64,000 bases of DNA from Sinorhizobium meliloti 4H41 (GTDB lineage: Bacteria > Pseudomonadota > Alphaproteobacteria > Rhizobiales > Rhizobiaceae), in NCBI RefSeq assembly GCF_000375585.1, contig NZ_AQWP01000001.1, positions 372,001 to 436,000 of the forward strand, given 5' to 3'. The position numbers were made by a program, and so were the translations under genes. The notes beneath the pieces are model-generated. The model had not been told where the DNA came from, did no database searches, and saw only the letters and a list, made by a program, of their open reading frames with translations. This document shows, in pieces, positions 1 to 64,000 of this stretch (position 1 is its first letter; each line of letters opens with the position of its first letter).

Positions 1-126
1 AGTGTCCGAGTGGGCGGCAATGAAGGTCTTGGCCGACGATTCGTCCTCGATCGGCCCGGCAATCGCCAGGAAGCGGCTCTTCTTGATTTCCTGTGTCGAG
101 GTCTCGATGCGTTGGAGCGTGAACAT
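1..126 (-). CDS. YigZ/IMPACT family protein, N-terminal fragment
   Basis: The first 42 codons of a leftward gene cut by the window edge. The start is the ATG at 126. The visible protein begins MFTLQRIETSTQEIKKSRF. An EIKKSRF-type motif close to the N-terminus is typical of the YigZ/IMPACT family (UPF0029), small proteins of unclear cellular role linked to translation control in eukaryotes. It lies downstream of putA on the same strand, separated by a palindromic repeat, so it is probably a separate transcription unit. The assignment rests on the N-terminal motif only; the rest of the gene is not visible. Confidence 0.7.
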   Translation of the reverse strand, partial: MFTLQRIETSTQEIKKSRFLAIAGPIEDESSAKTFIAAHSDT

Positions 127-191
127 CCGCTTTGTCCCGATTCTTCCAGCGGTCATAGCGGACGGATGGCGCACCGTCATCGTCAAGGTCA

Positions 192-235
192 CCCCTCCCC
201 AACCCCTCTCCACAAGGGGGAGGGATGGGGAGGGG
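192..235. repeat. GC-rich palindromic intergenic repeat
   Basis: A C-rich arm (about 192-211) is followed by a short spacer and a matching G-rich arm (about 216-235), giving an imperfect hairpin between putA and the YigZ-like gene. Similar CCCTC/GAGGG palindromes occur at 18937 and 20778. This is the style of dispersed rhizobial intergenic elements (RIME/REP-like). It may end putA transcripts, but there is no T-run. Confidence 0.6.
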
Positions 236-248
236 CAAATCGGAGCGC

Positions 249-3200
249 TCAGCCGATCGCCATCAGGCTGGCATTGCCGCCGGCTGCCGCCGTGTTGATC
301 GAGGCGGAAACCTCTTCCACGAGCCAGTTCAGGCAATAGGCGTCCGGGTTGCGGGCGATCTCCTCGCTCGATGCGGCCTGGACGAGCAGGAGCGGGCCGG
401 GCAGGGCGGCGATGGCCTTGTTGACGGCGCGGACGCGCTCGGTGTCACCTTCGACCAGCGCGCCGGCGAAGGGCCCGTCGGCGGCCCAGTCCTTTGACCA
501 GGAGACGCGCAGGCCAACCGTTTGCGGCACGTTCTTCAGCGAAGCCTGCAGACCGGAGGCGGCATCGATCGCGACGCTGTTGCCGGTCGCGAGCGCTGCG
601 GCGAGCTGGTGGTATAGCCCGCTCTCCGTCGCCGGGACGAGGAGGATGCGGCCGCGCGCATGGAGGGTATAGAGATTGCGTTCGCCGACCGGGCCGGGCA
701 GTTCCAGATCCAGGCCAAGGGCCGAGCTGCTGCCGGCGTTGCGGGCCGCTTCGGCCTCCGCGCGCGCACCTTTGCCGTCGAGCCACTTGGCGAAGTCGAG
801 AAGGACCGGATCCGTGTGCACCGAGCTGTGCTGCGGCGGAACCGGTGCGGTCGTAACCAGGCGGCCGAGATAAAGCGGACCGCCGGCCTTGGGACCGGTA
901 CCGGAAAGACCGCGCCCGCCGAAGGGCTGAACGCCCACCACCGCGCCGATGATGTTGCGGTTGATGTAGAGGTTGCCGGCCTTGATGCGGCTCGTCACAT
1001 GCGCGATCGTCTCGTCGAGGCGCGTGTGGAGCCCGAAGGTGAGGCCATAGCCGGTGGCGTTGATGTCGTCCACCAGCCGGTCGAGATCGTCGCGCCGGTA
1101 GCGGATGACGTGCAACACCGGCCCGAAAACCTCGCGTTGAAGATCGGAAAGCTTCTCGAGTTCGATGATCGTCGGCGGCACGAAGGTGCCCACTCCGGTC
1201 TCCGAGGCAAGCCCGATCTGCTCGACCTTGCGGCCGAGCCCGCGCATCCGCTCTATGTGCTTCTCGATGTTGTCCTTCGCCTCTGACGTGATGACCGGCC
1301 CGACATCCACGGAAAGCCGATCGGTGCGGCCGATATCCAATTCGTGCAACGCGCCCTTCAGCATCGTCAGGATGCGGTCGGCCACATCCTCCTGCAGGCA
1401 CAGCACACGCAGCGCCGAGCAGCGCTGGCCGGCACTGTCGAAGGCGGATGTGATCACGTCGCCGACCACCTGCTCGGCAAGCGCCGAGGAGTCGACGATC
1501 ATCGCATTCTGGCCTCCGGTTTCGGCGATCAGCGGGATCGGCCGGCCGTCGGGCGAAAGGCGGTCGGCAAGCTGTGCCTGGATCAGCCGCGCGACTTCCG
1601 TCGATCCGGTGAACATCACACCTGCGGTCTCGGCTGCGGCGACCAGCGCCGCACCCACGCGTCCGTCGCCCGGAAGAAGCTGCAGCGCGCTTGCCGGGAT
1701 GCCGGCCTCATGCAGGATGCGCACACCCTCGGCGGCGATCAGCGGCGTCTCTTCCGCGGGTTTGGCGAGCACCGGATTGCCGGCCACGAGCGCGGCGGCG
1801 ATCTGCCCGGTGAAGATCGCCAGCGGGAAGTTCCACGGGCTGATGCAGACAATCGGCCCGAGCGGCTCGTGGCTGGGGCCGAGCGTGCGGCGCGTCTGTT
1901 CGGCATAGTAGCGCAGGAAATCGATCGCCTCTCGCACCTCGGCAATGGCGTTCAGTGCCGATTTGCCCGCCTCGCGGATGATCAGTCCGAGAAGCGTTGG
2001 CATGCGGGCCTGCATCAGCTCGGCGGCGCGGTCGAGGCAGGCGGCCCGTTCGGACGGCGGCACGGCCGCCCAATCCGGCGCCGCTTCGGCGGCAAGGCGC
2101 ACGGCGCGCCGTGCGTCCTCTTCCGAGGTCTCGGTCACCGAGCCTACGACGTCGCGATGATCTCCGGGATTCAGAACCGCGCGCGTCTCGCCGGCAGCGG
2201 GACCGGTTGCGAGCCGCGGCACGGCGCTCCACTTCATGGCCGCGCTTTCCTTCAGCGCTTCCGTAAGCGACGCAAGCGTTTCCTCGTTGGAAAGGTCGAG
2301 GCCTGCGGAATTGGTCCGCGCATCGCCGAAGAGCTCGGCCGGCAAGGCGATCCTGTCGTGCTTGGCGCCGACGACCGGCATGGCGCGGACGACTTCGACG
2401 GGATCGGCGATCAGTTCGTCGATCGAAACCTTCGGGTCGTTGATGCGATGCACGAAGGAGGAATTGGCGCCGTTTTCGAGCAGGCGCCGGACCAGATAGG
2501 CAAGCAGCGTCTCATGGGTGCCGACAGGCGCATAGATTCGGCAGGGACGATCGAGCTTGCCGCGGCCGACGACCTCTTCGTAAAGGGGCTCGCCCATGCC
2601 GTGCAGGCACTGGAATTCGTATTTGCCCACCTGAAAGTCCCTGCCTGCCATGTGATAGATGGCGGCGAGCGTCTGGGCATTGTGTGTCGCGAATTGCGGG
2701 AAGACCACATCGGTCGCGGCAAGCAGCTTGGCTGCGCAGGCGATATAGGAGACGTCGGTGTGGATCTTGCGCGTGAAGACCGGGAAATCCGCGAGCCCGT
2801 CGAGCTGCGCCCGCTTGATCTCGGCATCCCAATAGGCGCCCTTCACGAGCCGCACCATGATGCGCCGCCCGGAGCGCCGGGCGAGATCGATGATGAAGTC
2901 CAGAACGAAGGGGCAGCGCTTGCCGTAGGCCTGCACGACGAAGCCCATGCCGTTCCAGCCGGAGAGCTCGCCGTCGAGGCAGAGCTCCTCGAGGAGATCG
3001 AGCGACAGTTCCAGCCGGTCGGCTTCCTCGGCGTCGATATTGAGGCCGATATCGTAATTCCTGGCGAGGAGAGCGAGCGCCTTGACCTTCGGCAGCAGTT
3101 CGCCCATCACGCGCGCGGCCTGCGCGCGGCTATAACGGGGATGCAGCGCCGAGAGCTTGATCGAGATGCCGGGGCCTTCATAGATGCCGCGGCCGGCGGA

Positions 3201-3950
3201 GGCTTTGCCGATCGCGTGAATGGCGCTCTCGTAATCCCTGTAATACCGTTCCGCGTCGGCGGCCGTGGTCGCCGCCTCGCCGAGCATGTCGTAGGAGTAG
3301 CGGAAGCCCTTTTCCTCGAGTTCCTTCGAACGCTTCAGCGCTTCCTGAATCGTCTCGCCGGTAACGAACTGTTCGCCCATCATCCGCATGGCCATGTCGA
3401 CGCCGCGCCGGATCACCGGCTCGCCGCAACGCGAAATGAGACGCGTCAGCGCCGCCGACAAGCTGCGGTCGTTGACCGTCGAGGTCAGCTTGCCGGTGAC
3501 GACGAGACCCCAGGTCGCGGCATTGACAAAGAGCGAACGGCTGCCGCCGAGATGCGATTTCCAGTTGCCGTCGGCGATCTTGTCGCGGATCAGCGCGTCA
3601 CGCGTCGCCGTATCGGGAATGCGCAGGAGCGCTTCCGCAAGGCACATGAGTGCCACGCCTTCCTGGCTGGAAAGCGAATATTCCTGCACCAGGCCTTCGA
3701 CGCCGGAGCCGCTGTGCTTGCCGCGCAGCGCCTCGATCAGCTTGCGGGCCGTTCGTGCGGCCGCGTCCCGTGTTTCCTTCGATTGCGTGGCCGCCTCGAC
3801 GAGCGGCGGCAGGCATTCCGTTTCCGGGCGGCGGTACGCGGCCGTGATCGCCTGACGCAGTGTGCTTTGCGGCCGGACCGGCGGTGCGAAGTCGGCGAAC
3901 GGCGCCGGGGCGACCTCGGCCGGGGTTTTTTGAAGCGGGCTCGGGCTCAT
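249..3950 (-). CDS. putA: Bifunctional proline dehydrogenase / L-glutamate gamma-semialdehyde dehydrogenase PutA
   Basis: PutA oxidises proline to glutamate in two steps, with FAD in the proline dehydrogenase half and NAD in the aldehyde dehydrogenase half, and associates with the inner membrane. The 1233-residue protein shows the PRODH signature RLVKGAYWDAEIKRAQ around residue 365 and the ALDH catalytic cysteine in SAGQRCSALR near residue 842. The N-terminus runs straight into the PRODH arm with no ribbon-helix-helix DNA-binding domain, so this PutA should not repress its own gene. The C-terminal ~200 residues extend past the ALDH domain and end near YCLNWLVEE, as in long type-B PutA proteins with an extra ALDH-like domain. 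The ATG at 3950 has GGAGG 10 bases upstream. No Lrp-type putR gene lies next to it here. Confidence 0.97.
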   Translation of the reverse strand: MSPSPLQKTPAEVAPAPFADFAPPVRPQSTLRQAITAAYRRPETECLPPLVEAATQSKETRDAAARTARKLIEALRGKHSGSGVEGLVQEYSLSSQEGVALMCLAEALLRIPDTATRDALIRDKIADGNWKSHLGGSRSLFVNAATWGLVVTGKLTSTVNDRSLSAALTRLISRCGEPVIRRGVDMAMRMMGEQFVTGETIQEALKRSKELEEKGFRYSYDMLGEAATTAADAERYYRDYESAIHAIGKASAGRGIYEGPGISIKLSALHPRYSRAQAARVMGELLPKVKALALLARNYDIGLNIDAEEADRLELSLDLLEELCLDGELSGWNGMGFVVQAYGKRCPFVLDFIIDLARRSGRRIMVRLVKGAYWDAEIKRAQLDGLADFPVFTRKIHTDVSYIACAAKLLAATDVVFPQFATHNAQTLAAIYHMAGRDFQVGKYEFQCLHGMGEPLYEEVVGRGKLDRPCRIYAPVGTHETLLAYLVRRLLENGANSSFVHRINDPKVSIDELIADPVEVVRAMPVVGAKHDRIALPAELFGDARTNSAGLDLSNEETLASLTEALKESAAMKWSAVPRLATGPAAGETRAVLNPGDHRDVVGSVTETSEEDARRAVRLAAEAAPDWAAVPPSERAACLDRAAELMQARMPTLLGLIIREAGKSALNAIAEVREAIDFLRYYAEQTRRTLGPSHEPLGPIVCISPWNFPLAIFTGQIAAALVAGNPVLAKPAEETPLIAAEGVRILHEAGIPASALQLLPGDGRVGAALVAAAETAGVMFTGSTEVARLIQAQLADRLSPDGRPIPLIAETGGQNAMIVDSSALAEQVVGDVITSAFDSAGQRCSALRVLCLQEDVADRILTMLKGALHELDIGRTDRLSVDVGPVITSEAKDNIEKHIERMRGLGRKVEQIGLASETGVGTFVPPTIIELEKLSDLQREVFGPVLHVIRYRRDDLDRLVDDINATGYGLTFGLHTRLDETIAHVTSRIKAGNLYINRNIIGAVVGVQPFGGRGLSGTGPKAGGPLYLGRLVTTAPVPPQHSSVHTDPVLLDFAKWLDGKGARAEAEAARNAGSSSALGLDLELPGPVGERNLYTLHARGRILLVPATESGLYHQLAAALATGNSVAIDAASGLQASLKNVPQTVGLRVSWSKDWAADGPFAGALVEGDTERVRAVNKAIAALPGPLLLVQAASSEEIARNPDAYCLNWLVEEVSASINTAAAGGNASLMAIG

Positions 3951-4132
3951 TGAACGCTGTCCTCCACGGAACGGTAGCGGGCGCTATCGACGCCCTGATG
4001 TCGTGGCAGAAAATACGCGTGACATCGCCGAACATCCATCCGGCAAATTAGCACTATGACCGAATGTTTCTCCACGATAGGCCAGGCAAAAGGAGGACTA
4101 TACGGAGCGCAGGCGAATGTTCCGGACGAAAA

Positions 4133-4447
4133 TCAGCATGCAGTCCCGAAAAGTTGCTCCCGCGCCATCAGGCACTCGTCGTCCCCCGGCATGCAGGTGC
4201 GGCAGACGATGGGGCGTATATCGTAGACCTTGCAGGCGACGGAACGGCCGAGCTTGCCCTCGAGCGCCGTGCAGCGGCCGCTCTCGCAACGCATGCCGCC
4301 AAGATCCGCAGCCACATAGTCTGCCGGTATGCGCTCGAGCTCTTCCTCCGTCTCGAGCGAAAAACGCGGCCAGTCGGCCGAATAGGCGCAGCAGGCGCCG
4401 CAGCTCTGGCAGTCGAAATTCTGATTGGCGGGAACGGACTGGCTCAT
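4133..4447 (-). CDS. YkgJ family cysteine-cluster protein
   Basis: A 104-residue protein with CQSCGACCAYS near residue 14 and later cysteines in CESGRCTAL, ACKVYDIRPIVCRTCMPG and the C-terminal GTAC. This is the CxxCxxCC pattern of the YkgJ/UPF0153 family, thought to bind zinc or an Fe-S cluster; biochemical function is not established. The length is normal for the family. It lies between putA and spdA on the same strand, with 58 bases to the spdA stop and 182 bases to the putA start. No signal peptide or membrane segment is visible, so it is probably cytoplasmic. Confidence 0.85.
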   Translation of the reverse strand: MSQSVPANQNFDCQSCGACCAYSADWPRFSLETEEELERIPADYVAADLGGMRCESGRCTALEGKLGRSVACKVYDIRPIVCRTCMPGDDECLMAREQLFGTAC

Positions 4448-4505
4448 GGCATCAGCCTACCACGAAGCGGGTGGCGCCGGAATGCCTGCCGCTCGCGCCG
4501 GAAGG

Positions 4506-5312
4506 TCACGCCCCCACCGCGTCGCGCCTTGCTATCTCGTAGTCTTCCGTATGCACGAGCACGCCGTCGCCGGTCACCAGCGCTATGCCGTAGGCCGCCG
4601 GCTCGTCCACCGAAAGAGATGCGTCCGCCGTGTCGAAGGGCATCGGCTGCTGGTGCACGGGGCTTTTGAAGATCGAGAAGGGAATGCCGCGACTGGAGCC
4701 GCTGATGGTGCGGTGAACATGCCCGGCGAAGATATGACGAACATTGCCGTGCCGCTTCACAAGAGCGTAGAAATCGTTTTCGTTGATGAGGCGGATCATG
4801 TCCATACCGGCAAAGCCGCTGACATGCGGCGGGTGGTGCATGAAGATGAGCGTCGGCCGGCCGCCGGCCTCTTCGAGTTGCCGGCCGAGCCACGCAAGCC
4901 GCCTGTCGCATAGGTGACCGGCGTGACTCACCGGATAGTCGTAGGGCGGTGCAAACAGCGTATCGAGCAGGATCGCGCGGCAATCGGGGAAATCGAGCAC
5001 CTGCTGGACGAAGCCGTTCACGTCTGTCGCCGTCTCGGTGAAGACGTCGAGAAACACCTCGCGCCGGTCGTGATTGCCGATCATGAGCGCCGCCGGTGGG
5101 GTGAGTTCGGCTATAAGAGTCTTCAGCCGCTCGTAGGAAGCGCGGTCCGCCCGATGCGTCAGATCGCCGGCGAAGATCACCCGGTCGGCATCCGCATGAT
5201 AGCGGTTGACGTGGGCGATGCCGTTTGCGAGCCGCCGGTACGGGTCCAGTCCGATGATCGTCTCGCCTTCGGGCACCATGTGGAGGTCGGAGAAAATGAT
5301 GAGCTTCGTCAT
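4506..5312 (-). CDS. spdA: Class III cyclic nucleotide phosphodiesterase SpdA (metallophosphoesterase)
   Basis: A calcineurin-like phosphoesterase of 268 residues. The dimetal ligand motifs appear in order: FSDLH at the N-terminus, GDLTH, GNHDRR, MHHPPH and AGHVHR. The family includes CpdA and Rv0805 cAMP phosphodiesterases. By position and sequence I recognise this as SpdA (SMc02179), described in S. meliloti as acting on 2',3'-cyclic nucleotides in vitro and linked to the Clr/cAMP circuit. I chose the ATG at 5312 (MTKLIIFSDLH) over an in-frame upstream ATG at 5336, because the phosphoesterase fold begins directly there. It follows the SMc02178-like gene by 111 bases, a gap holding a small perfect hairpin (5351-5366), so the two may share transcripts. 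Confidence 0.88.
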   Translation of the reverse strand: MTKLIIFSDLHMVPEGETIIGLDPYRRLANGIAHVNRYHADADRVIFAGDLTHRADRASYERLKTLIAELTPPAALMIGNHDRREVFLDVFTETATDVNGFVQQVLDFPDCRAILLDTLFAPPYDYPVSHAGHLCDRRLAWLGRQLEEAGGRPTLIFMHHPPHVSGFAGMDMIRLINENDFYALVKRHGNVRHIFAGHVHRTISGSSRGIPFSIFKSPVHQQPMPFDTADASLSVDEPAAYGIALVTGDGVLVHTEDYEIARRDAVGA

Positions 5313-5423
5313 GTGCGTCCCGCGTTGATGTCTCACGGGTCACGCTCCTGCGCCTGCTCGCAGGCGTCAAGCGGTATTTTCGGGCGGGTCGGACCTATGC
5401 GGGAGACCGGACCGCCGCCCTCA

Positions 5424-5897
5424 TCACTGCAACCGGTCCACGGTTGCCTGCGCGAAGCGCCGGGCGGTCAGCAAATCGCCGGAGGACTTACCGGTCATGC
5501 CGCGCTCGGCGAGGAGATGGGCATAGCTTGCCATTGCCAGAACGTGGCCGTTCGCGGCGGCTTCGGCGAGAATTCGTGCCGACTGCAGCTTCTGTCCAGC
5601 CTTGTCGAGAACGCGTGCGAGCTGGAACTGCGTCCGGGCGCCGCCGTTCTGATTATAGGCCTCGCGGCAGGCGGAAAGCGCCACTCCGATGCGGATGTCC
5701 TGCGTCGCAACGGCCGGGAAAGCCCTGTTGCGTTCGAGATCGAATTCGCTGCCGGCCTCGCGGTCGCATTGCTCGGCGGCTGTGAGATCGCTTGCACGCG
5801 CCGCGGAAGGCATGATCGCGAAGAGGGGCAGGAGCACGGCCGCCGCAAGCAGATGATGCAGGCCGGTGCGAAGGCTCGATTCAACGTATTTCGTCAT
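5424..5897 (-). CDS. Small exported protein, SMc02178-like Clr target
   Basis: A 157-residue protein with an N-terminal signal peptide: a basic start, a hydrophobic stretch LLAAAVLLPLFAIM, and probable cleavage after ARA near residue 36. The mature part has a helical repeat region resembling Sel1/TPR motifs (QLARVLDKAGQ, LAMASYAHLLAERG). The start is the ATG at 5897, with GAGGGAG eight bases upstream; longer in-frame readings run through the promoter. By position it matches SMc02178, reported as the main infection-related reporter target of the Clr-cAMP cascade during Medicago symbiosis. The molecular function is unknown. The Clr-type palindrome at 5948-5963 lies about 58 bases upstream of the start codon, in a region shared with the divergent FecR gene. 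Confidence 0.82.
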   Translation of the reverse strand: MTKYVESSLRTGLHHLLAAAVLLPLFAIMPSAARASDLTAAEQCDREAGSEFDLERNRAFPAVATQDIRIGVALSACREAYNQNGGARTQFQLARVLDKAGQKLQSARILAEAAANGHVLAMASYAHLLAERGMTGKSSGDLLTARRFAQATVDRLQ

Positions 5898-5947
5898 GGT
5901 GCGCTCCCTCTTGCCCGCACATTCTAGGGTCGCTCCGGCCCGGTATC

Positions 5948-5963
5948 TGTTCCGCGGGAAACA
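5948..5963. promoter_or_regulatory. Clr (Crp-type) binding site in a divergent promoter
   Basis: TGTTCCGCGGGAAACA is almost perfectly symmetric and fits the S. meliloti Clr consensus as I recall it (HGTYHC-N4-GRWACA) at every position. It sits between the SMc02178-like gene (start 5897, minus) and the FecR gene (start 6095, plus). Its centre is about 58 bases from the first start codon, compatible with class I or II activation leftward. Clr itself is encoded at 8680-9384. Confidence 0.85.
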
Positions 5964-6094
5964 GCGGCGAAGGCGATGAAACGGTGAGTTCAGGCAGACC
6001 CCAAGATGCGCCTTGCATCGGGGACGCCTCGGTCTATCCTCGTGAGGAGCCGGAGGCCGAACAGGGAGCGCTGCGAAACCCAGCGGAGAAGCCG

Positions 6095-6709
6095 ATGCGG
6101 CAGTTCGAGGTGAGGAGACGGATCTTTCTTGGCGGGCTGTTGCTTGCCGCCGTATCGGGCGGCCGTTCGACGGCAGCAGCTCCGGTCGTGGGCAAGGCCG
6201 CAAAAATCCGCGGCAACGTCCGCCGTCGGCAGGGCGGGGACGAGGAACGGCTGGCGATCGGCGGCGCGGTTCTCGACAAGGATTATGTCCTGACGAGCAG
6301 CAACAGCTTCGCCGATCTCGCCCTCAGCGAAACGCGTATCCTGCTCGGTCCGCAAACGGAACTGCTGATCGACAGCTACATCGCCGGCCAGGGCGGAACC
6401 CTGGAGCTGGGACTGGGCCGGATGGTCTTCGACCGGCCCGAAGGCTTGCCCAAGACGGACGTCGCGGTGCGCACCGCCTTCGGCATGATCGGCGTTCGCG
6501 GAACGAAATTCTTCTGCGGCCCGAGCCGAGCGGCGTTCGCGGTCTTCGTTGAACATGGCGTGGTGTCCGTTCGGGGCGGCGGCGTTACACGGACAGTTGC
6601 GGCCGGCCAGGGCGTCGATATCAGCCGCCCGGGCGCCGCTCCCAGCGAACCGACGCGCTGGGGAGAGGTGCGGATTCGTCAGGCCTATGCGAGCGTCGGG
6701 TTGAGGTAG
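6095..6709 (+). CDS. FecR-domain protein with Tat-type signal peptide
   Basis: A 204-residue protein. From the ATG at 6095 (GGAG upstream) it starts MRQFEVRRRIFLGGLLLAA, a twin-arginine style signal (RRxFL followed by a hydrophobic core), so it is likely exported folded to the periplasm. The body is a FecR-type domain (KIRGNVRRR, then NSFADLALSETRILLGPQTEL, then AFGMIGVRGTKFF). FecR domains usually take part in signal transfer across the envelope; here no sigma factor is adjacent. The next gene encodes a CHASE2 adenylate cyclase on the opposite strand, ending 38 bases away. The shared Clr site upstream suggests cAMP control. I infer, without proof, that it may modulate the cyclase sensor. Confidence 0.8.
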   Translation: MRQFEVRRRIFLGGLLLAAVSGGRSTAAAPVVGKAAKIRGNVRRRQGGDEERLAIGGAVLDKDYVLTSSNSFADLALSETRILLGPQTELLIDSYIAGQGGTLELGLGRMVFDRPEGLPKTDVAVRTAFGMIGVRGTKFFCGPSRAAFAVFVEHGVVSVRGGGVTRTVAAGQGVDISRPGAAPSEPTRWGEVRIRQAYASVGLR

Positions 6710-6746
6710 CGGCGATGGCCGGCATCCCGCGCTGCGGTGGCGGTCC

Positions 6747-8618
6747 TCATTCCGCTCGAAGGTGCTTGTTCAGCCCATCGCTCGCTACCGTAAATAGCTC
6801 CATCAATCCGAAGCCTCTGATATCGTGGCGTCCAAGGGATCTGAGCGCCGCATTCGACTGCGCAGCCGCTGCCGGGCCGACGCAGATGGCGGTGCCGAGA
6901 AACTTGTTCGCCTCCTGAAGGCGAGCGGCGAGGTTCACCGCATCGCCATGGGCGGTGTAGTCGAGCTTCCCTCCGGCGCCCACCTCTCCCAGTACCGCCG
7001 GCCCGGTTTCGATGCCGATGCGCGTCCTGCCGAAGCCGTGTTCGGCAAATTGCGGGCGTCTGCGCATCTCCTCGGTCAGAACATGGATGGCCGCGGCGCA
7101 GCCGATCGCCTTGTCTACATGGTCGGGCAGGTCCTCTGGCGCATTGAAGAGAGCATGGACGGCATCCCCGACGACCTTGTCGACCATGCCGCCATGCCCG
7201 GCGACGAGCGCGTTCACCTCGGCGAAATAGACGTCGAGCAGGGCCACGAGTTCGCGGGGACCAAGCTTTTGCGAAAGTGTCGAGAAACCCTCGATATCGG
7301 TGAAGAGCGCCGTCACCGGGCGTTCCTCACCGGCCATGCGCCCGCGATCGGGCTCGTCTATGTAACGCGCCACCACGGATTGCGGCAGATATTGCGAGAA
7401 TTTCCGCCGGGCGATCGCCTCTGCGCGCCGCGTGCGCGCGAACTGCAATGCGCTGGTGACGACGAGCACCGCAACCAGTGCCAATGATGTGCCGACTGCG
7501 TCGAAGAGCCAACCGGTGGAGGCATAGATCGCACCGGCAAAGGCGATGATGGCGAGCACCGTCGCAGCGCCCAGCATAAGGGATGCCATTGGGCGAAGCC
7601 TGGTTGCTGCATATGCTGCGGCGACTCCCGCTGCGAAGGCGAAGACCGCCTCGATCAATGGCAGATTGCTGCCACGGTAGGGCACGAACCCCGTCATGAT
7701 CGCATTGGCGATATCGGCGTGGATCTGAACCGACGGCTGGAGCGGCATGGAGGCGGTGGGCCGAAGGCCGCCAAGGCTCGGCATGCTGCTGCCGATCAAG
7801 ACGAGCCTTCCCGCCAAACGACCTTTCTCCCAGCGACCGGCGAGGACTTCGGCCGCAGAGATCGTGCGGACGGCGATCGCCTCCTCGGAACTTGCGGGGA
7901 AGCGCAGGTTGCCGTTCTCGTCGAGGGGGATGATCGCGTGATCGAGCCTCAGCCAGGCGGGTTCTCCGCCGAGAACCGGCGTACTGCTGTCGGCGGCAAG
8001 CCGCCCCGCTTCGATGCCGAGCGCCGGGTAGGCATCGTTGCCGAGTATGGCGAAAGCCTGAACGCGCCGGACCCGCGCGTCTTCGTCGCCGACGAGAAAA
8101 GCCGCCGTCGCAGCCTTCGCCCGGTCCATGAAGGCCGGGCAAGAGGTCTCTGCCCCTTCGATAAACCACTGCGCGGGGACGGCCAGCTGACGCCGGAGGG
8201 CCAGAGGCGGCACGGGGCGCGGCCGTTCGAGAACGCGGTCGGCCGCCAGGAAGCCGAGGGCCGCGGGTGCCCTGCCGATCGCCGCGGCGAGCGCGGCGTT
8301 TGCGGGCGAAGCCGGGTCGCAGGCGGAACTGAAAACGAAATCGACGGCGATCGTCTTCGGCCCGGCCGCGGCCAGGCGTGTAATCAGATCGGCGGTTGCG
8401 GCCCTGTCCCAGCTGCCGCCACGCGCTTCATAGGCCTTGCGGTCGACGTCGACGACGATGATGTCGGGCGACCTCGGCGAGGGGACCCATTGGGTGAGAT
8501 TATCGAAAAAGAGCTCACGCTGGGTTTCGAGGATGGTTCCGGCAGAGAGATAGAGCAGCAGCGCCACGGCGAGGCTGGCGATGATTCCTCCGGAAAGCGG
8601 GGTTATGCGGTGATGCAT
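6747..8618 (-). CDS. cyaD1: CHASE2-domain class III adenylate cyclase CyaD1
   Basis: A membrane receptor cyclase of about 623 residues: one N-terminal membrane helix (SLAVALLLYLSAG), a periplasmic CHASE2 domain (about residues 35-305), three closely spaced helices (about 310-395), and a cytoplasmic class III cyclase domain. Catalytic elements are present: metal aspartates in FTDIEGFS and VGDAVHALF, the adenine-specifying aspartate in KLDYTAHGDAVNLAARL, and the transition-state Asn/Arg in NLAARL. It should make 3',5'-cAMP from ATP in response to an envelope or plant signal. By position it is CyaD1 (SMc02176), one of the S. meliloti cyclases that control epidermal infection. I prefer the ATG at 8618 (AAGG six bases upstream) to a TTG at 8645. 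It lies downstream of clr, probably co-transcribed. Confidence 0.9.
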   Translation of the reverse strand: MHHRITPLSGGIIASLAVALLLYLSAGTILETQRELFFDNLTQWVPSPRSPDIIVVDVDRKAYEARGGSWDRAATADLITRLAAAGPKTIAVDFVFSSACDPASPANAALAAAIGRAPAALGFLAADRVLERPRPVPPLALRRQLAVPAQWFIEGAETSCPAFMDRAKAATAAFLVGDEDARVRRVQAFAILGNDAYPALGIEAGRLAADSSTPVLGGEPAWLRLDHAIIPLDENGNLRFPASSEEAIAVRTISAAEVLAGRWEKGRLAGRLVLIGSSMPSLGGLRPTASMPLQPSVQIHADIANAIMTGFVPYRGSNLPLIEAVFAFAAGVAAAYAATRLRPMASLMLGAATVLAIIAFAGAIYASTGWLFDAVGTSLALVAVLVVTSALQFARTRRAEAIARRKFSQYLPQSVVARYIDEPDRGRMAGEERPVTALFTDIEGFSTLSQKLGPRELVALLDVYFAEVNALVAGHGGMVDKVVGDAVHALFNAPEDLPDHVDKAIGCAAAIHVLTEEMRRRPQFAEHGFGRTRIGIETGPAVLGEVGAGGKLDYTAHGDAVNLAARLQEANKFLGTAICVGPAAAAQSNAALRSLGRHDIRGFGLMELFTVASDGLNKHLRAE

Positions 8619-8679
8619 CCTCGGCCTTACGCTCAACCGCTCCAAGTTTTTGAAACCGCCCCCTTTCAGGCGAGCGGCA

Positions 8680-9384
8680 TCAATCCTCCTCCGGATCGGC
8701 GATGCTCAGCAGGCGGCCGACATTGCAGCAGATGATGCCGTCCGCTCGCTTGATCGCGCCGCTCTCCTCCAGCGACAGGATCGCGCGGTTCACCTTCGGC
8801 CGGCTCGCTCCGAGAATCGAGGCGATGTCCGTCTGGCTGAGCGTCAGCCGGAGATTGGCGCTTTGCGGCATCTCGCTGCCGTGGATCTGGCGAAGCGTCG
8901 CCAGGAAGAAGCGGGCGACGCGGGCGTTGAGATCGTAGAGCGCGATGGTTTCCAGCCGGTCCGTCGTGTCGCGCAATTGCGCGCAGAGGAAGCGGATCAC
9001 CGCCTCGGCGGTCCTCGGCCTTTGCGTGATCAGGGCGAGGAAATCCTTCTTGCCGATCACATAGCCCTCGGCGTTGGTGACGGCCGTCGCATCCGCCGAT
9101 CGCGGCTGTCCGTCGAGCAGCGCCATTTCGCCGAACAGCGCCCCTGCCTCGTGCTGCCGCAACATGAGTTCGCGGCCTTGCGGCGTGAACAGCGAAAGCT
9201 TGATGCGCCCGGAAACCACCACGATCATGTAGTCGCCTTGGTCGCCGCGTTGGAAAATGACCGTGCCCGCGGACCATTTGCGATAGCTGGCGATGCCCGA
9301 GAGCTCGCACAGGGTTTCGCTGTCGAACTCTTCGAATATAGGGAAGGACCGCCAGAAGGCGGAACTCCGGATGACTTCAGCCAT
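8680..9384 (-). CDS. clr: Crp/Fnr-family cAMP-responsive regulator Clr
   Basis: A 234-residue Crp-like protein. The N-terminal cyclic nucleotide domain carries the phosphate-binding cassette GEMALLDGQPRSADATAV, with the conserved Glu, Arg and Ser that contact cAMP. The C-terminal winged helix-turn-helix includes LTLSQTDIASILGASRPKV. Length and position match Clr (SMc02175) of S. meliloti, which activates symbiotic and exopolysaccharide-related genes when bound to 3',5'-cAMP (and cGMP in later work). The start ATG at 9384 gives the usual N-terminus. The stop is about 60 bases before the cyaD1 start, so receptor cyclase and regulator form one transcription unit. A different inverted repeat (9431-9452) lies in its promoter. 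Confidence 0.92.
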   Translation of the reverse strand: MAEVIRSSAFWRSFPIFEEFDSETLCELSGIASYRKWSAGTVIFQRGDQGDYMIVVVSGRIKLSLFTPQGRELMLRQHEAGALFGEMALLDGQPRSADATAVTNAEGYVIGKKDFLALITQRPRTAEAVIRFLCAQLRDTTDRLETIALYDLNARVARFFLATLRQIHGSEMPQSANLRLTLSQTDIASILGASRPKVNRAILSLEESGAIKRADGIICCNVGRLLSIADPEED

Positions 9385-9430
9385 TGCGATTACCCCTGCG
9401 TTCCCCTTTACGCGTCGGAGAGTTTTGACT

Positions 9431-9452
9431 CTGTTGCCTCATCTTGCAACAG
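9431..9452. promoter_or_regulatory. Inverted repeat upstream of clr
   Basis: CTGTTGC (9431-9437) and GCAACAG (9446-9452) form perfect 7-base arms around 8 bases, 47-68 bases upstream of the clr start. Arm spacing differs from the Clr site at 5948, so another regulator is more likely. The regulator is unknown. Confidence 0.5.
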
Positions 9453-9619
9453 AAAAGCGCTCGATCGGCCGACCGAAGCCAAAGCGGTAAGGCATCAGTT
9501 GACGACGAATCGATTCCGTCTCTAGATTGTGAACGATCTGTCGCCGGGTGGGCGGCTAGAGGATTTCGAAAATCTTGTTATCTCTGCTGCCAACACGTTT
9601 TCCAACAGGAGCCTTGCGC

Positions 9620-10057
9620 ATGTCCCAGAATGTCATCGTGCTCATCGGGCGCATTCTTCTCTCGATCATCTTCATCACCTCCGGCTTCGGCAAGCTCACC
9701 GACCCGTCGGCGACGGCCGGCATGATCACCGGTGCCGGTTGGCCTGCCGCAACGGCGCTCGCCTATCTCGCCGGTCTCTTCGAACTCGTTGCCGGTCTTG
9801 CGATCCTCGTCGGCTTTCAGACCCGCATCGCATCCTATCTGCTCGCCGCCTTCTGCGTGGTCACCGCCTTCGTCTTCCATAGCGGCGCAATCAACGTCCC
9901 GGACTTCCCGCCGGCTGCAAACGGGCTGCTGACGGTCTTCAACCAGATCATGATGATGAAGAACATCACGATCGCCGGTGCCTTCCTGGTGCTGGCAGGC
10001 TTCGGCCCGGGCGCGCTCTCGCTCGATGCCCGCACCGGAAACACGGTCGCCGCTTAA
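9620..10057 (+). CDS. DoxX family membrane protein
   Basis: A 145-residue integral membrane protein with four predicted helices (VIVLIGRILLSIIFITSGF; ALAYLAGLFELVAGLAIL; SYLLAAFCVVTAFVF; ITIAGAFLVLAGFGPG). The FITSGFGKLTDP segment in helix 1 and the GLFELVAGLAILVGF segment are typical of the DoxX/YphA family. Family members take part in redox or thiol stress systems in some bacteria, but the role of this one is not known. The ATG at 9620 is preceded by GGAG. The gene stands alone, diverges from clr and is followed by a strong terminator at 10081. Confidence 0.88.
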   Translation: MSQNVIVLIGRILLSIIFITSGFGKLTDPSATAGMITGAGWPAATALAYLAGLFELVAGLAILVGFQTRIASYLLAAFCVVTAFVFHSGAINVPDFPPAANGLLTVFNQIMMMKNITIAGAFLVLAGFGPGALSLDARTGNTVAA

Positions 10058-10080
10058 CGCAGGCACCCCTGATCGAGAAG

Positions 10081-10112
10081 AACCCGCCGGCTCGCCGGCG
10101 GGTTCTTTGTTT
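10081..10112 (+). terminator. Rho-independent terminator after doxX
   Basis: AACCCGCCGG and GCCGGCGGGTT form a GC-rich stem with a short loop (10081-10104), followed by CTTTGTTT. It ends the doxX transcript and may also act on the convergent gene at 10126-10554. Confidence 0.88.
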
Positions 10113-10125
10113 AGGCGTCACGTTC

Positions 10126-10554
10126 TCAAGGATAGATGACGCCCTTGCGCAGGATGACGTTGCCGTAGAGCCGCGGCTCGCTGGTCTGCACCACCGCATG
10201 GGCGGCCTTCACCCGCTGATAAAAATCCGCTCCGAGCAAAGGGACGACCGGCTGTGTCGGCTCATGTTTCCGACAGCAGGCGATGATGTCCCGATGCACC
10301 GGGTCGAGTGCATCGCGGTCCTGTTTCACCGTTGCCCGAAAGATCGCCTCCGGCACGAAATCGTCGATCGGCAGGATGCTCAATACGGCGTCGAGCACGG
10401 GGACAAGCGGGTGCCCGTCCAGCCGGATGAGCCGGCGCGCGTGCTCCAGCCCGGGATAGTTTCCGTCGACGAGCGCAATCTCGTCGCCGTGCCCCATCGC
10501 TCTCAATGTGGAGAGAAGCTCCGGGCTCAGAACGGGGCTTATTCCTTTCAGCAA
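10126..10554 (-). CDS. RbsD/FucU-family sugar mutarotase
   Basis: A 142-residue protein of the RbsD/FucU family, which interconverts anomers of free sugars so that transporters and kinases get the right form. Family motifs visible are MGHGDEIALVDGNYP (with the catalytic His and Asp) near residue 21 and the C-terminal YGNVILRKGV. It starts three bases after the stop of frcR, so the two form a small operon divergent from frcBCA. That context suggests fructose is the substrate, but ribose or fucose anomers cannot be excluded from sequence alone. Confidence 0.85.
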   Translation of the reverse strand: MLKGISPVLSPELLSTLRAMGHGDEIALVDGNYPGLEHARRLIRLDGHPLVPVLDAVLSILPIDDFVPEAIFRATVKQDRDALDPVHRDIIACCRKHEPTQPVVPLLGADFYQRVKAAHAVVQTSEPRLYGNVILRKGVIYP

Positions 10555-10557
10555 GGG

Positions 10558-11787
10558 TCAAAGCTCCTTGAAGAGGACATTGGTGTCCAGAAGATAGCGC
10601 GAGAAGAGCGGCAGGCTTGCGCCGCCGATCGCGCGGGCGTGGCTGCCGACGGTGCCTTCGACGAGGTCCGGAACCGTGACGCCCTGCAGGTCGAGCGTCT
10701 GGAGGGCCTTGCGCGTCGCTGCAAGAAGGCGCGCCCGCACCCAGGGCGGAAAGCCGCCGTCGATCACGGCCGCCGAAAAATCGACGACGGAAACCGCGGA
10801 GACGACGGCTTGCGCAAGCGCCGCCGCCGCATCCTGGATCCATATTTCGAGCGGCTCGCCGAAATCGATCCAGTCGTCGGCCGAGTACCAGAGCGGCTCC
10901 GGGTCGATACCGCGTTCGCGCAGCAGCTTTTCCAGGACGAAGACCGAGGCGATTTTCAGCAACTGCGTCGACTTGCCGTCCTTGCCGGCGACAGGCAGCG
11001 GGCCGACGGCGCCGGCGGTGCCGGTTCGGCCGGAAAAGAGGGCGGAGTTGATCACGACGCCGCCGCCGATAAAGGAGCCGATATAGAAATAGACGAAATC
11101 GGGGTAACTGGCGCCGACACCGAAGGCGAGTTCGGCGCCGCAGGCGCTGGTTCCGTCGTTCTGAAGGAACACCGGATGCCGGATGCGCGAGGCGACCGCC
11201 GCCTGCAGGTCGAAATCACGCCACCTGTCCATCTCTTCGCGCGGGGCGCCGACCTCCTCCGACCAGTTCCACAACTCGAACGGCGTAGCGATGCCGACGC
11301 CGGCGATGCGGCCGCGCTCGCCGGCGTCAAGCTGTCCCTCGAGCTTGCCGATGCCCCCGACGATGAAGCTGACGATCTCCTCTGGCAGCGGATAGGTATG
11401 GATCTGATGCAGGTGCAGCCGAATGGTGCCGAGGAAATCCATCAGCACCAGATCGGCGCTGCGCCGGCCGATCTTCACGCCGAAGGAATAGACCGCATCG
11501 GGATTGAGCCGCATGGGGATGGAGGGCTGTCCGACGCGGCCGCGCACCGGCGCGCCGCGGACGAGCAGCCCGTCGGCTTCGAGCGACCGCATGATGACGG
11601 AGGCGGTCTGCGCCGAGAGACCGGAGCGGCGCGCGATCTCGGCCTTGGACAAGCTGCCGTGACGGCGCACCAGCGACATGACCAGCCGTTCGTTATAGGC
11701 GCGCACGCGCGTTTGATTGGCCCCGCCGCTCGGGTCGACCACATCCGGCTGGGGCGGCCCCGTATAGGGGCCATCTGTCAGTGACAT
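10558..11787 (-). CDS. frcR: ROK-family transcriptional regulator FrcR
   Basis: A 409-residue ROK (repressor, ORF, kinase) protein. The N-terminal winged helix (about residues 28-75, SLSKAEIARRSGLSAQTASV) is followed by a sugar-kinase-like fold (GVGIATPFELWNW, FLQNDGTSACGAELAFG, GSFIGGGVVINS). The gene is divergent from the fructose transporter operon and matches FrcR of S. meliloti by position. It most likely represses frc genes until fructose or a derivative binds; the DNA target is not proven. I chose the ATG at 11787 because GGAGG lies 10 bases upstream; an in-frame ATG at 11805 lies before that ribosome-binding site. Confidence 0.87.
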   Translation of the reverse strand: MSLTDGPYTGPPQPDVVDPSGGANQTRVRAYNERLVMSLVRRHGSLSKAEIARRSGLSAQTASVIMRSLEADGLLVRGAPVRGRVGQPSIPMRLNPDAVYSFGVKIGRRSADLVLMDFLGTIRLHLHQIHTYPLPEEIVSFIVGGIGKLEGQLDAGERGRIAGVGIATPFELWNWSEEVGAPREEMDRWRDFDLQAAVASRIRHPVFLQNDGTSACGAELAFGVGASYPDFVYFYIGSFIGGGVVINSALFSGRTGTAGAVGPLPVAGKDGKSTQLLKIASVFVLEKLLRERGIDPEPLWYSADDWIDFGEPLEIWIQDAAAALAQAVVSAVSVVDFSAAVIDGGFPPWVRARLLAATRKALQTLDLQGVTVPDLVEGTVGSHARAIGGASLPLFSRYLLDTNVLFKEL

Positions 11788-12141
11788 GCCACCGTTTCCT
11801 CCCATTGGTACCTACGGCCCCCCCCAATCCGGGTGCGGCCCTGCAGTACCTAAAGCTTTTCCGCGACCGCACCCTGACCGCGGCACCCTGAAGCCGCTCG
11901 GTTCGCGTGGGCCTGTCCGCATTCGGCCGCGATTGTCAATGCCCGATCCTACCGGTCGGACGGACGCGACATTCCGTGCAGAATGCCACAACGAGATAAT
12001 AATTCAATTTGATTTATTTATTGACAGGCTGGATTTTTGGTGCTTGATTGACCGTCGGAAGCGCCGTCTGCAGCCGAGGAGAATGCTGCAGCGGGTCCTG
12101 AAAGCCGGCGCGCCGGCATTTTTCATCCTTGGGAGGATTTA
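11788..12141 (+). promoter_or_regulatory. frcR-frcB divergent intergenic region
   Basis: 354 bases without a gene, holding the promoters of frcR (left) and frcBCAK (right). The segment 11995-12025 is unusually AT-rich for this genome (ATAATAATTCAATTTGATTT...) and ends in TTGAC, a likely place for a promoter and a ROK-type operator. A direct repeat of GTACCTA occurs at 11808 and 11846. I could not define a clear palindromic operator. Confidence 0.5.
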
Positions 12142-13167
12142 ATGAAGAAGACAGTTCTTTCTGCCGCATTCGGCGCGCTCGCCATGGGCGTTGCTTTCGC
12201 ATCGCCCTCGCAGGCAGCCGACGTGTCGGCATGCCTCATCACCAAAACCGATACCAATCCTTTCTTCGTGAAGATGAAGGAAGGCGCGGCCGCCAAGGCC
12301 AAGGAACTGGGCGTCACCCTGAAGTCCTATGCCGGCAAGATCGACGGTGATTCCGAAAGCCAGGTCGCTGCGATCGAGACCTGCATTGCCGATGGCGCCA
12401 AGGGTATCCTGATTGCCGCCTCCGATACCCAGGGTATCGTGCCCCAGGTCCAGAAGGCACGGGATGCGGGCCTTCTGGTCATCGCGCTCGACACGCCGCT
12501 CGAACCCCTCAATGCCGCCGACGCCACTTTTGCGACGGACAACCTGCTCGCCGGCAAACTCATCGGCCAGTGGGCGGCCGCAACGCTCGGCGATGCCGCC
12601 AAGGAAGCCAAGGTGGCCTTCCTCGACCTGACGCCGTCGCAGCCCTCCGTCGACGTGTTGCGCGACCAGGGCTTCATGATCGGTTTCGGCATCGACCCCA
12701 AGGACCCGAACAAGATCGGCGACGAGGATGATCCACGCATCGTCGGCCACGACATCACCAACGGCAACGAAGAGGGCGGCCGGACCGCGATGGAGAACCT
12801 CCTCCAGAAGGATCCGACCATCAACGTCGTCCACACGATCAACGAGCCGGCCGCCGCCGGCGCCTATGAGGCGCTGAAGTCCGTCGGCCGCGAGAAGGAC
12901 GTGCTGATCGTTTCGGTCGACGGCGGCTGCCCGGGCGTCAAGAATGTCGCCGAGGGCGTGATCGGCGCGACGTCGCAGCAGTATCCGCTGATGATGGCGG
13001 CGCTCGGCATCGAGGCGATCAAGAAGTTCGCCGATACGGGCGAGAAGCCTACGCCGACCGAAGGCAAGGACTTCGTCGACACCGGCGTCGCGCTTGTCAC
13101 CGACAAGCCGGTATCCGGCGTCGAGTCGATCGATACCAAGACCGGCATGGAGAAGTGCTGGGGCTGA
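12142..13167 (+). CDS. frcB: Fructose ABC transporter, periplasmic binding protein FrcB
   Basis: A 341-residue LacI-type periplasmic binding protein (CUT2 class). The signal peptide [19 protein letters not shown] ends near SQAADV. The mature start [20 protein letters not shown] is the usual first strand and sugar-binding loop of ribose/fructose binding proteins. It captures fructose (and in S. meliloti also mannose and ribose) and delivers it to FrcC. GGAGG precedes the ATG. It is the first gene of frcBCAK and is followed by a GC-rich hairpin that may give it higher expression than the membrane parts. Confidence 0.93.
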
Positions 13168-13193
13168 TCGGCCACGCGCACAGGCGTGAGGGG

Positions 13194-13215
13194 AAGGGCG
13201 GCCCCGGCCGCCCTT
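13194..13215 (+). other. Hairpin between frcB and frcC
   Basis: AAGGGCGGC and GCCGCCCTT form a GC-rich stem with no T-run, 27 bases after the frcB stop. Such hairpins after a binding-protein gene often protect the upstream mRNA from 3' decay. The gap between frcB and frcC is 280 bases; apart from this stem and an AGGAG-type ribosome-binding site near its end, I see nothing in it. Confidence 0.6.
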
Positions 13216-13447
13216 TCCGCAAGTGCCGAGGTCTTTGACAAGGCATAGAAAACCTGCGCAATTTTCAGGGCGGGGCGAGGAAAGCACGAGATGCTTCTTG
13301 CCCGCGTTCCGCTCTGGCTTCTCAGAACCGATCGCGGCGCAAGCGGGATTGTCGTCGAGCGTTCTGAGGCTCGCCGCTTCGACCGGTGGGCCGCGCATCC
13401 TGCAGCAATGCACCCCCTCTTGAGCGGGGTTCACGGGAGGAGTCCTC

Positions 13448-14530
13448 ATGGGCGAAACAAACACGGCCGCACAGCCATCCCAGGAATTCGAAAAGGTCCT
13501 GGCCGACAGTTCGACGGACGTAGCGTCTTTCGACGCGCATGATAAGACGCTGCTTCAGAAGCTGCAGCACTTCCTGCATTCGAGCCCGGCCGCGGTGCCG
13601 CTGATCGTGCTGGTTCTGTCGCTGATCGCCTTCGGGGTCATTCTCGGCGGCAAGTTCTTTTCCGCCTTCACCATGACGCTGATCCTGCAGCAGGTGGCAA
13701 TCGTCGGTATCGTCGGTGCCGCTCAGACGCTCGTGATCCTGACCGCCGGTATCGATCTTTCGGTCGGCGCCATCATGGTGCTCTCATCCGTCATCATGGG
13801 GCAGTTCACCTTCCGCTACGGCTTCCCGCCGGTGCTCTCCGTCATCTGCGGTCTTGGGGTGGGGGCGCTCTGCGGCTACATCAACGGAACGCTCGTCGCG
13901 CGGATGAAGCTGCCGCCCTTTATCGTCACGCTCGGCATGTGGCAGATCGTGCTCGCCTCCAACTTCCTCTATTCCGCCAATGAGACGATCCGGGCTCAGG
14001 ACATTTCCGCGAATGCCCCGATCCTGCAGTTCTTCGGCCAGAACTTCCGCATCGGCAATGCCGTCTTCACCTACGGCGTCGTGGTGATGGTGCTCCTCGT
14101 CTGCCTTCTTTGGTACGTCCTGAACCGCACGGCCTGGGGGCGCTATGTCTATGCCGTCGGCGACGACCCCGAGGCTGCAAAGCTCGCCGGCGTCAACGTC
14201 ACGCGCATGCTCATCTCCATCTATACGCTCTCCGGTCTCATCTGCGCCCTTGCCGGCTGGACCCTCATCGGCCGCATCGGCTCCGTCTCCCCGACAGCGG
14301 GGCAGTTCGCGAATATCGAATCGATCACCGCCGTGGTGATCGGCGGCATCTCGCTCTTCGGCGGCCGCGGCTCCATCATGGGGATGCTCTTCGGCGCGCT
14401 GATCGTCGGCGTCTTCTCGCTCGGCCTGCGCCTCATGGGCACCGACCCGCAATGGACCTATCTCCTGATCGGCTTGCTGATCATCATCGCCGTTGCAATC
14501 GACCAGTGGATCAGAAAGGTAGCAGCCTGA
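13448..14530 (+). CDS. frcC: Fructose ABC transporter permease FrcC
   Basis: A 360-residue CUT2-class permease. It has a hydrophilic N-terminus of about 45 residues, then about ten membrane helices, with the class-typical LTAGIDLSVGAIMVLSSV and the cytoplasmic coupling loop AVGDDPEAAKLAGVNVTR, as in RbsC. It forms the membrane channel for fructose with FrcA and FrcB. GGGAGG lies seven bases before the ATG. The stop overlaps the frcA start by one base (TGATG), so the two are translationally coupled. Confidence 0.93.
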   Translation: MGETNTAAQPSQEFEKVLADSSTDVASFDAHDKTLLQKLQHFLHSSPAAVPLIVLVLSLIAFGVILGGKFFSAFTMTLILQQVAIVGIVGAAQTLVILTAGIDLSVGAIMVLSSVIMGQFTFRYGFPPVLSVICGLGVGALCGYINGTLVARMKLPPFIVTLGMWQIVLASNFLYSANETIRAQDISANAPILQFFGQNFRIGNAVFTYGVVVMVLLVCLLWYVLNRTAWGRYVYAVGDDPEAAKLAGVNVTRMLISIYTLSGLICALAGWTLIGRIGSVSPTAGQFANIESITAVVIGGISLFGGRGSIMGMLFGALIVGVFSLGLRLMGTDPQWTYLLIGLLIIIAVAIDQWIRKVAA

Positions 14531-15312
14531 TGGCACAGGAACCCATTCTCACCGCCCGCGGCCTCGTCAAGCGCTATGGCCGCGTGACTGCCCTCGATCG
14601 CGCCGACTTCGACCTCTATCCCGGTGAAATCCTGGCCGTTATCGGCGACAACGGCGCCGGCAAGTCCTCGATGATCAAGGCGATATCGGGCGCCGTCACG
14701 CCGGACGAGGGCGAGATCCGGCTGGAGGGCAGGCCCATCCAGTTCCGCTCGCCGATGGAGGCGAGACAAGCCGGCATCGAAACGGTCTATCAGAACCTCG
14801 CCCTGTCGCCGGCATTGTCGATCGCCGACAACATGTTCCTCGGCCGGGAAATCCGCAAGCCGGGAATCATGGGCAAGTGGTTCCGCTCGCTCGACCGGGC
14901 CGCCATGGAAAAGCAGGCGCGGGCGAAGCTCTCCGAGCTCGGTCTGATGACCATCCAGAACATCAACCAGGCGGTCGAGACGCTCTCGGGCGGACAACGC
15001 CAGGGCGTCGCGGTGGCACGCGCCGCCGCCTTCGGTTCCAAGGTCGTCATCATGGACGAGCCGACTGCGGCGCTCGGGGTGAAGGAAAGCCGGCGCGTGC
15101 TGGAGCTGATCCTCGACGTGCGTCGCCGCGGTCTGCCGATCGTGCTGATCTCGCACAACATGCCGCATGTCTTCGAAGTCGCGGACCGGATCCATATCCA
15201 TCGTCTCGGCCGCCGCCTTTGCGTCATCAATCCCAAGGATTACACCATGTCCGATGCGGTGGCCTTCATGACAGGCGCGAAGGAGCCGCCGCGCGAGGCG
15301 ATTGCGGCATGA
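14530..15312 (+). CDS. frcA: Fructose ABC transporter ATP-binding protein FrcA
   Basis: A 260-residue single-domain ABC ATPase. Walker A is GDNGAGKSS (residues about 39-47), the signature is LSGGQRQGVAVARA, Walker B is VVIMDEPTAAL, and the H-loop is LISHNM. Many CUT2 ATPases (RbsA) are tandem duplications of about 500 residues; this one has only one cassette, as known for FrcA, so it should act as a homodimer. The ATG at 14530 overlaps the frcC stop, and its own stop overlaps the frcK start (ATGA), showing tight coupling in the frcBCAK operon. Confidence 0.93.
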   Translation: MAQEPILTARGLVKRYGRVTALDRADFDLYPGEILAVIGDNGAGKSSMIKAISGAVTPDEGEIRLEGRPIQFRSPMEARQAGIETVYQNLALSPALSIADNMFLGREIRKPGIMGKWFRSLDRAAMEKQARAKLSELGLMTIQNINQAVETLSGGQRQGVAVARAAAFGSKVVIMDEPTAALGVKESRRVLELILDVRRRGLPIVLISHNMPHVFEVADRIHIHRLGRRLCVINPKDYTMSDAVAFMTGAKEPPREAIAA

Positions 15313-15929
15313 GCGTCAAATCCCTTGCGGATGAAATCCTGAAGCGGGCGGTCGTTTCCGGCCGCTTCATCGTCGCCATCGCCGGTCCGCCCGGCGCCGG
15401 CAAGTCTACGCTTTCCGAAACGCTTGCGGAGGCGATCACGCAGGCGGGCGAAAAGGCGGCGGTGTTGCCCATGGACGGGTTTCACATGGACAATGCCGTT
15501 CTCGAAGAAAAAGGGCTGCTTGCCCGCAAGGGGGCACCCGAGACCTTCGACGTCCGATCCTTTCTCGCAACGCTTGCTGCCGTGCGCGCCGATGACGGCG
15601 AGGTTCTCGTTCCGGTCTTCGACCGCTCCCGGGAACTGGCGATCGCCTCGGCGAGGATCATCGCGCCCGAGACGCGTATCGTGCTTGCCGAGGGCAACTA
15701 CCTGCTGCTGGAGGAAGCGCCCTGGAACGGCCTCGACGGCGCCTTCGACTATTCGATCTTCATAGATCCGGGTCTGGAGGTGCTCGAGCGGCGGCTCCTG
15801 CAGCGCTGGTACGATCACGGCTATGACGAAGACGCGGCGCGCAGCAAGGCCTATGGCAACGACCTGCCCAATGCCCGCCGGGTCCTCGACAGCCGCAGGC
15901 CGGCGGATGTCGTGATCAGGGACTTTTAG
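15309..15929 (+). CDS. frcK: P-loop kinase-like protein FrcK
   Basis: A 206-residue P-loop NTPase of the uridine kinase/pantothenate kinase fold. Walker A is [11 protein letters not shown] near residue 27; MDGFHMDN follows as the Asp-containing substrate loop, and EGNYLLLEE as a later strand. It resembles YggC/FrcK-type proteins linked to sugar transport operons. In S. meliloti frcK is reported as part of the frc operon, but its substrate is not settled. It is translationally coupled to frcA by an ATGA overlap. A true fructokinase of the PfkB family is encoded nearby (frk), so FrcK probably phosphorylates something else. Confidence 0.85.
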
Positions 15930-16117
15930 AGTGCTCGGCATTCGTCCCGCAGTTTCCGGCCGCGGACTGCGGTGACCTTTCGAATCGCCATTGTCTTCGG
16001 CGGCGCAATGGTGTTATCGAGGCGCGGTTTCACCACATGAGTTGCCGCCCTTCGAGCGCACCGGTACGCCTGATGCCGGCCGCGCGGATCGGGCGCGAGC
16101 ATCGGGAGAACGCTGAT

Positions 16118-17161
16118 ATGCAAGACCTCGTTATACGCCGCCCTGACGATTGGCATCTTCACCTGCGCGACGGCGGCATGCTGCGCGGCGTGATCGCCGA
16201 TACGAGCCGCCATTTCGCGCGTGCCATCATCATGCCCAATCTGGTGCCGCCGGTGGTGACCTCGGCCGATGCGGCCGCCTATCGCGAGCGCATCCTCGCC
16301 GCCATTCCCGCAGGGGACCGGTTCGAGCCGCTGATGACGCTTTATCTTACCGAGGGCACCGATCCGGGCGATGTGGAAGCTGGGTTCAGGAGCGGCCTCG
16401 TCAAGGCGGTCAAGCTCTATCCGGCCGGCGCCACCACCAATTCGTCGAGCGGGGTCCGCGATATCGACAAGGCCATGCCGGTGCTCGAGCGCATAGCCGA
16501 GATCGGCCTGCCGCTCTGCGTCCATGGCGAGGTGACGACGGCCGAGGTCGACATTTTCGACCGTGAGGCAGTCTTCATCGAAACCGTTCTCGACCCGCTC
16601 CGCCGGCGACTGCCCGATCTCAGGATCACCATGGAGCATGTGACGACGAAGGACGGCGTCGACTATATCCGGGAGCATGCGGCCAATCTTGCCGGCTCCA
16701 TCACCACCCATCACCTGATCATCAACCGCAACGCCATCCTCGTCGGCGGCATCAAGCCGCATTACTACTGTCTGCCGGTAGCGAAGCGCGAGGCGCATCG
16801 GCTGGCGCTTCGCCAGGCGGCGATCTCGGGCGACGTCCGCTTCTTCCTCGGAACGGACTCCGCCCCGCATGTCGACCCGCTCAAGGAATGCGCCTGCGGC
16901 TGTGCCGGCATCTACACATCGATCAACACCTTGAGCTGCCTCGCTCACGTCTTCGAGGAAGAGGGCGCGCTCGACCGGCTGGAAGCCTTCACCTCGCTGA
17001 ACGGGCCAGCCTGGTACGGCCTGCCGGCAAACGAGGAAACGATCACGCTGCACAAGCAGGAGGAGCCCGTCCGCTATCCCGCCAAGATCGAAACCGAGGC
17101 CGGCCCGGTCACGGTCTTCGACCCGATGTTTCCGCTTCATTGGGCCGTCGTCCAGCCCTGA
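16118..17161 (+). CDS. pyrC: Dihydroorotase PyrC
   Basis: A 347-residue class II dihydroorotase, which cyclises carbamoyl aspartate to dihydroorotate in pyrimidine synthesis. The zinc-binding WHLHLRDG motif is at residues 12-19, the carboxylated lysine lies in [12 protein letters not shown], further ligand histidines in LCVHGEV and EHVTT, and the catalytic Asp in GTDSAPH. The ATG at 16118 has GGGAGAA upstream and gives the usual N-terminus; a longer in-frame reading has no support. It is followed 17 bases later by pyrE, so the two form an operon. Its position between frcK and frk separates two groups of fructose genes. Confidence 0.96.
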
Positions 17162-17178
17162 TTGCAGAAGGAGAATCC

Positions 17179-17877
17179 ATGTTTTCGAATGCGTTCACCG
17201 ATAAGGCGGTGATGGCCGAGCTGGTCGCGAAGATGCTCTGGGAAATCAAGGCGGTGCATTTTCGGGCCGACGAGCCCTACAAGCTCTCTTCCGGCATGGC
17301 GAGCCCGGTCTATATCGACTGCCGCAAGCTGATCTCCTATCCGCGAATCCGTTCCGCGGTGATGGATTTTGCCGCTGCGACGATCCTGCGCGAAGCCGGC
17401 TTCGAGCGGTTCGACGTGGTGGCCGGCGGCGAGACTGCCGGCATTCCCTTCGCAGCCATGCTTGCCGAGCGTCTCGGCCTGCCGATGATCTACGTGCGCA
17501 AGGCGCCGAAGGGACATGGCCGCAACGCCCAGATCGAAGGCCATATGCCGGAGGGCGCGCGCGTCCTGGTCATCGAGGATCTGACGACCGCCGGCGGCTC
17601 GATGTTCAAGTTCATCGACGCGATCCGCGCGGCCGGCGGCGTCGTCGAGCACGGCATCGCGCTTTTCTACTACGACATCTTTCCGGAAGCCCGCGGCGAC
17701 ATGAAGTCGAAGGGCGTCGACCTGCACTACATCGCCACCTGGCGCAACGTGCTTGCCGTCGCGCGCGAACTGGCGCTGTTCGACGAGAAGACGCTGAACG
17801 AGGTCGAAGCCTTCCTCAACGCTCCGCTCGACTGGTCGGGCCGTAACGGGGGCGTCAGCGCGCTCGCGGTCCAGTAG
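17179..17877 (+). CDS. pyrE: Orotate phosphoribosyltransferase PyrE
   Basis: A 232-residue type I phosphoribosyltransferase that makes orotidine 5'-phosphate from orotate and PRPP. The PRPP motif is [14 protein letters not shown] (residues about 130-143), and the flexible catalytic loop is [20 protein letters not shown] lies seven bases before the ATG at 17179. It sits directly after pyrC with a 17-base gap. The two catalyse non-adjacent steps of pyrimidine synthesis (PyrD, between them, is not in this window). Confidence 0.96.
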
Positions 17878-17931
17878 CGAAGGGCTTGGCGCGATTGCCG
17901 GATCGATGAATATGTTTGGGGAGGAATGGAC

Positions 17932-18858
17932 ATGATCGTTTGCTGCGGAGAGGCCCTGATCGACATGCTGCCGCGGGAGACGACGGCGGGCGAGAGCGCC
18001 TTTGCGCCCTATGCGGGCGGCGCGATCTTCAACACGGCCGTCGCGCTCGGCCGGCTCGGCGTCCCCACAGGCTTCTTCACCGGCCTCTCGGACGATATGT
18101 TCGGCGACATCCTGCGCTCGACGCTCGAGGCCGCGAATGTCGATTTCGCTCCCTGCGCCACGCTGCCGCTGCACACGACGCTCGCCTTCGTGAAGCTCGT
18201 CGACGGGCATGCGAGCTACGCCTTCTTCGACGAGAACACGGCCGGCAGGATGATCACCACGGAGCACCTTCCGGCGCTCGGAGATTTCTGCGAGGCGCTG
18301 CATTTCGGCGCGATCAGCCTCATTCCCGAGCCCTGCGGCTCCACTTACGAGGCGCTGATGGCGCGGGAGCACGAAAAACGGGTGATCTCCTTCGATCCGA
18401 ATATCCGCCCCGGCTTCATCAAAGACCGGGGGGCGCATGTCGGCCGCATGAAGCGAATGGCCGCCATGTCCGATATCGTCAAGTTCTCCGACGAGGACCT
18501 CGCCTGGTTCGGCATGGAGGGCAGCCACGACGCGCTCGCGGCCGAATGGCTGAAACGCGGCCCGAAGCTGGTGCTGATCACCCGCGGCGCGGACGGCGCG
18601 GTCGGTTATACGGACGGCCACAAGGTCGAGGTCGCGAGCGAACGGGTCGAGGTCGTCGATACGGTCGGCGCGGGCGACACTTTCGACGCCGGTATACTGG
18701 CGTCGTTGAAGTTCAACGGCCTCCTGACCAAGGAGAAGGTGGCAAGCCTGACCGACGAGGCCATCCGTCAGGCCCTGACGCTCGGAGCGAAGGCGGCGGC
18801 CGTCACTGTTTCGCGCGCAGGCGCCAACCCGCCCTGGCGGCACGAACTCGGGCTGTGA
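17932..18858 (+). CDS. frk: Fructokinase (PfkB family)
   Basis: A 308-residue PfkB-family sugar kinase. The N-terminal GEALIDMLP and AGGAIFNTAVALGRLG segments and the C-terminal signature DTVGAGDTFDAGILASL, with the catalytic Asp, are all present. It phosphorylates fructose to fructose 6-phosphate after unphosphorylated import by FrcBCA, and Pgi (next gene) converts this to glucose 6-phosphate. By position it is S. meliloti frk. I chose the ATG at 17932, seven bases after GGAGG, over an ATG at 17926 that sits too close to that site. It is convergent with pgi. Confidence 0.92.
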   Translation: MIVCCGEALIDMLPRETTAGESAFAPYAGGAIFNTAVALGRLGVPTGFFTGLSDDMFGDILRSTLEAANVDFAPCATLPLHTTLAFVKLVDGHASYAFFDENTAGRMITTEHLPALGDFCEALHFGAISLIPEPCGSTYEALMAREHEKRVISFDPNIRPGFIKDRGAHVGRMKRMAAMSDIVKFSDEDLAWFGMEGSHDALAAEWLKRGPKLVLITRGADGAVGYTDGHKVEVASERVEVVDTVGAGDTFDAGILASLKFNGLLTKEKVASLTDEAIRQALTLGAKAAAVTVSRAGANPPWRHELGL

Positions 18859-18936
18859 GGTCGGTGCCGGCCACGCCGGGTCTCGGCGGGTCCAAGCAGC
18901 ACGCGCGGCCGTCTATGCCCGCTCTGGCTTCCTCCA

Positions 18937-18957
18937 TCTCCCCCGCAAGGGGGGAGA
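18937..18957. repeat. C/G-rich inverted repeat between frk and pgi
   Basis: TCTCCCCC and GGGGGGAGA form a stem around GCAA in the convergent gap between frk and pgi. It resembles the arms of the larger palindromic repeat at 20778-20916 and may be a fragment of the same element. It could serve as a weak bidirectional terminator. Confidence 0.5.
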
Positions 18958-18995
18958 ATCTGCGCGGCTGACCGATCACTCCGATCGGTTGTCGA

Positions 18996-20621
<1,626 letters not shown>

Positions 20622-20777
20622 CGCAGGGCTCCTTGCATCGCAACTAGGGCATGGGAATGGGGGCATGGAATTTGGCTGCGATAGCTAGTCGGTTTAACCG
20701 CGGCAAATCAAGGGCAGGTGTGCGCTGCAGCGAAAAAAGGTGGCCGCATCGCTCCATCGGAAGGGCGGCGAAAACAT

Positions 20778-20916
20778 CCCCTCACCCTAACCCTCTCCAG
20801 GCAGGCGGGCAGAGGGGACTCGGACGCACACGCGGCGGCAAAATGGAACGAGGCGGTGCCACGAGTCCCTTCTCCCCGTCCAGCGGGGAGAAGGGGGCCG
20901 ACAGGCCGGGTGAGGG
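20778..20916. repeat. Palindromic intergenic repeat (RIME-like), about 139 bp
   Basis: The element starts CCCTCACCC (20778) and ends GGGTGAGGG (20916), with further nested inverted arms: CCCTCTCC near 20791, AGAGGGGAC near 20811, and CTTCTCCCC / GGGGAGAAGG near 20869-20894. This architecture is that of dispersed rhizobial intergenic palindromes. It fills most of the 315-base gap between pgi and fadD, and no gene is visible there. Confidence 0.65.
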
Positions 20917-20936
20917 ACGTTTTCGCGCCCAAGCCG

Positions 20937-22637
20937 TTACCCGCGAAGATCCTTGCGCAGGATCTTGCCGACGTTGGACTTGGGCAGTTCCGTGCGGAAC
21001 TCCACGTGTCGCGGCCGCTTGTAGTTGGTGAGGTTGGCGGCGCAGTGGCGCTTGACCTCTTCTTCGGTGAGGTTCGGGTCCTTGCGCACGACGAAGAGCT
21101 TGACCGCTTCGCCGGAATGAGGGTCGGCAATACCGATTGCGGCGCATTCGAGGATGCCGGGATGGGTCGCCGCCACCTCCTCGATCTCGTTGGGGAAAAC
21201 GTTGAACCCCGAGACGAGGATCATGTCCTTCTTCCGGTCGACGATCTTCGTCAGCCCCTCGGCGTTCATGAAGCCGACATCCCCGGTGCGGAAGAAGCCG
21301 TCCGGCGAAATGGCCTTGGCCGTTTCCTCTGCGCGCTGCCAGTAGCCCGCCATGACCTGCGGGCCGCGAATGCAGATCTCTCCGATTTCGCCCGCGGGAA
21401 GCGTGCGCCCGTCCTCGTCGCGGATCTCGATCTCCGTCGAGGGCAGCGGCATGCCGATCGTGCCGGTGAAATCGTCGGTGTCGAGGCGGTTGGCGGTCGC
21501 GACCGGCGAGGTCTCGGAAAGGCCGTAGCCTTCATGGATCGGGCAGCCGGTCAGCTCCAGCCAGCGCTCGGCGACGGGCCGCTGCACTGCCATGCCGCCC
21601 CCGAAGGTCAGGATCAGGGACGAGAAGTCGAGTTTGCGGAATTCGGGATTGTTCATCAACGCGTTGAAGAGCGTGTTCAGCCCCGGAAAGATGTTCGTCC
21701 TGTGCCTGCCGAGCTCCTTGACGAAGGCGGGGATGTCGCGCGGGTTCGGTATCAGGATGTTGTTGCCGCCGGTTGCCAGCCCCATCAGCGAATTCACCGT
21801 GAGCGCGAAGATATGATAGAGCGGCAACGCGCACATGAAGGTGAGCCTCTCCGGGCGCGGTTTGCGCAGGAAGGCCGTGTTCAGCCACAGTTCCATCTGG
21901 GCCATGTTGGACAGGAGATTGGCGTGCGTCAGCGTTGCGCCCTTGGAAACACCGGTGGTGCCGCCGGTATATTGCAGGAAGGCGACATCTCCCGGCGCCA
22001 CGTTCGGCCGCTTGAAGCCGAGCGTCGCGCCCTTGGCAAGAACCGACTTGAAAGAAAGGTGACCTGGAATCGACCAGGCGGGGACCAGCTTCTTGACGCG
22101 GCGTACCACCAGATTGACGATTGTTCCCTTCGGACCAAGCATGTCGCCCATGCTGGCGACCACGACATGCTTGACCTTCGTGCGGGGCAGCACCTGCTCG
22201 ACCGTATGGGCAAAGTTCTCGAGCACGAAGATCGCCTTGGCGCCGGCATCCACCAACTGGTGCTCCAGTTCGCGCGGCGTATAGAGCGGATTGACGTTGA
22301 CGACGGTGAAGCCGGCTCGCAGGATTCCGTAGACGATGACGGGATTTTGAAGGATGTTGGGCATCATCACCGCAACCCGATCGCCGTTCGCGAGCCCTAG
22401 CGACTGGAGCCAGGCGGCGATTTTCGCCGAATGCGCATTGAGATCGGAGAAGGTCAGCGCCTTGCCCATGCAGGTGAATGCGGGCCGCCAGGAATATTGC
22501 GCAACCGCGTGATCGAAGAATTCGCCGATGGAGCGATAGGTGAGCGGGCCGATGTCGGCGGGCACGCCCGGCGGGTAGGATCCGAGCCAGATCTTCGCCG
22601 TACCGGAACCCGACTGCTGGGTGCTTGCTTCCGCCAT
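20937..22637 (-). CDS. fadD: Long-chain-fatty-acid-CoA ligase FadD
   Basis: A 566-residue acyl-CoA synthetase of the AMP-forming family. It activates fatty acids with ATP and CoA. The ATP motif is QYTGGTTGVSKGATLTHANL, followed by GYGLSETSP and the hinge DRKKDMILVSGFNVFP. The C-terminal catalytic lysine region is KSNVGKILRKDLRG. The ATG at 22637 has GGGAAGG close upstream; an in-frame ATG at 22661 is less likely. In S. meliloti fadD mutants show altered swarming and symbiosis. A TATAAT hexamer lies 15 bases after a TTGACG that is part of a palindromic operator (22768-22783), so the gene is probably repressed there. Confidence 0.95.
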   Translation of the reverse strand: MAEASTQQSGSGTAKIWLGSYPPGVPADIGPLTYRSIGEFFDHAVAQYSWRPAFTCMGKALTFSDLNAHSAKIAAWLQSLGLANGDRVAVMMPNILQNPVIVYGILRAGFTVVNVNPLYTPRELEHQLVDAGAKAIFVLENFAHTVEQVLPRTKVKHVVVASMGDMLGPKGTIVNLVVRRVKKLVPAWSIPGHLSFKSVLAKGATLGFKRPNVAPGDVAFLQYTGGTTGVSKGATLTHANLLSNMAQMELWLNTAFLRKPRPERLTFMCALPLYHIFALTVNSLMGLATGGNNILIPNPRDIPAFVKELGRHRTNIFPGLNTLFNALMNNPEFRKLDFSSLILTFGGGMAVQRPVAERWLELTGCPIHEGYGLSETSPVATANRLDTDDFTGTIGMPLPSTEIEIRDEDGRTLPAGEIGEICIRGPQVMAGYWQRAEETAKAISPDGFFRTGDVGFMNAEGLTKIVDRKKDMILVSGFNVFPNEIEEVAATHPGILECAAIGIADPHSGEAVKLFVVRKDPNLTEEEVKRHCAANLTNYKRPRHVEFRTELPKSNVGKILRKDLRG

Positions 22638-22767
22638 GACCTTCCTCCCTCTGGTCGCCAATGAACGGCCGTCATCGCGGCAAAGAAAAATCCCTCCCGA
22701 TCTTCCTCTCCGTCGAAGATGCTGCTTTTAGCTCGCCTCTTCAAGCCGTAATCCGGATTATATAACT

Positions 22768-22783
22768 TTGACGTAAACGTCAA
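22768..22783 (-). promoter_or_regulatory. Operator and promoter of fadD (shared fatty-acid motif)
   Basis: Read on the fadD strand, TTGACGT and ACGTCAA form perfect 7-base arms around two bases. The same left half TTGACGTTTACG also stands upstream of the nitronate monooxygenase (30346-30369) and acd (61147-61172). TTGACG can act as a -35 element with TATAAT 15 bases downstream, so a bound regulator would block transcription. The regulator is not in this window. Confidence 0.75.
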
Positions 22784-22860
22784 CAATCGGCAGGCATGCA
22801 CCGGTTGTGAAATATTCATGTGCCCTGCAGCACAGTTCTTGCAGGTGCAGTCGGCCCGCC

Positions 22861-22879
22861 TATACTGCACTGCAGTATA
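22861..22879. promoter_or_regulatory. Perfect 19-bp palindrome upstream of the MFS gene
   Basis: TATACTGCACTGCAGTATA has perfect 9-base arms around one base. It lies 94-112 bases upstream of the MFS start and about 80 bases from the fadD operator. The size suits a TetR-, MarR- or GntR-type dimer. No regulator gene is adjacent. Confidence 0.65.
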
Positions 22880-22972
22880 ACCTGCCACGACATCGGCTGC
22901 GCCGACGTCCCCAAGATATTTTACAAGATCCCTCCCAAGCGGCGGCCGACGGGCCGCGAGCCAAGGTAGCGC

Positions 22973-24187
22973 ATGTCCGAAGACGTCCTTTCCGCCGATA
23001 TCGGCCCCACCCATATAGGCAAGTCCCGCAACAGAGTTTCCGCGGCGGAAATCGCGCTGGCTGTCGGCGGTTTCGGTATCGGTACCGGCGAATTCGCCAT
23101 TATGGGTCTGTTGCCTCAGGTCGCAGACGACGTCGCGGTGTCGGTGCCGGCGGCGGGCGCCGTCATCAGCGCCTACGCGCTCGGCGTCGTCGTCGGGGCG
23201 CCGTTGATCGCCGTGCTTGCGGCGCGGTTCGCCCGCTTTCATGTGCTGCTGGTCCTGATGGCGGTCTTTGCATTGGGCAATTTCGCGTCCGCATTTGCTC
23301 CAAGTTTCCACCCGCTCGTCGCCGCGCGCTTTTTCGCGGGCCTGCCGCACGGGGCCTATTTCGGCGTGGCGGCACTGGTCGCGGCAGGACTTGCGGCACC
23401 GAACCAGCGGGCGCGCGCGGTCGGGCGGGTCATGATGGGGCTGACGATCGCCACCCTTTTCGGCACGCCGCTCGTCGCCTGGTTCGGCCAGGCGCTCGGC
23501 TGGCGCAGCGCCTTCGCGATCGTCGGCGGCATCAGCCTTATGACGATGGTCCTGATCTGGCTTCACGTGCCGCGGGACAGGGGCGATCCGCAGGCGACGC
23601 CGCTGCGGGAATTGAGCGCACTGGGAAGCCTCCAGGTCTGGTTGCTGCTGGGTATCTGTGCGATCGGCTGCGGCGGGATGTTCGCCGTCTTCACCTATAT
23701 CGCACCGGCGCTGACCCAGGTCGCGGGCGTTTCCGTCGCCAATGTACCCGTCATGCTGTCGGTCTTCGGCGCAGGCATGATCCTCGGCAATATCGTGGGT
23801 TCGCGGCTCGCCGATTGGTCGCTTACACGCGCCATCGGCATCGCGCTCGTCTTCAACGTCTTCGCCTACATCCTCTTCTATTTCACCATGACGAGCCCCT
23901 GGATGGCGATCGTCAACGTGCTTTTCATCGGCGGTGGCTTCGCCGTCGTTCCGGGCGTGCAGACCCGGCTGATAGACGTCGCCGGAAAGGCGCAGACGCT
24001 CGCGGCAGCCCTCAGTCATTCCGCCTTCAATCTCGCCAATGCCCTTGGCGCCTGGCTCGGCGGCATTGCCATCGCCGCCGGCTATGGCTGGACTTCGCCG
24101 GGGCTCGTCGGCGCCGTGCTCGGCATCGGCGGTTTCGCCATATTCCTCGCCTCGGTGTTCGTTGATCGCCGGAGACGGGACGCGTAG
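22973..24187 (+). CDS. MFS exporter of the DHA1 type
   Basis: A 404-residue major facilitator protein with about twelve membrane helices, preceded by a 25-residue polar N-terminus. GIGTGEFAIMGLLPQVADDV in helix 1 is the hallmark of the AraJ/YdhP branch of drug:H+ antiporter family 1, and LPHGAYFGVAALVA matches helix 4 of these exporters. Substrate cannot be told from sequence; relatives export sugars, arabinose-like compounds or drugs. It diverges from fadD across a 335-base region with two separate palindromes, one of them (22861) close to its own promoter. Confidence 0.87.
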   Translation: MSEDVLSADIGPTHIGKSRNRVSAAEIALAVGGFGIGTGEFAIMGLLPQVADDVAVSVPAAGAVISAYALGVVVGAPLIAVLAARFARFHVLLVLMAVFALGNFASAFAPSFHPLVAARFFAGLPHGAYFGVAALVAAGLAAPNQRARAVGRVMMGLTIATLFGTPLVAWFGQALGWRSAFAIVGGISLMTMVLIWLHVPRDRGDPQATPLRELSALGSLQVWLLLGICAIGCGGMFAVFTYIAPALTQVAGVSVANVPVMLSVFGAGMILGNIVGSRLADWSLTRAIGIALVFNVFAYILFYFTMTSPWMAIVNVLFIGGGFAVVPGVQTRLIDVAGKAQTLAAALSHSAFNLANALGAWLGGIAIAAGYGWTSPGLVGAVLGIGGFAIFLASVFVDRRRRDA

Positions 24188-24399
24188 CCTGACTGCGCGC
24201 GAAACCGCACGCGCTTTTCCTCAGCCGCTCTAATCTCCCTGTCACGTCCGCTTGCTAGGTGAAAATGCGCGCGTTCTGGCGTAAAGCGCCGATTCGGAGC
24301 CGGCCGCCATCATTGCGCCGGAAACCGCGTCCAGCGGAGCGGAACGGGCTGGCAAGGTTGCGGGTTTGTTGTAAGGTTCGAAGAGACGGAGGAGAATTG

Positions 24400-25575
24400 G
24401 TGCAATTGGGCAATCGCGAACGAGAGAATCTACCTGTGGAGCCGCGGCTCTTCGGGCAGCCGGCCCATTCACGCTCCGCCCTCGTCGTGCCGATTTCGGC
24501 GGCCCGGTGGCTGCTCGTTCTCATTCTGCTTTGCGGCGTCTATTTCTTCCATGGTTTCCTCGTGCCGGTGCTTGCGGCGGTGGTCATCGGGTTCGCGAGC
24601 TGGCCCATCTATTGGCGGCTGCTTCAGGGCGTGAACGGCAACCGCACACTTGCTGCGACGATCGCCATCATTTCCGTCGTCGCCTTTATCGTCGTGCCGA
24701 TCTCGCTCGTCGCGATCTATGCCGTGGACGAAGTGCGCGATTGGCTCGTCTGGGCGGTTGCGACCAATGCGAACGGCGCCCCGGCGCCTGCCTGGCTGGC
24801 GACGATCCCGGCGGTGGGTGCCTGGCTCGGCGAACAATGGGTCAAATATGTCGGTCACCCCGGCGCTCTCGGGGAGTTGGTGCAGCTCGTGAGCGGCTCC
24901 AATATCGGCAATATCTATCGCGGCGTGCTCGTGGTCGGCGCCTCCGCCTTCCAGTCCTTCCTGACGCTCCTTTTCATGCTGATCACGCTCTTCTTCGTCT
25001 ATCGCGACGGCCAGTCCTTTTCGAAGCAGCTCGACCATCTTGGCGAACGGATCTTTCCCATGCGCTGGGAGAGGCTGTCGCGCGTGGTGCCCCTTACGAT
25101 CAGTTCGACGGTCACCGGCATGGGCATCATCGCGATCGGCGAAGGCATTGTGCTCGGCGTCGCCTATTGGCTGGCCGGCGTACCGTCGCCGGTGACGCTC
25201 GGCATCATCACCGGCGTCATGGCGCTCGTGCCGGGCGGCGCTCCGCTCTGCTTCACCCTGGTCTCGGTCTATCTCGTTGCTAGCGGCTCGCCCGTCCACG
25301 GCGTGGCGCTGTTCACCTGGGGTACGACGGAGCTCTTCATCGTAGACAAGACATTGCGCCCGAGGCTCGTCGGCGGCCCGATCAAGCTGCCCTTCCTGCC
25401 GACGTTTTTCGGCCTGGTCGGTGGCGTCAAGACGATGGGGTTTCTCGGTCTCTTCGTCGGCCCGGTCCTGATGGCGCTGCTCGTCGCCATCTGGCGCGAA
25501 TGGCTTCGCGAGGTGACGAGCCAGCCGGAGCCGACGGTCAACGGTATACCCAGGGTGGATATTTCCGCCAAGTGA
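24400..25575 (+). CDS. AI-2E family (PerM/UPF0118) membrane protein
   Basis: A protein of about 391 residues with seven to eight membrane helices, of the AI-2 exporter/PerM family. Typical features are the N-terminal paired helices (WLLVLILLCGVYFFHGFLVPVLAAVVIGF), a polar central domain, and the C-terminal PGGAPLCFTLVSVYLVASG and GGVKTMGFLGLFVGPVLMAL segments. Members transport small signals or act in sodium/proton exchange; the substrate here is unknown. I chose the GTG at 24400, which follows GGAGGAG with about six bases spacing; an ATG at 24259 in frame has no ribosome-binding site and would add 47 arginine-rich residues. Confidence 0.8.
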   Translation: MQLGNRERENLPVEPRLFGQPAHSRSALVVPISAARWLLVLILLCGVYFFHGFLVPVLAAVVIGFASWPIYWRLLQGVNGNRTLAATIAIISVVAFIVVPISLVAIYAVDEVRDWLVWAVATNANGAPAPAWLATIPAVGAWLGEQWVKYVGHPGALGELVQLVSGSNIGNIYRGVLVVGASAFQSFLTLLFMLITLFFVYRDGQSFSKQLDHLGERIFPMRWERLSRVVPLTISSTVTGMGIIAIGEGIVLGVAYWLAGVPSPVTLGIITGVMALVPGGAPLCFTLVSVYLVASGSPVHGVALFTWGTTELFIVDKTLRPRLVGGPIKLPFLPTFFGLVGGVKTMGFLGLFVGPVLMALLVAIWREWLREVTSQPEPTVNGIPRVDISAK

Positions 25576-25668
25576 GACCGAAGCCGGCCACGCGGCGATA
25601 TGGCATTTGCATGGAAGTTGTTTTAAGACAGACTGCAATCATTCATTTGTAGGCCGTACTTCTCGAAC

Positions 25669-26334
25669 ATGAGTGTCGCACCCGACGGCGAAGACGCAGA
25701 CAGGCCGGGCGTGGATCGTCGCCCCATCGCCGCGCGCGACAGCGGCTACGCGCGGCGCTTGACGGCGTTGCTTCTGAAGACGTCGGTCACGCCGAACCAG
25801 ATCTCGCTTGCAAGCGTCGTCTTTGCCGCGCTGGGGGCAGGGGCCCTCCTTTCCGCAGTCCGCTGGCCGTTCCTTTATCCCGTGGCGCTCGCCGCTATCC
25901 AGTTGCGCCTCCTGTGCAACCTTCTCGACGGCATGGTGGCGGTCGAGGGGGGGCGCGGTTCGCCGGTGGGAGCGCTCTACAACGAGTTTCCCGACCGGGT
26001 CGCCGATACCTTGCTCATCGTTGCACTCGGCTATGCCGCCGGCGCGGGATGGCTCGGCTGGGCGGGAGCGCTTGCGGCCGCCTTCACGGCCTATGTGCGC
26101 GTCTTCGGCGGGTCGCTCGGCCAGGCTCAGGACTTCCGCGGTCCCATGGCGAAACAGCACCGCATGGCGTTGATGAGTCTCGCCTGCGTGCTGGCATTCG
26201 GGGAAGCGTTTGTGATGACGGAGCGCCTCGTGCTTTACGCCACGGCTTGGATCATTCTTGCCGGCGCGCTCGTCACATGCGCGACCCGCACGAGGGCCAT
26301 CGTCGCGCGCATTCGGGAAGGCGCGAAGCCGTGA
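25669..26334 (+). CDS. CDP-alcohol phosphatidyltransferase-like protein with altered motif
   Basis: A 221-residue membrane protein, the first gene of a three-gene lipid cassette. The CDP-alcohol phosphatidyltransferase motif normally reads DGxxAR-x8-GxxxDxxxD. Here it is LLDGMVAVEGGRGSPVG followed by ALYNEFPDRVAD, so the Arg is Val and the third Asp is Asn, while another Asp follows four residues later. YnbA-like relatives appear, as I recall, to share the Asn-Glu variant. It may use an unusual acceptor or have changed activity. No clear ribosome-binding site precedes the ATG at 25669, and the start is uncertain. Its stop overlaps the next start (GTGA), so the genes are coupled. Confidence 0.8.
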   Translation: MSVAPDGEDADRPGVDRRPIAARDSGYARRLTALLLKTSVTPNQISLASVVFAALGAGALLSAVRWPFLYPVALAAIQLRLLCNLLDGMVAVEGGRGSPVGALYNEFPDRVADTLLIVALGYAAGAGWLGWAGALAAAFTAYVRVFGGSLGQAQDFRGPMAKQHRMALMSLACVLAFGEAFVMTERLVLYATAWIILAGALVTCATRTRAIVARIREGAKP

Positions 26335-26942
26335 TCGACCTGGCATTGATCGGCCTCACGCGGTTCATCGTCGGCGGGCAGGCGCACTGGATGGGCTCGC
26401 GGCCGGAAATGCGCCAGCGAATCTATTTCGCCAATCACGCGAGCCATCTCGACACGCTGCTGATCTGGTCGGCGCTGCCGCGTGCGTTGCGCGCATCGAC
26501 GCATCCGATCGCCGCGGCGGACTATTGGGGCAGGGGGGCCGTGAGGCGCCATATCGGGCTAAAGGTGTTGAACGGCGTGCTCGTCGAGCGCTCGACGCAG
26601 GGGCCGCCCGGAGCGGCTCTCGCACCCTTGCGCAACGTGCTCTGCGAGGGTGAGTCGCTCATCCTTTTCCCGGAGGGCACGCGCGGCAGCGAGCGGTTGC
26701 CGGGGCCGTTCAAGAGCGGGCTCTACTGGCTGTCTCAGGAATTTCCCGACGTGGAACTGATCCCGACCTATCTCGACAATCCCTCGCGCGCCTTTCCCAA
26801 GGGAACCTTTTTGCCCGTCCCCATCAGCTGCACGGTGCGTTTCGGACCGCCGGTCGCGCGCCACACCGGCGAAGAGAAGGAGGCTTTTCTGGAACGCGCC
26901 CGCGCAGCGGTCGCCGCACTTGCGCCGGAACCCATCGGATGA
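26331..26942 (+). CDS. PlsC-like 1-acylglycerol-3-phosphate acyltransferase
   Basis: A 203-residue acyltransferase. The HX4D catalytic motif is NHASHLDTLL (residues about 34-43) and the phosphate-binding motif is LFPEGTRGSE. The family moves an acyl chain from acyl-ACP or acyl-CoA to lysophosphatidic acid or related acceptors. The GTG start overlaps the stop of the preceding transferase gene by three bases, and the CdsA-like gene follows eight bases later. The protein is short for the family and has little extra N-terminal hydrophobic sequence. This is probably a second, specialised enzyme and not the housekeeping PlsC. Confidence 0.88.
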   Translation: MIDLALIGLTRFIVGGQAHWMGSRPEMRQRIYFANHASHLDTLLIWSALPRALRASTHPIAAADYWGRGAVRRHIGLKVLNGVLVERSTQGPPGAALAPLRNVLCEGESLILFPEGTRGSERLPGPFKSGLYWLSQEFPDVELIPTYLDNPSRAFPKGTFLPVPISCTVRFGPPVARHTGEEKEAFLERARAAVAALAPEPIG

Positions 26943-26949
26943 GGCTTCC

Positions 26950-27891
26950 ATGTCCTTGAACGACAAACTCTTTATCCTCTTTGCCGGCATAGGCGCTCTT
27001 CTCGGAGCGGCATCGCTGATCGGCTTCGTGCTGTCGCGCCGCGCGACGTCCGAAACGGGGCGGGCGACGATCGACAATCTCAATGCCCGTATCAGGGCAT
27101 GGTGGGTGATGATCGCCATATTCGCGGTGAGTTTCGCTCTCGGCCGCGGCGTCACGCTCGTGCTCTTTGCTCTCACCTCCTTCTACACGCTGCGCGAGTT
27201 CGTCTCGCTGACGCCGACGCGTGCCGCCGATCACCTGCCGCTCGTCGCTTCCTTTTACGTTCTGCTGCCGCTGCAATACTGGCTGATCTCGATCGACTGG
27301 TATGCGCTTTTCACCATTCTGATACCGGTCTACGGCTTCCTCCTCCTGCCGAGCCTTTCCGCGCTGAAGGGCGACACGGAGCAGTTCCTGCTGCGCGTCT
27401 CGCGCATCCAGTGGGGGCTGATGCTGACGGTCTATTGCATCAGCCACGCACCGGCCCTCCTGACGCTCGACATCCCCGGCCGGCCGGGCGAAGGCTTTCT
27501 GCTGCTCTTCTTCCTCATCACCATCGCGCAGTTCAGCGATGTCATGCAGTATGTCTTCGGCAAGCTTTTCGGCCGGACGAAGATCGCACCGGTCGTCAGC
27601 CCGTCGAAAACGGTCGAGGGACTTGCCGGAGGCGGGCTTTCGGCAGTGGCTGCCGGCGCGGCCTTGTGGTGGATAACGCCCTTCACGCCGCTACAGGCGG
27701 CCGCCATGGCCCTCGCCATCGTCGCCATGGGCTTTCTCGGCGGACTGGCGCTCTCGGCCGTGAAGCGCTCGATGGGCGTAAAGGACTGGGGCTCGATGAT
27801 CAGCGGCCATGGCGGCGTACTCGACCGAATGGATTCGCTGAGCTTCGCGGCACCGGTGTTCTTTCACCTGACGCGATATTTTTACACGTGA
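26950..27891 (+). CDS. CdsA-like phosphatidate cytidylyltransferase
   Basis: A 313-residue membrane protein with about eight helices. The CTP-transferase signature near the C-terminus is complete: SAVKRSMGVKDWGSMISGHG continuing into GVLDRMDS. It should make CDP-diacylglycerol from phosphatidic acid and CTP. Together with the acyltransferase and CDP-alcohol transferase just upstream it makes a compact set for producing and using CDP-diacylglycerol, as in the ynbA-ynbB region of enterics. I chose the ATG at 26950, with GAGG seven bases upstream, over an in-frame ATG at 26920 inside the upstream gene. The housekeeping cdsA should lie elsewhere. Confidence 0.9.
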   Translation: MSLNDKLFILFAGIGALLGAASLIGFVLSRRATSETGRATIDNLNARIRAWWVMIAIFAVSFALGRGVTLVLFALTSFYTLREFVSLTPTRAADHLPLVASFYVLLPLQYWLISIDWYALFTILIPVYGFLLLPSLSALKGDTEQFLLRVSRIQWGLMLTVYCISHAPALLTLDIPGRPGEGFLLLFFLITIAQFSDVMQYVFGKLFGRTKIAPVVSPSKTVEGLAGGGLSAVAAGAALWWITPFTPLQAAAMALAIVAMGFLGGLALSAVKRSMGVKDWGSMISGHGGVLDRMDSLSFAAPVFFHLTRYFYT

Positions 27892-28017
27892 TGTGTGACG
27901 GGGGATCACGGTTTCGTGTTCCTCCATGAGGGAAGGATTGTACCCGTCGAAGAGTCGTTTCTCCTGCCGCGCCGTCGAAAGACTGCTGCGGTCCAACACG
28001 CATAAAAGGAGAAGCCC

Positions 28018-28815
28018 GTGCGAATTGCGTTTATGATTGTCCTGACAACGATCCTTGCCACGCCTGCTTCGGCGCAGGACACCGCACTCCATGACCCTTC
28101 TATCAGCCGCGATGCCCAGGATGGGGTGATCCGTCTTTACGGTGCAGGCGGTCCGCACACCGCCATCCGGAAAGTCGCGGACGTCTGGACGAAGGAGACC
28201 GGCCGCAAGGTCGAAATCACCGCCGGGCCGGAGAAGACATGGTCGAAAAAGGCGCAGGCCGATGCGGACGTCATTTGGGGTACCTCCGAGCAGGCGATGA
28301 CTGCTTTTCTCGAGACGTATCAAGGATTTTCGTCGGATCAGGTCGCGCCGATTTACCTTCGTCCAGCAGTGATTGCCGTGAAAGCGGGTAATCCCAAGGG
28401 GATCACAAAATTCGAGGACCTTCTGGCGGTCGGGACGAAAATCGTCGTAACCGAGGGGGCTGGCGTCGCCAACACATCGGGGACGGGTGTATGGGAGGAC
28501 GTCGCGGGCCGCCTCGGCCGGCTGGAGGATGTCGCGGCGTTCCGCAGGAACATTGTCGCTTTCGAACATGGTTCGGGCGCGAGCTTCAAGGCGTTCAAAG
28601 CGTTGGATGCAGACGCCTGGATCACCTGGCCGAATTGGCCGGTTTCGAACCCCGACACCCTGGAAGCGGTGATGCTGTCGAGCGATCGGGCAATATGGCG
28701 CGACTTGAGCGTGGCGCTGGCCCCCGACGCCGATCCCGAAGCAAAAGCGTTTCTGGACTATCTGATCTCCGATGAAGCGCAGAAGATCATGTCCCGCGAA
28801 GGCTGGATACGCTGA
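28018..28815 (+). CDS. Periplasmic substrate-binding protein (AcfC-like)
   Basis: A 265-residue exported protein: the signal peptide MRIAFMIVLTTILATPASAQ is followed by a type 2 periplasmic-binding fold (IRLYGAGGPHTAIRKVADVW, KVEITAGPEKTW, ADVIWGTSEQ). The closest family I recognise is AcfC/ModA-like binding proteins, related to molybdate or sulfate binders and to the accessory colonisation factor of vibrios. The ligand is unknown. The GTG start is well supported by AAAAGGAG upstream. No permease or ATPase gene is adjacent, so it is an orphan, perhaps serving a transporter elsewhere or a sensor. Confidence 0.8.
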   Translation: MRIAFMIVLTTILATPASAQDTALHDPSISRDAQDGVIRLYGAGGPHTAIRKVADVWTKETGRKVEITAGPEKTWSKKAQADADVIWGTSEQAMTAFLETYQGFSSDQVAPIYLRPAVIAVKAGNPKGITKFEDLLAVGTKIVVTEGAGVANTSGTGVWEDVAGRLGRLEDVAAFRRNIVAFEHGSGASFKAFKALDADAWITWPNWPVSNPDTLEAVMLSSDRAIWRDLSVALAPDADPEAKAFLDYLISDEAQKIMSREGWIR

Positions 28816-29163
28816 ACTGTTTTGGTGTGCCAGCACGGCCACCAGTCGCGACGGCGTGATCGTGGACCACCGTCCGCTTAAAAGATCAGCGGCGTCCGCG
28901 GGGGCGATCGATAATGCCGGGGCGTGGCCATTTTTTCTGCCGCCACGCTCATGGCTTTCGCACGGTCGGACGGCCGAAAAGAGATTTCCCTTCTTTGCAC
29001 ATCCAGCGATCACCGCGGCCGGCGAGGCATACAGCAGCGGTTAGAAGACGCTTAGACTAGGTCAGCAGCCTGTGTATTGCTCGAGCTTTCGATAGAGCCA
29101 TATGTCAGCCTATCAACCGGGCGACCCAGGAGCCGCCCAAAAACACTCTGATCTCTGAAGAAA
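28816..29163. other. Intergenic stretch without a recognisable gene
   Basis: 348 bases between the AcfC-like gene and tRNA-Thr. There is no convincing reading frame with a ribosome-binding site, no strong hairpin with a T-run and no repeat that I can see. Confidence 0.5.
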
Positions 29164-29239
29164 TGGTGCCGCTTACGTGACTCGAACACGTGACCCCATC
29201 ATTACGAATGATGTGCTCTACCGACTGAGCTAAAGCGGC
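29164..29239 (-). tRNA. tRNA-Thr (anticodon CGT)
   Basis: Read leftward, the acceptor stem GCCGCTT pairs with AAGCGGC, followed by discriminator A and an encoded CCA. The D arm TAGCTCAGTCGGTAGAGC, the anticodon loop TTCGTAA in a CATCA/TGATG stem, and the T arm with GTTCGAGTC are all in place. Anticodon CGT reads the ACG threonine codon. Confidence 0.96.
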
Positions 29240-29249
29240 CCTTGGGGCG

Positions 29250-29270
29250 GTTCCGCGAACGTCGCGGAAC
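29250..29270. other. Perfect hairpin upstream of tRNA-Thr
   Basis: GTTCCGCGA and TCGCGGAAC are perfect 9-base arms around ACG. It lies between the nitronate monooxygenase stop and the tRNA, on the same strand as both. It could end or process the upstream transcript, but lacks a T-run. Confidence 0.55.
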
Positions 29271-29315
29271 GAATGTGAGGCGCTGATAAACGCAAAGCGG
29301 CGAGATTTCAAGCCA

Positions 29316-30326
29316 TCAGTTTCGAGAACTTGAAAATTCCTGGGCCGGCGGCCCTTCGGAATTGGAAGCGAAGCCGAGGCGTGCGCGTGCGGCGTCGTAT
29401 TCCTGTTCCAGCCGGTCGACAAGGCGGGCGACGGTGCCGACTTCGCGCACGGCGCCTATCCCCTGGCCGCAGCCCCAGATGTCCTTCCATGCCTTGGCGC
29501 CTTCCGTTGCCGTGCCGAAGTCCATCTTGGAGGGATCGGCTTCCGGCAGATTGGCTGGGTCCATTCCGGCGGCAAGAATCGACGGTTTCAGGTAATTGCC
29601 GTGAATGCCGGTGAAGTAATTGGAATAAACGATATCGGCGGCGTTGCTGTCGACGATCATCTGCTTGTAGGCGTCGCTCGCGCGGGCCTCTTCCGTGGCG
29701 ATGAAGGGCGAGCCGATATAGGCCATGTCGGCTCCCATCGCTTGCGCAGCGAGCACTGCGCCGCCGGTGGCGATCGCGCCCGAGAGCAGAAGCGGCCCGT
29801 CGAACCAGGCGCGGATTTCCTGCACGAGCGCGAAGGGCGAGAGCGTTCCCGCATGGCCGCCAGCGCCTGCTGCGACTGCGATCAGGCCGTCTGCGCCCTT
29901 GCGGATCGCGGAATTCGCATGGCGGTTGTTGATGACGTCGTGGAGAACGACACCGCCATAGGAATGGATGGCGGCATTCACCTCCGGCACGGCCCCGAGC
30001 GAGGAGATGACGATCGGAACCTTGTACTTGACGCAAAGCATCAGATCCTGTTCGAGCCGGACGTTCGATTTGTGTACGATCTGGTTCACGGCGAAGGGCG
30101 CCGCCGGGCGCTCGGGGTGTCTGGCATCGTGGTCGGCCAGTGTCTCGGTGATCTCCGCCAGCCATTCGTCGAGCTGCGATTGCGGGCGGGCGTTGAGCGC
30201 GGGAAAGGCGCCGATAATGCCGGCCTTGCATTGTGCGATCGTCAGCCGGGGATGCGAGACGATGAAAAGCGGCGCCCCTACGACCGGCAGCCTCGTTTTC
30301 CCTGACAGGATTGGCGGCAACGACAT
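29316..30326 (-). CDS. Nitronate monooxygenase (2-nitropropane dioxygenase family)
   Basis: A 336-residue FMN-dependent TIM-barrel protein. It shows the family N-terminus PVVGAPLFIVSHPRL, the AAGAGGHAG motif with the active-site His, and the FMN phosphate loop PLLLSGAIATGGAV followed by MGADMAYIGSPF. Members oxidise alkyl nitronates; others are misannotated quinone reductases or enoyl-ACP reductases. The ATG at 30326 follows GGAG at a spacing of nine; longer readings pass through the operator. A 24-bp inverted repeat (30346-30369) of the kind upstream of fadD and acd lies 20 bases upstream, tying it to fatty acid catabolism, so its true substrate may be lipid-derived. Confidence 0.88.
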   Translation of the reverse strand: MSLPPILSGKTRLPVVGAPLFIVSHPRLTIAQCKAGIIGAFPALNARPQSQLDEWLAEITETLADHDARHPERPAAPFAVNQIVHKSNVRLEQDLMLCVKYKVPIVISSLGAVPEVNAAIHSYGGVVLHDVINNRHANSAIRKGADGLIAVAAGAGGHAGTLSPFALVQEIRAWFDGPLLLSGAIATGGAVLAAQAMGADMAYIGSPFIATEEARASDAYKQMIVDSNAADIVYSNYFTGIHGNYLKPSILAAGMDPANLPEADPSKMDFGTATEGAKAWKDIWGCGQGIGAVREVGTVARLVDRLEQEYDAARARLGFASNSEGPPAQEFSSSRN

Positions 30327-30345
30327 CGAAAATCTCCATCCCAAC

Positions 30346-30369
30346 TTTGACGTTCTCGTAAACGTCAAA
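30346..30369 (-). promoter_or_regulatory. Operator of the nitronate monooxygenase gene (shared fatty-acid motif)
   Basis: TTTGACGTT (30346-30354) and AACGTCAAA (30361-30369) are perfect 9-base arms around six bases. It aligns without gaps with the acd site at 61147-61172 and shares the half-site TTGACGTTTACG with the fadD site. It lies 20 bases before the start codon, consistent with repression. Confidence 0.75.
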
Positions 30370-30570
30370 ACTGATAGCAGCAACGGACGCGCTTGCCTAC
30401 TGCATCGTTCCTGAAGTCCACCGGTGCGCAAAGACATGCAGCAACCCCGAAGACACCAGCGACCTTTGCGCCTCCGATACGACGCCGAGACACCGTAAAG
30501 CGGTGCGCGCTCCGGCAATTCGGCCACGCTCGCCCATGTTTTACCTGGGGAACACCGGACGAAGTCGCGG

Positions 30571-30595
30571 CTGCACTTGCGAATTCGCAATGCAG
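30571..30595. promoter_or_regulatory. Palindrome upstream of the anchored coiled-coil protein
   Basis: The core TTGCGAATTCGCAA (30577-30590) is a perfect 14-bp palindrome, extended on both sides by CTGCA/TGCAG with a one-base offset. It lies about 125 bases upstream of the GTG at 30718. The rest of 30370-30717 shows no gene. Confidence 0.5.
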
Positions 30596-30717
30596 CGGTT
30601 ACCCAATCCTTAATAAAACCAACGGCGTGTGACGGGAAGAGGCGGGGCTCGTCGCGAGAAAGGCACATCCGGCAGCGTATTGCGGCAACCGGAAGACTTC
30701 GCGCAGAAGGATTTGAC

Positions 30718-31869
30718 GTGAGCGGACTTGAGACAGCGATCAGGAATGCGCTGGAAAGAGCGGATCGAAGCAATGCGGAGATCCGGGCGCGCATCTATCA
30801 GTCGGCGCGTCAGGCGCTGGAAAATGGTCTGCAGAAGCAGCAGATCGAAGATCCGGAGGTCATCTCCGTGCAACGTCACCGGCTCGAAGCGGTCATCCGC
30901 GCGATCGAGATGGAAGAGCGCGCTGCCCTTAAGGAGCGCGCTCAGACTCCGGTGGTGAGCCTTGGCGAGGTGAAGGCGAGGGGCGAGAGGGTAGAGCGCA
31001 CTCCCGAGGCGCCAGTACCCGCCGCGCCACGGAGCGAGCCGGCATTGAAGCCGGAGGGAAGCCCGCCTGCACAGGCGGATGGCGGGCTTGGCGCTTTGCG
31101 TCCCGAACGCGACGGCTCACCGGCGGCTTTCAGAGCGGCGGCGGACGAGGGAAGAATAGAACCCGCGCGCAAGCCTGCTCCCGATCCGGGCGTCGCCGAC
31201 CAGCGACCGCGCAAGCGCAGGCGCAGCCGGTTCTTCTCCTATGCGATGATCGTTGCGACGCTTGCAGCGGCAGCCGGTGTCGCCGTCTGGTGGGTTCAGA
31301 CGAACGACCTGCTCCGGCCGCCGACGGACACCGGCGTCGCCAATCCGCCCGCGACGGTGGATGCGGAGGATTTCGACGGAGCGGCCGGCCTGCAGACCCT
31401 CGGCGCACAGGAAGGCTTCTCCGGCGATTGGATAGAGGTCTTTGCTCCCGGAGAAACTGCGGCGGTCACGCCGGGGCCGCGCGCCAGCGCGGAACCGTCC
31501 GGCGGTGATGCAGGCGAGCGCCTGCGGTTGATTTCGGCAGCGGCCTCCAAGGAGGGCGATGTGGCGATCGAAATTCCCGCGGATGTCCTTGCCCAGCTGT
31601 CGGGCAAGTCGTCGACACTCGCCCTGACGGTCCAGGCGGCCCCGGGCAAGGCGACCGAATTCTCGGTCGAATGCGATTTCTCGACGCTCGGCGACTGCGG
31701 CCGGCACCGCTTCACCGTGCACGACGAGCGGGTCGACATGCTGTTGAAGGTCAATTTCGAGCGCGGCTCGGCACCCAGCAGCCCTGGAAAACTGGTGATC
31801 AACAGCGATCTCAGCGGCGGCGGCAACAGCCTCGATCTCTTTGCGATCCGGGTGCAGCCGGGCGGCTGA
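30718..31869 (+). CDS. Membrane-anchored protein of unknown function with N-terminal coiled coil
   Basis: A 383-residue protein that I do not recognise beyond a conserved rhizobial hypothetical. The first ~75 residues are charged and helical (SGLETAIRNALERADRSNAE onward), likely a coiled coil in the cytoplasm. A proline-rich charged linker follows, then an RKRRRSRFF positive patch and one membrane helix (MIVATLAAAAGVAVWW, about residues 177-192). The C-terminal ~190 residues should be periplasmic, with a beta-rich segment (STLALTVQAAPGKATEFSVE) and two cysteines in CDFSTLGDC. I chose the GTG at 30718 with AAGG upstream. It is convergent with ppk2, 17 bases apart. Confidence 0.72.
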   Translation: MSGLETAIRNALERADRSNAEIRARIYQSARQALENGLQKQQIEDPEVISVQRHRLEAVIRAIEMEERAALKERAQTPVVSLGEVKARGERVERTPEAPVPAAPRSEPALKPEGSPPAQADGGLGALRPERDGSPAAFRAAADEGRIEPARKPAPDPGVADQRPRKRRRSRFFSYAMIVATLAAAAGVAVWWVQTNDLLRPPTDTGVANPPATVDAEDFDGAAGLQTLGAQEGFSGDWIEVFAPGETAAVTPGPRASAEPSGGDAGERLRLISAAASKEGDVAIEIPADVLAQLSGKSSTLALTVQAAPGKATEFSVECDFSTLGDCGRHRFTVHDERVDMLLKVNFERGSAPSSPGKLVINSDLSGGGNSLDLFAIRVQPGG

Positions 31870-31886
31870 TCGTCAGCGCGTCGGAA

Positions 31887-32789
31887 TCACCTGAGAAAAC
31901 CGGGGCCGGAGCCGAGGATCTTCTCGTCGACATTGCCGATCGCCGCCTCGTCCTTGCCGTCATAGTCGAGCTTCGTCAGCATGTGGCGGATCACGTTGAT
32001 GCGGGAGCGGCGCTTGTCGTTCCCGCGGATGACGGTCCATGGCCCGTGCTCCGTGTGCGTTTCCTTCAGCATACGGTCGCGTCTTGCGGTGTAGTCGTCC
32101 CACTTGTTCAGCGCCGCGATGTCCATCGGCGAAAGCTTCCAGATCTTCAATGGGTCGTGGCGCCGGTCATGGAAGCGCTTCAGTTGCATCTCCCGGCCGA
32201 TATTGATCCAGAACTTGAAGAGATGGATGCCCTCGTTCGCAATCATCTCCTCGAAACGCGGCGTCTCTTCGAGGAATTGCTCGTACTGGTCGGCGGTGCA
32301 AAAGCCCATGACCGGTTCGACACCGGCGCGGTTGTACCAGGAGCGGTCGAATAGCACGAACTCGCCGGCGGTGGGGAAGGTTGCGACATAGCGCTGGAAA
32401 TACCACTGACCCCGTTCGGTCTCCGTCGGTTTCGTCAGTGCGACGACGCGCGCGGAGCGGGGATTCATATTGGCCGTTGTCGCGTGGATCGCGCCACCCT
32501 TGCCGGCGGCGTCGCGGCCCTCGAAAACCGCCATTACGCGCTTGCCGGTCGCCTGCATCCAGAATTGGACCTTGACCAGTTCGATCTGCAGCTTCGTCAG
32601 CGTTTCTTCGTACTCCTCCCGATCGAGCTTTTTCTTGTAGGGATAATCGTCGGAGCCGAAGGCTTCCTCGTCAATCCATTTCGGCAGGTCCGGATCGTCG
32701 ATGTCGAAGATGCGGCTTCTGCCGTCAATCTCCAGTTCGACCGCCCGGCTCCCCGGCCTTGCTTCGGCCGGTGCTTCGTGGCGTGCCAT
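31887..32789 (-). CDS. ppk2: Polyphosphate kinase 2 family protein
   Basis: A 300-residue class I PPK2, which makes ATP or ADP from polyphosphate and nucleotide (or the reverse). Walker A is [13 protein letters not shown] near residue 93, the lid module is [16 protein letters not shown], and [13 protein letters not shown]-type residues complete the fold ([13 protein letters not shown] here). I recognise it as the S. meliloti PPK2 at locus SMc02148, whose structure was solved. The ATG at 32789 follows GGGAGG; a longer in-frame extension into phoR is spurious. It diverges from phoR, linking polyphosphate with the phosphate regulon; I see no clean PHO box in the 213-base gap. Confidence 0.94.
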
Positions 32790-33002
32790 CTGTTTCCTCC
32801 CGCTCGCTCGATTTCTCCGGAGGAGGCCATAATTACATTGCGGATTCAAGCATGTCGTGAAAATCATGTCATGAAGCAACGCTATCTCTGCGCCCTTATG
32901 GCCGGATTCGGATGGAGGCTTTGAGGCGATTACCCTCACTTCTGCGGCATCCGGGCCGCTGGCTGGATCAACAGCAGTCGTCGAGGTGCAGGAGGCAGCG
33001 AA

Positions 33003-34265
33003 TTGAGGAACGAGGGTATCGTGTTGGATGGCGCGAAGGTGTTCTGGCGCACCCTGCTGCCGAGGTTGAAGGCGGAGCGCGGGCTTCTCGGCCTGTCCGT
33101 CGTGCTCGCCTTCCTTGCCGCACTCGCGGGCATCCATCCGCTGGCCGTTCTGCCTTTCTGGGTCGTGCTCGTCGCGGCCATCCTCAACCGGGGGGCACCG
33201 CCAGTCCAGGCAGCGCCGGCGAGCGTCGGCGCTGCCGTGGAATCCAAGGGCGACCCGCTCGCTCCCCTGCTCGACGCACTCGACATGCCGGTGCTCGTCG
33301 TGGCGGCCGACGAGACCGTCGTCTTCCAGAACGTTGCCGCAGAGAAGGCCTTCGGAACGATCCCCCAGGACAGCTATCTTTCCGCCCGCGTCCGTTCGCC
33401 CGGCATTCTCGACATGGTGCGCGAGACGATCGCGACAGGGAAAGTCAACCAGATCGAGCATGCGGAACGGCTGCCTTCGGAGGCGGTCTACGTAGTTCGC
33501 GTCGCGCCCGCGGACATAGGTTGCGAAGGTTCCGGCCGGCGCATCTTCCTGCTGACGTATCGCGATATCTCGCAGGCCCGCCGCATCGACCGGATGCGCT
33601 CCGACTTCGTCGCCAATGCCAGCCATGAGCTGCGCACGCCGCTCGCATCGCTGCGCGGCTTCATCGAGACGCTGCAGGGCCCCGCCCGCGACGACCGGAA
33701 GGCCCAGGAGAAATTCTTCGGAATCATGCACGAGCAGGTCACGCGCATGAGCCGGCTCGTGGACGACCTCCTGTCGTTGTCGCGGCTCGAGTTGAAGTCG
33801 CACATCGCGCCGGACGATGCCGTCGATCTCGGGCCGCTGCTCGGACACGTGCGCGACAGCCTGGCGCCGCTTGCGGGGGAACTCGACGTGACGATCGCGC
33901 TGGAGGTTCCGCAGACGCCGGTTTTCGTCCAGGGGGATCGGGACGAACTGGTGGAGGTCTTCGAAAACCTTATAGAGAACGCTTGCAAATACGGCCAGGA
34001 AGGCAAGCAGGTCGATGTCCGGCTGACCGGCGGGAACGGTCATCAGGCGGAGGTGACGGTTACCGACCACGGTCCGGGAATACCTGCCGAGCATGTCCCG
34101 CGCATCACCGAACGCTTCTACCGGGTCAATGTTGAGGCGAGCCGGTCGAAGAAAGGCACCGGCCTGGGCCTCGCCATCGTCAAGCATATCCTCACGCGTC
34201 ACCGCGCCCGTCTGCTCATCCATTCGGAGGTGGGGAAGGGCACGGTCTTCAAGGTCCGCTTCTGA
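33003..34265 (+). CDS. phoR: Phosphate regulon sensor histidine kinase PhoR
   Basis: A 420-residue sensor kinase. Two N-terminal membrane helices (about residues 28-62) are followed by a PAS-like domain ([20 protein letters not shown]), the HisKA dimerisation domain with the phosphorylated His in [16 protein letters not shown] near residue 208, and a HATPase domain with N, G1 and G2 boxes ([27 protein letters not shown]). It controls PhoB through the Pst/PhoU complex. The TTG at 33003 has AGGAGG seven bases upstream and is my choice; a GTG at 33021 is a possible alternative. It stands just before the PHO-box promoter of pstS. Confidence 0.93.
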
Positions 34266-34327
34266 CACACCACGCCGCGCTGAAATATTCCTATGAAAAA
34301 ATTAGGAAGTATTTTCAGCATGTTAGC

Positions 34328-34360
34328 CTGTCATAAATGTTTCACCGAATTGACATAAAA
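34328..34360 (+). promoter_or_regulatory. PHO box upstream of pstS
   Basis: Three adjacent 11-base units: CTGTCATAAAT, GTTTCACCGAA and TTGACATAAAA. The first and third match the PhoB consensus CTGTCAT(A/T)AA well. It lies about 100 bases upstream of the pstS start, consistent with PhoB activation of pstSCAB-phoU-phoB under phosphate limitation. Confidence 0.87.
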
Positions 34361-34459
34361 GCTGTAGCCATCGGCGGCTAACTAGGGGCGGCCGATGAAA
34401 CGGCGAAGAGAGCGCTGATCCCTGGCGCACCAACACAAGCCCATTCCGGGAGAACATTC

Positions 34460-35494
34460 ATGAAATCTCTTAAACTCACTGTAGCGGCGCTGGTTGCATC
34501 CGCCGCCTTCGCGGGCGTTGCTGCGGCTCGCGACCAGATCCAGGTCGCCGGCTCCTCGACCGTTCTTCCCTATGCCAAGATCGTTGCCGAGAATTTCGGC
34601 GAGACCTTCCCCGACTTCAAGACGCCGGTGGTCGAGTCCGGCGGCTCCTCTGCCGGCCTCAAGGAATTCTGCAAGGGCGTGGGTGAAGACACGATCGATA
34701 TCGCCAACTCTTCCCGCAAGATCAAGGACAGCGAAGTCGAGGCCTGCAAGGCTGCCGGCGTGACCGAGATCCAGGAAGTGAAGATCGGCTATGACGGTAT
34801 CGTCTTCGCCACCGACGCCGGCAATGCCGACCTCGCCCTGAAGCCGGAGCATATCTACAAGGCGCTCGCCGCCGAAGTCGTCGTCGACGGCAAGCTCGTC
34901 GCCAATCCCTACAAGAAGTGGTCGGAAGTCGACGCATCGCTGCCGGACGCCGAAATCGCCGCCTATATTCCGGGCGAAAAGCACGGCACGCGCGAAGTCT
35001 TCGAAGAGAAGATCCTTGCCGCCGGCTGCAAGGACACCGGCGCTCAGGACGTCATCAAGGCTGCCGTCAGCGACGAGAAGCAGCAGCACAGCAAGTGCAT
35101 CGCGGTGCGCAAGGACGGCATGGCCGTCGATATCGACGGCGACTACACCGAGACGCTGGCCCGTATCGACTCCAACAAGAACGGCATCGGCGTCTTCGGT
35201 CTCTCGTTCTACGAAAACAATGCCGACAAGCTGAAGGTCGCGACCGTCAACGGCGTCATTCCTTCGACCGAGACGATCGCTTCCGGCGAGTATCCGGTTT
35301 CCCGCCCGCTGTTCTTCTACGTCAAGAAGGCGCATATCGGCGTGATCCCGGGCCTGAAGGAATATGTCGAGTTCTTCGTGGACGATCAGATGATCGGCCC
35401 CGACAGCCCGCTTGCCGAATACGGCCTCGTTGCCGCTCCGGACGCCGAGCGCGAGGAAATCCGCACGTCCTTCGAGGCAGGCAACCTGCTCTGA
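34460..35494 (+). CDS. pstS: Phosphate ABC transporter, periplasmic phosphate-binding protein PstS
   Basis: A 344-residue phosphate-binding protein. The signal peptide MKSLKLTVAALVASAAFAGV ends at about ARA/RDQ. The mature part shows QVAGSSTVLPYAKIVAENFG, VVESGGSSAGLKEFC and GEKHGTREVFEE, which carry phosphate-binding serines and Arg/Asp residues. It is first in pstSCAB-phoU-phoB and lies downstream of the PHO box. A 28-base perfect palindrome after its stop (35503-35530) probably gives it more expression than the membrane genes. Confidence 0.96.
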   Translation: MKSLKLTVAALVASAAFAGVAAARDQIQVAGSSTVLPYAKIVAENFGETFPDFKTPVVESGGSSAGLKEFCKGVGEDTIDIANSSRKIKDSEVEACKAAGVTEIQEVKIGYDGIVFATDAGNADLALKPEHIYKALAAEVVVDGKLVANPYKKWSEVDASLPDAEIAAYIPGEKHGTREVFEEKILAAGCKDTGAQDVIKAAVSDEKQQHSKCIAVRKDGMAVDIDGDYTETLARIDSNKNGIGVFGLSFYENNADKLKVATVNGVIPSTETIASGEYPVSRPLFFYVKKAHIGVIPGLKEYVEFFVDDQMIGPDSPLAEYGLVAAPDAEREEIRTSFEAGNLL

Positions 35495-35502
35495 TCATGA
35501 CA

Positions 35503-35530
35503 GGCTCCGGCGCTGCGCAGCGCCGGAGCC
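35503..35530 (+). other. Perfect GC-rich palindrome between pstS and pstC
   Basis: GGCTCCGGCGCTGC and GCAGCGCCGGAGCC form two 14-base arms with no spacer, eight bases after the pstS stop. No T-run follows. It probably stabilises pstS mRNA or partly stops transcription before pstC, as with the hairpin after frcB. Confidence 0.75.
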
Positions 35531-35584
35531 GCATTCTTCCGAATTTGTCGGGGCTTACGACAAGCCTGTCGCGGAGACGTGCCG

Positions 35585-37069
35585 ATGAGTACTTCGCTCC
35601 TTCTCCTGATCATCGCTTTGATCGGTTTCATTGCGTTTCTTGCCGGCCGCGCGCGCTCGTTCGCCCGGTCCGGAGGCAAGCTCGCCAGCCTGCATTCCCT
35701 GCCCGGATATCACGGCAGCTACGTCGCCATCTGGGCGATGCTGCCGGCTCTTCTTCTGCTTGCGGTATGGCTCGTCGCAGCTCCGATCTATGTCGATTAC
35801 ACCGTTCGCTCGTCTCTTCCGGAACCGGTCCAGAACCAGGGGGCAGCCACCGTTCAGCTCGCGCTCGGTCAGGTCAAGTCCGTGGCCGCGGGCTTCGAAC
35901 GCCTGAATGCGGGCGAGATCGCTGCAATCGAGAATGGCTCGACCAACATGCGGGAAGCCCTGGCCGCCAAGGGCGTGGCGCTTGCCGGCGAAGGCGAGCC
36001 TTACATGATCCAGTCCGCCCAGCAGTTCAATGCGATGCGGCAATATAGTCGTTGGCTGATGAGCGCCGTCGTGCTGCTCGTTTCCGTTGCCGGCGGGCTC
36101 TACGCCATCCGCAATATCGACGTCCGTTTCCGTGCCCGCAATCGGGTGGAGCGCGTCATGCTCGGCTCGCTCATCTTCGCCTCTTCCATAGCCATTCTGA
36201 CGACGGTCGGCATCGTCGCCTCGATGCTCTCGGAGGCGGGCCGCTTCTTCACCATGGTCTCGCCCTTCGAGTTCTTCTTCGGCACGGTCTGGGATCCGCG
36301 CTTCGCTGCGGCCGGAAGCGGCGGCGCCTCCGGCCAGTTCGGCCTGCTGCCGCTCCTTGCCGGCACCCTGTATATCGCCTTCGTGGCGATGCTTTTCGCG
36401 GTGCCGATCGGGCTTTTCGCCGCCATCTACATGGCCGAGTATGCGAGCCCGCGGCTGCGTTCCACAGCCAAGCCTCTTCTGGAGGTGCTCGCCGGCATCC
36501 CGACGATCGTCTACGGCTTCTTCGCGCTGGTCACCGTCGGGCCTTTCCTGCGCGACATCTCCGCGCAACTGAACGGTCTCGTCACCGGCAACTACCAGAA
36601 CTTCATTCAGGCCCAGAGCGTCATCACCGCTGGCATCGTCATGGGCATCATGCTCATCCCGTTCGTTTCGTCGTTGTCCGACGACATCATCACCCAGGTG
36701 CCGCGGGCGCTGCGTGACGGTTCTCTCGGCCTCGGTGCGACGCGCTCGGAAACGGTGAAGAAGGTGATCCTGCCTGCCGCACTTCCCGGCATCGTCGGGG
36801 CGCTGCTTTTGACGGCCTCGCGCGCGGTGGGCGAGACGATGATCGTCGTGCTCGCTGCCGGCGTCGCGGCGCGCATGCAATTGAACCCCCTCGAGCCGAT
36901 GACCACGGTGACGGTCAAGATCGTGAATCAGCTGACGGGCGACCTCGAGTTCACTTCGCCGCAGACGCTGGTCGCCTTTGCGCTCGGCATCACGCTCTTC
37001 GTCATCACGCTCGGCCTCAACATCTACGCGCTCTACATCGTGCGCAAATATCGGGAACAGTACGAATGA
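35585..37069 (+). CDS. pstC: Phosphate ABC transporter permease PstC, full length
   Basis: A 494-residue permease. Two N-terminal helices with a large periplasmic loop between them precede the usual six-helix transport core. The coupling loop is ALRDGSLGLGATRSETVKKV and the following LPAALPGIVGALLLTASRAV matches PstC. The long N-terminal part is characteristic of rhizobial Pst permeases. The reading frame is open from ATG 35585 (GGAG eight bases upstream) to 37069, whereas strain 1021 is reported to carry a one-base frameshift in pstC. The stop overlaps pstA (ATGA). With PstA it forms the channel for phosphate and signals to PhoR through PhoU. Confidence 0.95.
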   Translation: MSTSLLLLIIALIGFIAFLAGRARSFARSGGKLASLHSLPGYHGSYVAIWAMLPALLLLAVWLVAAPIYVDYTVRSSLPEPVQNQGAATVQLALGQVKSVAAGFERLNAGEIAAIENGSTNMREALAAKGVALAGEGEPYMIQSAQQFNAMRQYSRWLMSAVVLLVSVAGGLYAIRNIDVRFRARNRVERVMLGSLIFASSIAILTTVGIVASMLSEAGRFFTMVSPFEFFFGTVWDPRFAAAGSGGASGQFGLLPLLAGTLYIAFVAMLFAVPIGLFAAIYMAEYASPRLRSTAKPLLEVLAGIPTIVYGFFALVTVGPFLRDISAQLNGLVTGNYQNFIQAQSVITAGIVMGIMLIPFVSSLSDDIITQVPRALRDGSLGLGATRSETVKKVILPAALPGIVGALLLTASRAVGETMIVVLAAGVAARMQLNPLEPMTTVTVKIVNQLTGDLEFTSPQTLVAFALGITLFVITLGLNIYALYIVRKYREQYE

Positions 37070-38388
37070 CCGAATTTGCCTCCCCGACGGTAAGGGTCTC
37101 CACCCGACCTGCCGCAAGCCGACGCGATATCGGCATCAAGCGCCGCTATGCCGCGGAGCGCCGCTTCCGTGCCTTCGGAATCAGCGCCATCGCCATCGGT
37201 CTGTTCTTCCTCGCGGTTCTCCTCTGGAGCGTCGTTTCGAAGGGCTATACCGCCTTCCAGCAGACGACGATCACGTTGCCGATCGAGTTTTCCGAGAAGG
37301 TGATCGATCCGAAGAACGAACGGGCGACCGATCCGAAGCGGCTCTATACCGCCAACTATCCGCTGCTCGTGCGGGAGGCTCTGGTCAAGCAGCTCGGCCT
37401 CGATCCGTCGAAGCGGCCGCTGGTGAAGCAGGCGACCGATATGGTCTCCGCCAGCGCCCGGACGCAACTGCGTGACATCGTCGTCGCCGATCCGTCGGTG
37501 ATCGGCAGGACGATTCCCGTCACGCTGCTTGCCGAGGCGAACATCGACTCCGCCTTCAAGGGCCAGATCGACCTGTCGGTCGACGAAGCCAAACGCAAGG
37601 TGAAGGATGCGCAGGTCGCATGGATGAACCAGCTTGCCGAGGCCGGCGTGCTCAAGAAGAGCTTCAACACCGGCATCTTCACCTTCGGCGCATCGAGCCG
37701 GCCTGAAGCGGCGGGTGTCGGCGTCGCCCTTCTCGGCTCGCTCTACATGATGCTGATCGTGCTCGTGCTGTCGCTGCCGATCGGCGTCGCCGCCTCCATC
37801 TATCTCGAGGAGTTCGCGCCGAAAAACCGGCTGACGGACCTGATCGAGGTGAACATCAACAACCTGGCGGCCGTACCTTCCATCGTCTACGGCCTCCTCG
37901 GGCTTGCCGTCTTCATCAACTTCGCGGGCATGCCGCGCTCGGCAGCACTCGTCGGCGCCTTCGTGCTGACGCTGATGACGCTACCGACCATCATCATCGC
38001 TACCCGGGCGGCCCTGAAGGCAGTGCCGCCGTCGATCCGCTCCGCCGCACTCGGCCTCGGCGCATCGAAGATGCAGACCATCTTCCATCACGTGCTGCCG
38101 CTTGCCATGCCCGGCATCCTGACCGGCACGATCATCGGGCTCGCCCATGCGCTGGGCGAAACGGCGCCGCTGCTTCTGATCGGCATGGTCGCCTTCGTGG
38201 TCGACTTTCCGGGGTCGCCGCTGGAGCCATCCACGGCGCTGCCGGTGCAGATCTACATGTGGGCGAACGAGGCAGAACGTGCCTTCGTCGAGCGTACGTC
38301 CGGAGCGATCATCATTCTCCTGATCTTTCTCATCTTCATGAATCTCGGCGCAATTCTCTTGCGGCGTCGCTTTGAGCGTCGCTGGTAG
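37066..38388 (+). CDS. pstA: Phosphate ABC transporter permease PstA
   Basis: A 440-residue permease with an N-terminal helix (residues about 38-60), a periplasmic domain of about 170 residues, and a six-helix core. The coupling loop is [20 protein letters not shown], followed by [20 protein letters not shown] and [12 protein letters not shown], classic PstA features. It starts within the pstC stop (ATGA overlap), so synthesis is coupled. The large periplasmic part, like that of PstC, exceeds the enteric versions of about 300 residues. Confidence 0.95.
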
Positions 38389-38401
38389 TGGGGTAAGGAC
38401 T

Positions 38402-39217
38402 ATGAACATCATGTCGGAAGCTGCAGTCGAAAAGGCTCTTGAGCAGAAAATGAATACGGTGCCTTACAAGATGATCGGCAACGATGTGTCGGTCTATTAC
38501 GGCGAAAAGCGTGCGCTCTTCGACGTCAACCTCAATATCCGCGAGAACACGGTCACGGCGCTGATCGGTCCGTCCGGGTGCGGCAAATCGACGTTTCTGC
38601 GCACCTTGAACCGCATGAACGACACGATCGAGAACTGCCGCGTAACGGGCAAGATCACGCTCGACGAGGACGATATCTACGATCCGTCGATCGACGTGGT
38701 GGAATTGCGTGCCCGCGTCGGCATGGTGTTCCAGAAACCCAATCCGTTCCCGAAGTCGATCTACGACAATGTCTCCTACGGCCCGCGCATCCATGGCCTG
38801 GCACGCACCAAGACCGAACTCGACGAGATCGTGGAAACGAGCCTGCAGAGGGCCGGGCTGTGGAACGAGGTGAAGGATCGGCTGCAGGAGCCGGGCACCG
38901 GACTTTCCGGCGGCCAGCAGCAGCGCCTCTGCATCGCCCGCGCCGTTGCCGTCAGCCCGGAAGTCATTCTGATGGACGAGCCCTGCTCGGCGCTCGATCC
39001 GATCGCGACCGCGAAAGTCGAGGAACTCATCCACGAATTGCGGGCGAATTTCACGATCGTGATCGTCACCCACTCGATGCAGCAGGCGGCGCGCGTGTCG
39101 CAGCGCACGGCCATGTTCCATCTCGGCAATCTCGTAGAGGAGAACGATACCGATAAAATGTTCACCAACCCGGACGATCAGCGCACCCAGGACTACATCA
39201 TGGGCCGCTTCGGCTGA
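38402..39217 (+). CDS. pstB: Phosphate ABC transporter ATP-binding protein PstB
   Basis: A 271-residue ATPase. Walker A is [13 protein letters not shown], the signature is [14 protein letters not shown] and Walker B is [29 protein letters not shown] and [13 protein letters not shown] are typical of PstB. It powers phosphate import with PstC and PstA and contacts PhoU for signalling. The ATG at 38402 has AAGG close upstream; a second in-frame ATG at 38411 is possible. It follows pstA by 13 bases. Confidence 0.96.
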
Positions 39218-39306
39218 TGGCCGGAGAGGGGCGGCGCTTTTCCGTCCCTCCCGGTCAAGACCGAACGAGGCCCATTCAGAACAGCGCGTCCCCCGAGGAA
39301 ACGAAT

Positions 39307-40020
39307 ATGTCTCACGCACACATCATGTCCGCCTTCGACGAAGAGTTGAAGTATCTCACGCGCCGCATCTCCGAGATGGGCGGTCTCGCCGAGCAGATGG
39401 TCGCGGACTCCGTCCGTGCGCTCGTCAATTCCGATCTCGCCCTGGCCCAGAAGGTGATCTCCGACGACATCATTCTGGACGATGCGGAACGGCAGATCGG
39501 CGAAAAGGCGATCGTCACCATTGCCAAACGCCAGCCCATGGCCTCGGATCTTCGGGAGATCATGGGTTCGATCCGCATCGCCGCGGACCTGGAGCGCGTG
39601 GGCGACCTCGGCAAGAACACCGCAAAGCGGGTGATTGCCGTTGCCGGTTCAGGCATACCGCGCAAGCTTGCGCGCGGCCTCGAACACCTGGCCGAGCTCG
39701 CGCTCGTTCAGTTGAAGGAAGTCCTGGACGTCTACGCGTCCCGTTCGCCGGAAAAGGCGAACAGCATTCGCGAACGCGATGAAGAGATCGATGCGATCTA
39801 CACGTCCCTGTTCCGGGAACTGCTGACCTATATGATGGAAGATCCGCGCAACATCACGCCGTGCACGCATCTTCTTTTCTGCGCCAAGAACATCGAGCGT
39901 ATCGGCGATCACGCGACCAATATCGCCGAAACGATCTACTATATGGCGACAGGCGCCCAGCCGCAGGGCGAACGGCCGAAGGACGACATGACGTCGACAT
40001 TGGGTTCCGTGACGGACTGA
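39307..40020 (+). CDS. phoU: Phosphate signalling protein PhoU
   Basis: A 237-residue all-helical protein with two PhoU repeats. The metal-binding signatures are ERVGDLGKNTAK (first half) and ERIGDHATNIAE (second half). It connects the Pst transporter to PhoR and dampens PhoB activation when phosphate is plentiful. The ATG at 39307 follows a GAGGAA site. It sits between pstB (89-base gap) and phoB (111-base gap), as in most pho operons. Confidence 0.96.
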   Translation: MSHAHIMSAFDEELKYLTRRISEMGGLAEQMVADSVRALVNSDLALAQKVISDDIILDDAERQIGEKAIVTIAKRQPMASDLREIMGSIRIAADLERVGDLGKNTAKRVIAVAGSGIPRKLARGLEHLAELALVQLKEVLDVYASRSPEKANSIRERDEEIDAIYTSLFRELLTYMMEDPRNITPCTHLLFCAKNIERIGDHATNIAETIYYMATGAQPQGERPKDDMTSTLGSVTD

Positions 40021-40131
40021 GATCGCCCGGCAGCCGGTGCCTATGCAGAATTTGTTCCGGCCGCCTTGGCGCGGCCTACCACCGTGCGCGGCGGCATGAC
40101 GGCTGTCGTGCGTAGGAAGGAGTCCTACTGA

Positions 40132-40815
40132 ATGTTGCCGAAGATTGCCGTAGTCGAAGACGAGGAAGCCCTGAGCGTTCTCCTGCGCTACAATCTCGAG
40201 GCGGAAGGCTTCGAGGTCGATACGATCCTTCGCGGCGACGAGGCGGAGATCCGCCTGCAGGAGCGCCTGCCCGACCTTCTCATCCTCGATTGGATGCTGC
40301 CCGGGGTTTCCGGTATCGAGCTCTGCCGCAGGCTGCGCCAGCGGCCGGAAACGGAGCGCCTGCCGATCATCATGCTGACCGCGCGCGGCGAGGAAAGCGA
40401 GCGCGTGCGGGGCCTTGCCACCGGCGCCGACGATTACGTCGTCAAGCCCTTTTCGACGCCGGAACTGATGGCGAGGGTCAAGGCGATGCTCAGGCGCGCC
40501 AAGCCCGAGGTTCTGTCGACGCTCCTGCGCTGCGGCGATATCGAGCTCGACCGGGAGACGCACCGCGTCCACCGACGCAGTCGCGAAGTGCGCCTTGGCC
40601 CGACGGAGTTCCGGCTGCTGGAATTTCTAATGTCCTCACCGGGGCGCGTCTTCTCTCGTTCACAGCTCCTGGACGGTGTCTGGGGACACGACATCTATGT
40701 CGACGAACGGACCGTGGACGTTCATGTCGGGCGGCTGCGCAAGGCACTGAACTTTTCCAACATGCCGGACGTCATCCGGACGGTGCGCGGCGCTGGCTAT
40801 TCGCTGGAGAGCTGA
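40132..40815 (+). CDS. phoB: Phosphate regulon response regulator PhoB
   Basis: A 227-residue OmpR-type regulator. The receiver domain has the acidic pair VEDEEAL, the phospho-acceptor Asp53 in LILDWMLPG, and the conserved Lys in VVKPFSTPEL. The C-terminal winged helix includes GPTEFRLLEFLMSSPGRVFS and DERTVDVHVGRLRKAL. When phosphorylated by PhoR it binds PHO boxes such as the one at 34328. AGGAG lies eight bases before the ATG. It ends the operon, with a terminator at 40860. Confidence 0.96.
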   Translation: MLPKIAVVEDEEALSVLLRYNLEAEGFEVDTILRGDEAEIRLQERLPDLLILDWMLPGVSGIELCRRLRQRPETERLPIIMLTARGEESERVRGLATGADDYVVKPFSTPELMARVKAMLRRAKPEVLSTLLRCGDIELDRETHRVHRRSREVRLGPTEFRLLEFLMSSPGRVFSRSQLLDGVWGHDIYVDERTVDVHVGRLRKALNFSNMPDVIRTVRGAGYSLES

Positions 40816-40859
40816 GGCCGAAGGTCGCTGGCGCCCGTGCCGGCTTGCGGCATGGCAAA

Positions 40860-40888
40860 GAAAAAGGGGCCTTTCCGGCCCCGATTTT
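40860..40888. terminator. Bidirectional terminator between phoB and gcrA
   Basis: GGGGCC (40866-40871) and GGCCCC (40877-40882) form a stem around TTTCC, flanked by A-rich sequence on the left and GATTTTC on the right, so it can work for both convergent transcripts. Confidence 0.8.
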
Positions 40889-40922
40889 CGTCGTGCATCC
40901 AGAGCGGGATGAGCAAGGCGCC

Positions 40923-41444
40923 TCAGCGCATGCGCCGGCGCTCGGCGGAGGGCTGGTAGGCCAGCCGGGCATGGAAGGTGCAATAGGGAGAGGCTTCCGG
41001 GGAGTCGTTGCCGCAGAAGTGGAACTCTTCCTTGAGCGGGTCGCCGATCGGCCACTTGCAGGTGCGTTCGGTAAGCTCCGTGAGCTCCAGCCGCCGCGAC
41101 ATCGGCAGGACGATGTTCCTGTCGATCTGCAGCTCCTGGTCCATTTCCAGGTCGACTGCGAGCTCTTCCTTGAGCGCGGTCGCACCGGCCGTGCGGGTCA
41201 CGGTGCGGGTTACGGAACGCGCAGCATAGTTCGGCGCGCGCGGGGCAGACGTCGCCCGTTTGGGCCGGGCTGCAGCGGTCGTGCTTCCTCCGGCCTTGGC
41301 GCGCCCGGGCAGGCTCAGCCGATGAACCTTTCCGATGACCGCGTTGCGGCTGACGCCGCCCAACTGCGCCGCGATCTGGCTGGCGCTCAAGCCCTCCGAC
41401 CACAGCTTCTTCAGTTTCTCGACCCGCTCGTCAGTCCAGTTCAT
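40923..41444 (-). CDS. gcrA: Cell cycle regulator GcrA
   Basis: A 173-residue GcrA protein, which binds DNA methylated at GANTC and helps sigma-70 RNA polymerase at cell-cycle genes. The N-terminus MNWTDERVEKLKKLWSEGLS is the helix-turn-helix domain, followed by GGVSRNAVIGKVHRLSLPGR. A variable basic linker leads to the C-terminal ERTCKWPIGDPLKEEFHFCG, the polymerase-interacting region. The ATG at 41444 is the conserved start; an in-frame ATG at 41489 is not. Two GANTC sites (41479-41483 and 41512-41516) lie upstream, so CcrM methylation may affect its own promoter. Confidence 0.95.
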   Translation of the reverse strand: MNWTDERVEKLKKLWSEGLSASQIAAQLGGVSRNAVIGKVHRLSLPGRAKAGGSTTAAARPKRATSAPRAPNYAARSVTRTVTRTAGATALKEELAVDLEMDQELQIDRNIVLPMSRRLELTELTERTCKWPIGDPLKEEFHFCGNDSPEASPYCTFHARLAYQPSAERRRMR

Positions 41445-41853
41445 CTCTGCACTCCCCGTTCTCGGCGTTGGGATGGCGGAATCCGTCACCGCTCTCCGGG
41501 AAAAACCCGAAGATTCAACGCGATAATACTTTTGGTGACTAGGTCCGCCGCATGCGTCTAGTAATTGAATGTTAACCTACCGGCAGGGTGACTCCGTGGC
41601 AAGAGTCGCCGGAATCGCGCCGAATCGATTTCGCGGTTTTCCCCAACTTGCTGTCGGAGCGTTGCATTTTTGCAAGTCCCAGAGTGTGATTTTTTCGCGC
41701 TTCGGAATCGGCATCCGCAAAGCGCCTGCAAACCTTGGTTTTGTTGACATCGCGGTGCGAAATGGGAATAGTGCCTGTCGCCGCCGCAAGGCGGCATTTT
41801 TGATTTTTATCGGGCCGAATGGTCCGTGCCGCCGGAATGAAGGAGAGCTCGAC
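41445..41853. promoter_or_regulatory. gcrA-argD divergent region with promoter-like element and leader hairpin
   Basis: 409 bases. GANTC sites at 41479 and 41512 face gcrA. Toward argD, TTGACA (41744-41749) is followed after 17 bases by AATAGT (41767-41772), a plausible sigma-70 promoter. Just after it, GCCGCC, GCAA and GGCGGC (41780-41795) form a perfect stem with a tetraloop, followed by ATTTTTGATTTTT, the form of an intrinsic terminator. It stands before argD and cannot end gcrA, which runs the other way. Confidence 0.6.
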
Positions 41854-43053
41854 ATGGCCGCAACCACGCCGCTTTACGACACCTATCTGCGCGCGCCGTT
41901 GCGTTTCGAGCGAGGTGAAGGCGTTTGGCTGATCGCCGAAGACGGCACGCGCTATCTCGATTTCGCTGCCGGTGTCGCCGTGAACTCGCTCGGCCATGCC
42001 CATCCTCATCTCGTCGAGGCGCTGAAGGCGCAGGCCGACAAGGTCTGGCATCTGTCCAATCTCTACGAGATTTCGGGGCAGGAAAGCCTTGCACGGAGGC
42101 TGACCCAGGTGACCTTCGCCGATCGGGTGTTCTTCACCAATTCGGGTGCGGAAGCGCTCGAATGTGCGATCAAAACGGCGCGGCGCTATCATTTCGCCAA
42201 GGGGCACGTGGAGAAGTTCCACGTCATCACCTTTGAAGGTGCTTTCCACGGCCGCACGCTCGCGACGATCGCCGCCGGCGGACAGCAGAAATACATCGAG
42301 GGCTTCGGGCCGAAGGCGCCGGGCTTCTATCAGGTCCCCTTCGGCGATATCGCGGCGGTCAAGAACGCGATCAATGAAGAAACCGCGGCGATCCTCGTCG
42401 AGCCGATCCAGGGCGAGGGCGGCATTCGGTCGGCATCGAAGGAATTCATGCAGGGGCTGCGCGAACTTTGCGACGAGTTCGGCCTGCTTCTGATCCTCGA
42501 CGAGGTCCAGTCCGGTGTCGGCCGGACCGGCAAGCTCTTCGCCCATGAATGGGCTGGCATCAAACCGGATATCATGGCCGTAGCCAAGGGCATCGGCGGC
42601 GGCTTCCCGCTCGGCGCTTGCCTCGCGACGGAAGCGGCGGCCGCCGGCATGGTGGCGGGCACGCACGGTTCGACCTATGGCGGCAACCCGCTCGCAATGG
42701 CGGTCGGAAATGCCGTGCTCGACGTCGTTCTCGCCGAAGGCTTCCTCGATCAGGTGCGCGAGGTGGCTCTCGTCTTCCGTCAGGGGCTCGCCTCGCTGAA
42801 GGATCGTTTTCCGGACGTGATCGAGGAAATCCGCGGCGACGGGCTGATGCTCGGCATCAAGGCGAAGGTGCCCTCCGCGGACCTTTTGAAGGCGATCCGC
42901 GCCGAGAAGCTGCTCGTCGTCCCGGCCGGCGAAAACGTGCTGCGCCTGTTGCCGCCGCTGATCACCACCTCCGCGGAGGCGCGCGAAGGACTGGCACGGC
43001 TCGAACTCGCCGCGGAGGCGGTGAGTGGCAAGAGCGGCAACGCCGCGGCTTGA
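41854..43053 (+). CDS. argD: Acetylornithine aminotransferase ArgD
   Basis: A 399-residue class III aminotransferase using PLP. It makes N-acetylornithine in arginine synthesis and may also act in lysine synthesis. The PLP lysine is in [16 protein letters not shown]; other family segments are [32 protein letters not shown] and [24 protein letters not shown] is seven bases before the ATG at 41854; a much longer in-frame reading from 41569 runs through the promoter. It forms an operon with argF, 74 bases downstream, possibly subject to the hairpin in its leader. Confidence 0.95.
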
Positions 43054-43127
43054 ATGCCCCGACGTTTCGGATCGATCCGGCCCGGGCGGGGCCGACAAAC
43101 GGATTCTACGACAGGAAACAAGGCAGT

Positions 43128-44039
43128 ATGACCAGACACTTCCTCGATCTCTCGGCCATGACGGCCACCGACCTCAGGACCATCATCGACGATGCCCGCG
43201 TCCGCAAGTCGGCGACCAAGGCAGGCACTGCCGAGAAGCCGCTTGCCGGCAAGATGCTCGCGATGATCTTCGAGAAGCCGTCCACCCGCACGCGTGTTTC
43301 CTTCGATGTCGGCATGCGCCAGCTCGGCGGCGAGACGCTGTTTCTGTCGGGTACGGAAATGCAGCTCGGCCGGGCGGAGACGATCGGCGATACGGCGAAG
43401 GTCCTGTCGCGCTATGTCGACGCGATCATGATCCGCACGACCGATCACCGCCGGCTTCTGGAAATGGCGGAGCATGCGACCGTGCCGGTCATCAACGGGC
43501 TCACCGACGATACGCACCCGTGCCAGATCATGGCCGATATCATGACTTTCGAGGAGCACCGGGGACCGGTCAAGGGCAAGACGATCGCCTGGACCGGCGA
43601 CGGCAACAACGTGCTTCACTCCCTGATCGAGGGCTCGGCGCGCTTCGGCTACCGCATGAACATGGCCGTGCCGCTCGGCTCCGAACCGCATGACAAGTTC
43701 CTGAACTGGGCGCGCAACAACGGGGCCGAGATCCTGCTCAGCCACGAGGCGGAGCAGGCGGTTGCCGGCGCACACTGCGTCGTCACCGACACCTGGATCT
43801 CGATGAACCAGGAACATCGCGCCCGCGGTCACAACGTCTTCCAGCCCTACCAGGTCAACGGCGCACTGATGAAGCATGCAGCGCCGGACGCGCTGTTCAT
43901 GCATTGCTTGCCGGCGCACCGCGGCGAGGAAGTGACCGATGAGGTCATCGACGGCCCGCAGTCGGTGGTCTTCGACGAAGCCGAGAACCGGCTGCACGCG
44001 CAGAAATCGATCCTCGCCTGGTGCATGGGCGCGGTGTGA
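43128..44039 (+). CDS. argF: Ornithine carbamoyltransferase ArgF
   Basis: A 303-residue anabolic ornithine carbamoyltransferase producing citrulline from ornithine and carbamoyl phosphate. The carbamoyl phosphate motif is [23 protein letters not shown] and the ornithine loop [15 protein letters not shown] with its catalytic Cys are present. It starts at the ATG 43128, after AAGGCAG. With argD it forms an arginine unit. S. meliloti has a second ornithine carbamoyltransferase gene elsewhere; this is the copy I recall as argF1. Confidence 0.95.
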
Positions 44040-44194
44040 CGGCTGAAGGCGGGCGCGAGGCGTTCTCTTGAAATCTGGACGGTGCAACACGATTTAGAGC
44101 GGTGAGCGGGGCCTTCCGATCGTCAAATCGGCCAGTCGCCCCACGCCGGCTATCCTGCGCTTGGCGCCCTGCGGGGTGCTTTAAGGCAGAGCAA

Positions 44195-44410
44195 ATGCCG
44201 ACGGAGAAATTCGTCCATGACGGGATCAAATGGAATGGCGGGCGGTTGTACCGGTGCGCGCCGGTGCACTCGATGCAAGCCGTGCCGGAAATCAAGAGGA
44301 ACGAGCGGTTTCCATCCGCATCCCGCATGCAGTTTTTGGAATGGGTCATGGCCACATCCCGGATTGAATCGATCCGCGTGACTATGGTCGAGGCAAGGAG
44401 CAAGCGATGA
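44195..44410 (+). CDS. Possible small protein overlapping hslO
   Basis: A 71-residue reading frame beginning MPTEKFVHDGIKWNGG, with AAGGCAGAG just upstream. Its stop overlaps the hslO start in the ATGA arrangement used for translational coupling. I do not recognise the protein; it is mildly basic and has no membrane segment. The rest of the 367-base argF-hslO gap shows no other feature. It may be a coupling leader peptide or chance. Confidence 0.3.
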   Translation: MPTEKFVHDGIKWNGGRLYRCAPVHSMQAVPEIKRNERFPSASRMQFLEWVMATSRIESIRVTMVEARSKR

Positions 44411-45399
44411 CAGAAACAGCGCCGGGACTTGGCGAGTTCGATTTTGCCGGTGACGATCACGTCGTGCCCTTTCAGGTCGAGGGACTCGACGTGCGCGGCC
44501 GCGCCGTCCAGCTTGGTCCGATGCTCGATGCCATTCTCGAGCGGCACGGTTACCCGCTTCCTGTCGCGCGGCTTGTCGCCGAAACAGTGGTGCTGACGGT
44601 CCTGCTCGGCACGTCTCTGAAATTCGAAGGCAAGCTGATCGTTCAGACACAGGGCGATGGACCGGTCGATCTCGTGGTTGCGGATTTCTCGACGCCGGAC
44701 CGCGTCCGCGCCTATGCGCGCTATGATGAGGAGGCGCTCGCCGACGCCGAAAAGAGCGGGCGCGTCCAGCCTCATGAATTGCTGGGCAACGGCGTCCTCG
44801 CCTTCACGATCGACCAGGGTGCGCATACGCAGCGCTATCAGGGTATCGTGGCCCTTGACGGGGCAACGCTCGAGGACATCGCCGGCGCCTATTTCCGCCA
44901 GTCGGAGCAGATACCGACCAGGGTGCGCCTCGCCGTTGCCGAGCTTCTCGACAAGGACGAGAACGGCAAGCCGCGGCACCGCTGGCGCGCCGGCGGCATG
45001 GTCGCGCAGTTCCTGCCCGACGCGCCGGACAGGATGCGCCGGGCGGATCTGCCGGGCGGCGATGGTGACGAAGGCCACGAGGATTTCTTCGACGAGGACG
45101 ACCTCTGGGCGGAAGCCAAGGTGATGGTCGAGACGATCGACACCGATGAACTCACCGATCCGACGGTCGGTACCGAGCGATTGCTGTACCGTCTGTTCCA
45201 TGAGCGCGGCGTGCGCGTCTATGAGCCGCAGGCGGTCTACGATCGCTGCAGCTGCTCGCGCGAGAAGATCAAGGACGTTCTGGTGGGGCTCGGCAACGAG
45301 GATATCGAAGCCAGCGTCGAGGACGGCCTGATCAAGGTGACCTGCGAGTTCTGCTCGACGACCTACCGCTTCGAGGCGAGCGAAGTCCGCCCGCAATAG
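44407..45399 (+). CDS. hslO: Redox-regulated chaperone Hsp33
   Basis: A 330-residue Hsp33, a holdase activated by oxidation. The four zinc-binding cysteines are near the C-terminus in RCSCSREK and CEFCSTTYRF. The N-terminal half includes GTSLKFEGKLIVQTQGDGPV and ARYDEEAL. There is an acidic linker between domains (GGDGDEGHEDFFDEDD), longer than in E. coli (about 290 residues in total there). It acts in the cytoplasm. It is convergent with apaG, 27 bases apart. Confidence 0.95.
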   Translation: MTETAPGLGEFDFAGDDHVVPFQVEGLDVRGRAVQLGPMLDAILERHGYPLPVARLVAETVVLTVLLGTSLKFEGKLIVQTQGDGPVDLVVADFSTPDRVRAYARYDEEALADAEKSGRVQPHELLGNGVLAFTIDQGAHTQRYQGIVALDGATLEDIAGAYFRQSEQIPTRVRLAVAELLDKDENGKPRHRWRAGGMVAQFLPDAPDRMRRADLPGGDGDEGHEDFFDEDDLWAEAKVMVETIDTDELTDPTVGTERLLYRLFHERGVRVYEPQAVYDRCSCSREKIKDVLVGLGNEDIEASVEDGLIKVTCEFCSTTYRFEASEVRPQ

Positions 45400-45426
45400 G
45401 GCAGCCGCGCTGAATTGCGCGCTGGA

Positions 45427-45819
45427 TCAATTAAGCGTGCGGACGAGGCCCGGTGAATCGAGCGAGAAGGCGGGAATGGCGACGTCGAAAGTCTCCCCGC
45501 CTTCCGCCTCCATGCTGTAATGGCCGAACATCACGCCGGAGGGCGTATCCAGCGGGCAGCCGGAGGAGTACTCGTAGGTATCGCCGGGGTTGAGCAGCGG
45601 CTGCTCGCCGATCACGCCGGGGCCGCTCACCTCGTCCACCTGACCGTTCTCGTCGGTAATGTGCCAGTAGCGGGTCATCAGCCGGACCGCGCGCCCGGAA
45701 TGGTTCGCTATGATGATGCGATAGCCCCAGACATAGCGGCTGTCGTCGGGGTCCGACTGTTCTTCCAGGTAGTACGGCTCGACCGTCACTTCGATGTCGC
45801 GTGTCAGCGCGCGGTACAT
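45427..45819 (-). CDS. apaG: ApaG (Co2+/Mg2+ efflux-associated) protein
   Basis: A 130-residue ApaG-domain protein with an immunoglobulin-like beta fold. Conserved parts are [22 protein letters not shown], the glycine-rich [15 protein letters not shown] and [14 protein letters not shown]. The role is unresolved, though apaG mutants in enterics are affected in cobalt/magnesium handling and the fold also occurs in F-box proteins. The ATG at 45819 has AGGG eight bases upstream; a GTG three codons earlier is possible. It is convergent with hslO. Confidence 0.93.
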
Positions 45820-45929
45820 GTGCAACACCCTGTTTCAAATCCGTACGCGTATTCTACAGCAATATGGTTTCGTCAAGAATAACGGCGAGATTGTGCGAGT
45901 GGTATCAAATTTCCCAGGAGGCAACGGCC

Positions 45930-46541
45930 ATGTTTGACGGCGCGCTTCGCAGGCGGCTCGATCCGATTCTGGACAGGTTCGGCGCCGCACTGGCCGGCCG
46001 CGGGGTCAGTGCCGATGCCGTCACGATCCTCGGCCTTTGCCTTGGCCTTGCGGCAGCCCTGCTCATCGGTCTCGGCGCTTATCTGCCCGCCGCCGCCCTG
46101 ATCCTTGTGAGCCGGCTCTGCGACGGCCTCGACGGAGCCGTCGCCCGCGCGAGCCGGAAAACGGATTTCGGCGGCTTTCTCGACATCGTTCTCGATTTCA
46201 CCTTTTACGGGGCCGTCCCACTCGGTTTCATCATCGCAGATCCGGCTGCAAACGGTCTCGCCGGCGGATTTCTGCTCTTCGCCTTCTATGTCAACGGCGC
46301 GAGCTTCCTCGCCTATGCCGTGATGGCCGAGAAGCGCGGCCTGACGACCGAGGTGCGTGGTGCGAAGTCGCTCTACTTCACGACGGGGCTCGCAGAGGCG
46401 ACGGAGACGATCGTCCTTTTTCTGCTGTCGTGCCTGTTGCCCGGGTGGTTCCCCTTGTTCGCAACCGTCTTCGCGCTCGTCTGCCTCTATACCGCGCTGT
46501 CGCGGATCGTTCTCGCAAGACTGACGTTTCGGCGAGACTGA
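45930..46541 (+). CDS. CDP-alcohol phosphatidyltransferase family protein
   Basis: A 203-residue membrane protein with about six helices. The family motif is complete: DGLDGAVARASRKTDFGGF followed by LDIVLD. It should join a CDP-linked alcohol or CDP-diacylglycerol to an acceptor in phospholipid synthesis; the acceptor is not clear, and it is not obviously PgsA or PssA. AGGAGG lies nine bases before the ATG at 45930. It is the second family member in this window; unlike the one at 25669 it has the canonical Arg and Asp residues. It is a single gene ending at a bidirectional terminator (46543-46570). Confidence 0.87.
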   Translation: MFDGALRRRLDPILDRFGAALAGRGVSADAVTILGLCLGLAAALLIGLGAYLPAAALILVSRLCDGLDGAVARASRKTDFGGFLDIVLDFTFYGAVPLGFIIADPAANGLAGGFLLFAFYVNGASFLAYAVMAEKRGLTTEVRGAKSLYFTTGLAEATETIVLFLLSCLLPGWFPLFATVFALVCLYTALSRIVLARLTFRRD

Positions 46542-46542
46542 C

Positions 46543-46570
46543 GACAAAGCCCGCTGACGCGGGCTTCGTC
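46543..46570. terminator. Bidirectional terminator between the CDP-alcohol transferase gene and metZ
   Basis: AAGCCCGC and GCGGGCTT form perfect 8-base arms around TGAC (46547-46566), extended by GAC/GTC outside a one-base bulge. The A- and T-containing flanks suit both convergent transcripts. Confidence 0.8.
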
Positions 46571-46580
46571 ATGGTGTCGG

Positions 46581-47765
46581 TCAGGCGTTTACGGCCTTCA
46601 GCGCCCGTGCGAAATCCTCGATGAGGTCTTCGCTGTCCTCGATCCCGGCCGAGAAGCGCACCGTTCCGGCGGAAATGCCGAGTTCGGCGCGGGCTTCGTC
46701 GGTGAGGTTTTTGTGGGTGGTCGTCGCCGGATGGGTGATCAGGCTCTTGGAATCGCCGAGATTGTTGGAGATCCGGATGATTTCAAGCGCGTTCTGCAGG
46801 GCGAAGGCTGCTTCCTTGCCACCCTTGAGCTCGAAGGCGACCAGCGTCGAGCCGCCGCTCATCTGCTTCGCAATGATGTCGGCCTGCGGGTGATCCTTGC
46901 GGCCCGGATAGATGACGCGGGCGACCTGCGGCTGCTCCGCGAGGAAATCGGCGATGCGGCGGGCGCTTTCGGTCTGCTGCTTGACGCGCAGCGGCAGGGT
47001 CTCGATCCCCTTCAACAGCGTCCAGGCGTTGAAGGGCGACATGGCCGGGCCGGTGTGACGGAAATAGTCGTGCAGGTTCTCGTCGATCCACTGCTTGTCG
47101 GAGAGCACCACGCCGCCGAGGCAGCGCCCCTGGCCGTCGATGTGTTTCGTCGCGGAATAGACGACGACATGGGCGCCAAGCTCCAGCGGTTTCTGGAACA
47201 GCGGCGTCGCGAAGACGTTGTCGACCACCACCTTGGCGCCGATCTGATCGGCGAGCTTGGCGACGCCGGCGATGTCGATCACTTCGAGCGTCGGGTTGGT
47301 CGGGCTTTCGAGAAAGAAGACCTTGGTGTTCGGACGCACCGCGTCTTCCCAGTTCTTGAGATCGCGACCGTCGACCAGGGTGCACTCGACGCCGTATTTC
47401 GGCGCCAGCGTTTCCACGACCCAGCGGCAGGAGCCGAAGAGCGCCCGGGCCGCGACGATGTGGTCGCCCGCCTTCACCTGGCACAGGATTGCCGCGGAAA
47501 CCGCCGCCATGCCGGAGGCGGTGGCGCGCGCGTCTTCCGCCCCTTCGAGCATGCACATGCGCTTCTCGAACATGTCGTTGGTCGGACTGCCGTAGCGCGC
47601 ATAGATGAAACCGTCGGTCTCGCCCTTGAACCGGGCCTCCGCCGCTTCGGAGCTGTCGTAGACGAAGCCTTGCGTCAGAAAGATCGCTTCGGAGGTCTCG
47701 CCGTACTGGGAGCGGAGCGTTCCGCCGTGGACGAGTTGGGTTGCCGGGCGCCAATTCTTGCTCAT
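46581..47765 (-). CDS. metZ: O-succinylhomoserine sulfhydrylase MetZ
   Basis: A 394-residue PLP enzyme of the Cys/Met metabolism family that makes homocysteine from O-succinylhomoserine and sulfide. The PLP lysine is in VVYSATKHIDGQGRCLGG; YARYGSPTNDMFEKRM and FFLESPTNPTLEVIDI are family signatures. The choice of MetZ over cystathionine gamma-synthase rests on overall resemblance to alphaproteobacterial MetZ and on its riboswitch. Transcription should be controlled by the SAM-II aptamer at 47824-47880 and a terminator just before the gene. Confidence 0.93.
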   Translation of the reverse strand: MSKNWRPATQLVHGGTLRSQYGETSEAIFLTQGFVYDSSEAAEARFKGETDGFIYARYGSPTNDMFEKRMCMLEGAEDARATASGMAAVSAAILCQVKAGDHIVAARALFGSCRWVVETLAPKYGVECTLVDGRDLKNWEDAVRPNTKVFFLESPTNPTLEVIDIAGVAKLADQIGAKVVVDNVFATPLFQKPLELGAHVVVYSATKHIDGQGRCLGGVVLSDKQWIDENLHDYFRHTGPAMSPFNAWTLLKGIETLPLRVKQQTESARRIADFLAEQPQVARVIYPGRKDHPQADIIAKQMSGGSTLVAFELKGGKEAAFALQNALEIIRISNNLGDSKSLITHPATTTHKNLTDEARAELGISAGTVRFSAGIEDSEDLIEDFARALKAVNA

Positions 47766-47780
47766 GAGAACGTCACTTTC

Positions 47781-47815
47781 AAAAACAAAAAAACCGGCCG
47801 CGAAACGACCGGTTT
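47781..47815 (-). terminator. Intrinsic terminator in the metZ leader
   Basis: On the metZ strand AAACCGGTCG, TTTCG and CGGCCGGTTT form a strong stem-loop, followed by a run of seven T and then GTTTTTG. It lies between the SAM-II aptamer and the metZ start, so SAM binding probably controls termination here. Confidence 0.87.
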
Positions 47816-47823
47816 GACACCCG

Positions 47824-47880
47824 GCCTTTTTAGCTACTTGTTTAACGTGGCTGCAAGCCGACCGGCCAAATCACCACGGG
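47824..47880 (-). ncRNA. SAM-II riboswitch upstream of metZ
   Basis: Read leftward, the conserved SAM-II core is present: a CGTGG stem strand, GTGATTT, a loop region, GCTTGCAGCCACG closing the stem, a TTAAACAA linker and the terminal GTAGCTAAAAAGG that forms the pseudoknot. This is the alphaproteobacterial metA/metZ-type aptamer binding S-adenosylmethionine. It is followed by a terminator, so high SAM should reduce metZ expression. Confidence 0.92.
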
Positions 47881-47962
47881 ATAAAGCTCCAATACTGCGT
47901 GGCCGCGCTTGCGTCAATTCCCGGAGTTTGGTTTTGTCTGGCAACTGTAAATGAGGATCGGA

Positions 47963-49060
47963 ATGGGGCGCGACACAGGGATTTTGGCCGACCGCGCAAT
48001 TGCTGCGCTGTATGCCTCGGGACGACTGAAGAGCGAGAAGGCGCTGGATGATGACCAGATCCAGCCGGCCAGCCTCGATCTTCGCCTTGGATCCAAGGCG
48101 TTCCGCGTCCGGGCGAGCTTCATGCCCGGCCCTTCTCATCTGGTCGCCGACAAGCTCGACCGGCTCAAGCTGCATGTCGTCGATCTGAGCGAAGGCGCCG
48201 TGCTCGAGACCGGCTGCGTCTACATCGTGCCGCTGATGGAAAGCCTGTCGCTGCCGGCAGACATGTCGGCCTCCGCCAATCCGAAGAGCTCGACCGGCCG
48301 CCTGGATATCTTCACACGCGTGATTACCGACAGGGCGCAGGAGTTCGACAAGATCCCGGCGGGCTACAGCGGACCGCTCTATCTCGAAATCAGCCCGCGA
48401 ACCTTTCCGATTGTCGTCAGGCGCGGTTCGCGGCTTTCGCAGATACGCTTCCGCATAGGCCACTCGGTTCTTTCCGAGCAGGAGCTGCTGGCCCTGCACG
48501 AAAGCGACGTGCTCGTCGCCAGTGACCGGCCGAACGTTTCCGGCGGCGGCATTGCCCTTTCCATCGATCTCAAGGGCACCGGACCGGACGGCCTGATCGG
48601 CTACCGCGGCAAGCATCACACATCGGTGGTCGATGTCGACAAGAAAGCCCAGCATGCCGTTTTCGACTTCTGGGAGCCGCTCTACAGCCGCGGCCGCGAC
48701 GATCTCGTGCTCGACCCGGACGAGTTCTACATCCTCGTGTCCCGCGAAGCCGTCCATGTGCCGCCGCGCTATGCCGCCGAAATGACACCCTTCGACCCGC
48801 TCGTGGGCGAGTTCCGCGTCCATTATGCCGGCTTTTTCGATCCCGGATTCGGCCATGCGTCGGCCGGCGGCAGCGGCAGCCGGGCGGTGCTCGAGGTCCG
48901 CAGCCATGAGGTACCGTTCATTCTGGAGCACGGGCAGATCGTCGGCCGTCTCGTCTACGAGCACATGCTGGAACGTCCGGAGGGACTTTACGGCCTCGAT
49001 CTCGGCTCCAATTATCAGGCGCAGGGCCTCAAGCTCTCCAAGCATTTTCGCGCCGAGTGA
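47963..49060 (+). CDS. 2'-deoxycytidine 5'-triphosphate deaminase (long form)
   Basis: A 365-residue protein of the long dCTP deaminase family. QIQPASLDLRLGSKAF near residue 31 matches the Dcd/dUTPase core motif, and a second half (about 190-365) repeats the beta-rich fold, so it is a tandem fusion roughly twice the size of enteric Dcd (193 residues). It likely converts dCTP to dUTP and ammonia. The ATG at 47963 follows GAGG at a spacing of six; the ATG at 47951 is an alternative. It diverges from metZ. Confidence 0.88.
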   Translation: MGRDTGILADRAIAALYASGRLKSEKALDDDQIQPASLDLRLGSKAFRVRASFMPGPSHLVADKLDRLKLHVVDLSEGAVLETGCVYIVPLMESLSLPADMSASANPKSSTGRLDIFTRVITDRAQEFDKIPAGYSGPLYLEISPRTFPIVVRRGSRLSQIRFRIGHSVLSEQELLALHESDVLVASDRPNVSGGGIALSIDLKGTGPDGLIGYRGKHHTSVVDVDKKAQHAVFDFWEPLYSRGRDDLVLDPDEFYILVSREAVHVPPRYAAEMTPFDPLVGEFRVHYAGFFDPGFGHASAGGSGSRAVLEVRSHEVPFILEHGQIVGRLVYEHMLERPEGLYGLDLGSNYQAQGLKLSKHFRAE

Positions 49061-49109
49061 GCATTGTGCTTGACAGATCGCGGCTGTTGAGGAAATTTCC
49101 GGTTCTGTC

Positions 49110-49184
49110 GCGGGTGTAGTTCAGTGGTAGAACGCCAGCTTCCCAAGCTTGATGTCGTCGGTTCGATCCCGATCACCCGCTCCA
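49110..49184 (+). tRNA. tRNA-Gly (anticodon CCC)
   Basis: Acceptor arms GCGGGTG and CACCCGC, D arm TAGTTCAGTGGTAGAAC, anticodon loop TTCCCAA, T arm with GGTTCGATCCC, and an encoded CCA end. Anticodon CCC reads the GGG glycine codon. Confidence 0.95.
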
Positions 49185-49213
49185 ATTCCTCCATTCATAG
49201 AGGCGCCATAGCG

Positions 49214-50047
49214 CTGCGGATTCTCTGGATATTGGTACTGTCGGCCGTTCTCGCCCGGGGTTTGGCCTTGGCACAGCCGAAGGAACTGCCCCGGCTGTTC
49301 GATGCCCGCGAACGGATTGCGAAGCCGGACCTCAGCGGCCTTGCCAGGCTCCGTTTCCTGACCACCGTCGACTTCCCGCCCTTCAACTTCATCGACCAGT
49401 CGGGCAAGCTGTCGGGCTTCCATGTCGACCTCGCCCGCGAGATATGCCGTGAGCTGGAGATCGAAGCCAAGTGCCAGATCCAGGCAGTGACCTATCCGGA
49501 GCTCATGCCGGCCCTCGAACAGGGGCAAGGGGAAGCGATTGCCGCCGGCATTGCCGTGACTTCGGAGCTGAGGCAGAGTTTCGCCTTTTCCCGCGCCTTC
49601 ATGCAACTTCCCGCCCGCTTCGTCGTCAACACCAAGGCCGCCGGCGCAATCACCGGTCCTGGCGATCTCGCCGGAAAGCCCGTCGGCGTCGTCTCCGACA
49701 CCACGCATGAGGCAATGCTGAAGGCGTTTTTCCCGAAACTCGAAGCCAAGGGCTTTCCGGACCGGGACGCACTGCTCTCCGCGCTTCGCGGGGGCACCGT
49801 CGCGGCCGCGTTCTCCGACGGCATGCAATTGTCCTTCTGGGTCTCCGGCAACCTCGCCGGGGGATGCTGCGCCATGCTGGAGGGCTCCTATTTTTCCCAA
49901 CGCTTCCTGGGCGAGGGACTGACGATCATGAACCGCAAGGCCGAGCCGGCTCTGACCCAGGCGATCGACCACGCCTTGCTGGCACTCTCACGCAGCGGCA
50001 GGCTTGAAGAGATCTATCTTCGCTATTTCCCGAACGGGATTTATTGA
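49214..50047 (+). CDS. Periplasmic amino-acid-type binding protein (SBP_bac_3)
   Basis: A protein of about 277 residues of the polar amino acid-binding family. The signal peptide LRILWILVLSAVLARGLALA is followed by FLTTVDFPPFNFIDQSGKLS and GFHVDLAREICRELE, the family signature. The frame is open from within tRNA-Gly, but no ATG or GTG lies between the tRNA and the signal peptide. A CTG at 49214 (AGAGG ten bases upstream) fits the signal peptide best; a TTG at 49232 and an ATA at 49208 are alternatives. No transporter genes are adjacent, so it may be an orphan or feed a sensor. Confidence 0.78.
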   Translation: MRILWILVLSAVLARGLALAQPKELPRLFDARERIAKPDLSGLARLRFLTTVDFPPFNFIDQSGKLSGFHVDLAREICRELEIEAKCQIQAVTYPELMPALEQGQGEAIAAGIAVTSELRQSFAFSRAFMQLPARFVVNTKAAGAITGPGDLAGKPVGVVSDTTHEAMLKAFFPKLEAKGFPDRDALLSALRGGTVAAAFSDGMQLSFWVSGNLAGGCCAMLEGSYFSQRFLGEGLTIMNRKAEPALTQAIDHALLALSRSGRLEEIYLRYFPNGIY

Positions 50048-50071
50048 GGCGGCTCCACTTGCGGCTATGCC

Positions 50072-50884
50072 CTAGCGACGCCGGAACGGGAGTATCAGCG
50101 ACCACAGGAGCTTCACGGGTGCAACGCGCCCGTAGGCCTTCAGCCCGGTCTCGATCGCATCGTCGCCGCGCGATGGATGGGCGACGTAGGTCGAGAACAA
50201 CCGATCCCAGACCGAAAGATTAAAGCCGTAGTTTGAATCGGTCTCCCGCTTTTCCACGGAATGGTGGATGCGGTGCATGTCGGGCGTGACGATGACCTGG
50301 CGCAACAGCCTGTCGGCGCCTTTCGGGAGCCGCAAATTGGCGTGGTTGAACATCGCCCCGGCATTGAGCACGATTTCGAACAGGAGAACGGCGAGTGCGG
50401 GCGCGCCGAGCAGGATGATAACCGCGCTCTTCCAGATCATCGACAGCAGAATTTCGAGGGGATGAAAGCGAAGGGCCGTGGTGACGTCGACACCGGGATC
50501 GGCATGGTGGACGCGGTGGATGCGCCACAGGACAGGTATCTTGTGAAACACGACGTGTTCAAACCAGATGGCGAAGTCCAGCGCGATGAAGGCGATCAGG
50601 CCGGCAAGCGGCGGGGTCACGCCAAGAGCCGGGAGCACGCCGTAGCCGCGCCCCTGAGCCCAGATGGCAATGCCGGTCGCGGCAGCGGGAAAGGCGACGC
50701 GAAGCAGGAGGGAGGATAGGACGAGAATAGACAGGTTGGTGATCCAGCGGCGTGCCTTCAGTGCCCGCATCAGCTCCGGCCTCTCCAGCCGCGGATGAAG
50801 AAGCTCGAGCACGGCCAGCGCGGCGAAGGCGGCGGCAAAGGCCGCGAGCCGCCAGACCGGTTCGGAGAGACCGAAATAGAGCAT
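50072..50884 (-). CDS. Sterol desaturase / fatty acid hydroxylase family protein
   Basis: A 270-residue membrane protein with four to five helices and the di-iron histidine boxes of the family: HVVFH, HRVHHAD, HANLRLP and HRIHHS. These enzymes use oxygen to hydroxylate or desaturate lipid substrates (fatty acids, carotenoids, sterol-like compounds). The substrate here is unknown. The ATG at 50884 begins the protein MLYFGLSEP. It is convergent with the binding-protein gene at 49214 and on the same strand as the TerB gene. Confidence 0.88.
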   Translation of the reverse strand: MLYFGLSEPVWRLAAFAAAFAALAVLELLHPRLERPELMRALKARRWITNLSILVLSSLLLRVAFPAAATGIAIWAQGRGYGVLPALGVTPPLAGLIAFIALDFAIWFEHVVFHKIPVLWRIHRVHHADPGVDVTTALRFHPLEILLSMIWKSAVIILLGAPALAVLLFEIVLNAGAMFNHANLRLPKGADRLLRQVIVTPDMHRIHHSVEKRETDSNYGFNLSVWDRLFSTYVAHPSRGDDAIETGLKAYGRVAPVKLLWSLILPFRRR

Positions 50885-50953
50885 GCATCGATCCCCGTTG
50901 CATCGAACCCGGCCCGTTCCGTGCCGGAAACGGGCAAGGACCTTTTCCGAAGC

Positions 50954-51364
50954 CTACTTGCGGAAGCGCGCGATGGCTCCGCGCTCGATTGCTGCGCAGG
51001 CGAGCTTGTCGAGGCCCAAACGGTCCCGCAGCAGCTGCAACAACCGGATTTCCTCGTTGCGGATACGCTGATCGGCGGCAGCGATCTCGACCGCAAGGGC
51101 ATAGGCCGTCTCATAGAGCCGCTGCGGCAACGCCTCGCGAACCATTTCGAGCGCCACGTCGAGGCCCTCCGGGGCCGCAAGCTGGGCGGCGCATTCGCGG
51201 CTGATGTGGATCAGATGATCTTCGTCGAAACCGTCGAAGGCCGGGAGGAACCGCACGAGCACGCCGATGCGTGCAATCTCGTCGTCGGTCATGTTCCGGT
51301 CGACGGCGGACATCATGACCATGACGTGAACAAGGGCTTCGTGCTGGCTGAGACTTGCGGACAT
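50954..51364 (-). CDS. TerB family protein
   Basis: A 136-residue helical protein of the TerB (tellurite resistance) fold. It contains HEALVHVMVMMSAVDRNMTD near the N-terminus and a second helical repeat VEIAAADQRIRNEEIRLLQL, both with acidic residues in the place where TerB binds metal. Isolated TerB proteins are common in alphaproteobacteria and do not by themselves mean tellurite resistance. The ATG at 51364 has GAGAGG four bases upstream. It lies 69 bases upstream of the hydroxylase gene on the same strand. Confidence 0.82.
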   Translation of the reverse strand: MSASLSQHEALVHVMVMMSAVDRNMTDDEIARIGVLVRFLPAFDGFDEDHLIHISRECAAQLAAPEGLDVALEMVREALPQRLYETAYALAVEIAAADQRIRNEEIRLLQLLRDRLGLDKLACAAIERGAIARFRK

Positions 51365-51476
51365 CCTGCCTCTCGATCCTTTCATCGTTCTCATTGGGGC
51401 CGCGATACACGACGGGTGCATAGCGGGTTGGGCGGACCTGCAGTGGTAGGTGACAGTTAAAGACTTGCTCCAAGCC

Positions 51477-52283
51477 TTACAAGTCCGGCGCGGCGTCTTC
51501 CGGGGCGATGCTCGCAGCCGGATCGTCGAGCGCGAGAGGCGCTCGGGCAAGACCGCGCGGGTCGTCCCCGAAGAAACCGAGCCTGGCGCCCCGGGCTGCC
51601 TCGGCCTTCGCCTCGAGCGCCGTGCCCGGCAGCGGCGTCGCCCAGCCGTTGCCGACGAGCCATTCGGCCACGTCCTGTCCGCCGACGCTGCACCGCGCGT
51701 TCAAGGTCTCCGAGGAGCCCTCCGCCGCTTCGCAGACGAGTGCGCGGCCCCGCAAAAAATTGCGGAACGCCGTACGCGCGACCATGCCGCAAGGCCAGCT
51801 CCTGCCATCCGCTTCGCAGACCTTCTCGGGCGTTTCGGGTTCGATATCCTTGAGCTGCAGAGTCGTCTCGCCGGACCGGACAAGCCCGGCGGCAAGCGCA
51901 ACCGGGCGCGGGAAGACGGCGGAAGCGGGCTTTTCCTTTTCCTCAGGCTTTGAAAGCGGCGGTCTCGGTGCGATCCGTTCCAGCGGTTTGGCAATGCCGT
52001 CTTCCGGCTGGGCGAAGAGACCCGGCTCGACCGGCCTGGCCGCCACGCGCGAGCCTTTGCCACGGGCGGTATCCGGTTCGGGGGGAGGGGGAGCTGCTTC
52101 GGTCTCGGCGGGAGGCTCCACCGAAACCGGCTCGTCGACCGCTGCTTCCGGCGTTTCGAGCACGAACTCAGGCGTTGCGACGCTGTCGCGGTTGCGGATG
52201 ATCGCGGCCCCGGCCATCAGAATGCCGGCATAAAGGGCGAGGGCGGCAAGCCCGCCGGCGATGGTGAAGAGCCTCGGCGGCAT
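51477..52283 (-). CDS. Membrane-anchored thermonuclease-like protein
   Basis: A 268-residue protein: one N-terminal membrane helix (TIAGGLAALALYAGILMAGA), a proline- and glutamate-rich linker (residues about 40-125), and a C-terminal domain resembling the staphylococcal nuclease fold (LQLKDIEPETPE, SWPCGMVARTAFRNFLRGRA, ARCSVGGQDVAEWLVGNGWA). The arginine expected just before the IxxPE segment is not visible, so nuclease activity is uncertain; four cysteines suggest disulfides in the periplasm. It starts eight bases after the S24 regulator gene and is probably co-transcribed with it. Confidence 0.75.
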   Translation of the reverse strand: MPPRLFTIAGGLAALALYAGILMAGAAIIRNRDSVATPEFVLETPEAAVDEPVSVEPPAETEAAPPPPEPDTARGKGSRVAARPVEPGLFAQPEDGIAKPLERIAPRPPLSKPEEKEKPASAVFPRPVALAAGLVRSGETTLQLKDIEPETPEKVCEADGRSWPCGMVARTAFRNFLRGRALVCEAAEGSSETLNARCSVGGQDVAEWLVGNGWATPLPGTALEAKAEAARGARLGFFGDDPRGLARAPLALDDPAASIAPEDAAPDL

Positions 52284-52291
52284 CAAGGATC

Positions 52292-52948
52292 CTATTGGCT
52301 GGCCCAGATGATCCGGGCAATCCATTCTACGTCGTTCATCTCGAAATTGCGGTTGGGATGGTCGGGGTTGAGCGAGACGAGTTCGATGCCGCGGGGCGTC
52401 TGCCGGGCCAGCACCTTCGCCATCACCTCGCCCCCGCGCGTCTTGACCACGACGCGGTCGTTGCGGCGCACCTGCGCGCTCGGGTCGACGATCAGGACAT
52501 CGCCGTCGCGATAAAGCGGCAGCATGCTGTCGCCCTGAACCTCCAGAGCGTAGGCACCGCCCTGCCGCCGCTCGGGCGTGGGGAATTCGATCGTGTCCCA
52601 GCCCTGGCCGACCGGAAAGCCGCCGTCGTCGAAAAAACCACCGGCGCCGGCCTGCGCGAAACCGATCAGCGGAATGCCCGGCGCTGCCGATGCTTCTTCC
52701 CTTTCGCGGCCGGCGGCATTGGGCTCCATCAGCGCCAGGAACTGATCGACGCTCGCTCCCGTGGCATGCAAGATCTTCGCGATCGACTCGGTGGAGGGCC
52801 ATCGGTCGCGCCCGTCGGTGGACTGGCGCTTCGACTTGTTGAAGGAGGTGGGGTCCAGGCCGGCCCGCCGTGCAAGGCCCGACGGCGAAAGCCGGTGGCG
52901 CTCTGCCAAGGCGTCGATCGCGCGCCAGATGCTGTCATGTGAGAGCAT
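52292..52948 (-). CDS. Helix-turn-helix regulator with S24 peptidase domain
   Basis: A 218-residue regulator of the LexA/CI type. The N-terminal helix-turn-helix (SPSGLARRAGLDPTSFNKSK) is followed by an S24 peptidase-like domain with the catalytic Ser in VQGDSMLPLY and the Lys in VVVKTRGGEV. An AlaGly pair in GFAQAGAGGF marks a possible self-cleavage site. Such proteins are often phage-derived repressors tamed for host use; no other phage genes are nearby. The ATG at 52948 gives MLSHDSIW; its ribosome-binding site is weak. It is followed at eight bases by the nuclease-like gene. Confidence 0.85.
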   Translation of the reverse strand: MLSHDSIWRAIDALAERHRLSPSGLARRAGLDPTSFNKSKRQSTDGRDRWPSTESIAKILHATGASVDQFLALMEPNAAGREREEASAAPGIPLIGFAQAGAGGFFDDGGFPVGQGWDTIEFPTPERRQGGAYALEVQGDSMLPLYRDGDVLIVDPSAQVRRNDRVVVKTRGGEVMAKVLARQTPRGIELVSLNPDHPNRNFEMNDVEWIARIIWASQ

Positions 52949-53173
52949 ATCGACCCATCTTCGGAAGGAGAGACGATGCGGGCGGCACAGCAAGCCGTTC
53001 CGCGGTCTGCGAATACATTAGCCAAGCGCCTTACGACCGTAAAGCACAGCGAGGAAAATAGTCCTTCCTATCCGATCAAAGGACGGTATACAGCAGATGC
53101 AGCGGTCTTCAGGGGTGAACTCTTCAGCAGCTGTGCTAAATAAAACAGCTTCACCCCGGGCCAAGAGGCGTGC

Positions 53174-54259
53174 TTGCTTGCAAACCTGAGATCGGAACGG
53201 CATCTCGTCGCCGCTTTTCTCGCTGCTCTTGCCGGCGTCGCGGTCGAGCATCATCTGCTCGAGGCCGGTCGCGCCGCATCGCTCATCGGTGCGGCCCTGA
53301 TGGTGGCGGCGATCGTGCTTGCTTCCATGCGGGTCGCCCATCATGCCGAGGTGCTTGCCGCCAAAGTGGGTGATCCCTACGGCACGATGATCCTGACGCT
53401 TTCGGCGGTGCTGGTCGAGGTCGTCATCCTCGCCATCATGATGACCGGCGAGACCTCGCCGACGCTGGTGCGCGATACGATCTATTCGGCAGTAATGCTC
53501 GATATCAACGGGATCCTGGGACTTGCGGCGCTGCTCGGCGGCCTCAAACATGGCGAGCAGCCCTATAACGACGATTCCGCGCGCACTTACAGCGTCATGA
53601 TTCTCACGGCCATGGGCATTTCCATGCTCGTCCCCGAATTCGTGCCGCAGTCGAAATGGCATTACTATTCCGCCTTCACCATCGGCGCGATGATCGTGCT
53701 CTATACGTTGTTCCTGCGCATGCAGGTTGGCGTCCACAGCTACTTCTTCAGTTACAGCTATCCGCGCGCCAAAGCGGGAACCGCGGCAAGCCGGCTCGAG
53801 GACGAGCCGGTGCTTCCTTCCGTCGTCGTGCTCATCCTGGGCGTGGTGGTGATCGGCTTTCTCGCCGAAATCATGTCCGGGCTGCTGTCGGCCGGGATCA
53901 AGGGCACGGCGGCGCCGCCGGCCCTGGCCGCGATCGTCGTCGCGGCGATCTCCGCTTCGCCCGAGGTCATGACGGCAATGCGCGCCGCGCTCGCCAACCG
54001 CATGCAGGCAGTGGTGAACATCGCGCTCGGCGCTTCGCTTTCGACCGTGATCCTGACCGTACCCGTCATGGAGGCGATTGCCCTTTATACGGGCCAACCC
54101 TTCATCATGGCCATGTCGCCGGTGCAGACGGTAATGGTTGCGGTAACCCTCATCGCCGCCGCTATCAATCTCAATGACGGTCAGACCAATGCCATCGAAG
54201 GCATGACGCATTTCGTGCTGTTCGCCACCTTCATCATGCTGTCCGCCCTCGGGCTTTAG
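53174..54259 (+). CDS. chaA: Calcium/proton (or sodium/proton) antiporter ChaA
   Basis: A 361-residue cation/H+ antiporter of the CaCA family with about eleven helices. The two acidic family motifs are visible: GDPYGTMILTLSAVLVEVVI and, after an inverted second half, AIVVAAISASPEVMTAMRAA. It exports Ca2+ or Na+ in exchange for protons across the inner membrane. No ATG is available at the N-terminus; the TTG at 53174, with AGAGG about five bases upstream, is the likely start. Its stop codon TAG overlaps the first of four tandem repeat units. Confidence 0.9.
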   Translation: MLANLRSERHLVAAFLAALAGVAVEHHLLEAGRAASLIGAALMVAAIVLASMRVAHHAEVLAAKVGDPYGTMILTLSAVLVEVVILAIMMTGETSPTLVRDTIYSAVMLDINGILGLAALLGGLKHGEQPYNDDSARTYSVMILTAMGISMLVPEFVPQSKWHYYSAFTIGAMIVLYTLFLRMQVGVHSYFFSYSYPRAKAGTAASRLEDEPVLPSVVVLILGVVVIGFLAEIMSGLLSAGIKGTAAPPALAAIVVAAISASPEVMTAMRAALANRMQAVVNIALGASLSTVILTVPVMEAIALYTGQPFIMAMSPVQTVMVAVTLIAAAINLNDGQTNAIEGMTHFVLFATFIMLSALGL

Positions 54260-54484
54260 AGCACTTCCAGGAAAAGTGTGTAACGGTTTTCCGTCCGGAA
54301 GTGCGTTGGACCGAAGAGCACTTCCAGGAAAAGTGTGTAACGGTTTTCCGTCCGGAAGTGCGTTGGACCGAAGAGCACTTCCAGGAAAAGTGTGTAGCGG
54401 TTTTCCGTCCGGAAGTGCGTTGGATCAAGAGCACTTCCAGGAAAAGTGTGTAGCGGTTTTCCGTCCGGAAGTGCGTTGGACCAA
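54258..54484. repeat. Four tandem copies of a 57-bp palindromic repeat
   Basis: Units start at 54258, 54315, 54372 and 54428, each beginning AGAGCACTTCCAGGAAAAGT. Within each, GCACTTCC and GGAAGTGC form outer arms, and GGAAAA / TTTTCC form inner arms around GTGTGTA(A/G)CGG. Units are nearly identical, differing at a few bases (such as GTAACGG in the first two, GTAGCGG in the last two). The same motif is a frequent solitary element in rhizobial genomes as I recall. The first unit overlaps the chaA stop. Confidence 0.92.
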
Positions 54485-54495
54485 AGGATTAGTGC

Positions 54496-55005
54496 TCAGG
54501 CCGGCTGCTCTTCCATCGCCTTGCGCGCCACAACGCGGTCATAGGCGGCTTGAAGCGTTTGCCGCACGGAGGGTCCCTCCGGTCTGGCATCGCCGAGGTG
54601 TTCGGCGCGCAATTCCCGCATGAAACGCTCCCAGAGCTCGGGGCCGCCCTCCTCCATCAGTTGGGCTCGGATGCTGAGTTCCTCGCTGACCGGCAGGTAG
54701 CGCCGGCCCCAGGCGCCGAGATGGGCCATGATCGGCACAAGCGCGATCGCCATTTCCGTCAGGCTGTAGATCGCCTTCTGCTTGTGGCTCGGATCGTCCG
54801 CTTTCGTCAGCATGCCGATCTCGACAAGCGTTTTCAGCCGGTCGGCGAGGATGTTGGTGGAAATCCCCTCCTGCGAGCGCAGGAGCTCGCGGAAGTGGCG
54901 TTTGCCGCCGAAAATCATGTCGCGAATGATCAGGAGGCTCCATTTGTCGCCGAATACTTCGAGCGAGAGATTGATCGGGCAACCCGAGCGATGGTCATCG
55001 GTCAT
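54496..55005 (-). CDS. HxlR-family transcriptional regulator
   Basis: A 169-residue winged-helix regulator of the HxlR family. The diagnostic N-terminal CPINLSLEVFGDKWSLLIIR is followed by RHFRELLRSQEGISTNILAD and RLKTLVEIGMLTK. HxlR regulators typically respond to thiol or carbonyl stress using the N-terminal cysteine. The ATG at 55005 (MTDDHRSGCP) follows an AGAGA site; earlier in-frame ATGs at 55035 and 55056 would extend the protein. It is divergent from an SRPBCC protein gene 123 bases away, a pairing that suggests it regulates that gene. Confidence 0.87.
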   Translation of the reverse strand: MTDDHRSGCPINLSLEVFGDKWSLLIIRDMIFGGKRHFRELLRSQEGISTNILADRLKTLVEIGMLTKADDPSHKQKAIYSLTEMAIALVPIMAHLGAWGRRYLPVSEELSIRAQLMEEGGPELWERFMRELRAEHLGDARPEGPSVRQTLQAAYDRVVARKAMEEQPA

Positions 55006-55128
55006 TTTGGTCTCTGCAAAACGCGAGCGGAGCATCCGCTCTAAAACTGCTTGCATTATTGCACCAGTGAAGTTAGCCTGCAACTGCTTTCATATCGCAA
55101 CCAGTTTCCGAGCGAAGAGGAGAAGATC

Positions 55129-55602
55129 ATGACCAAAGCTTCTGTCGAACATGCGGACTTCACCATCGAACGCGTTTTCAATTCACCCCCGGAACAGGTC
55201 TTCGAGGCCTTCGCCGATCCTGCTGCGCATGACCGCTGGTTCGTCAAGGCCGACAACTGGCCGGTCGCCGAATATAGCCACGACTTCCGCATCGGCGGCC
55301 GGGAAAGCGGCCGGTTCAGCCAGGACGGGAAGGTTTTTTATTTCAATGAAACGATCTATCTCGACATCGTCGAGAACCGGCGGATCGTCTCGGCCTATAC
55401 CATGGCGAAGGACGAGCAGCGGCTTTCCGCGTCGATCGCCACCGTCGACCTCATACCGGAAGGCACCGGCACACGCGTCGTCTTCACGGAGCAGGGGGCA
55501 TTCCTGGATGGGCTCGACAAGGTGGAATATCGCCGCGAAGGCTGGGAGCAGCTGATCGGATTTCTGGCGGCCGAGCTCGGTGAGAAGGCTGAAGTGGCCT
55601 GA
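55129..55602 (+). CDS. SRPBCC (AHSA1-type) domain protein
   Basis: A 157-residue protein of the Aha1/SRPBCC superfamily: FTIERVFNSPPEQVFEAFAD at the start, DFRIGGRESGRF in the middle and the C-terminal EGWEQLIGFLAAEL helix. The fold holds a hydrophobic cavity for small ligands; function is unknown. AGAGGAG lies nine bases before the ATG. It diverges from the HxlR regulator and is followed by a strong terminator. Confidence 0.87.
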   Translation: MTKASVEHADFTIERVFNSPPEQVFEAFADPAAHDRWFVKADNWPVAEYSHDFRIGGRESGRFSQDGKVFYFNETIYLDIVENRRIVSAYTMAKDEQRLSASIATVDLIPEGTGTRVVFTEQGAFLDGLDKVEYRREGWEQLIGFLAAELGEKAEVA

Positions 55603-55615
55603 AGCCTTGAACGTT

Positions 55616-55656
55616 TCTCTCCGGTCATTCGCGGTTACCGAGAATGACCGGAGAGA
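55616..55656. terminator. Perfect 15-bp-arm hairpin between the SRPBCC gene and fadB
   Basis: TCTCTCCGGTCATTC (55616-55630) and GAATGACCGGAGAGA (55642-55656) are exact inverted copies. It lies in the convergent gap, so it probably ends both transcripts. Confidence 0.85.
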
Positions 55657-55687
55657 CAATATTGCGCCGTGCGGCTGACCTGGCGGC

Positions 55688-57901
55688 TTATGCCGCCTTC
55701 TGCCCCGCTCCATAAGGATCGAAGCGCCCGTAGAAGGTCTCGCCCTTTGCGGCCATCTCCTTCAGAAGCGGCGTCGGCCGGAAGTGGTCGCCATGGTCGG
55801 CGGCGAGCTTTTCGCAGAGCTCGACGAAGGCTTTCGCGCCCATGCCGTCGATGTAGGAGATCGTGCCGCCGGTGTAGGGTGCAAAGCCGAAGCCGAGGAT
55901 CGAGCCGACATCGGCTTCGCGCGGATCTGTGACGATGCCTTCCTCGATCGTGCGCGCGGCTTCGAGTGCGATCGTCACCAGCAGGCGCTGCTTGAGCACG
56001 CCGACCTCGATCTCGCCGGCATCCTTCTGCGGGTAGAGCTCTTTCAGACCCGGCCAGAGATATTTCCTGGCCGGCTTTGCCGGATATTCGTAGAAGCCCT
56101 TGCCGTTCTTTCGGCCGCGCCGGTCGAGCTCGTCCACCATCTTGTCGATCAGCGCCATGTGTCTGGGATCGACGGCCTTCTCGCCGAGATCGGCGACGGC
56201 CGCCTTCAGGATCTTCTGGCTGAGGTCGATCGCCACCTCGTCGTTGAGAGACAGCGGTCCGACCGGCATGCCGGCCATCTTGGCGGCGTTCTCGATCATC
56301 GCCGGCGGTACGCCCTCGATCAGCATGTCATAGGCTTCGTGGATATAGCGGAAGACGCAGCGATTGACATAGAAGCCGCGCGTGTCGTTGACGACGATCG
56401 GCGTCTTCCTGATCGCCGCGACATAGTCGAGCGCGGCCGCGAGCGCGCGGTCTCCGGTCTCCTTGCCGAGGATCACCTCCGTCAGCATCATTTTCTCGAC
56501 CGGCGAGAAGAAATGGATGCCGATGAACCGGTCCGGCCGTTTGGAATTCCTGGCGAGGCCGGTGATCGGCAGCGTCGAGGTGTTGGAGGCGAAGATCGCG
56601 TCCTCGGCGATCACCGCTTCGACCTTCTCGATCACGTCCTTCTTGACCTGCCGGTCCTCGAAGACCGCCTCGATGACGAGGCCGGCATCCTTGAGATCGC
56701 CGTAGTCCGCCGAAGGTGTGATGCGCGAAAGCAGCGCTTCGCCTTCCTCCTTGGTCAAGCGTCCCTTGCCGATCGCGTCCTTGACGAGGCCTTCCGAATG
56801 CGTCCTGCCCTTTTCGGCAGCTTCCATGTCGCGGTCGATGAGGGTGACGGGGATGCCGCCTGCCGCGGTTACATAGGCGATCGAAGCGCCCATGAAACCG
56901 GCGCCGACGACGCCGACTTTCCTGAGCTCGGTCTTCGGTACGCCGGCCGGTCGGCGCGCGCCCTTGCCGAGTTCCTGCATCGAGACGAACAGCGACCGGA
57001 TCATCGAGAAGGCTTCGGTCGTCTGCAGGATTTCGGTGAAATAGCGCTGCTCGATCTTCAAGGCCGTATCGAAGGGAACCTGCAGCCCCTCGTAGACGCA
57101 TTTCAGGATCGCGATCGCGGCGGGGTAATTGCCGTAGGTCTCGCGGCGCAGGATGCCGGAGGCGGCCGGCCAGAGCTGCGCGGAGGCGGGCGTCCAGATG
57201 CCGCCGCCCGGGAGCTTGAAGCCCTTCTCGTCCCAGGGCTGCACCGGTTTCAGGCCGTTCTTGATCATCGCCTTGGCGGCCTCGATCAGTTTGTCCGGGT
57301 CGACCACCTCGTGAACGAGCCCCATGGCCTTTGCTCGCGCCGGCGTAAGCGAGGAGCCGGTCGTCATCATCTGCAACGCGTCCTGCGTATTGGTCAGCCG
57401 TGGAACGCGCTGGGTGCCGCCGGCACCGGGGAAAATGCCGACCTTGACCTCGGGAAGCGCGATCTTCACCGATTTCGCATTGGAGGCGACACGGCCGTGG
57501 CAGGCGAGCGACATCTCGAAGGCGCCGCCCATGCAGGTGCCGTTGATGGCCGAGACCCAAGGCTTGCCCGAGGTTTCGAGCTTGCGGAAGAGACCCGTCA
57601 TCCGGCCGACGAGGTCGAAGAGTCTCCGGGCCGCGTTGTCCGGGTCCTTCTTCTTCTCCTCCGCCTGGAAGGTGAACATCGACTTGATCATTGAAAGGTC
57701 GGCGCCGCCGGAGAAGGAGGATTTGCCGGAGGTGACGACCACGCCCTTGACGCCAGGATCCGCCGTCGTCTGATTGATGATGGCGTCGAGTTCCTTCATC
57801 ACCTCTTCGGTGAAGACGTTCATCGACTTGTCGGGCATGTCCCAGGTGACCAGCGCAATGCCGTCGGCGTCGGTTTCGATCTTGAAGTTCGTGTAAGACA
57901 T
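55688..57901 (-). CDS. fadB: Fatty acid oxidation multifunctional protein FadB/FadJ type
   Basis: A 737-residue protein joining enoyl-CoA hydratase and 3-hydroxyacyl-CoA dehydrogenase. The hydratase half has [11 protein letters not shown] and [18 protein letters not shown] (oxyanion hole) and the catalytic region [19 protein letters not shown]. The dehydrogenase half begins with [18 protein letters not shown], followed by SNTSTLPI and the HFFSPVEKM catalytic His region. It carries out the middle two steps of beta-oxidation. It follows fadA by 21 bases on the same strand, completing acd-fadA-fadB. Confidence 0.95.
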
Positions 57902-57922
57902 ATTCTCTCTCCCGGGATCGGA

Positions 57923-59131
<1,209 letters not shown>

Positions 59132-59239
59132 CTCTTGATCTCCCTTTCGGCGGCGTTTCCTCGGGCCGCGCATTATCAATCGGAGCGGGATTCGGGCGGA
59201 AGACCGCTTCTCGCTTTCGATCCGGCTCCCAGTCTGAAA

Positions 59240-61036
59240 TCAGAACGCGGCCGCGTCCAGCGCCATCATCGTGTCGGCGCCCGTTTCGATGCGGATCTTG
59301 CGCAGCGCCGTTTCAGGCAGGATGCGCTCCATGAAGAACCTCGCCGTGATCAGCTTGTTCTTGAGATAGTCCGCGCGCTGCGTTTCGCCAGCGGCAAGCT
59401 TCTCCTCCGCCGTCTTGGCCATCTTCGCCCACATATAACCGAGGACGACGAGGCCGAAGAGATGCATATAGTCGGTGGAGCCGGCTCCGGCATTGTCGGG
59501 TTTGGCCATGGCGTTCTGCATGAACCACATGGTCGCGGCCTGCAGGTCGTTCAGCCCTTTCTTAAGGGCCTTGGTGTAGCCGGAGAGCTTTTCGTCGCCG
59601 CGGTTCTCCTCGCAGAAGTCGCCGATCTCCTTGAACAGAGCCATGACGGCGCGGCCGCCGTTCATCGCGAGCTTGCGGCCGACCAGGTCGAGCGCCTGGA
59701 TGCCGTTGGCACCCTCGTAGATCATTGCGATGCGGGCATCGCGCACATACTGGCTCATGCCGTGCTCTTCGATATAGCCGTGGCCGCCGAATACCTGCTG
59801 CGCCATCACCGCGTGATCGAAGCCCTTGTCCGTCAGCACGCCCTTGAGGATCGGCGTCATCAGGCTGAGGATGTCGTCCGCCGCCTGGCGCTCCTCTTCG
59901 CTGTCCGAACGATGGGCGATGTCCGACTTCAGCGCCGTCCAGAGCGTGAAGGCGCGGCCGCCTTCGTTGAAGGCCTTGATCGTCATCAGCGTGCGGCGGA
60001 TGTCCGGATGGACGATGATCGGATCGGCCTTCTTGTCCGGCGCCTTGGGGCCGGACAAGGAGCGGCCCTGAATGCGCTCGCGCGCGTAGCTCGCAGCATT
60101 CTGATAAGCGACTTCGGCAATCGAAAGCCCCTGCATGCCGACGGCAAGCCTGGCCTCGTTCATCATCACGAACATGGCGCTGAGGCCCTTGTTCTCCGTG
60201 CCGATCAGATAGCCGGTCGCCTCGTCATAATTCATGACGCAGGTCGCGTTGCCGTGTATGCCCATCTTGTGTTCGATCGCGCCGCAGGAAACGCCGTTGC
60301 GTTCGCCCGGCTCGCCGCCGGCGTCGAGCTTGAATTTCGGCACGATAAAGAGCGAGATGCCCTTTACACCGTCAGGCGCGCCCTCGATGCGCGCCAGCAC
60401 CAGATGGACGACATTTTCCGCCATGTCGTGCTCGCCGGCGGAGATGAAGATCTTCTGGCCGGAGATCCTGTAGGAGCCGTCGCCGTTCGGCACGGCCTTG
60501 GTGCGCAGCAGGCCGAGGTCGGTGCCGCAATGGGGCTCCGTCAGGTTCATCGTGCCGGTCCAGGTGCCGTCGACCATTTTGGGCAGATAGGTCCGCTTCT
60601 GGTCTTCGGAACCGTGCACCAGGATCGCCGCGATCGCCCCCTGCGTCAGGCCCGGATACATCATAAGCGACATGTTGGCCGCGGACATGAATTCGCCGAC
60701 GGCGGTGTGGAGCGTGTAGGGCAGGCCCTGGCCGCCGAATTCTTCCGGGGCGGCAAGACCGAGCCAACCGCCTTCGCGATAAAGGTCATAGGCTTCCTTG
60801 AAGCCCTTGGGCACGGTGACGGAGCCGTCCTCGTGACGCTTGCAGCCCTCCTGGTCGCCGGAAAGATTGATCGGGAAGAGGACCTCTTCCGCGAGCTTTG
60901 CGGCCTCGCCGAGGACCGCGGCCGTCATGTCCGGCGTCGCATCCGCAAAGCCCGGGAGATTGTGGTAGCGCTCGATGCCGAGCACGTCGTTGAGGATGAA
61001 CAGGGTATCGTCGACCGGAGCCTTGTAGATGGGCAT
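59240..61036 (-). CDS. Acyl-CoA dehydrogenase (long, ~598 residues)
   Basis: A 598-residue FAD-dependent acyl-CoA dehydrogenase performing the first step of beta-oxidation. Family segments include [35 protein letters not shown], and the FAD region [22 protein letters not shown]-terminal extension of about 130 residues marks the long bacterial class. Its usual partner FadAB lies directly downstream. The 24-26-bp inverted repeat at 61147-61172, shared with fadD, lies 111 bases upstream of the ATG (GAGGAAAAGC before it). I do not give the symbol fadE because the sequence is not the E. coli type. Confidence 0.93.
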
Positions 61037-61146
61037 GCTTTTCCTCGCCTTGATGTCCTTTCGGGCCGCGCCGCACGGCAGACCCGCTTCTCACTGTGTC
61101 GAGCGCGCACCGGTGGCGGTGTGCGACTTGGACGGATGCTATCGAA

Positions 61147-61172
61147 TTTTGACGTTTGCGTAAACGTCAAAA
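61147..61172 (-). promoter_or_regulatory. Operator of acd-fadA-fadB (shared fatty-acid motif)
   Basis: TTTTGACGTTT (61147-61157) and AAACGTCAAAA (61162-61172) are perfect 11-base arms around four bases. The centre differs from the nitronate monooxygenase site by only two bases, and the half TTGACGTTTACG is shared with fadD. It is probably the binding site of a repressor of fatty acid catabolism. Confidence 0.8.
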
Positions 61173-61278
61173 ATTCCCGAAAGGCGAAAGTTTCGCTCCT
61201 GCGGCGCGCCGCTCCAAATGCCATATGGCGGGGGGCGGCGGCGTACCGGGCGACAATAATCGTTAAAAATCGGATCGG

Positions 61279-61293
61279 TTAACGGCTTATTTA
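61279..61293 (+). promoter_or_regulatory. Possible CtrA site upstream of podJ
   Basis: TTAACGGCTTATTTA fits TTAA-N7-TTAA with one mismatch (TTTA). It lies about 200 bases upstream of the podJ start. PodJ is under cell-cycle control in relatives. The rest of the 321-base region 61173-61494 shows no gene. Confidence 0.4.
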
Positions 61294-61494
61294 CCACGTT
61301 TAATGAATTGTGCGCTTTGAGATGGTCAAAGCTGCAACCGGTCCCGTCTTTGCATTGTTGCGGTTTTGCCCACATCGGCGGTGCCGCCGAAATCGGAGCG
61401 AAAGCCGGGGAAGCCCGGGCTCCTTCGGCGGCTTCGATGACGGTCGAATTTATAGGGCCAAAGCGACACAGGGGCGAAGAGGCAATGAACGGAT

Positions 61495-64000
61495 CGCGAT
61501 CCACTTCTCAGCGCATGGGCAGCCCGTCCTATGGCGACCGGCCGTCGCTCGATGCCCTGAACCGCACCATCGAAGGGCTCGAAGCGCGCATCGAGGGGCT
61601 CATGAGTAGCGTCAGCCGCGAGACGCGGCAGCCCGAGCGGCCGCGTCCGGCCCCAAGCGAAGCGGTCTCCGAAATCATCGACCGCCAGCGGGCGCTCAAT
61701 GCGGCGCGCGAGCGGTCGCCGCTGCGCGAACGCGCTGCGTCGGGCGACCTCGATCGCCTCGCTCCCACCCGCCTTGCGGCAGAGCCACGCTACCAGCCCT
61801 CTCAGGCAGCAGCCGCGCCATCGGGACGCTCTTCGGCTGCAGCGGATATCGCCGAGGCGCTCGTCGGTCTGCGGCATGAGCTGAAGCGCGATCTCGATGA
61901 CGGCCTGTCGCGCGAAATGCATGCGCTGCGGTCGGAAATCCGCGGCATCAAGGCCGAAGCCGCCCAGGACCGCCGTTTCGCCGAGGACGTGCGGCACGAT
62001 ATCGAGCGGCTTTCGGCTGGCATCAAGGAACTTGGCCGGCAGGCTTCGCCCGCCGAGGCCGATGCGCTCAGGATCGAATTCGATGACCTGAGGTCCATGC
62101 TCGAAGGCCTCGCGCGCGAAGACAGCATGCGCCGCATGGAAAACCGATGGACCGGCGTCGAGGATCGGCTGAACGCCTTCGACCAGAACCGCGACGATGA
62201 GCTGGTGGCGCTCGCCTACCGGCTCGACGAGATCAAGGCGCAGATCAATTCCCTGGACAGGGGCACCGGGATCGAGGTGCTGGAAAGCAAGCTCGTCGCG
62301 GTCGCCCAGGCGATCGAGATGCTCGGGCGCCAGATCCAGCCGGACGAGAGGCGCCTGGCGCCGCAATTCGCCGACCTCGGCAAGCGGCTCGATGAGATCA
62401 GCCGGGCGATCGCCGCAGGCAGCGGTAATGTGGCCGGCACCGACGGTTCGTTCGTTGATCGTCTGGAGAACAGGCTCGGCGATCTGTCCCGGCAGATCGA
62501 CACCCTCTCCAATCCTGCCGATTCCGGCCTCGGCGCGCGGATCGAGGCGCTGGCAGCTCGCGTGGAGGACCTTGCCGGCGAGAAGGGGGCGGCCAGATTG
62601 GAAGAGCGCCTGGACCAGCTTTCCGCGGTGCTGGAGCACAACCGGCAAGGCGCGGAGCCGGATCTTACAGATCGTCTTGCCGACATTTCCCGGAAGATCG
62701 AAGCCCTCTCGGGCGACAGCGTCACCGATGCACTGGCTGAACGGCTCGACGATCTCGCCCGCCGTATCGATGGGCTTGCGCGAAATGTCGAGCCCTCGGC
62801 GGACCCGCGCTTCGATCGCCTCGAGGATCGCTTGGCAGGTATCGCCCAGCGCCTGGAGGAGACGCATGCCGCGCCGTTCGACGACCGGCAGGCGCTGCGC
62901 AACCTCGAAGCTCAGATCGGAAACCTCTCGACGCTGATCAGCCAGTCTCACGGTGAGACGGCAGGCGTGCCGGCGGAATTCGAGAGCCGCATGAACACGC
63001 TGGAAGACTATCTCGCCACCAGCGACGAATATATCATCGAAGCTGCCCGGCAGGCCGCGGAAGCCGTGATGGAGGCATATTCCAGGAACACCGCACCGCA
63101 GATGGCGGCGAGTACCGACATGGCGGCGATCTCGGCGCTCGCCGAGGATCTGCGTACATTGGAGGAACTCAGCCGTTCGAGCGACGAACGGACGGCACGC
63201 ACCTTCGAGGCGCTGCATGAAACGCTCGTCCATATCGCCGAGAAACTGGAGCGGCTTGAAGAGCGGGAGCCCCCGGCTTCTCATGTTCCGATGCCCAAGG
63301 CTGCGCCCGTCGAAGCCGCGGGCACTTTGACGATGGCGGAACGCGACGAGGACGTGGAACACGCGCCACACGCGTTCGCGGCCGCAAGCGAAACCTCCAT
63401 CCACGCACCGGTGCCGGCCGCAGCTGAGGCGAATGATGCCGCCGAAGTCGCAATGGTCGAAGACGGCGAGATCAAGGTGGAGGCCCGTGCGGCGAAGACG
63501 AGCCTGCTTGCCGGTCTGACTCGGCGCTTCGCGCCGAGGCAGAACGAGGGAATGCCGATCCAGGCGCGGCAGATGGTCGAGCCCACCCCCTCGATCGACC
63601 CCTCCGAAATGCTCGCTCCCGAGGACGCCAATCAGCTCCTCGAGCCGGGCTCCGGCGTGCCGGACGTCAAGAAGATACTCGAACGTGTCCGTGCCGGTCA
63701 GATGGCCCGTGGCGCGCAGGAGGCGAACGACGGCGAAAAGGCGGACTTCATCGCCGCCGCGCGGCGCGCGGCGCAGCTGGCCGTCGAGGAATCCGATACG
63801 CTCAATCGCGTCAAGGAAAGCAAGGCACCATCCGCCGTCGGCGGCGCGCTCGCCCGCCACCGCCGTCCGATCCTGATCGCGGTCGGTGCCGTGCTGCTCG
63901 CGATCATGTCCTATCCGCTCGTCAGCACGGTGCTGAAAGGCAAGGAGGCCCCGAGCGCTCCGCCGGTTGCAGCGATCGAGCGCAAGGCAGAGGTTGCGGA
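61495..64000 (+). CDS. podJ: Polarity factor PodJ, N-terminal part (cut by window end)
   Basis: An open frame of 835 codons running off the right edge. It begins at the ATG 61495 (GAAGAGG upstream): MNGSRSTSQRMGSPSYGDRP. About 760 residues form long charged coiled coil with repeating EDRL, RLDDL and ARRIDGL-type heptads; then comes one membrane helix (PILIAVGAVLLAIMSYPLV, about residues 792-810). The remainder, not visible, should be periplasmic with Sel1 repeats and a peptidoglycan-binding domain. By position next to acd it is PodJ1 of S. meliloti (SMc02230), needed for polar localisation. A long antisense frame covering 61326-63860 is a GC-rich shadow. Confidence 0.88.

Follow-up and report, generated by a model that had tools for sequence, protein, structure and literature searches.

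The enzymes considered here act along a route that leads from lysophosphatidic acid to phosphatidic acid, on to CDP-diacylglycerol (CDP-DAG) and finally to a phosphatidyl-X lipid. The named genes closest to the locus described below are ynbA and ynbB of the Escherichia coli ynbABCD operon. According to the accessible parts of the reports, overproduction of YnbB leads to more MPIase (PMC6362211), knockout of ynbB changes neither MPIase nor growth significantly (PMC6362211; reviews PMC7018664 and PMC10881803), and for bulk lipids YnbB was unable to take over from CdsA (PMC6362211, PMC7018664). The MPIase step is assigned there to CdsA/YnbB itself, with YnbB as a backup (PMC6362211, PMC7018664). 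Formation of compound I in membrane vesicles needed GlcNAc-1-phosphate, and Tam41p in a cdsA deletion made the depletion of MPIase more complete instead of relieving it; ynbA has 0 occurrences in the accessible text of the same paper (PMC6362211). For YnbA, a former EcoCyc entry as cholinephosphotransferase has been withdrawn (accessible part of PMC3781023), and a ynbA insertion is found in a table of an E. coli c-di-GMP screen (accessible part of PMC13031359). Among the papers listed by literature searches on ynbA, none is a functional study of the E. coli protein.

In the phosphatidylinositol-phosphate (PIP) synthase PgsA1 of M. tuberculosis (MtPgsA1), Arg155 and Arg195 are regarded as the residues that bind the acceptor phosphate, and the exchange D93N nearly abolished activity while substrate binding was not lost (accessible part of PMC4634129). 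An anion site is reported to be conserved in all earlier structures of CDP-alcohol phosphotransferases (accessible part of PMC6506517). In the PS synthase of M. jannaschii, replacement of any of the four aspartates by Ser or Asn lowered activity or eliminated it, and the variant D62N, at the D3 position, displayed negligible or no recovery with added Mg2+ (accessible part of PMC8633023).

Results

The window, i.e. the whole stretch of 64,000 nucleotides analysed here (G000:C1:372001-436000), is part of the 6.79 Mb genome of Sinorhizobium meliloti 4H41. Three plus-strand genes are located within 2.2 kb of this window, overlapping or closely spaced just as the initial annotation had described them. 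The first (25669..26334) encodes CPT, a CDP-alcohol phosphotransferase-fold protein of 221 residues, with six long helices in the model and profile matches to AF2299 and PIP synthases. It is followed by ACT (26331..26942), a PlsC-type 1-acylglycerol-3-phosphate acyltransferase of 203 residues, which starts with GTG and shares 4 bases with the end of CPT, including its stop, and by CDS (26950..27891), a CDP-diacylglycerol synthase of 313 residues related to E. coli YnbB.

Both partner enzymes display the features of their families. ACT exceeds the cut-off of PF01553 (48.1 bits, cut-off 23) and carries the HX4D and EGTR motifs, with a score under the cut-off of TIGR00530 (40.1 of 102.95 bits). 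His36 and Asp41 of the HX4D motif (26436..26453, plus strand), which we take to be the catalytic motif, are each present in 76 of 77 rows, the window being counted twice. CDS scores 212.7 bits against PF01148 (cut-off 24), and the C-terminal stretch from Ser269 to Asp295 (27754..27834, plus strand), presumably the CDP-DAG synthase signature, is intact. Here, Ser269, Lys272, Arg273, Lys278, Asp279, His287, Gly288, Gly289, Asp292, Arg293 and Asp295 are each found in 74 or 75 of 77 rows, and the signature residues altogether in 72 to 75, again with the window counted twice.

Profile searches of the own genome revealed one further match to PF01148, three to PF01553 and four to PF01066, one of the latter within the window (46011-46427), which bears out the expectation that housekeeping-type enzymes are encoded elsewhere. 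Three of the four other PF01066 matches contain the canonical Asp motifs, and the fourth (L004) was not caught by the motif pattern. CPT was not among the PF01066 matches of its own genome.

A scan of genome contigs yielded at least 354 relatives of CPT, of which the best 80 were kept. All three genes are present in 74 of these 80 loci. The order CPT-ACT-CDS is found in 69 of them, CPT-CDS-ACT in 3, ACT-CDS-CPT in 2, CPT-CDS in 1, CPT-ACT in 1 and CPT alone in 4. Three of the six incomplete loci (L025, L052, L080) stop at a contig edge; in the other three (L035, L037, L039) neither ACT nor CDS was found within 6 kb of the transferase. A larger operon can be ruled out, as the genes up- and downstream of the cassette differ among the 80 relatives, and the description of the locus as a self-contained lipid cassette is borne out. 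Among the ORF clusters listed, none outside the cassette occurs in more than 14 of the 80 loci; judged by example members, the common non-cassette clusters among the 45 ORF clusters are out-of-frame or antisense ORFs over the cassette. Flanking clusters, read from their sequences without a family search, include a response regulator, a sensor kinase, an ABC-type ATPase and a LysR-like regulator. A scan for promoters and terminators gave nothing above shuffled controls, and repeats are limited to short, weak matches.

Judged by record titles, alpha-, beta- and gammaproteobacteria account for most of the best 80 relatives; a single metagenome-assembled record bears the label Planctomycetota and another the label Cyanobacteria. 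The nearest named relative among the matches listed is Ensifer sp. USDA 6670 (92% identity in CPT). Within the genus, CPT is found in 32 of 33 genomes with one match each, 21 at 76-100% and 11 at 47-50% identity, and in a sample of the phylum it was matched at E<=1e-25 in 13 of 299 genomes. The cassette occurs in many related bacteria and is not peculiar to this genome. The loci of a second type that were read (L078, L084, L094, L095, L096, L109) have the order ACT-CDS-CPT in 6 of 6 cases; L094 to L096 come from the 11 genomes of the genus with 47-50% identity in CPT. In Rhizobium mesoamericanum (L084), a small ORF read from a chosen internal ATG overlaps both of its neighbours and has no Pfam match.

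As the PF01066 score of CPT lies below the cut-off (14.2 bits, cut-off 22), the protein was assigned by comparing profiles and folds. Searched with a profile, the solved structures led to AF2299 (E 6.4e-13) and MtPgsA1 (9.9e-12). The AlphaFold model, calculated with a 60-row alignment, reached a pLDDT of 91.7 and a pTM of 0.86, and all 18 Foldseek matches at E<=0.001 were AF2299, the A. fulgidus IPCT-DIPPS protein or PIP synthases. In structural superposition (VIA-align), the model scored Z 20.6 with AF2299 (r.m.s.d. 2.0, 185 aligned residues), 20.4 with RsPIPS and 19.0 with MtPgsA1, followed by choline and choline/ethanolamine phosphotransferases (16.3-13.3), PGP synthase (12.8) and PS synthase (11.4). 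Going by the model, CPT has the class I CDP-alcohol phosphotransferase fold. The best NCBIfam models, archaetidylinositol-phosphate synthase (56.7 of 180 bits) and PIP synthase (NF045883; 29.9 of 170), both stay far under their cut-offs, so that CPT falls short of the PIP synthase equivalog.

The family signature D1xxD2GxxAR...GxxxD3xxxD4 is altered in CPT to N84-x2-D87-G-x2-A-V92-E93...G101-x3-N105-x3-D109-R110-x2-D113 (25918..26007, plus strand), with Asn at D1 (Asn84) and D3 (Asn105) and Val for the motif Arg (Val92). By profile alignment, Asn84 corresponds to Asp68 (D1) of MtPgsA1, Asp87 to Asp71 (D2), Val92 to Arg76, Glu93 to Glu77, Asn105 to Asp89 (D3), Asp109 to Asp93 (D4), Arg110 to Arg94 and Asp113 to Asp97. 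In addition, Arg144 matches Lys135, Lys162 matches Arg152, Arg165 matches Arg155 and Arg207 matches Arg195. MtPgsA1 residue numbers follow the accessible parts of PMC6506517, PMC9385802 and PMC4634129, those of Arg76, Glu77 and Asp97 being counted from the profile alignment. The initial annotation had listed Val for Arg, Asn for Asp and an Asp four residues further on as alterations. The first two hold, with Asn at two sites, whereas the last does not: Asp113 is also present in solved M. tuberculosis PgsA1, R. salmoninarum PIPS and AF2299. A role of Asp113 as compensating ligand peculiar to the family is therefore ruled out, and the residue belongs to the usual pattern.

In alignment A1, which comprises 60 of the 81 sequences (window plus 80 loci), Asn84, Asp87, Gly88, Ala91, Glu93, Gly101, Asn105, Asp109, Arg110 and Asp113 are invariant. 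A wider alignment of 112 rows was reduced to 108 distinct transferases, as four YnbA rows represent the same gene twice (L100/L120, L104/L121, L105/L116, L106/L126). Asn84, Asp87, Asn105, Asp109, Asp113, Lys162, Arg165 and Arg207 are identical in 108 of 108 members (88 cassette-type and 20 YnbA-type, including E. coli YnbA), though many of these are close Pseudomonas or Sinorhizobium relatives and the counts are not independent. Defined for this analysis by Asn at D1 and D3 with D2, D4 and the Asp at D4+4 kept, a YnbA/cassette superfamily thus embraces CPT and all 108 distinct rows: D1 and D3 are Asn throughout, and D2, D4 and the acceptor-site residues Lys162, Arg165 and Arg207 are constant. 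The Arg pair regarded as binding the acceptor phosphate in MtPgsA1 is accordingly present as Arg165 and Arg207 in 88 of 88 cassette-type rows. Two further loci, L031 and L034, have ORFs that bear the usual motif; both lie outside the 112-row alignment.

Position 92 is Val, Ile, Met or Leu in 88 of 88 cassette types and Arg in all YnbA types, and Arg110 and Arg144 are present in 88 of 88 cassette types and in 0 YnbA types. In the aligned sequences, replacement of the motif Arg by Val, Ile, Met or Leu marks the cassette branch. Decay of the motif is ruled out by its constancy in all aligned relatives; as far as the alignments reach, the change is family-wide. The loss of conservation in relatives that the initial annotation had set beforehand as refuting its reading was not observed, and the altered motif does define a clade, wider than had been thought, since both Asn residues recur in E. 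coli and rhizobial YnbA. Five within-genus pairs point to purifying selection, as dN/dS amounts to 0.12-0.20 for CPT, 0.03-0.19 for ACT and 0.06-0.11 for CDS. Conserved across 80 relatives, and with a dN/dS of 0.12-0.20 in CPT, the motif and the three-gene arrangement go far beyond what chance would produce.

YnbA-type matches of CPT share 29-37% identity with it. Eleven such weak matches were read as loci and are 44-53% identical to E. coli YnbA. In these 11 rhizobial loci a YnbC relative occurs in 9, YnbD in 8, a relative of the acyltransferase in 10 and the synthase in 3 within the stretch read, which ends inside the acyltransferase in 7. E. coli YnbC contains a hydrolase and a methyltransferase domain; YnbD has a dual-specificity phosphatase domain and matches PAP2 weakly. 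In the own genome, searches found neither YnbC, which was matched in 25 of 247 family genomes, nor YnbD, the search for which was run without a positive control; the cluster does not contain the YnbC and YnbD of a ynbABCD operon.

The survey of these 247 genomes, with the cassette transferase scored at >=42% identity and the YnbA type at E<1e-40, detected the cassette transferase in 47, the YnbA type in 33, the synthase in 79 and YnbC in 25. The synthase is present in 47 of 47 genomes with the cassette transferase and in 32 of 33 with the YnbA type, the exception being G131. Conversely, 78 of the 79 synthase genomes have a cassette or YnbA-type transferase, one of them (G061) both; the genome with neither (G075) is an assembly of 76% completeness, in which the match is partial. 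The Fisher values calculated for this co-occurrence are uncorrected for relatedness among the genomes. In G224, an acyltransferase and a synthase of a cassette clade occur together with a YnbA-type transferase on another contig, the only transferase detected in that genome.

Quick trees were calculated for the transferase (84 rows), the acyltransferase (70) and the synthase (76), leaving out near-copies and short or very long rows. In the transferase tree, a single branch with an SH-aLRT of 100 splits cassette types (64 rows) from YnbA types (20 rows), and CPT groups with the former, not with the YnbA branch proper. In the synthase tree, two to three changes of type are needed; 14 rhizobial YnbA-linked synthases join the second-type cassettes and one Mannheimia row with a support of 93 (not starred). 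Taken together, these data suggest that either transferase can team up with one and the same acyltransferase/synthase pair. The family co-occurrence, the trees and G224 thereby favour a shared or similar product. Since YnbA types lack Arg110 and Arg144, the two branches may use different acceptors.

Discussion

We propose that the three genes represent one co-inherited membrane pathway in which a phosphatidyl group would be placed onto a small phosphorylated alcohol via a rebuilt metal site; the chances of this proposal being right or wrong appear evenly balanced to us. The acyltransferase would convert lysophosphatidic acid to phosphatidic acid, the CdsA/YnbB-type enzyme would turn the latter into CDP-DAG, and the transferase would move the phosphatidyl group to the small phosphorylated alcohol with release of CMP. 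CPT would then be a PIP-synthase-like CDP-alcohol phosphotransferase with a rebuilt metal site, in which D2 and the presumed base D4 stay and D1 and D3 are Asn. Since the counterparts of MtPgsA1 Arg155, Arg195 and Asp93 are unchanged in CPT, the likeliest reading is that the acceptor is phosphorylated and the base retained. As conservation of the anion site is reported for all earlier structures, its residues suggest an acceptor phosphate in CPT rather than prove it. On this reading, the transferase would be active, its acceptor would carry a phosphate and its lipid product would be specialised, not bulk. An unusual lipid or head group, as suggested by the initial annotation, is compatible as candidate product. 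PF07994 (inositol-phosphate synthase) was not found in the own genome, while 5 of 14 control genomes were matched, and for lack of this match de novo inositol phosphate is unlikely to be the acceptor. Speaking against the proposed pathway are the impaired Asp mutants of M. jannaschii PS synthase (accessible part of PMC8633023), L035, L037 and L039, with a transferase but no partners within 6 kb, and G131, with YnbA but no synthase match.

Redundant synthesis of ordinary phospholipid, with CPT using glycerol-3-phosphate to supply more phosphatidylglycerol-phosphate under some condition, would agree with ACT and CDS being standard phospholipid enzymes with intact motifs; glycerol-3-phosphate, itself a phosphorylated alcohol, could be expected to suit the conserved anion site. 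We consider it credible but unlikely, because the CPT model superimposes with AF2299 and PIP synthases at Z 18-21 compared to 12.8 for the solved PGP synthase, and because YnbB, the E. coli relative of CDS, is no substitute for CdsA in bulk lipids (accessible parts of PMC6362211 and PMC7018664). That Asn takes the place of two of the four metal-binding aspartates in all 108 distinct members could also mean that the transferase is catalytically dead and kept as a CDP-DAG-binding scaffold or as a regulator of the acyltransferase/synthase pair. Mutational data on a distant homologue point in this direction: given the impaired mutants of M. jannaschii PS synthase (accessible part of PMC8633023), an enzyme with natural Asn at both D1 and D3 might be unable to catalyse this type of reaction. 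However, a scaffold would not need the presumed base D4, D2 and the acceptor-site residues, all the same in 108 of 108, and two diverged transferase branches retain the same catalytic set, so that a dead enzyme appears quite unlikely.

The published role of YnbB in synthesis of the glycolipid MPIase raises the possibility that the module makes a diacylglycerol-pyrophosphate sugar, the phosphate of a sugar-1-phosphate attacking CDP-DAG. The rise of MPIase with YnbB overproduction and the need of compound I for GlcNAc-1-phosphate (accessible part of PMC6362211) would fit, as would the acceptor-phosphate site that the transferase appears to retain. Yet the same accessible text assigns the step to CdsA/YnbB itself, leaves ynbA unmentioned, and reports deepened MPIase depletion by Tam41p in the cdsA deletion and no significant MPIase change upon ynbB knockout. 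Moreover, an attacking phosphate would not need the base D4, which is constant in all members. We regard this route as very unlikely.

Returning to the proposed transfer onto a phosphorylated alcohol, the near-complete co-occurrence of synthase and transferase in one family argues for a dedicated phospholipid pathway, instead of or besides the MPIase backup role of YnbB. Beyond that, and tentatively, with doubt outweighing confidence, YnbA and the cassette transferases may constitute a distinct catalytic class with Asn at both D1 and D3, which would operate with a single metal or with its metal site displaced and form an undescribed phosphatidyl-(phospho)alcohol lipid. If true, two interchangeable transferase branches and one dedicated acyltransferase/CDP-DAG synthase pair would make up a specialised phospholipid pathway that is widespread among Proteobacteria and extends even to E. 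coli K-12. The fixed exchange of D1 and D3 to Asn offers a natural test of how much CDP-alcohol phosphotransferases need the two-metal mechanism, and the cassette pathway is directly testable in Sinorhizobium and E. coli K-12.

Among the papers listed by literature searches, with subscription journals mostly outside their reach, there was no published description of the cassette. PMC9491525 was ruled out as such a description since its accessible part deals with pssA of Brucella and further genes of the housekeeping type that lie at separate loci. The view of the locus as an undescribed system is only partly upheld, as E. coli has named genes of this kind, ynbA and ynbB, and YnbB has already been the subject of a study (accessible part of PMC6362211).

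Compared with known systems, CPT resembles the PIP synthases (MtPgsA1, RsPIPS, MkPIPS) and AF2299 in fold (Z 18-21), CDP-binding residues and the D4-R-x2-D element, and the PIP synthases also in the Arg residues for the acceptor phosphate. In contrast to these enzymes, D1, D3 and the motif Arg are replaced in CPT, its scores lie far under the NCBIfam cut-offs, and its genome has no inositol-phosphate synthase match. ACT and CDS belong to the same Pfam families as the housekeeping enzymes PlsC and CdsA and share their conserved motifs, but the cassette copies are separate paralogues, the cassette synthase co-occurs with the transferase, and the other copies are located elsewhere in the genome. 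As in the E. coli ynbABCD operon, the transferase adjoins a CdsA paralogue, whereas no YnbC or YnbD match is found beside the 80 cassettes except for a weak YnbC match in L060. CPT and E. coli YnbA share Asn at D1 and D3 and Asp at D2, D4 and D4+4, and differ in that the cassette transferase has Val, Ile, Met or Leu for the motif Arg, together with Arg110 and Arg144. In conclusion, the cassette is a lipid module that is conserved and complete in itself and whose non-canonical active site is fixed, akin to the functionally uncharacterised YnbA/YnbB.

Cassette types and related transferases

Two diverged types of the cassette occur in the genus, with transferases that are 76-100% and 47-50% identical, respectively, to the cassette transferase of the window (33 genomes). 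The two types were not found together in any of these 33 genomes, and one genome of the sample, G024, carries neither. Cassettes of the second type have the order acyltransferase, synthase, transferase (six loci) and leave about 400 bases between synthase and transferase. At the Rhizobium mesoamericanum locus L084 this gap harbors a small ORF of about 130 amino acids (L084:5597-5989), which overlaps both flanking genes and is without a Pfam match; a similar gap is present in L094-L096, three loci from the same genus as the window.

The window itself contains a second gene of the CDP-alcohol phosphotransferase family (45880-46542, + strand), which displays canonical Asp residues and a spacing of seven residues, versus eight, between AR and the second Gly. 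Transferases standing without an acyltransferase or synthase inside 6 kb are found at L035, L037 and L039, the records of which are labeled Aggregatibacter, Lampropedia and Neisseria wadsworthii.

Genome G224 (G224:C33, L117, and G224:C81, L118) combines an acyltransferase and synthase of a cassette clade with a transferase of the YnbA type, located on a separate contig and the only transferase detected. This combination could represent a natural swap. The E. coli ynbA gene lies at L007:5622-6227, and a published c-di-GMP biosensor screen lists an insertion in ynbA (PMC13031359).
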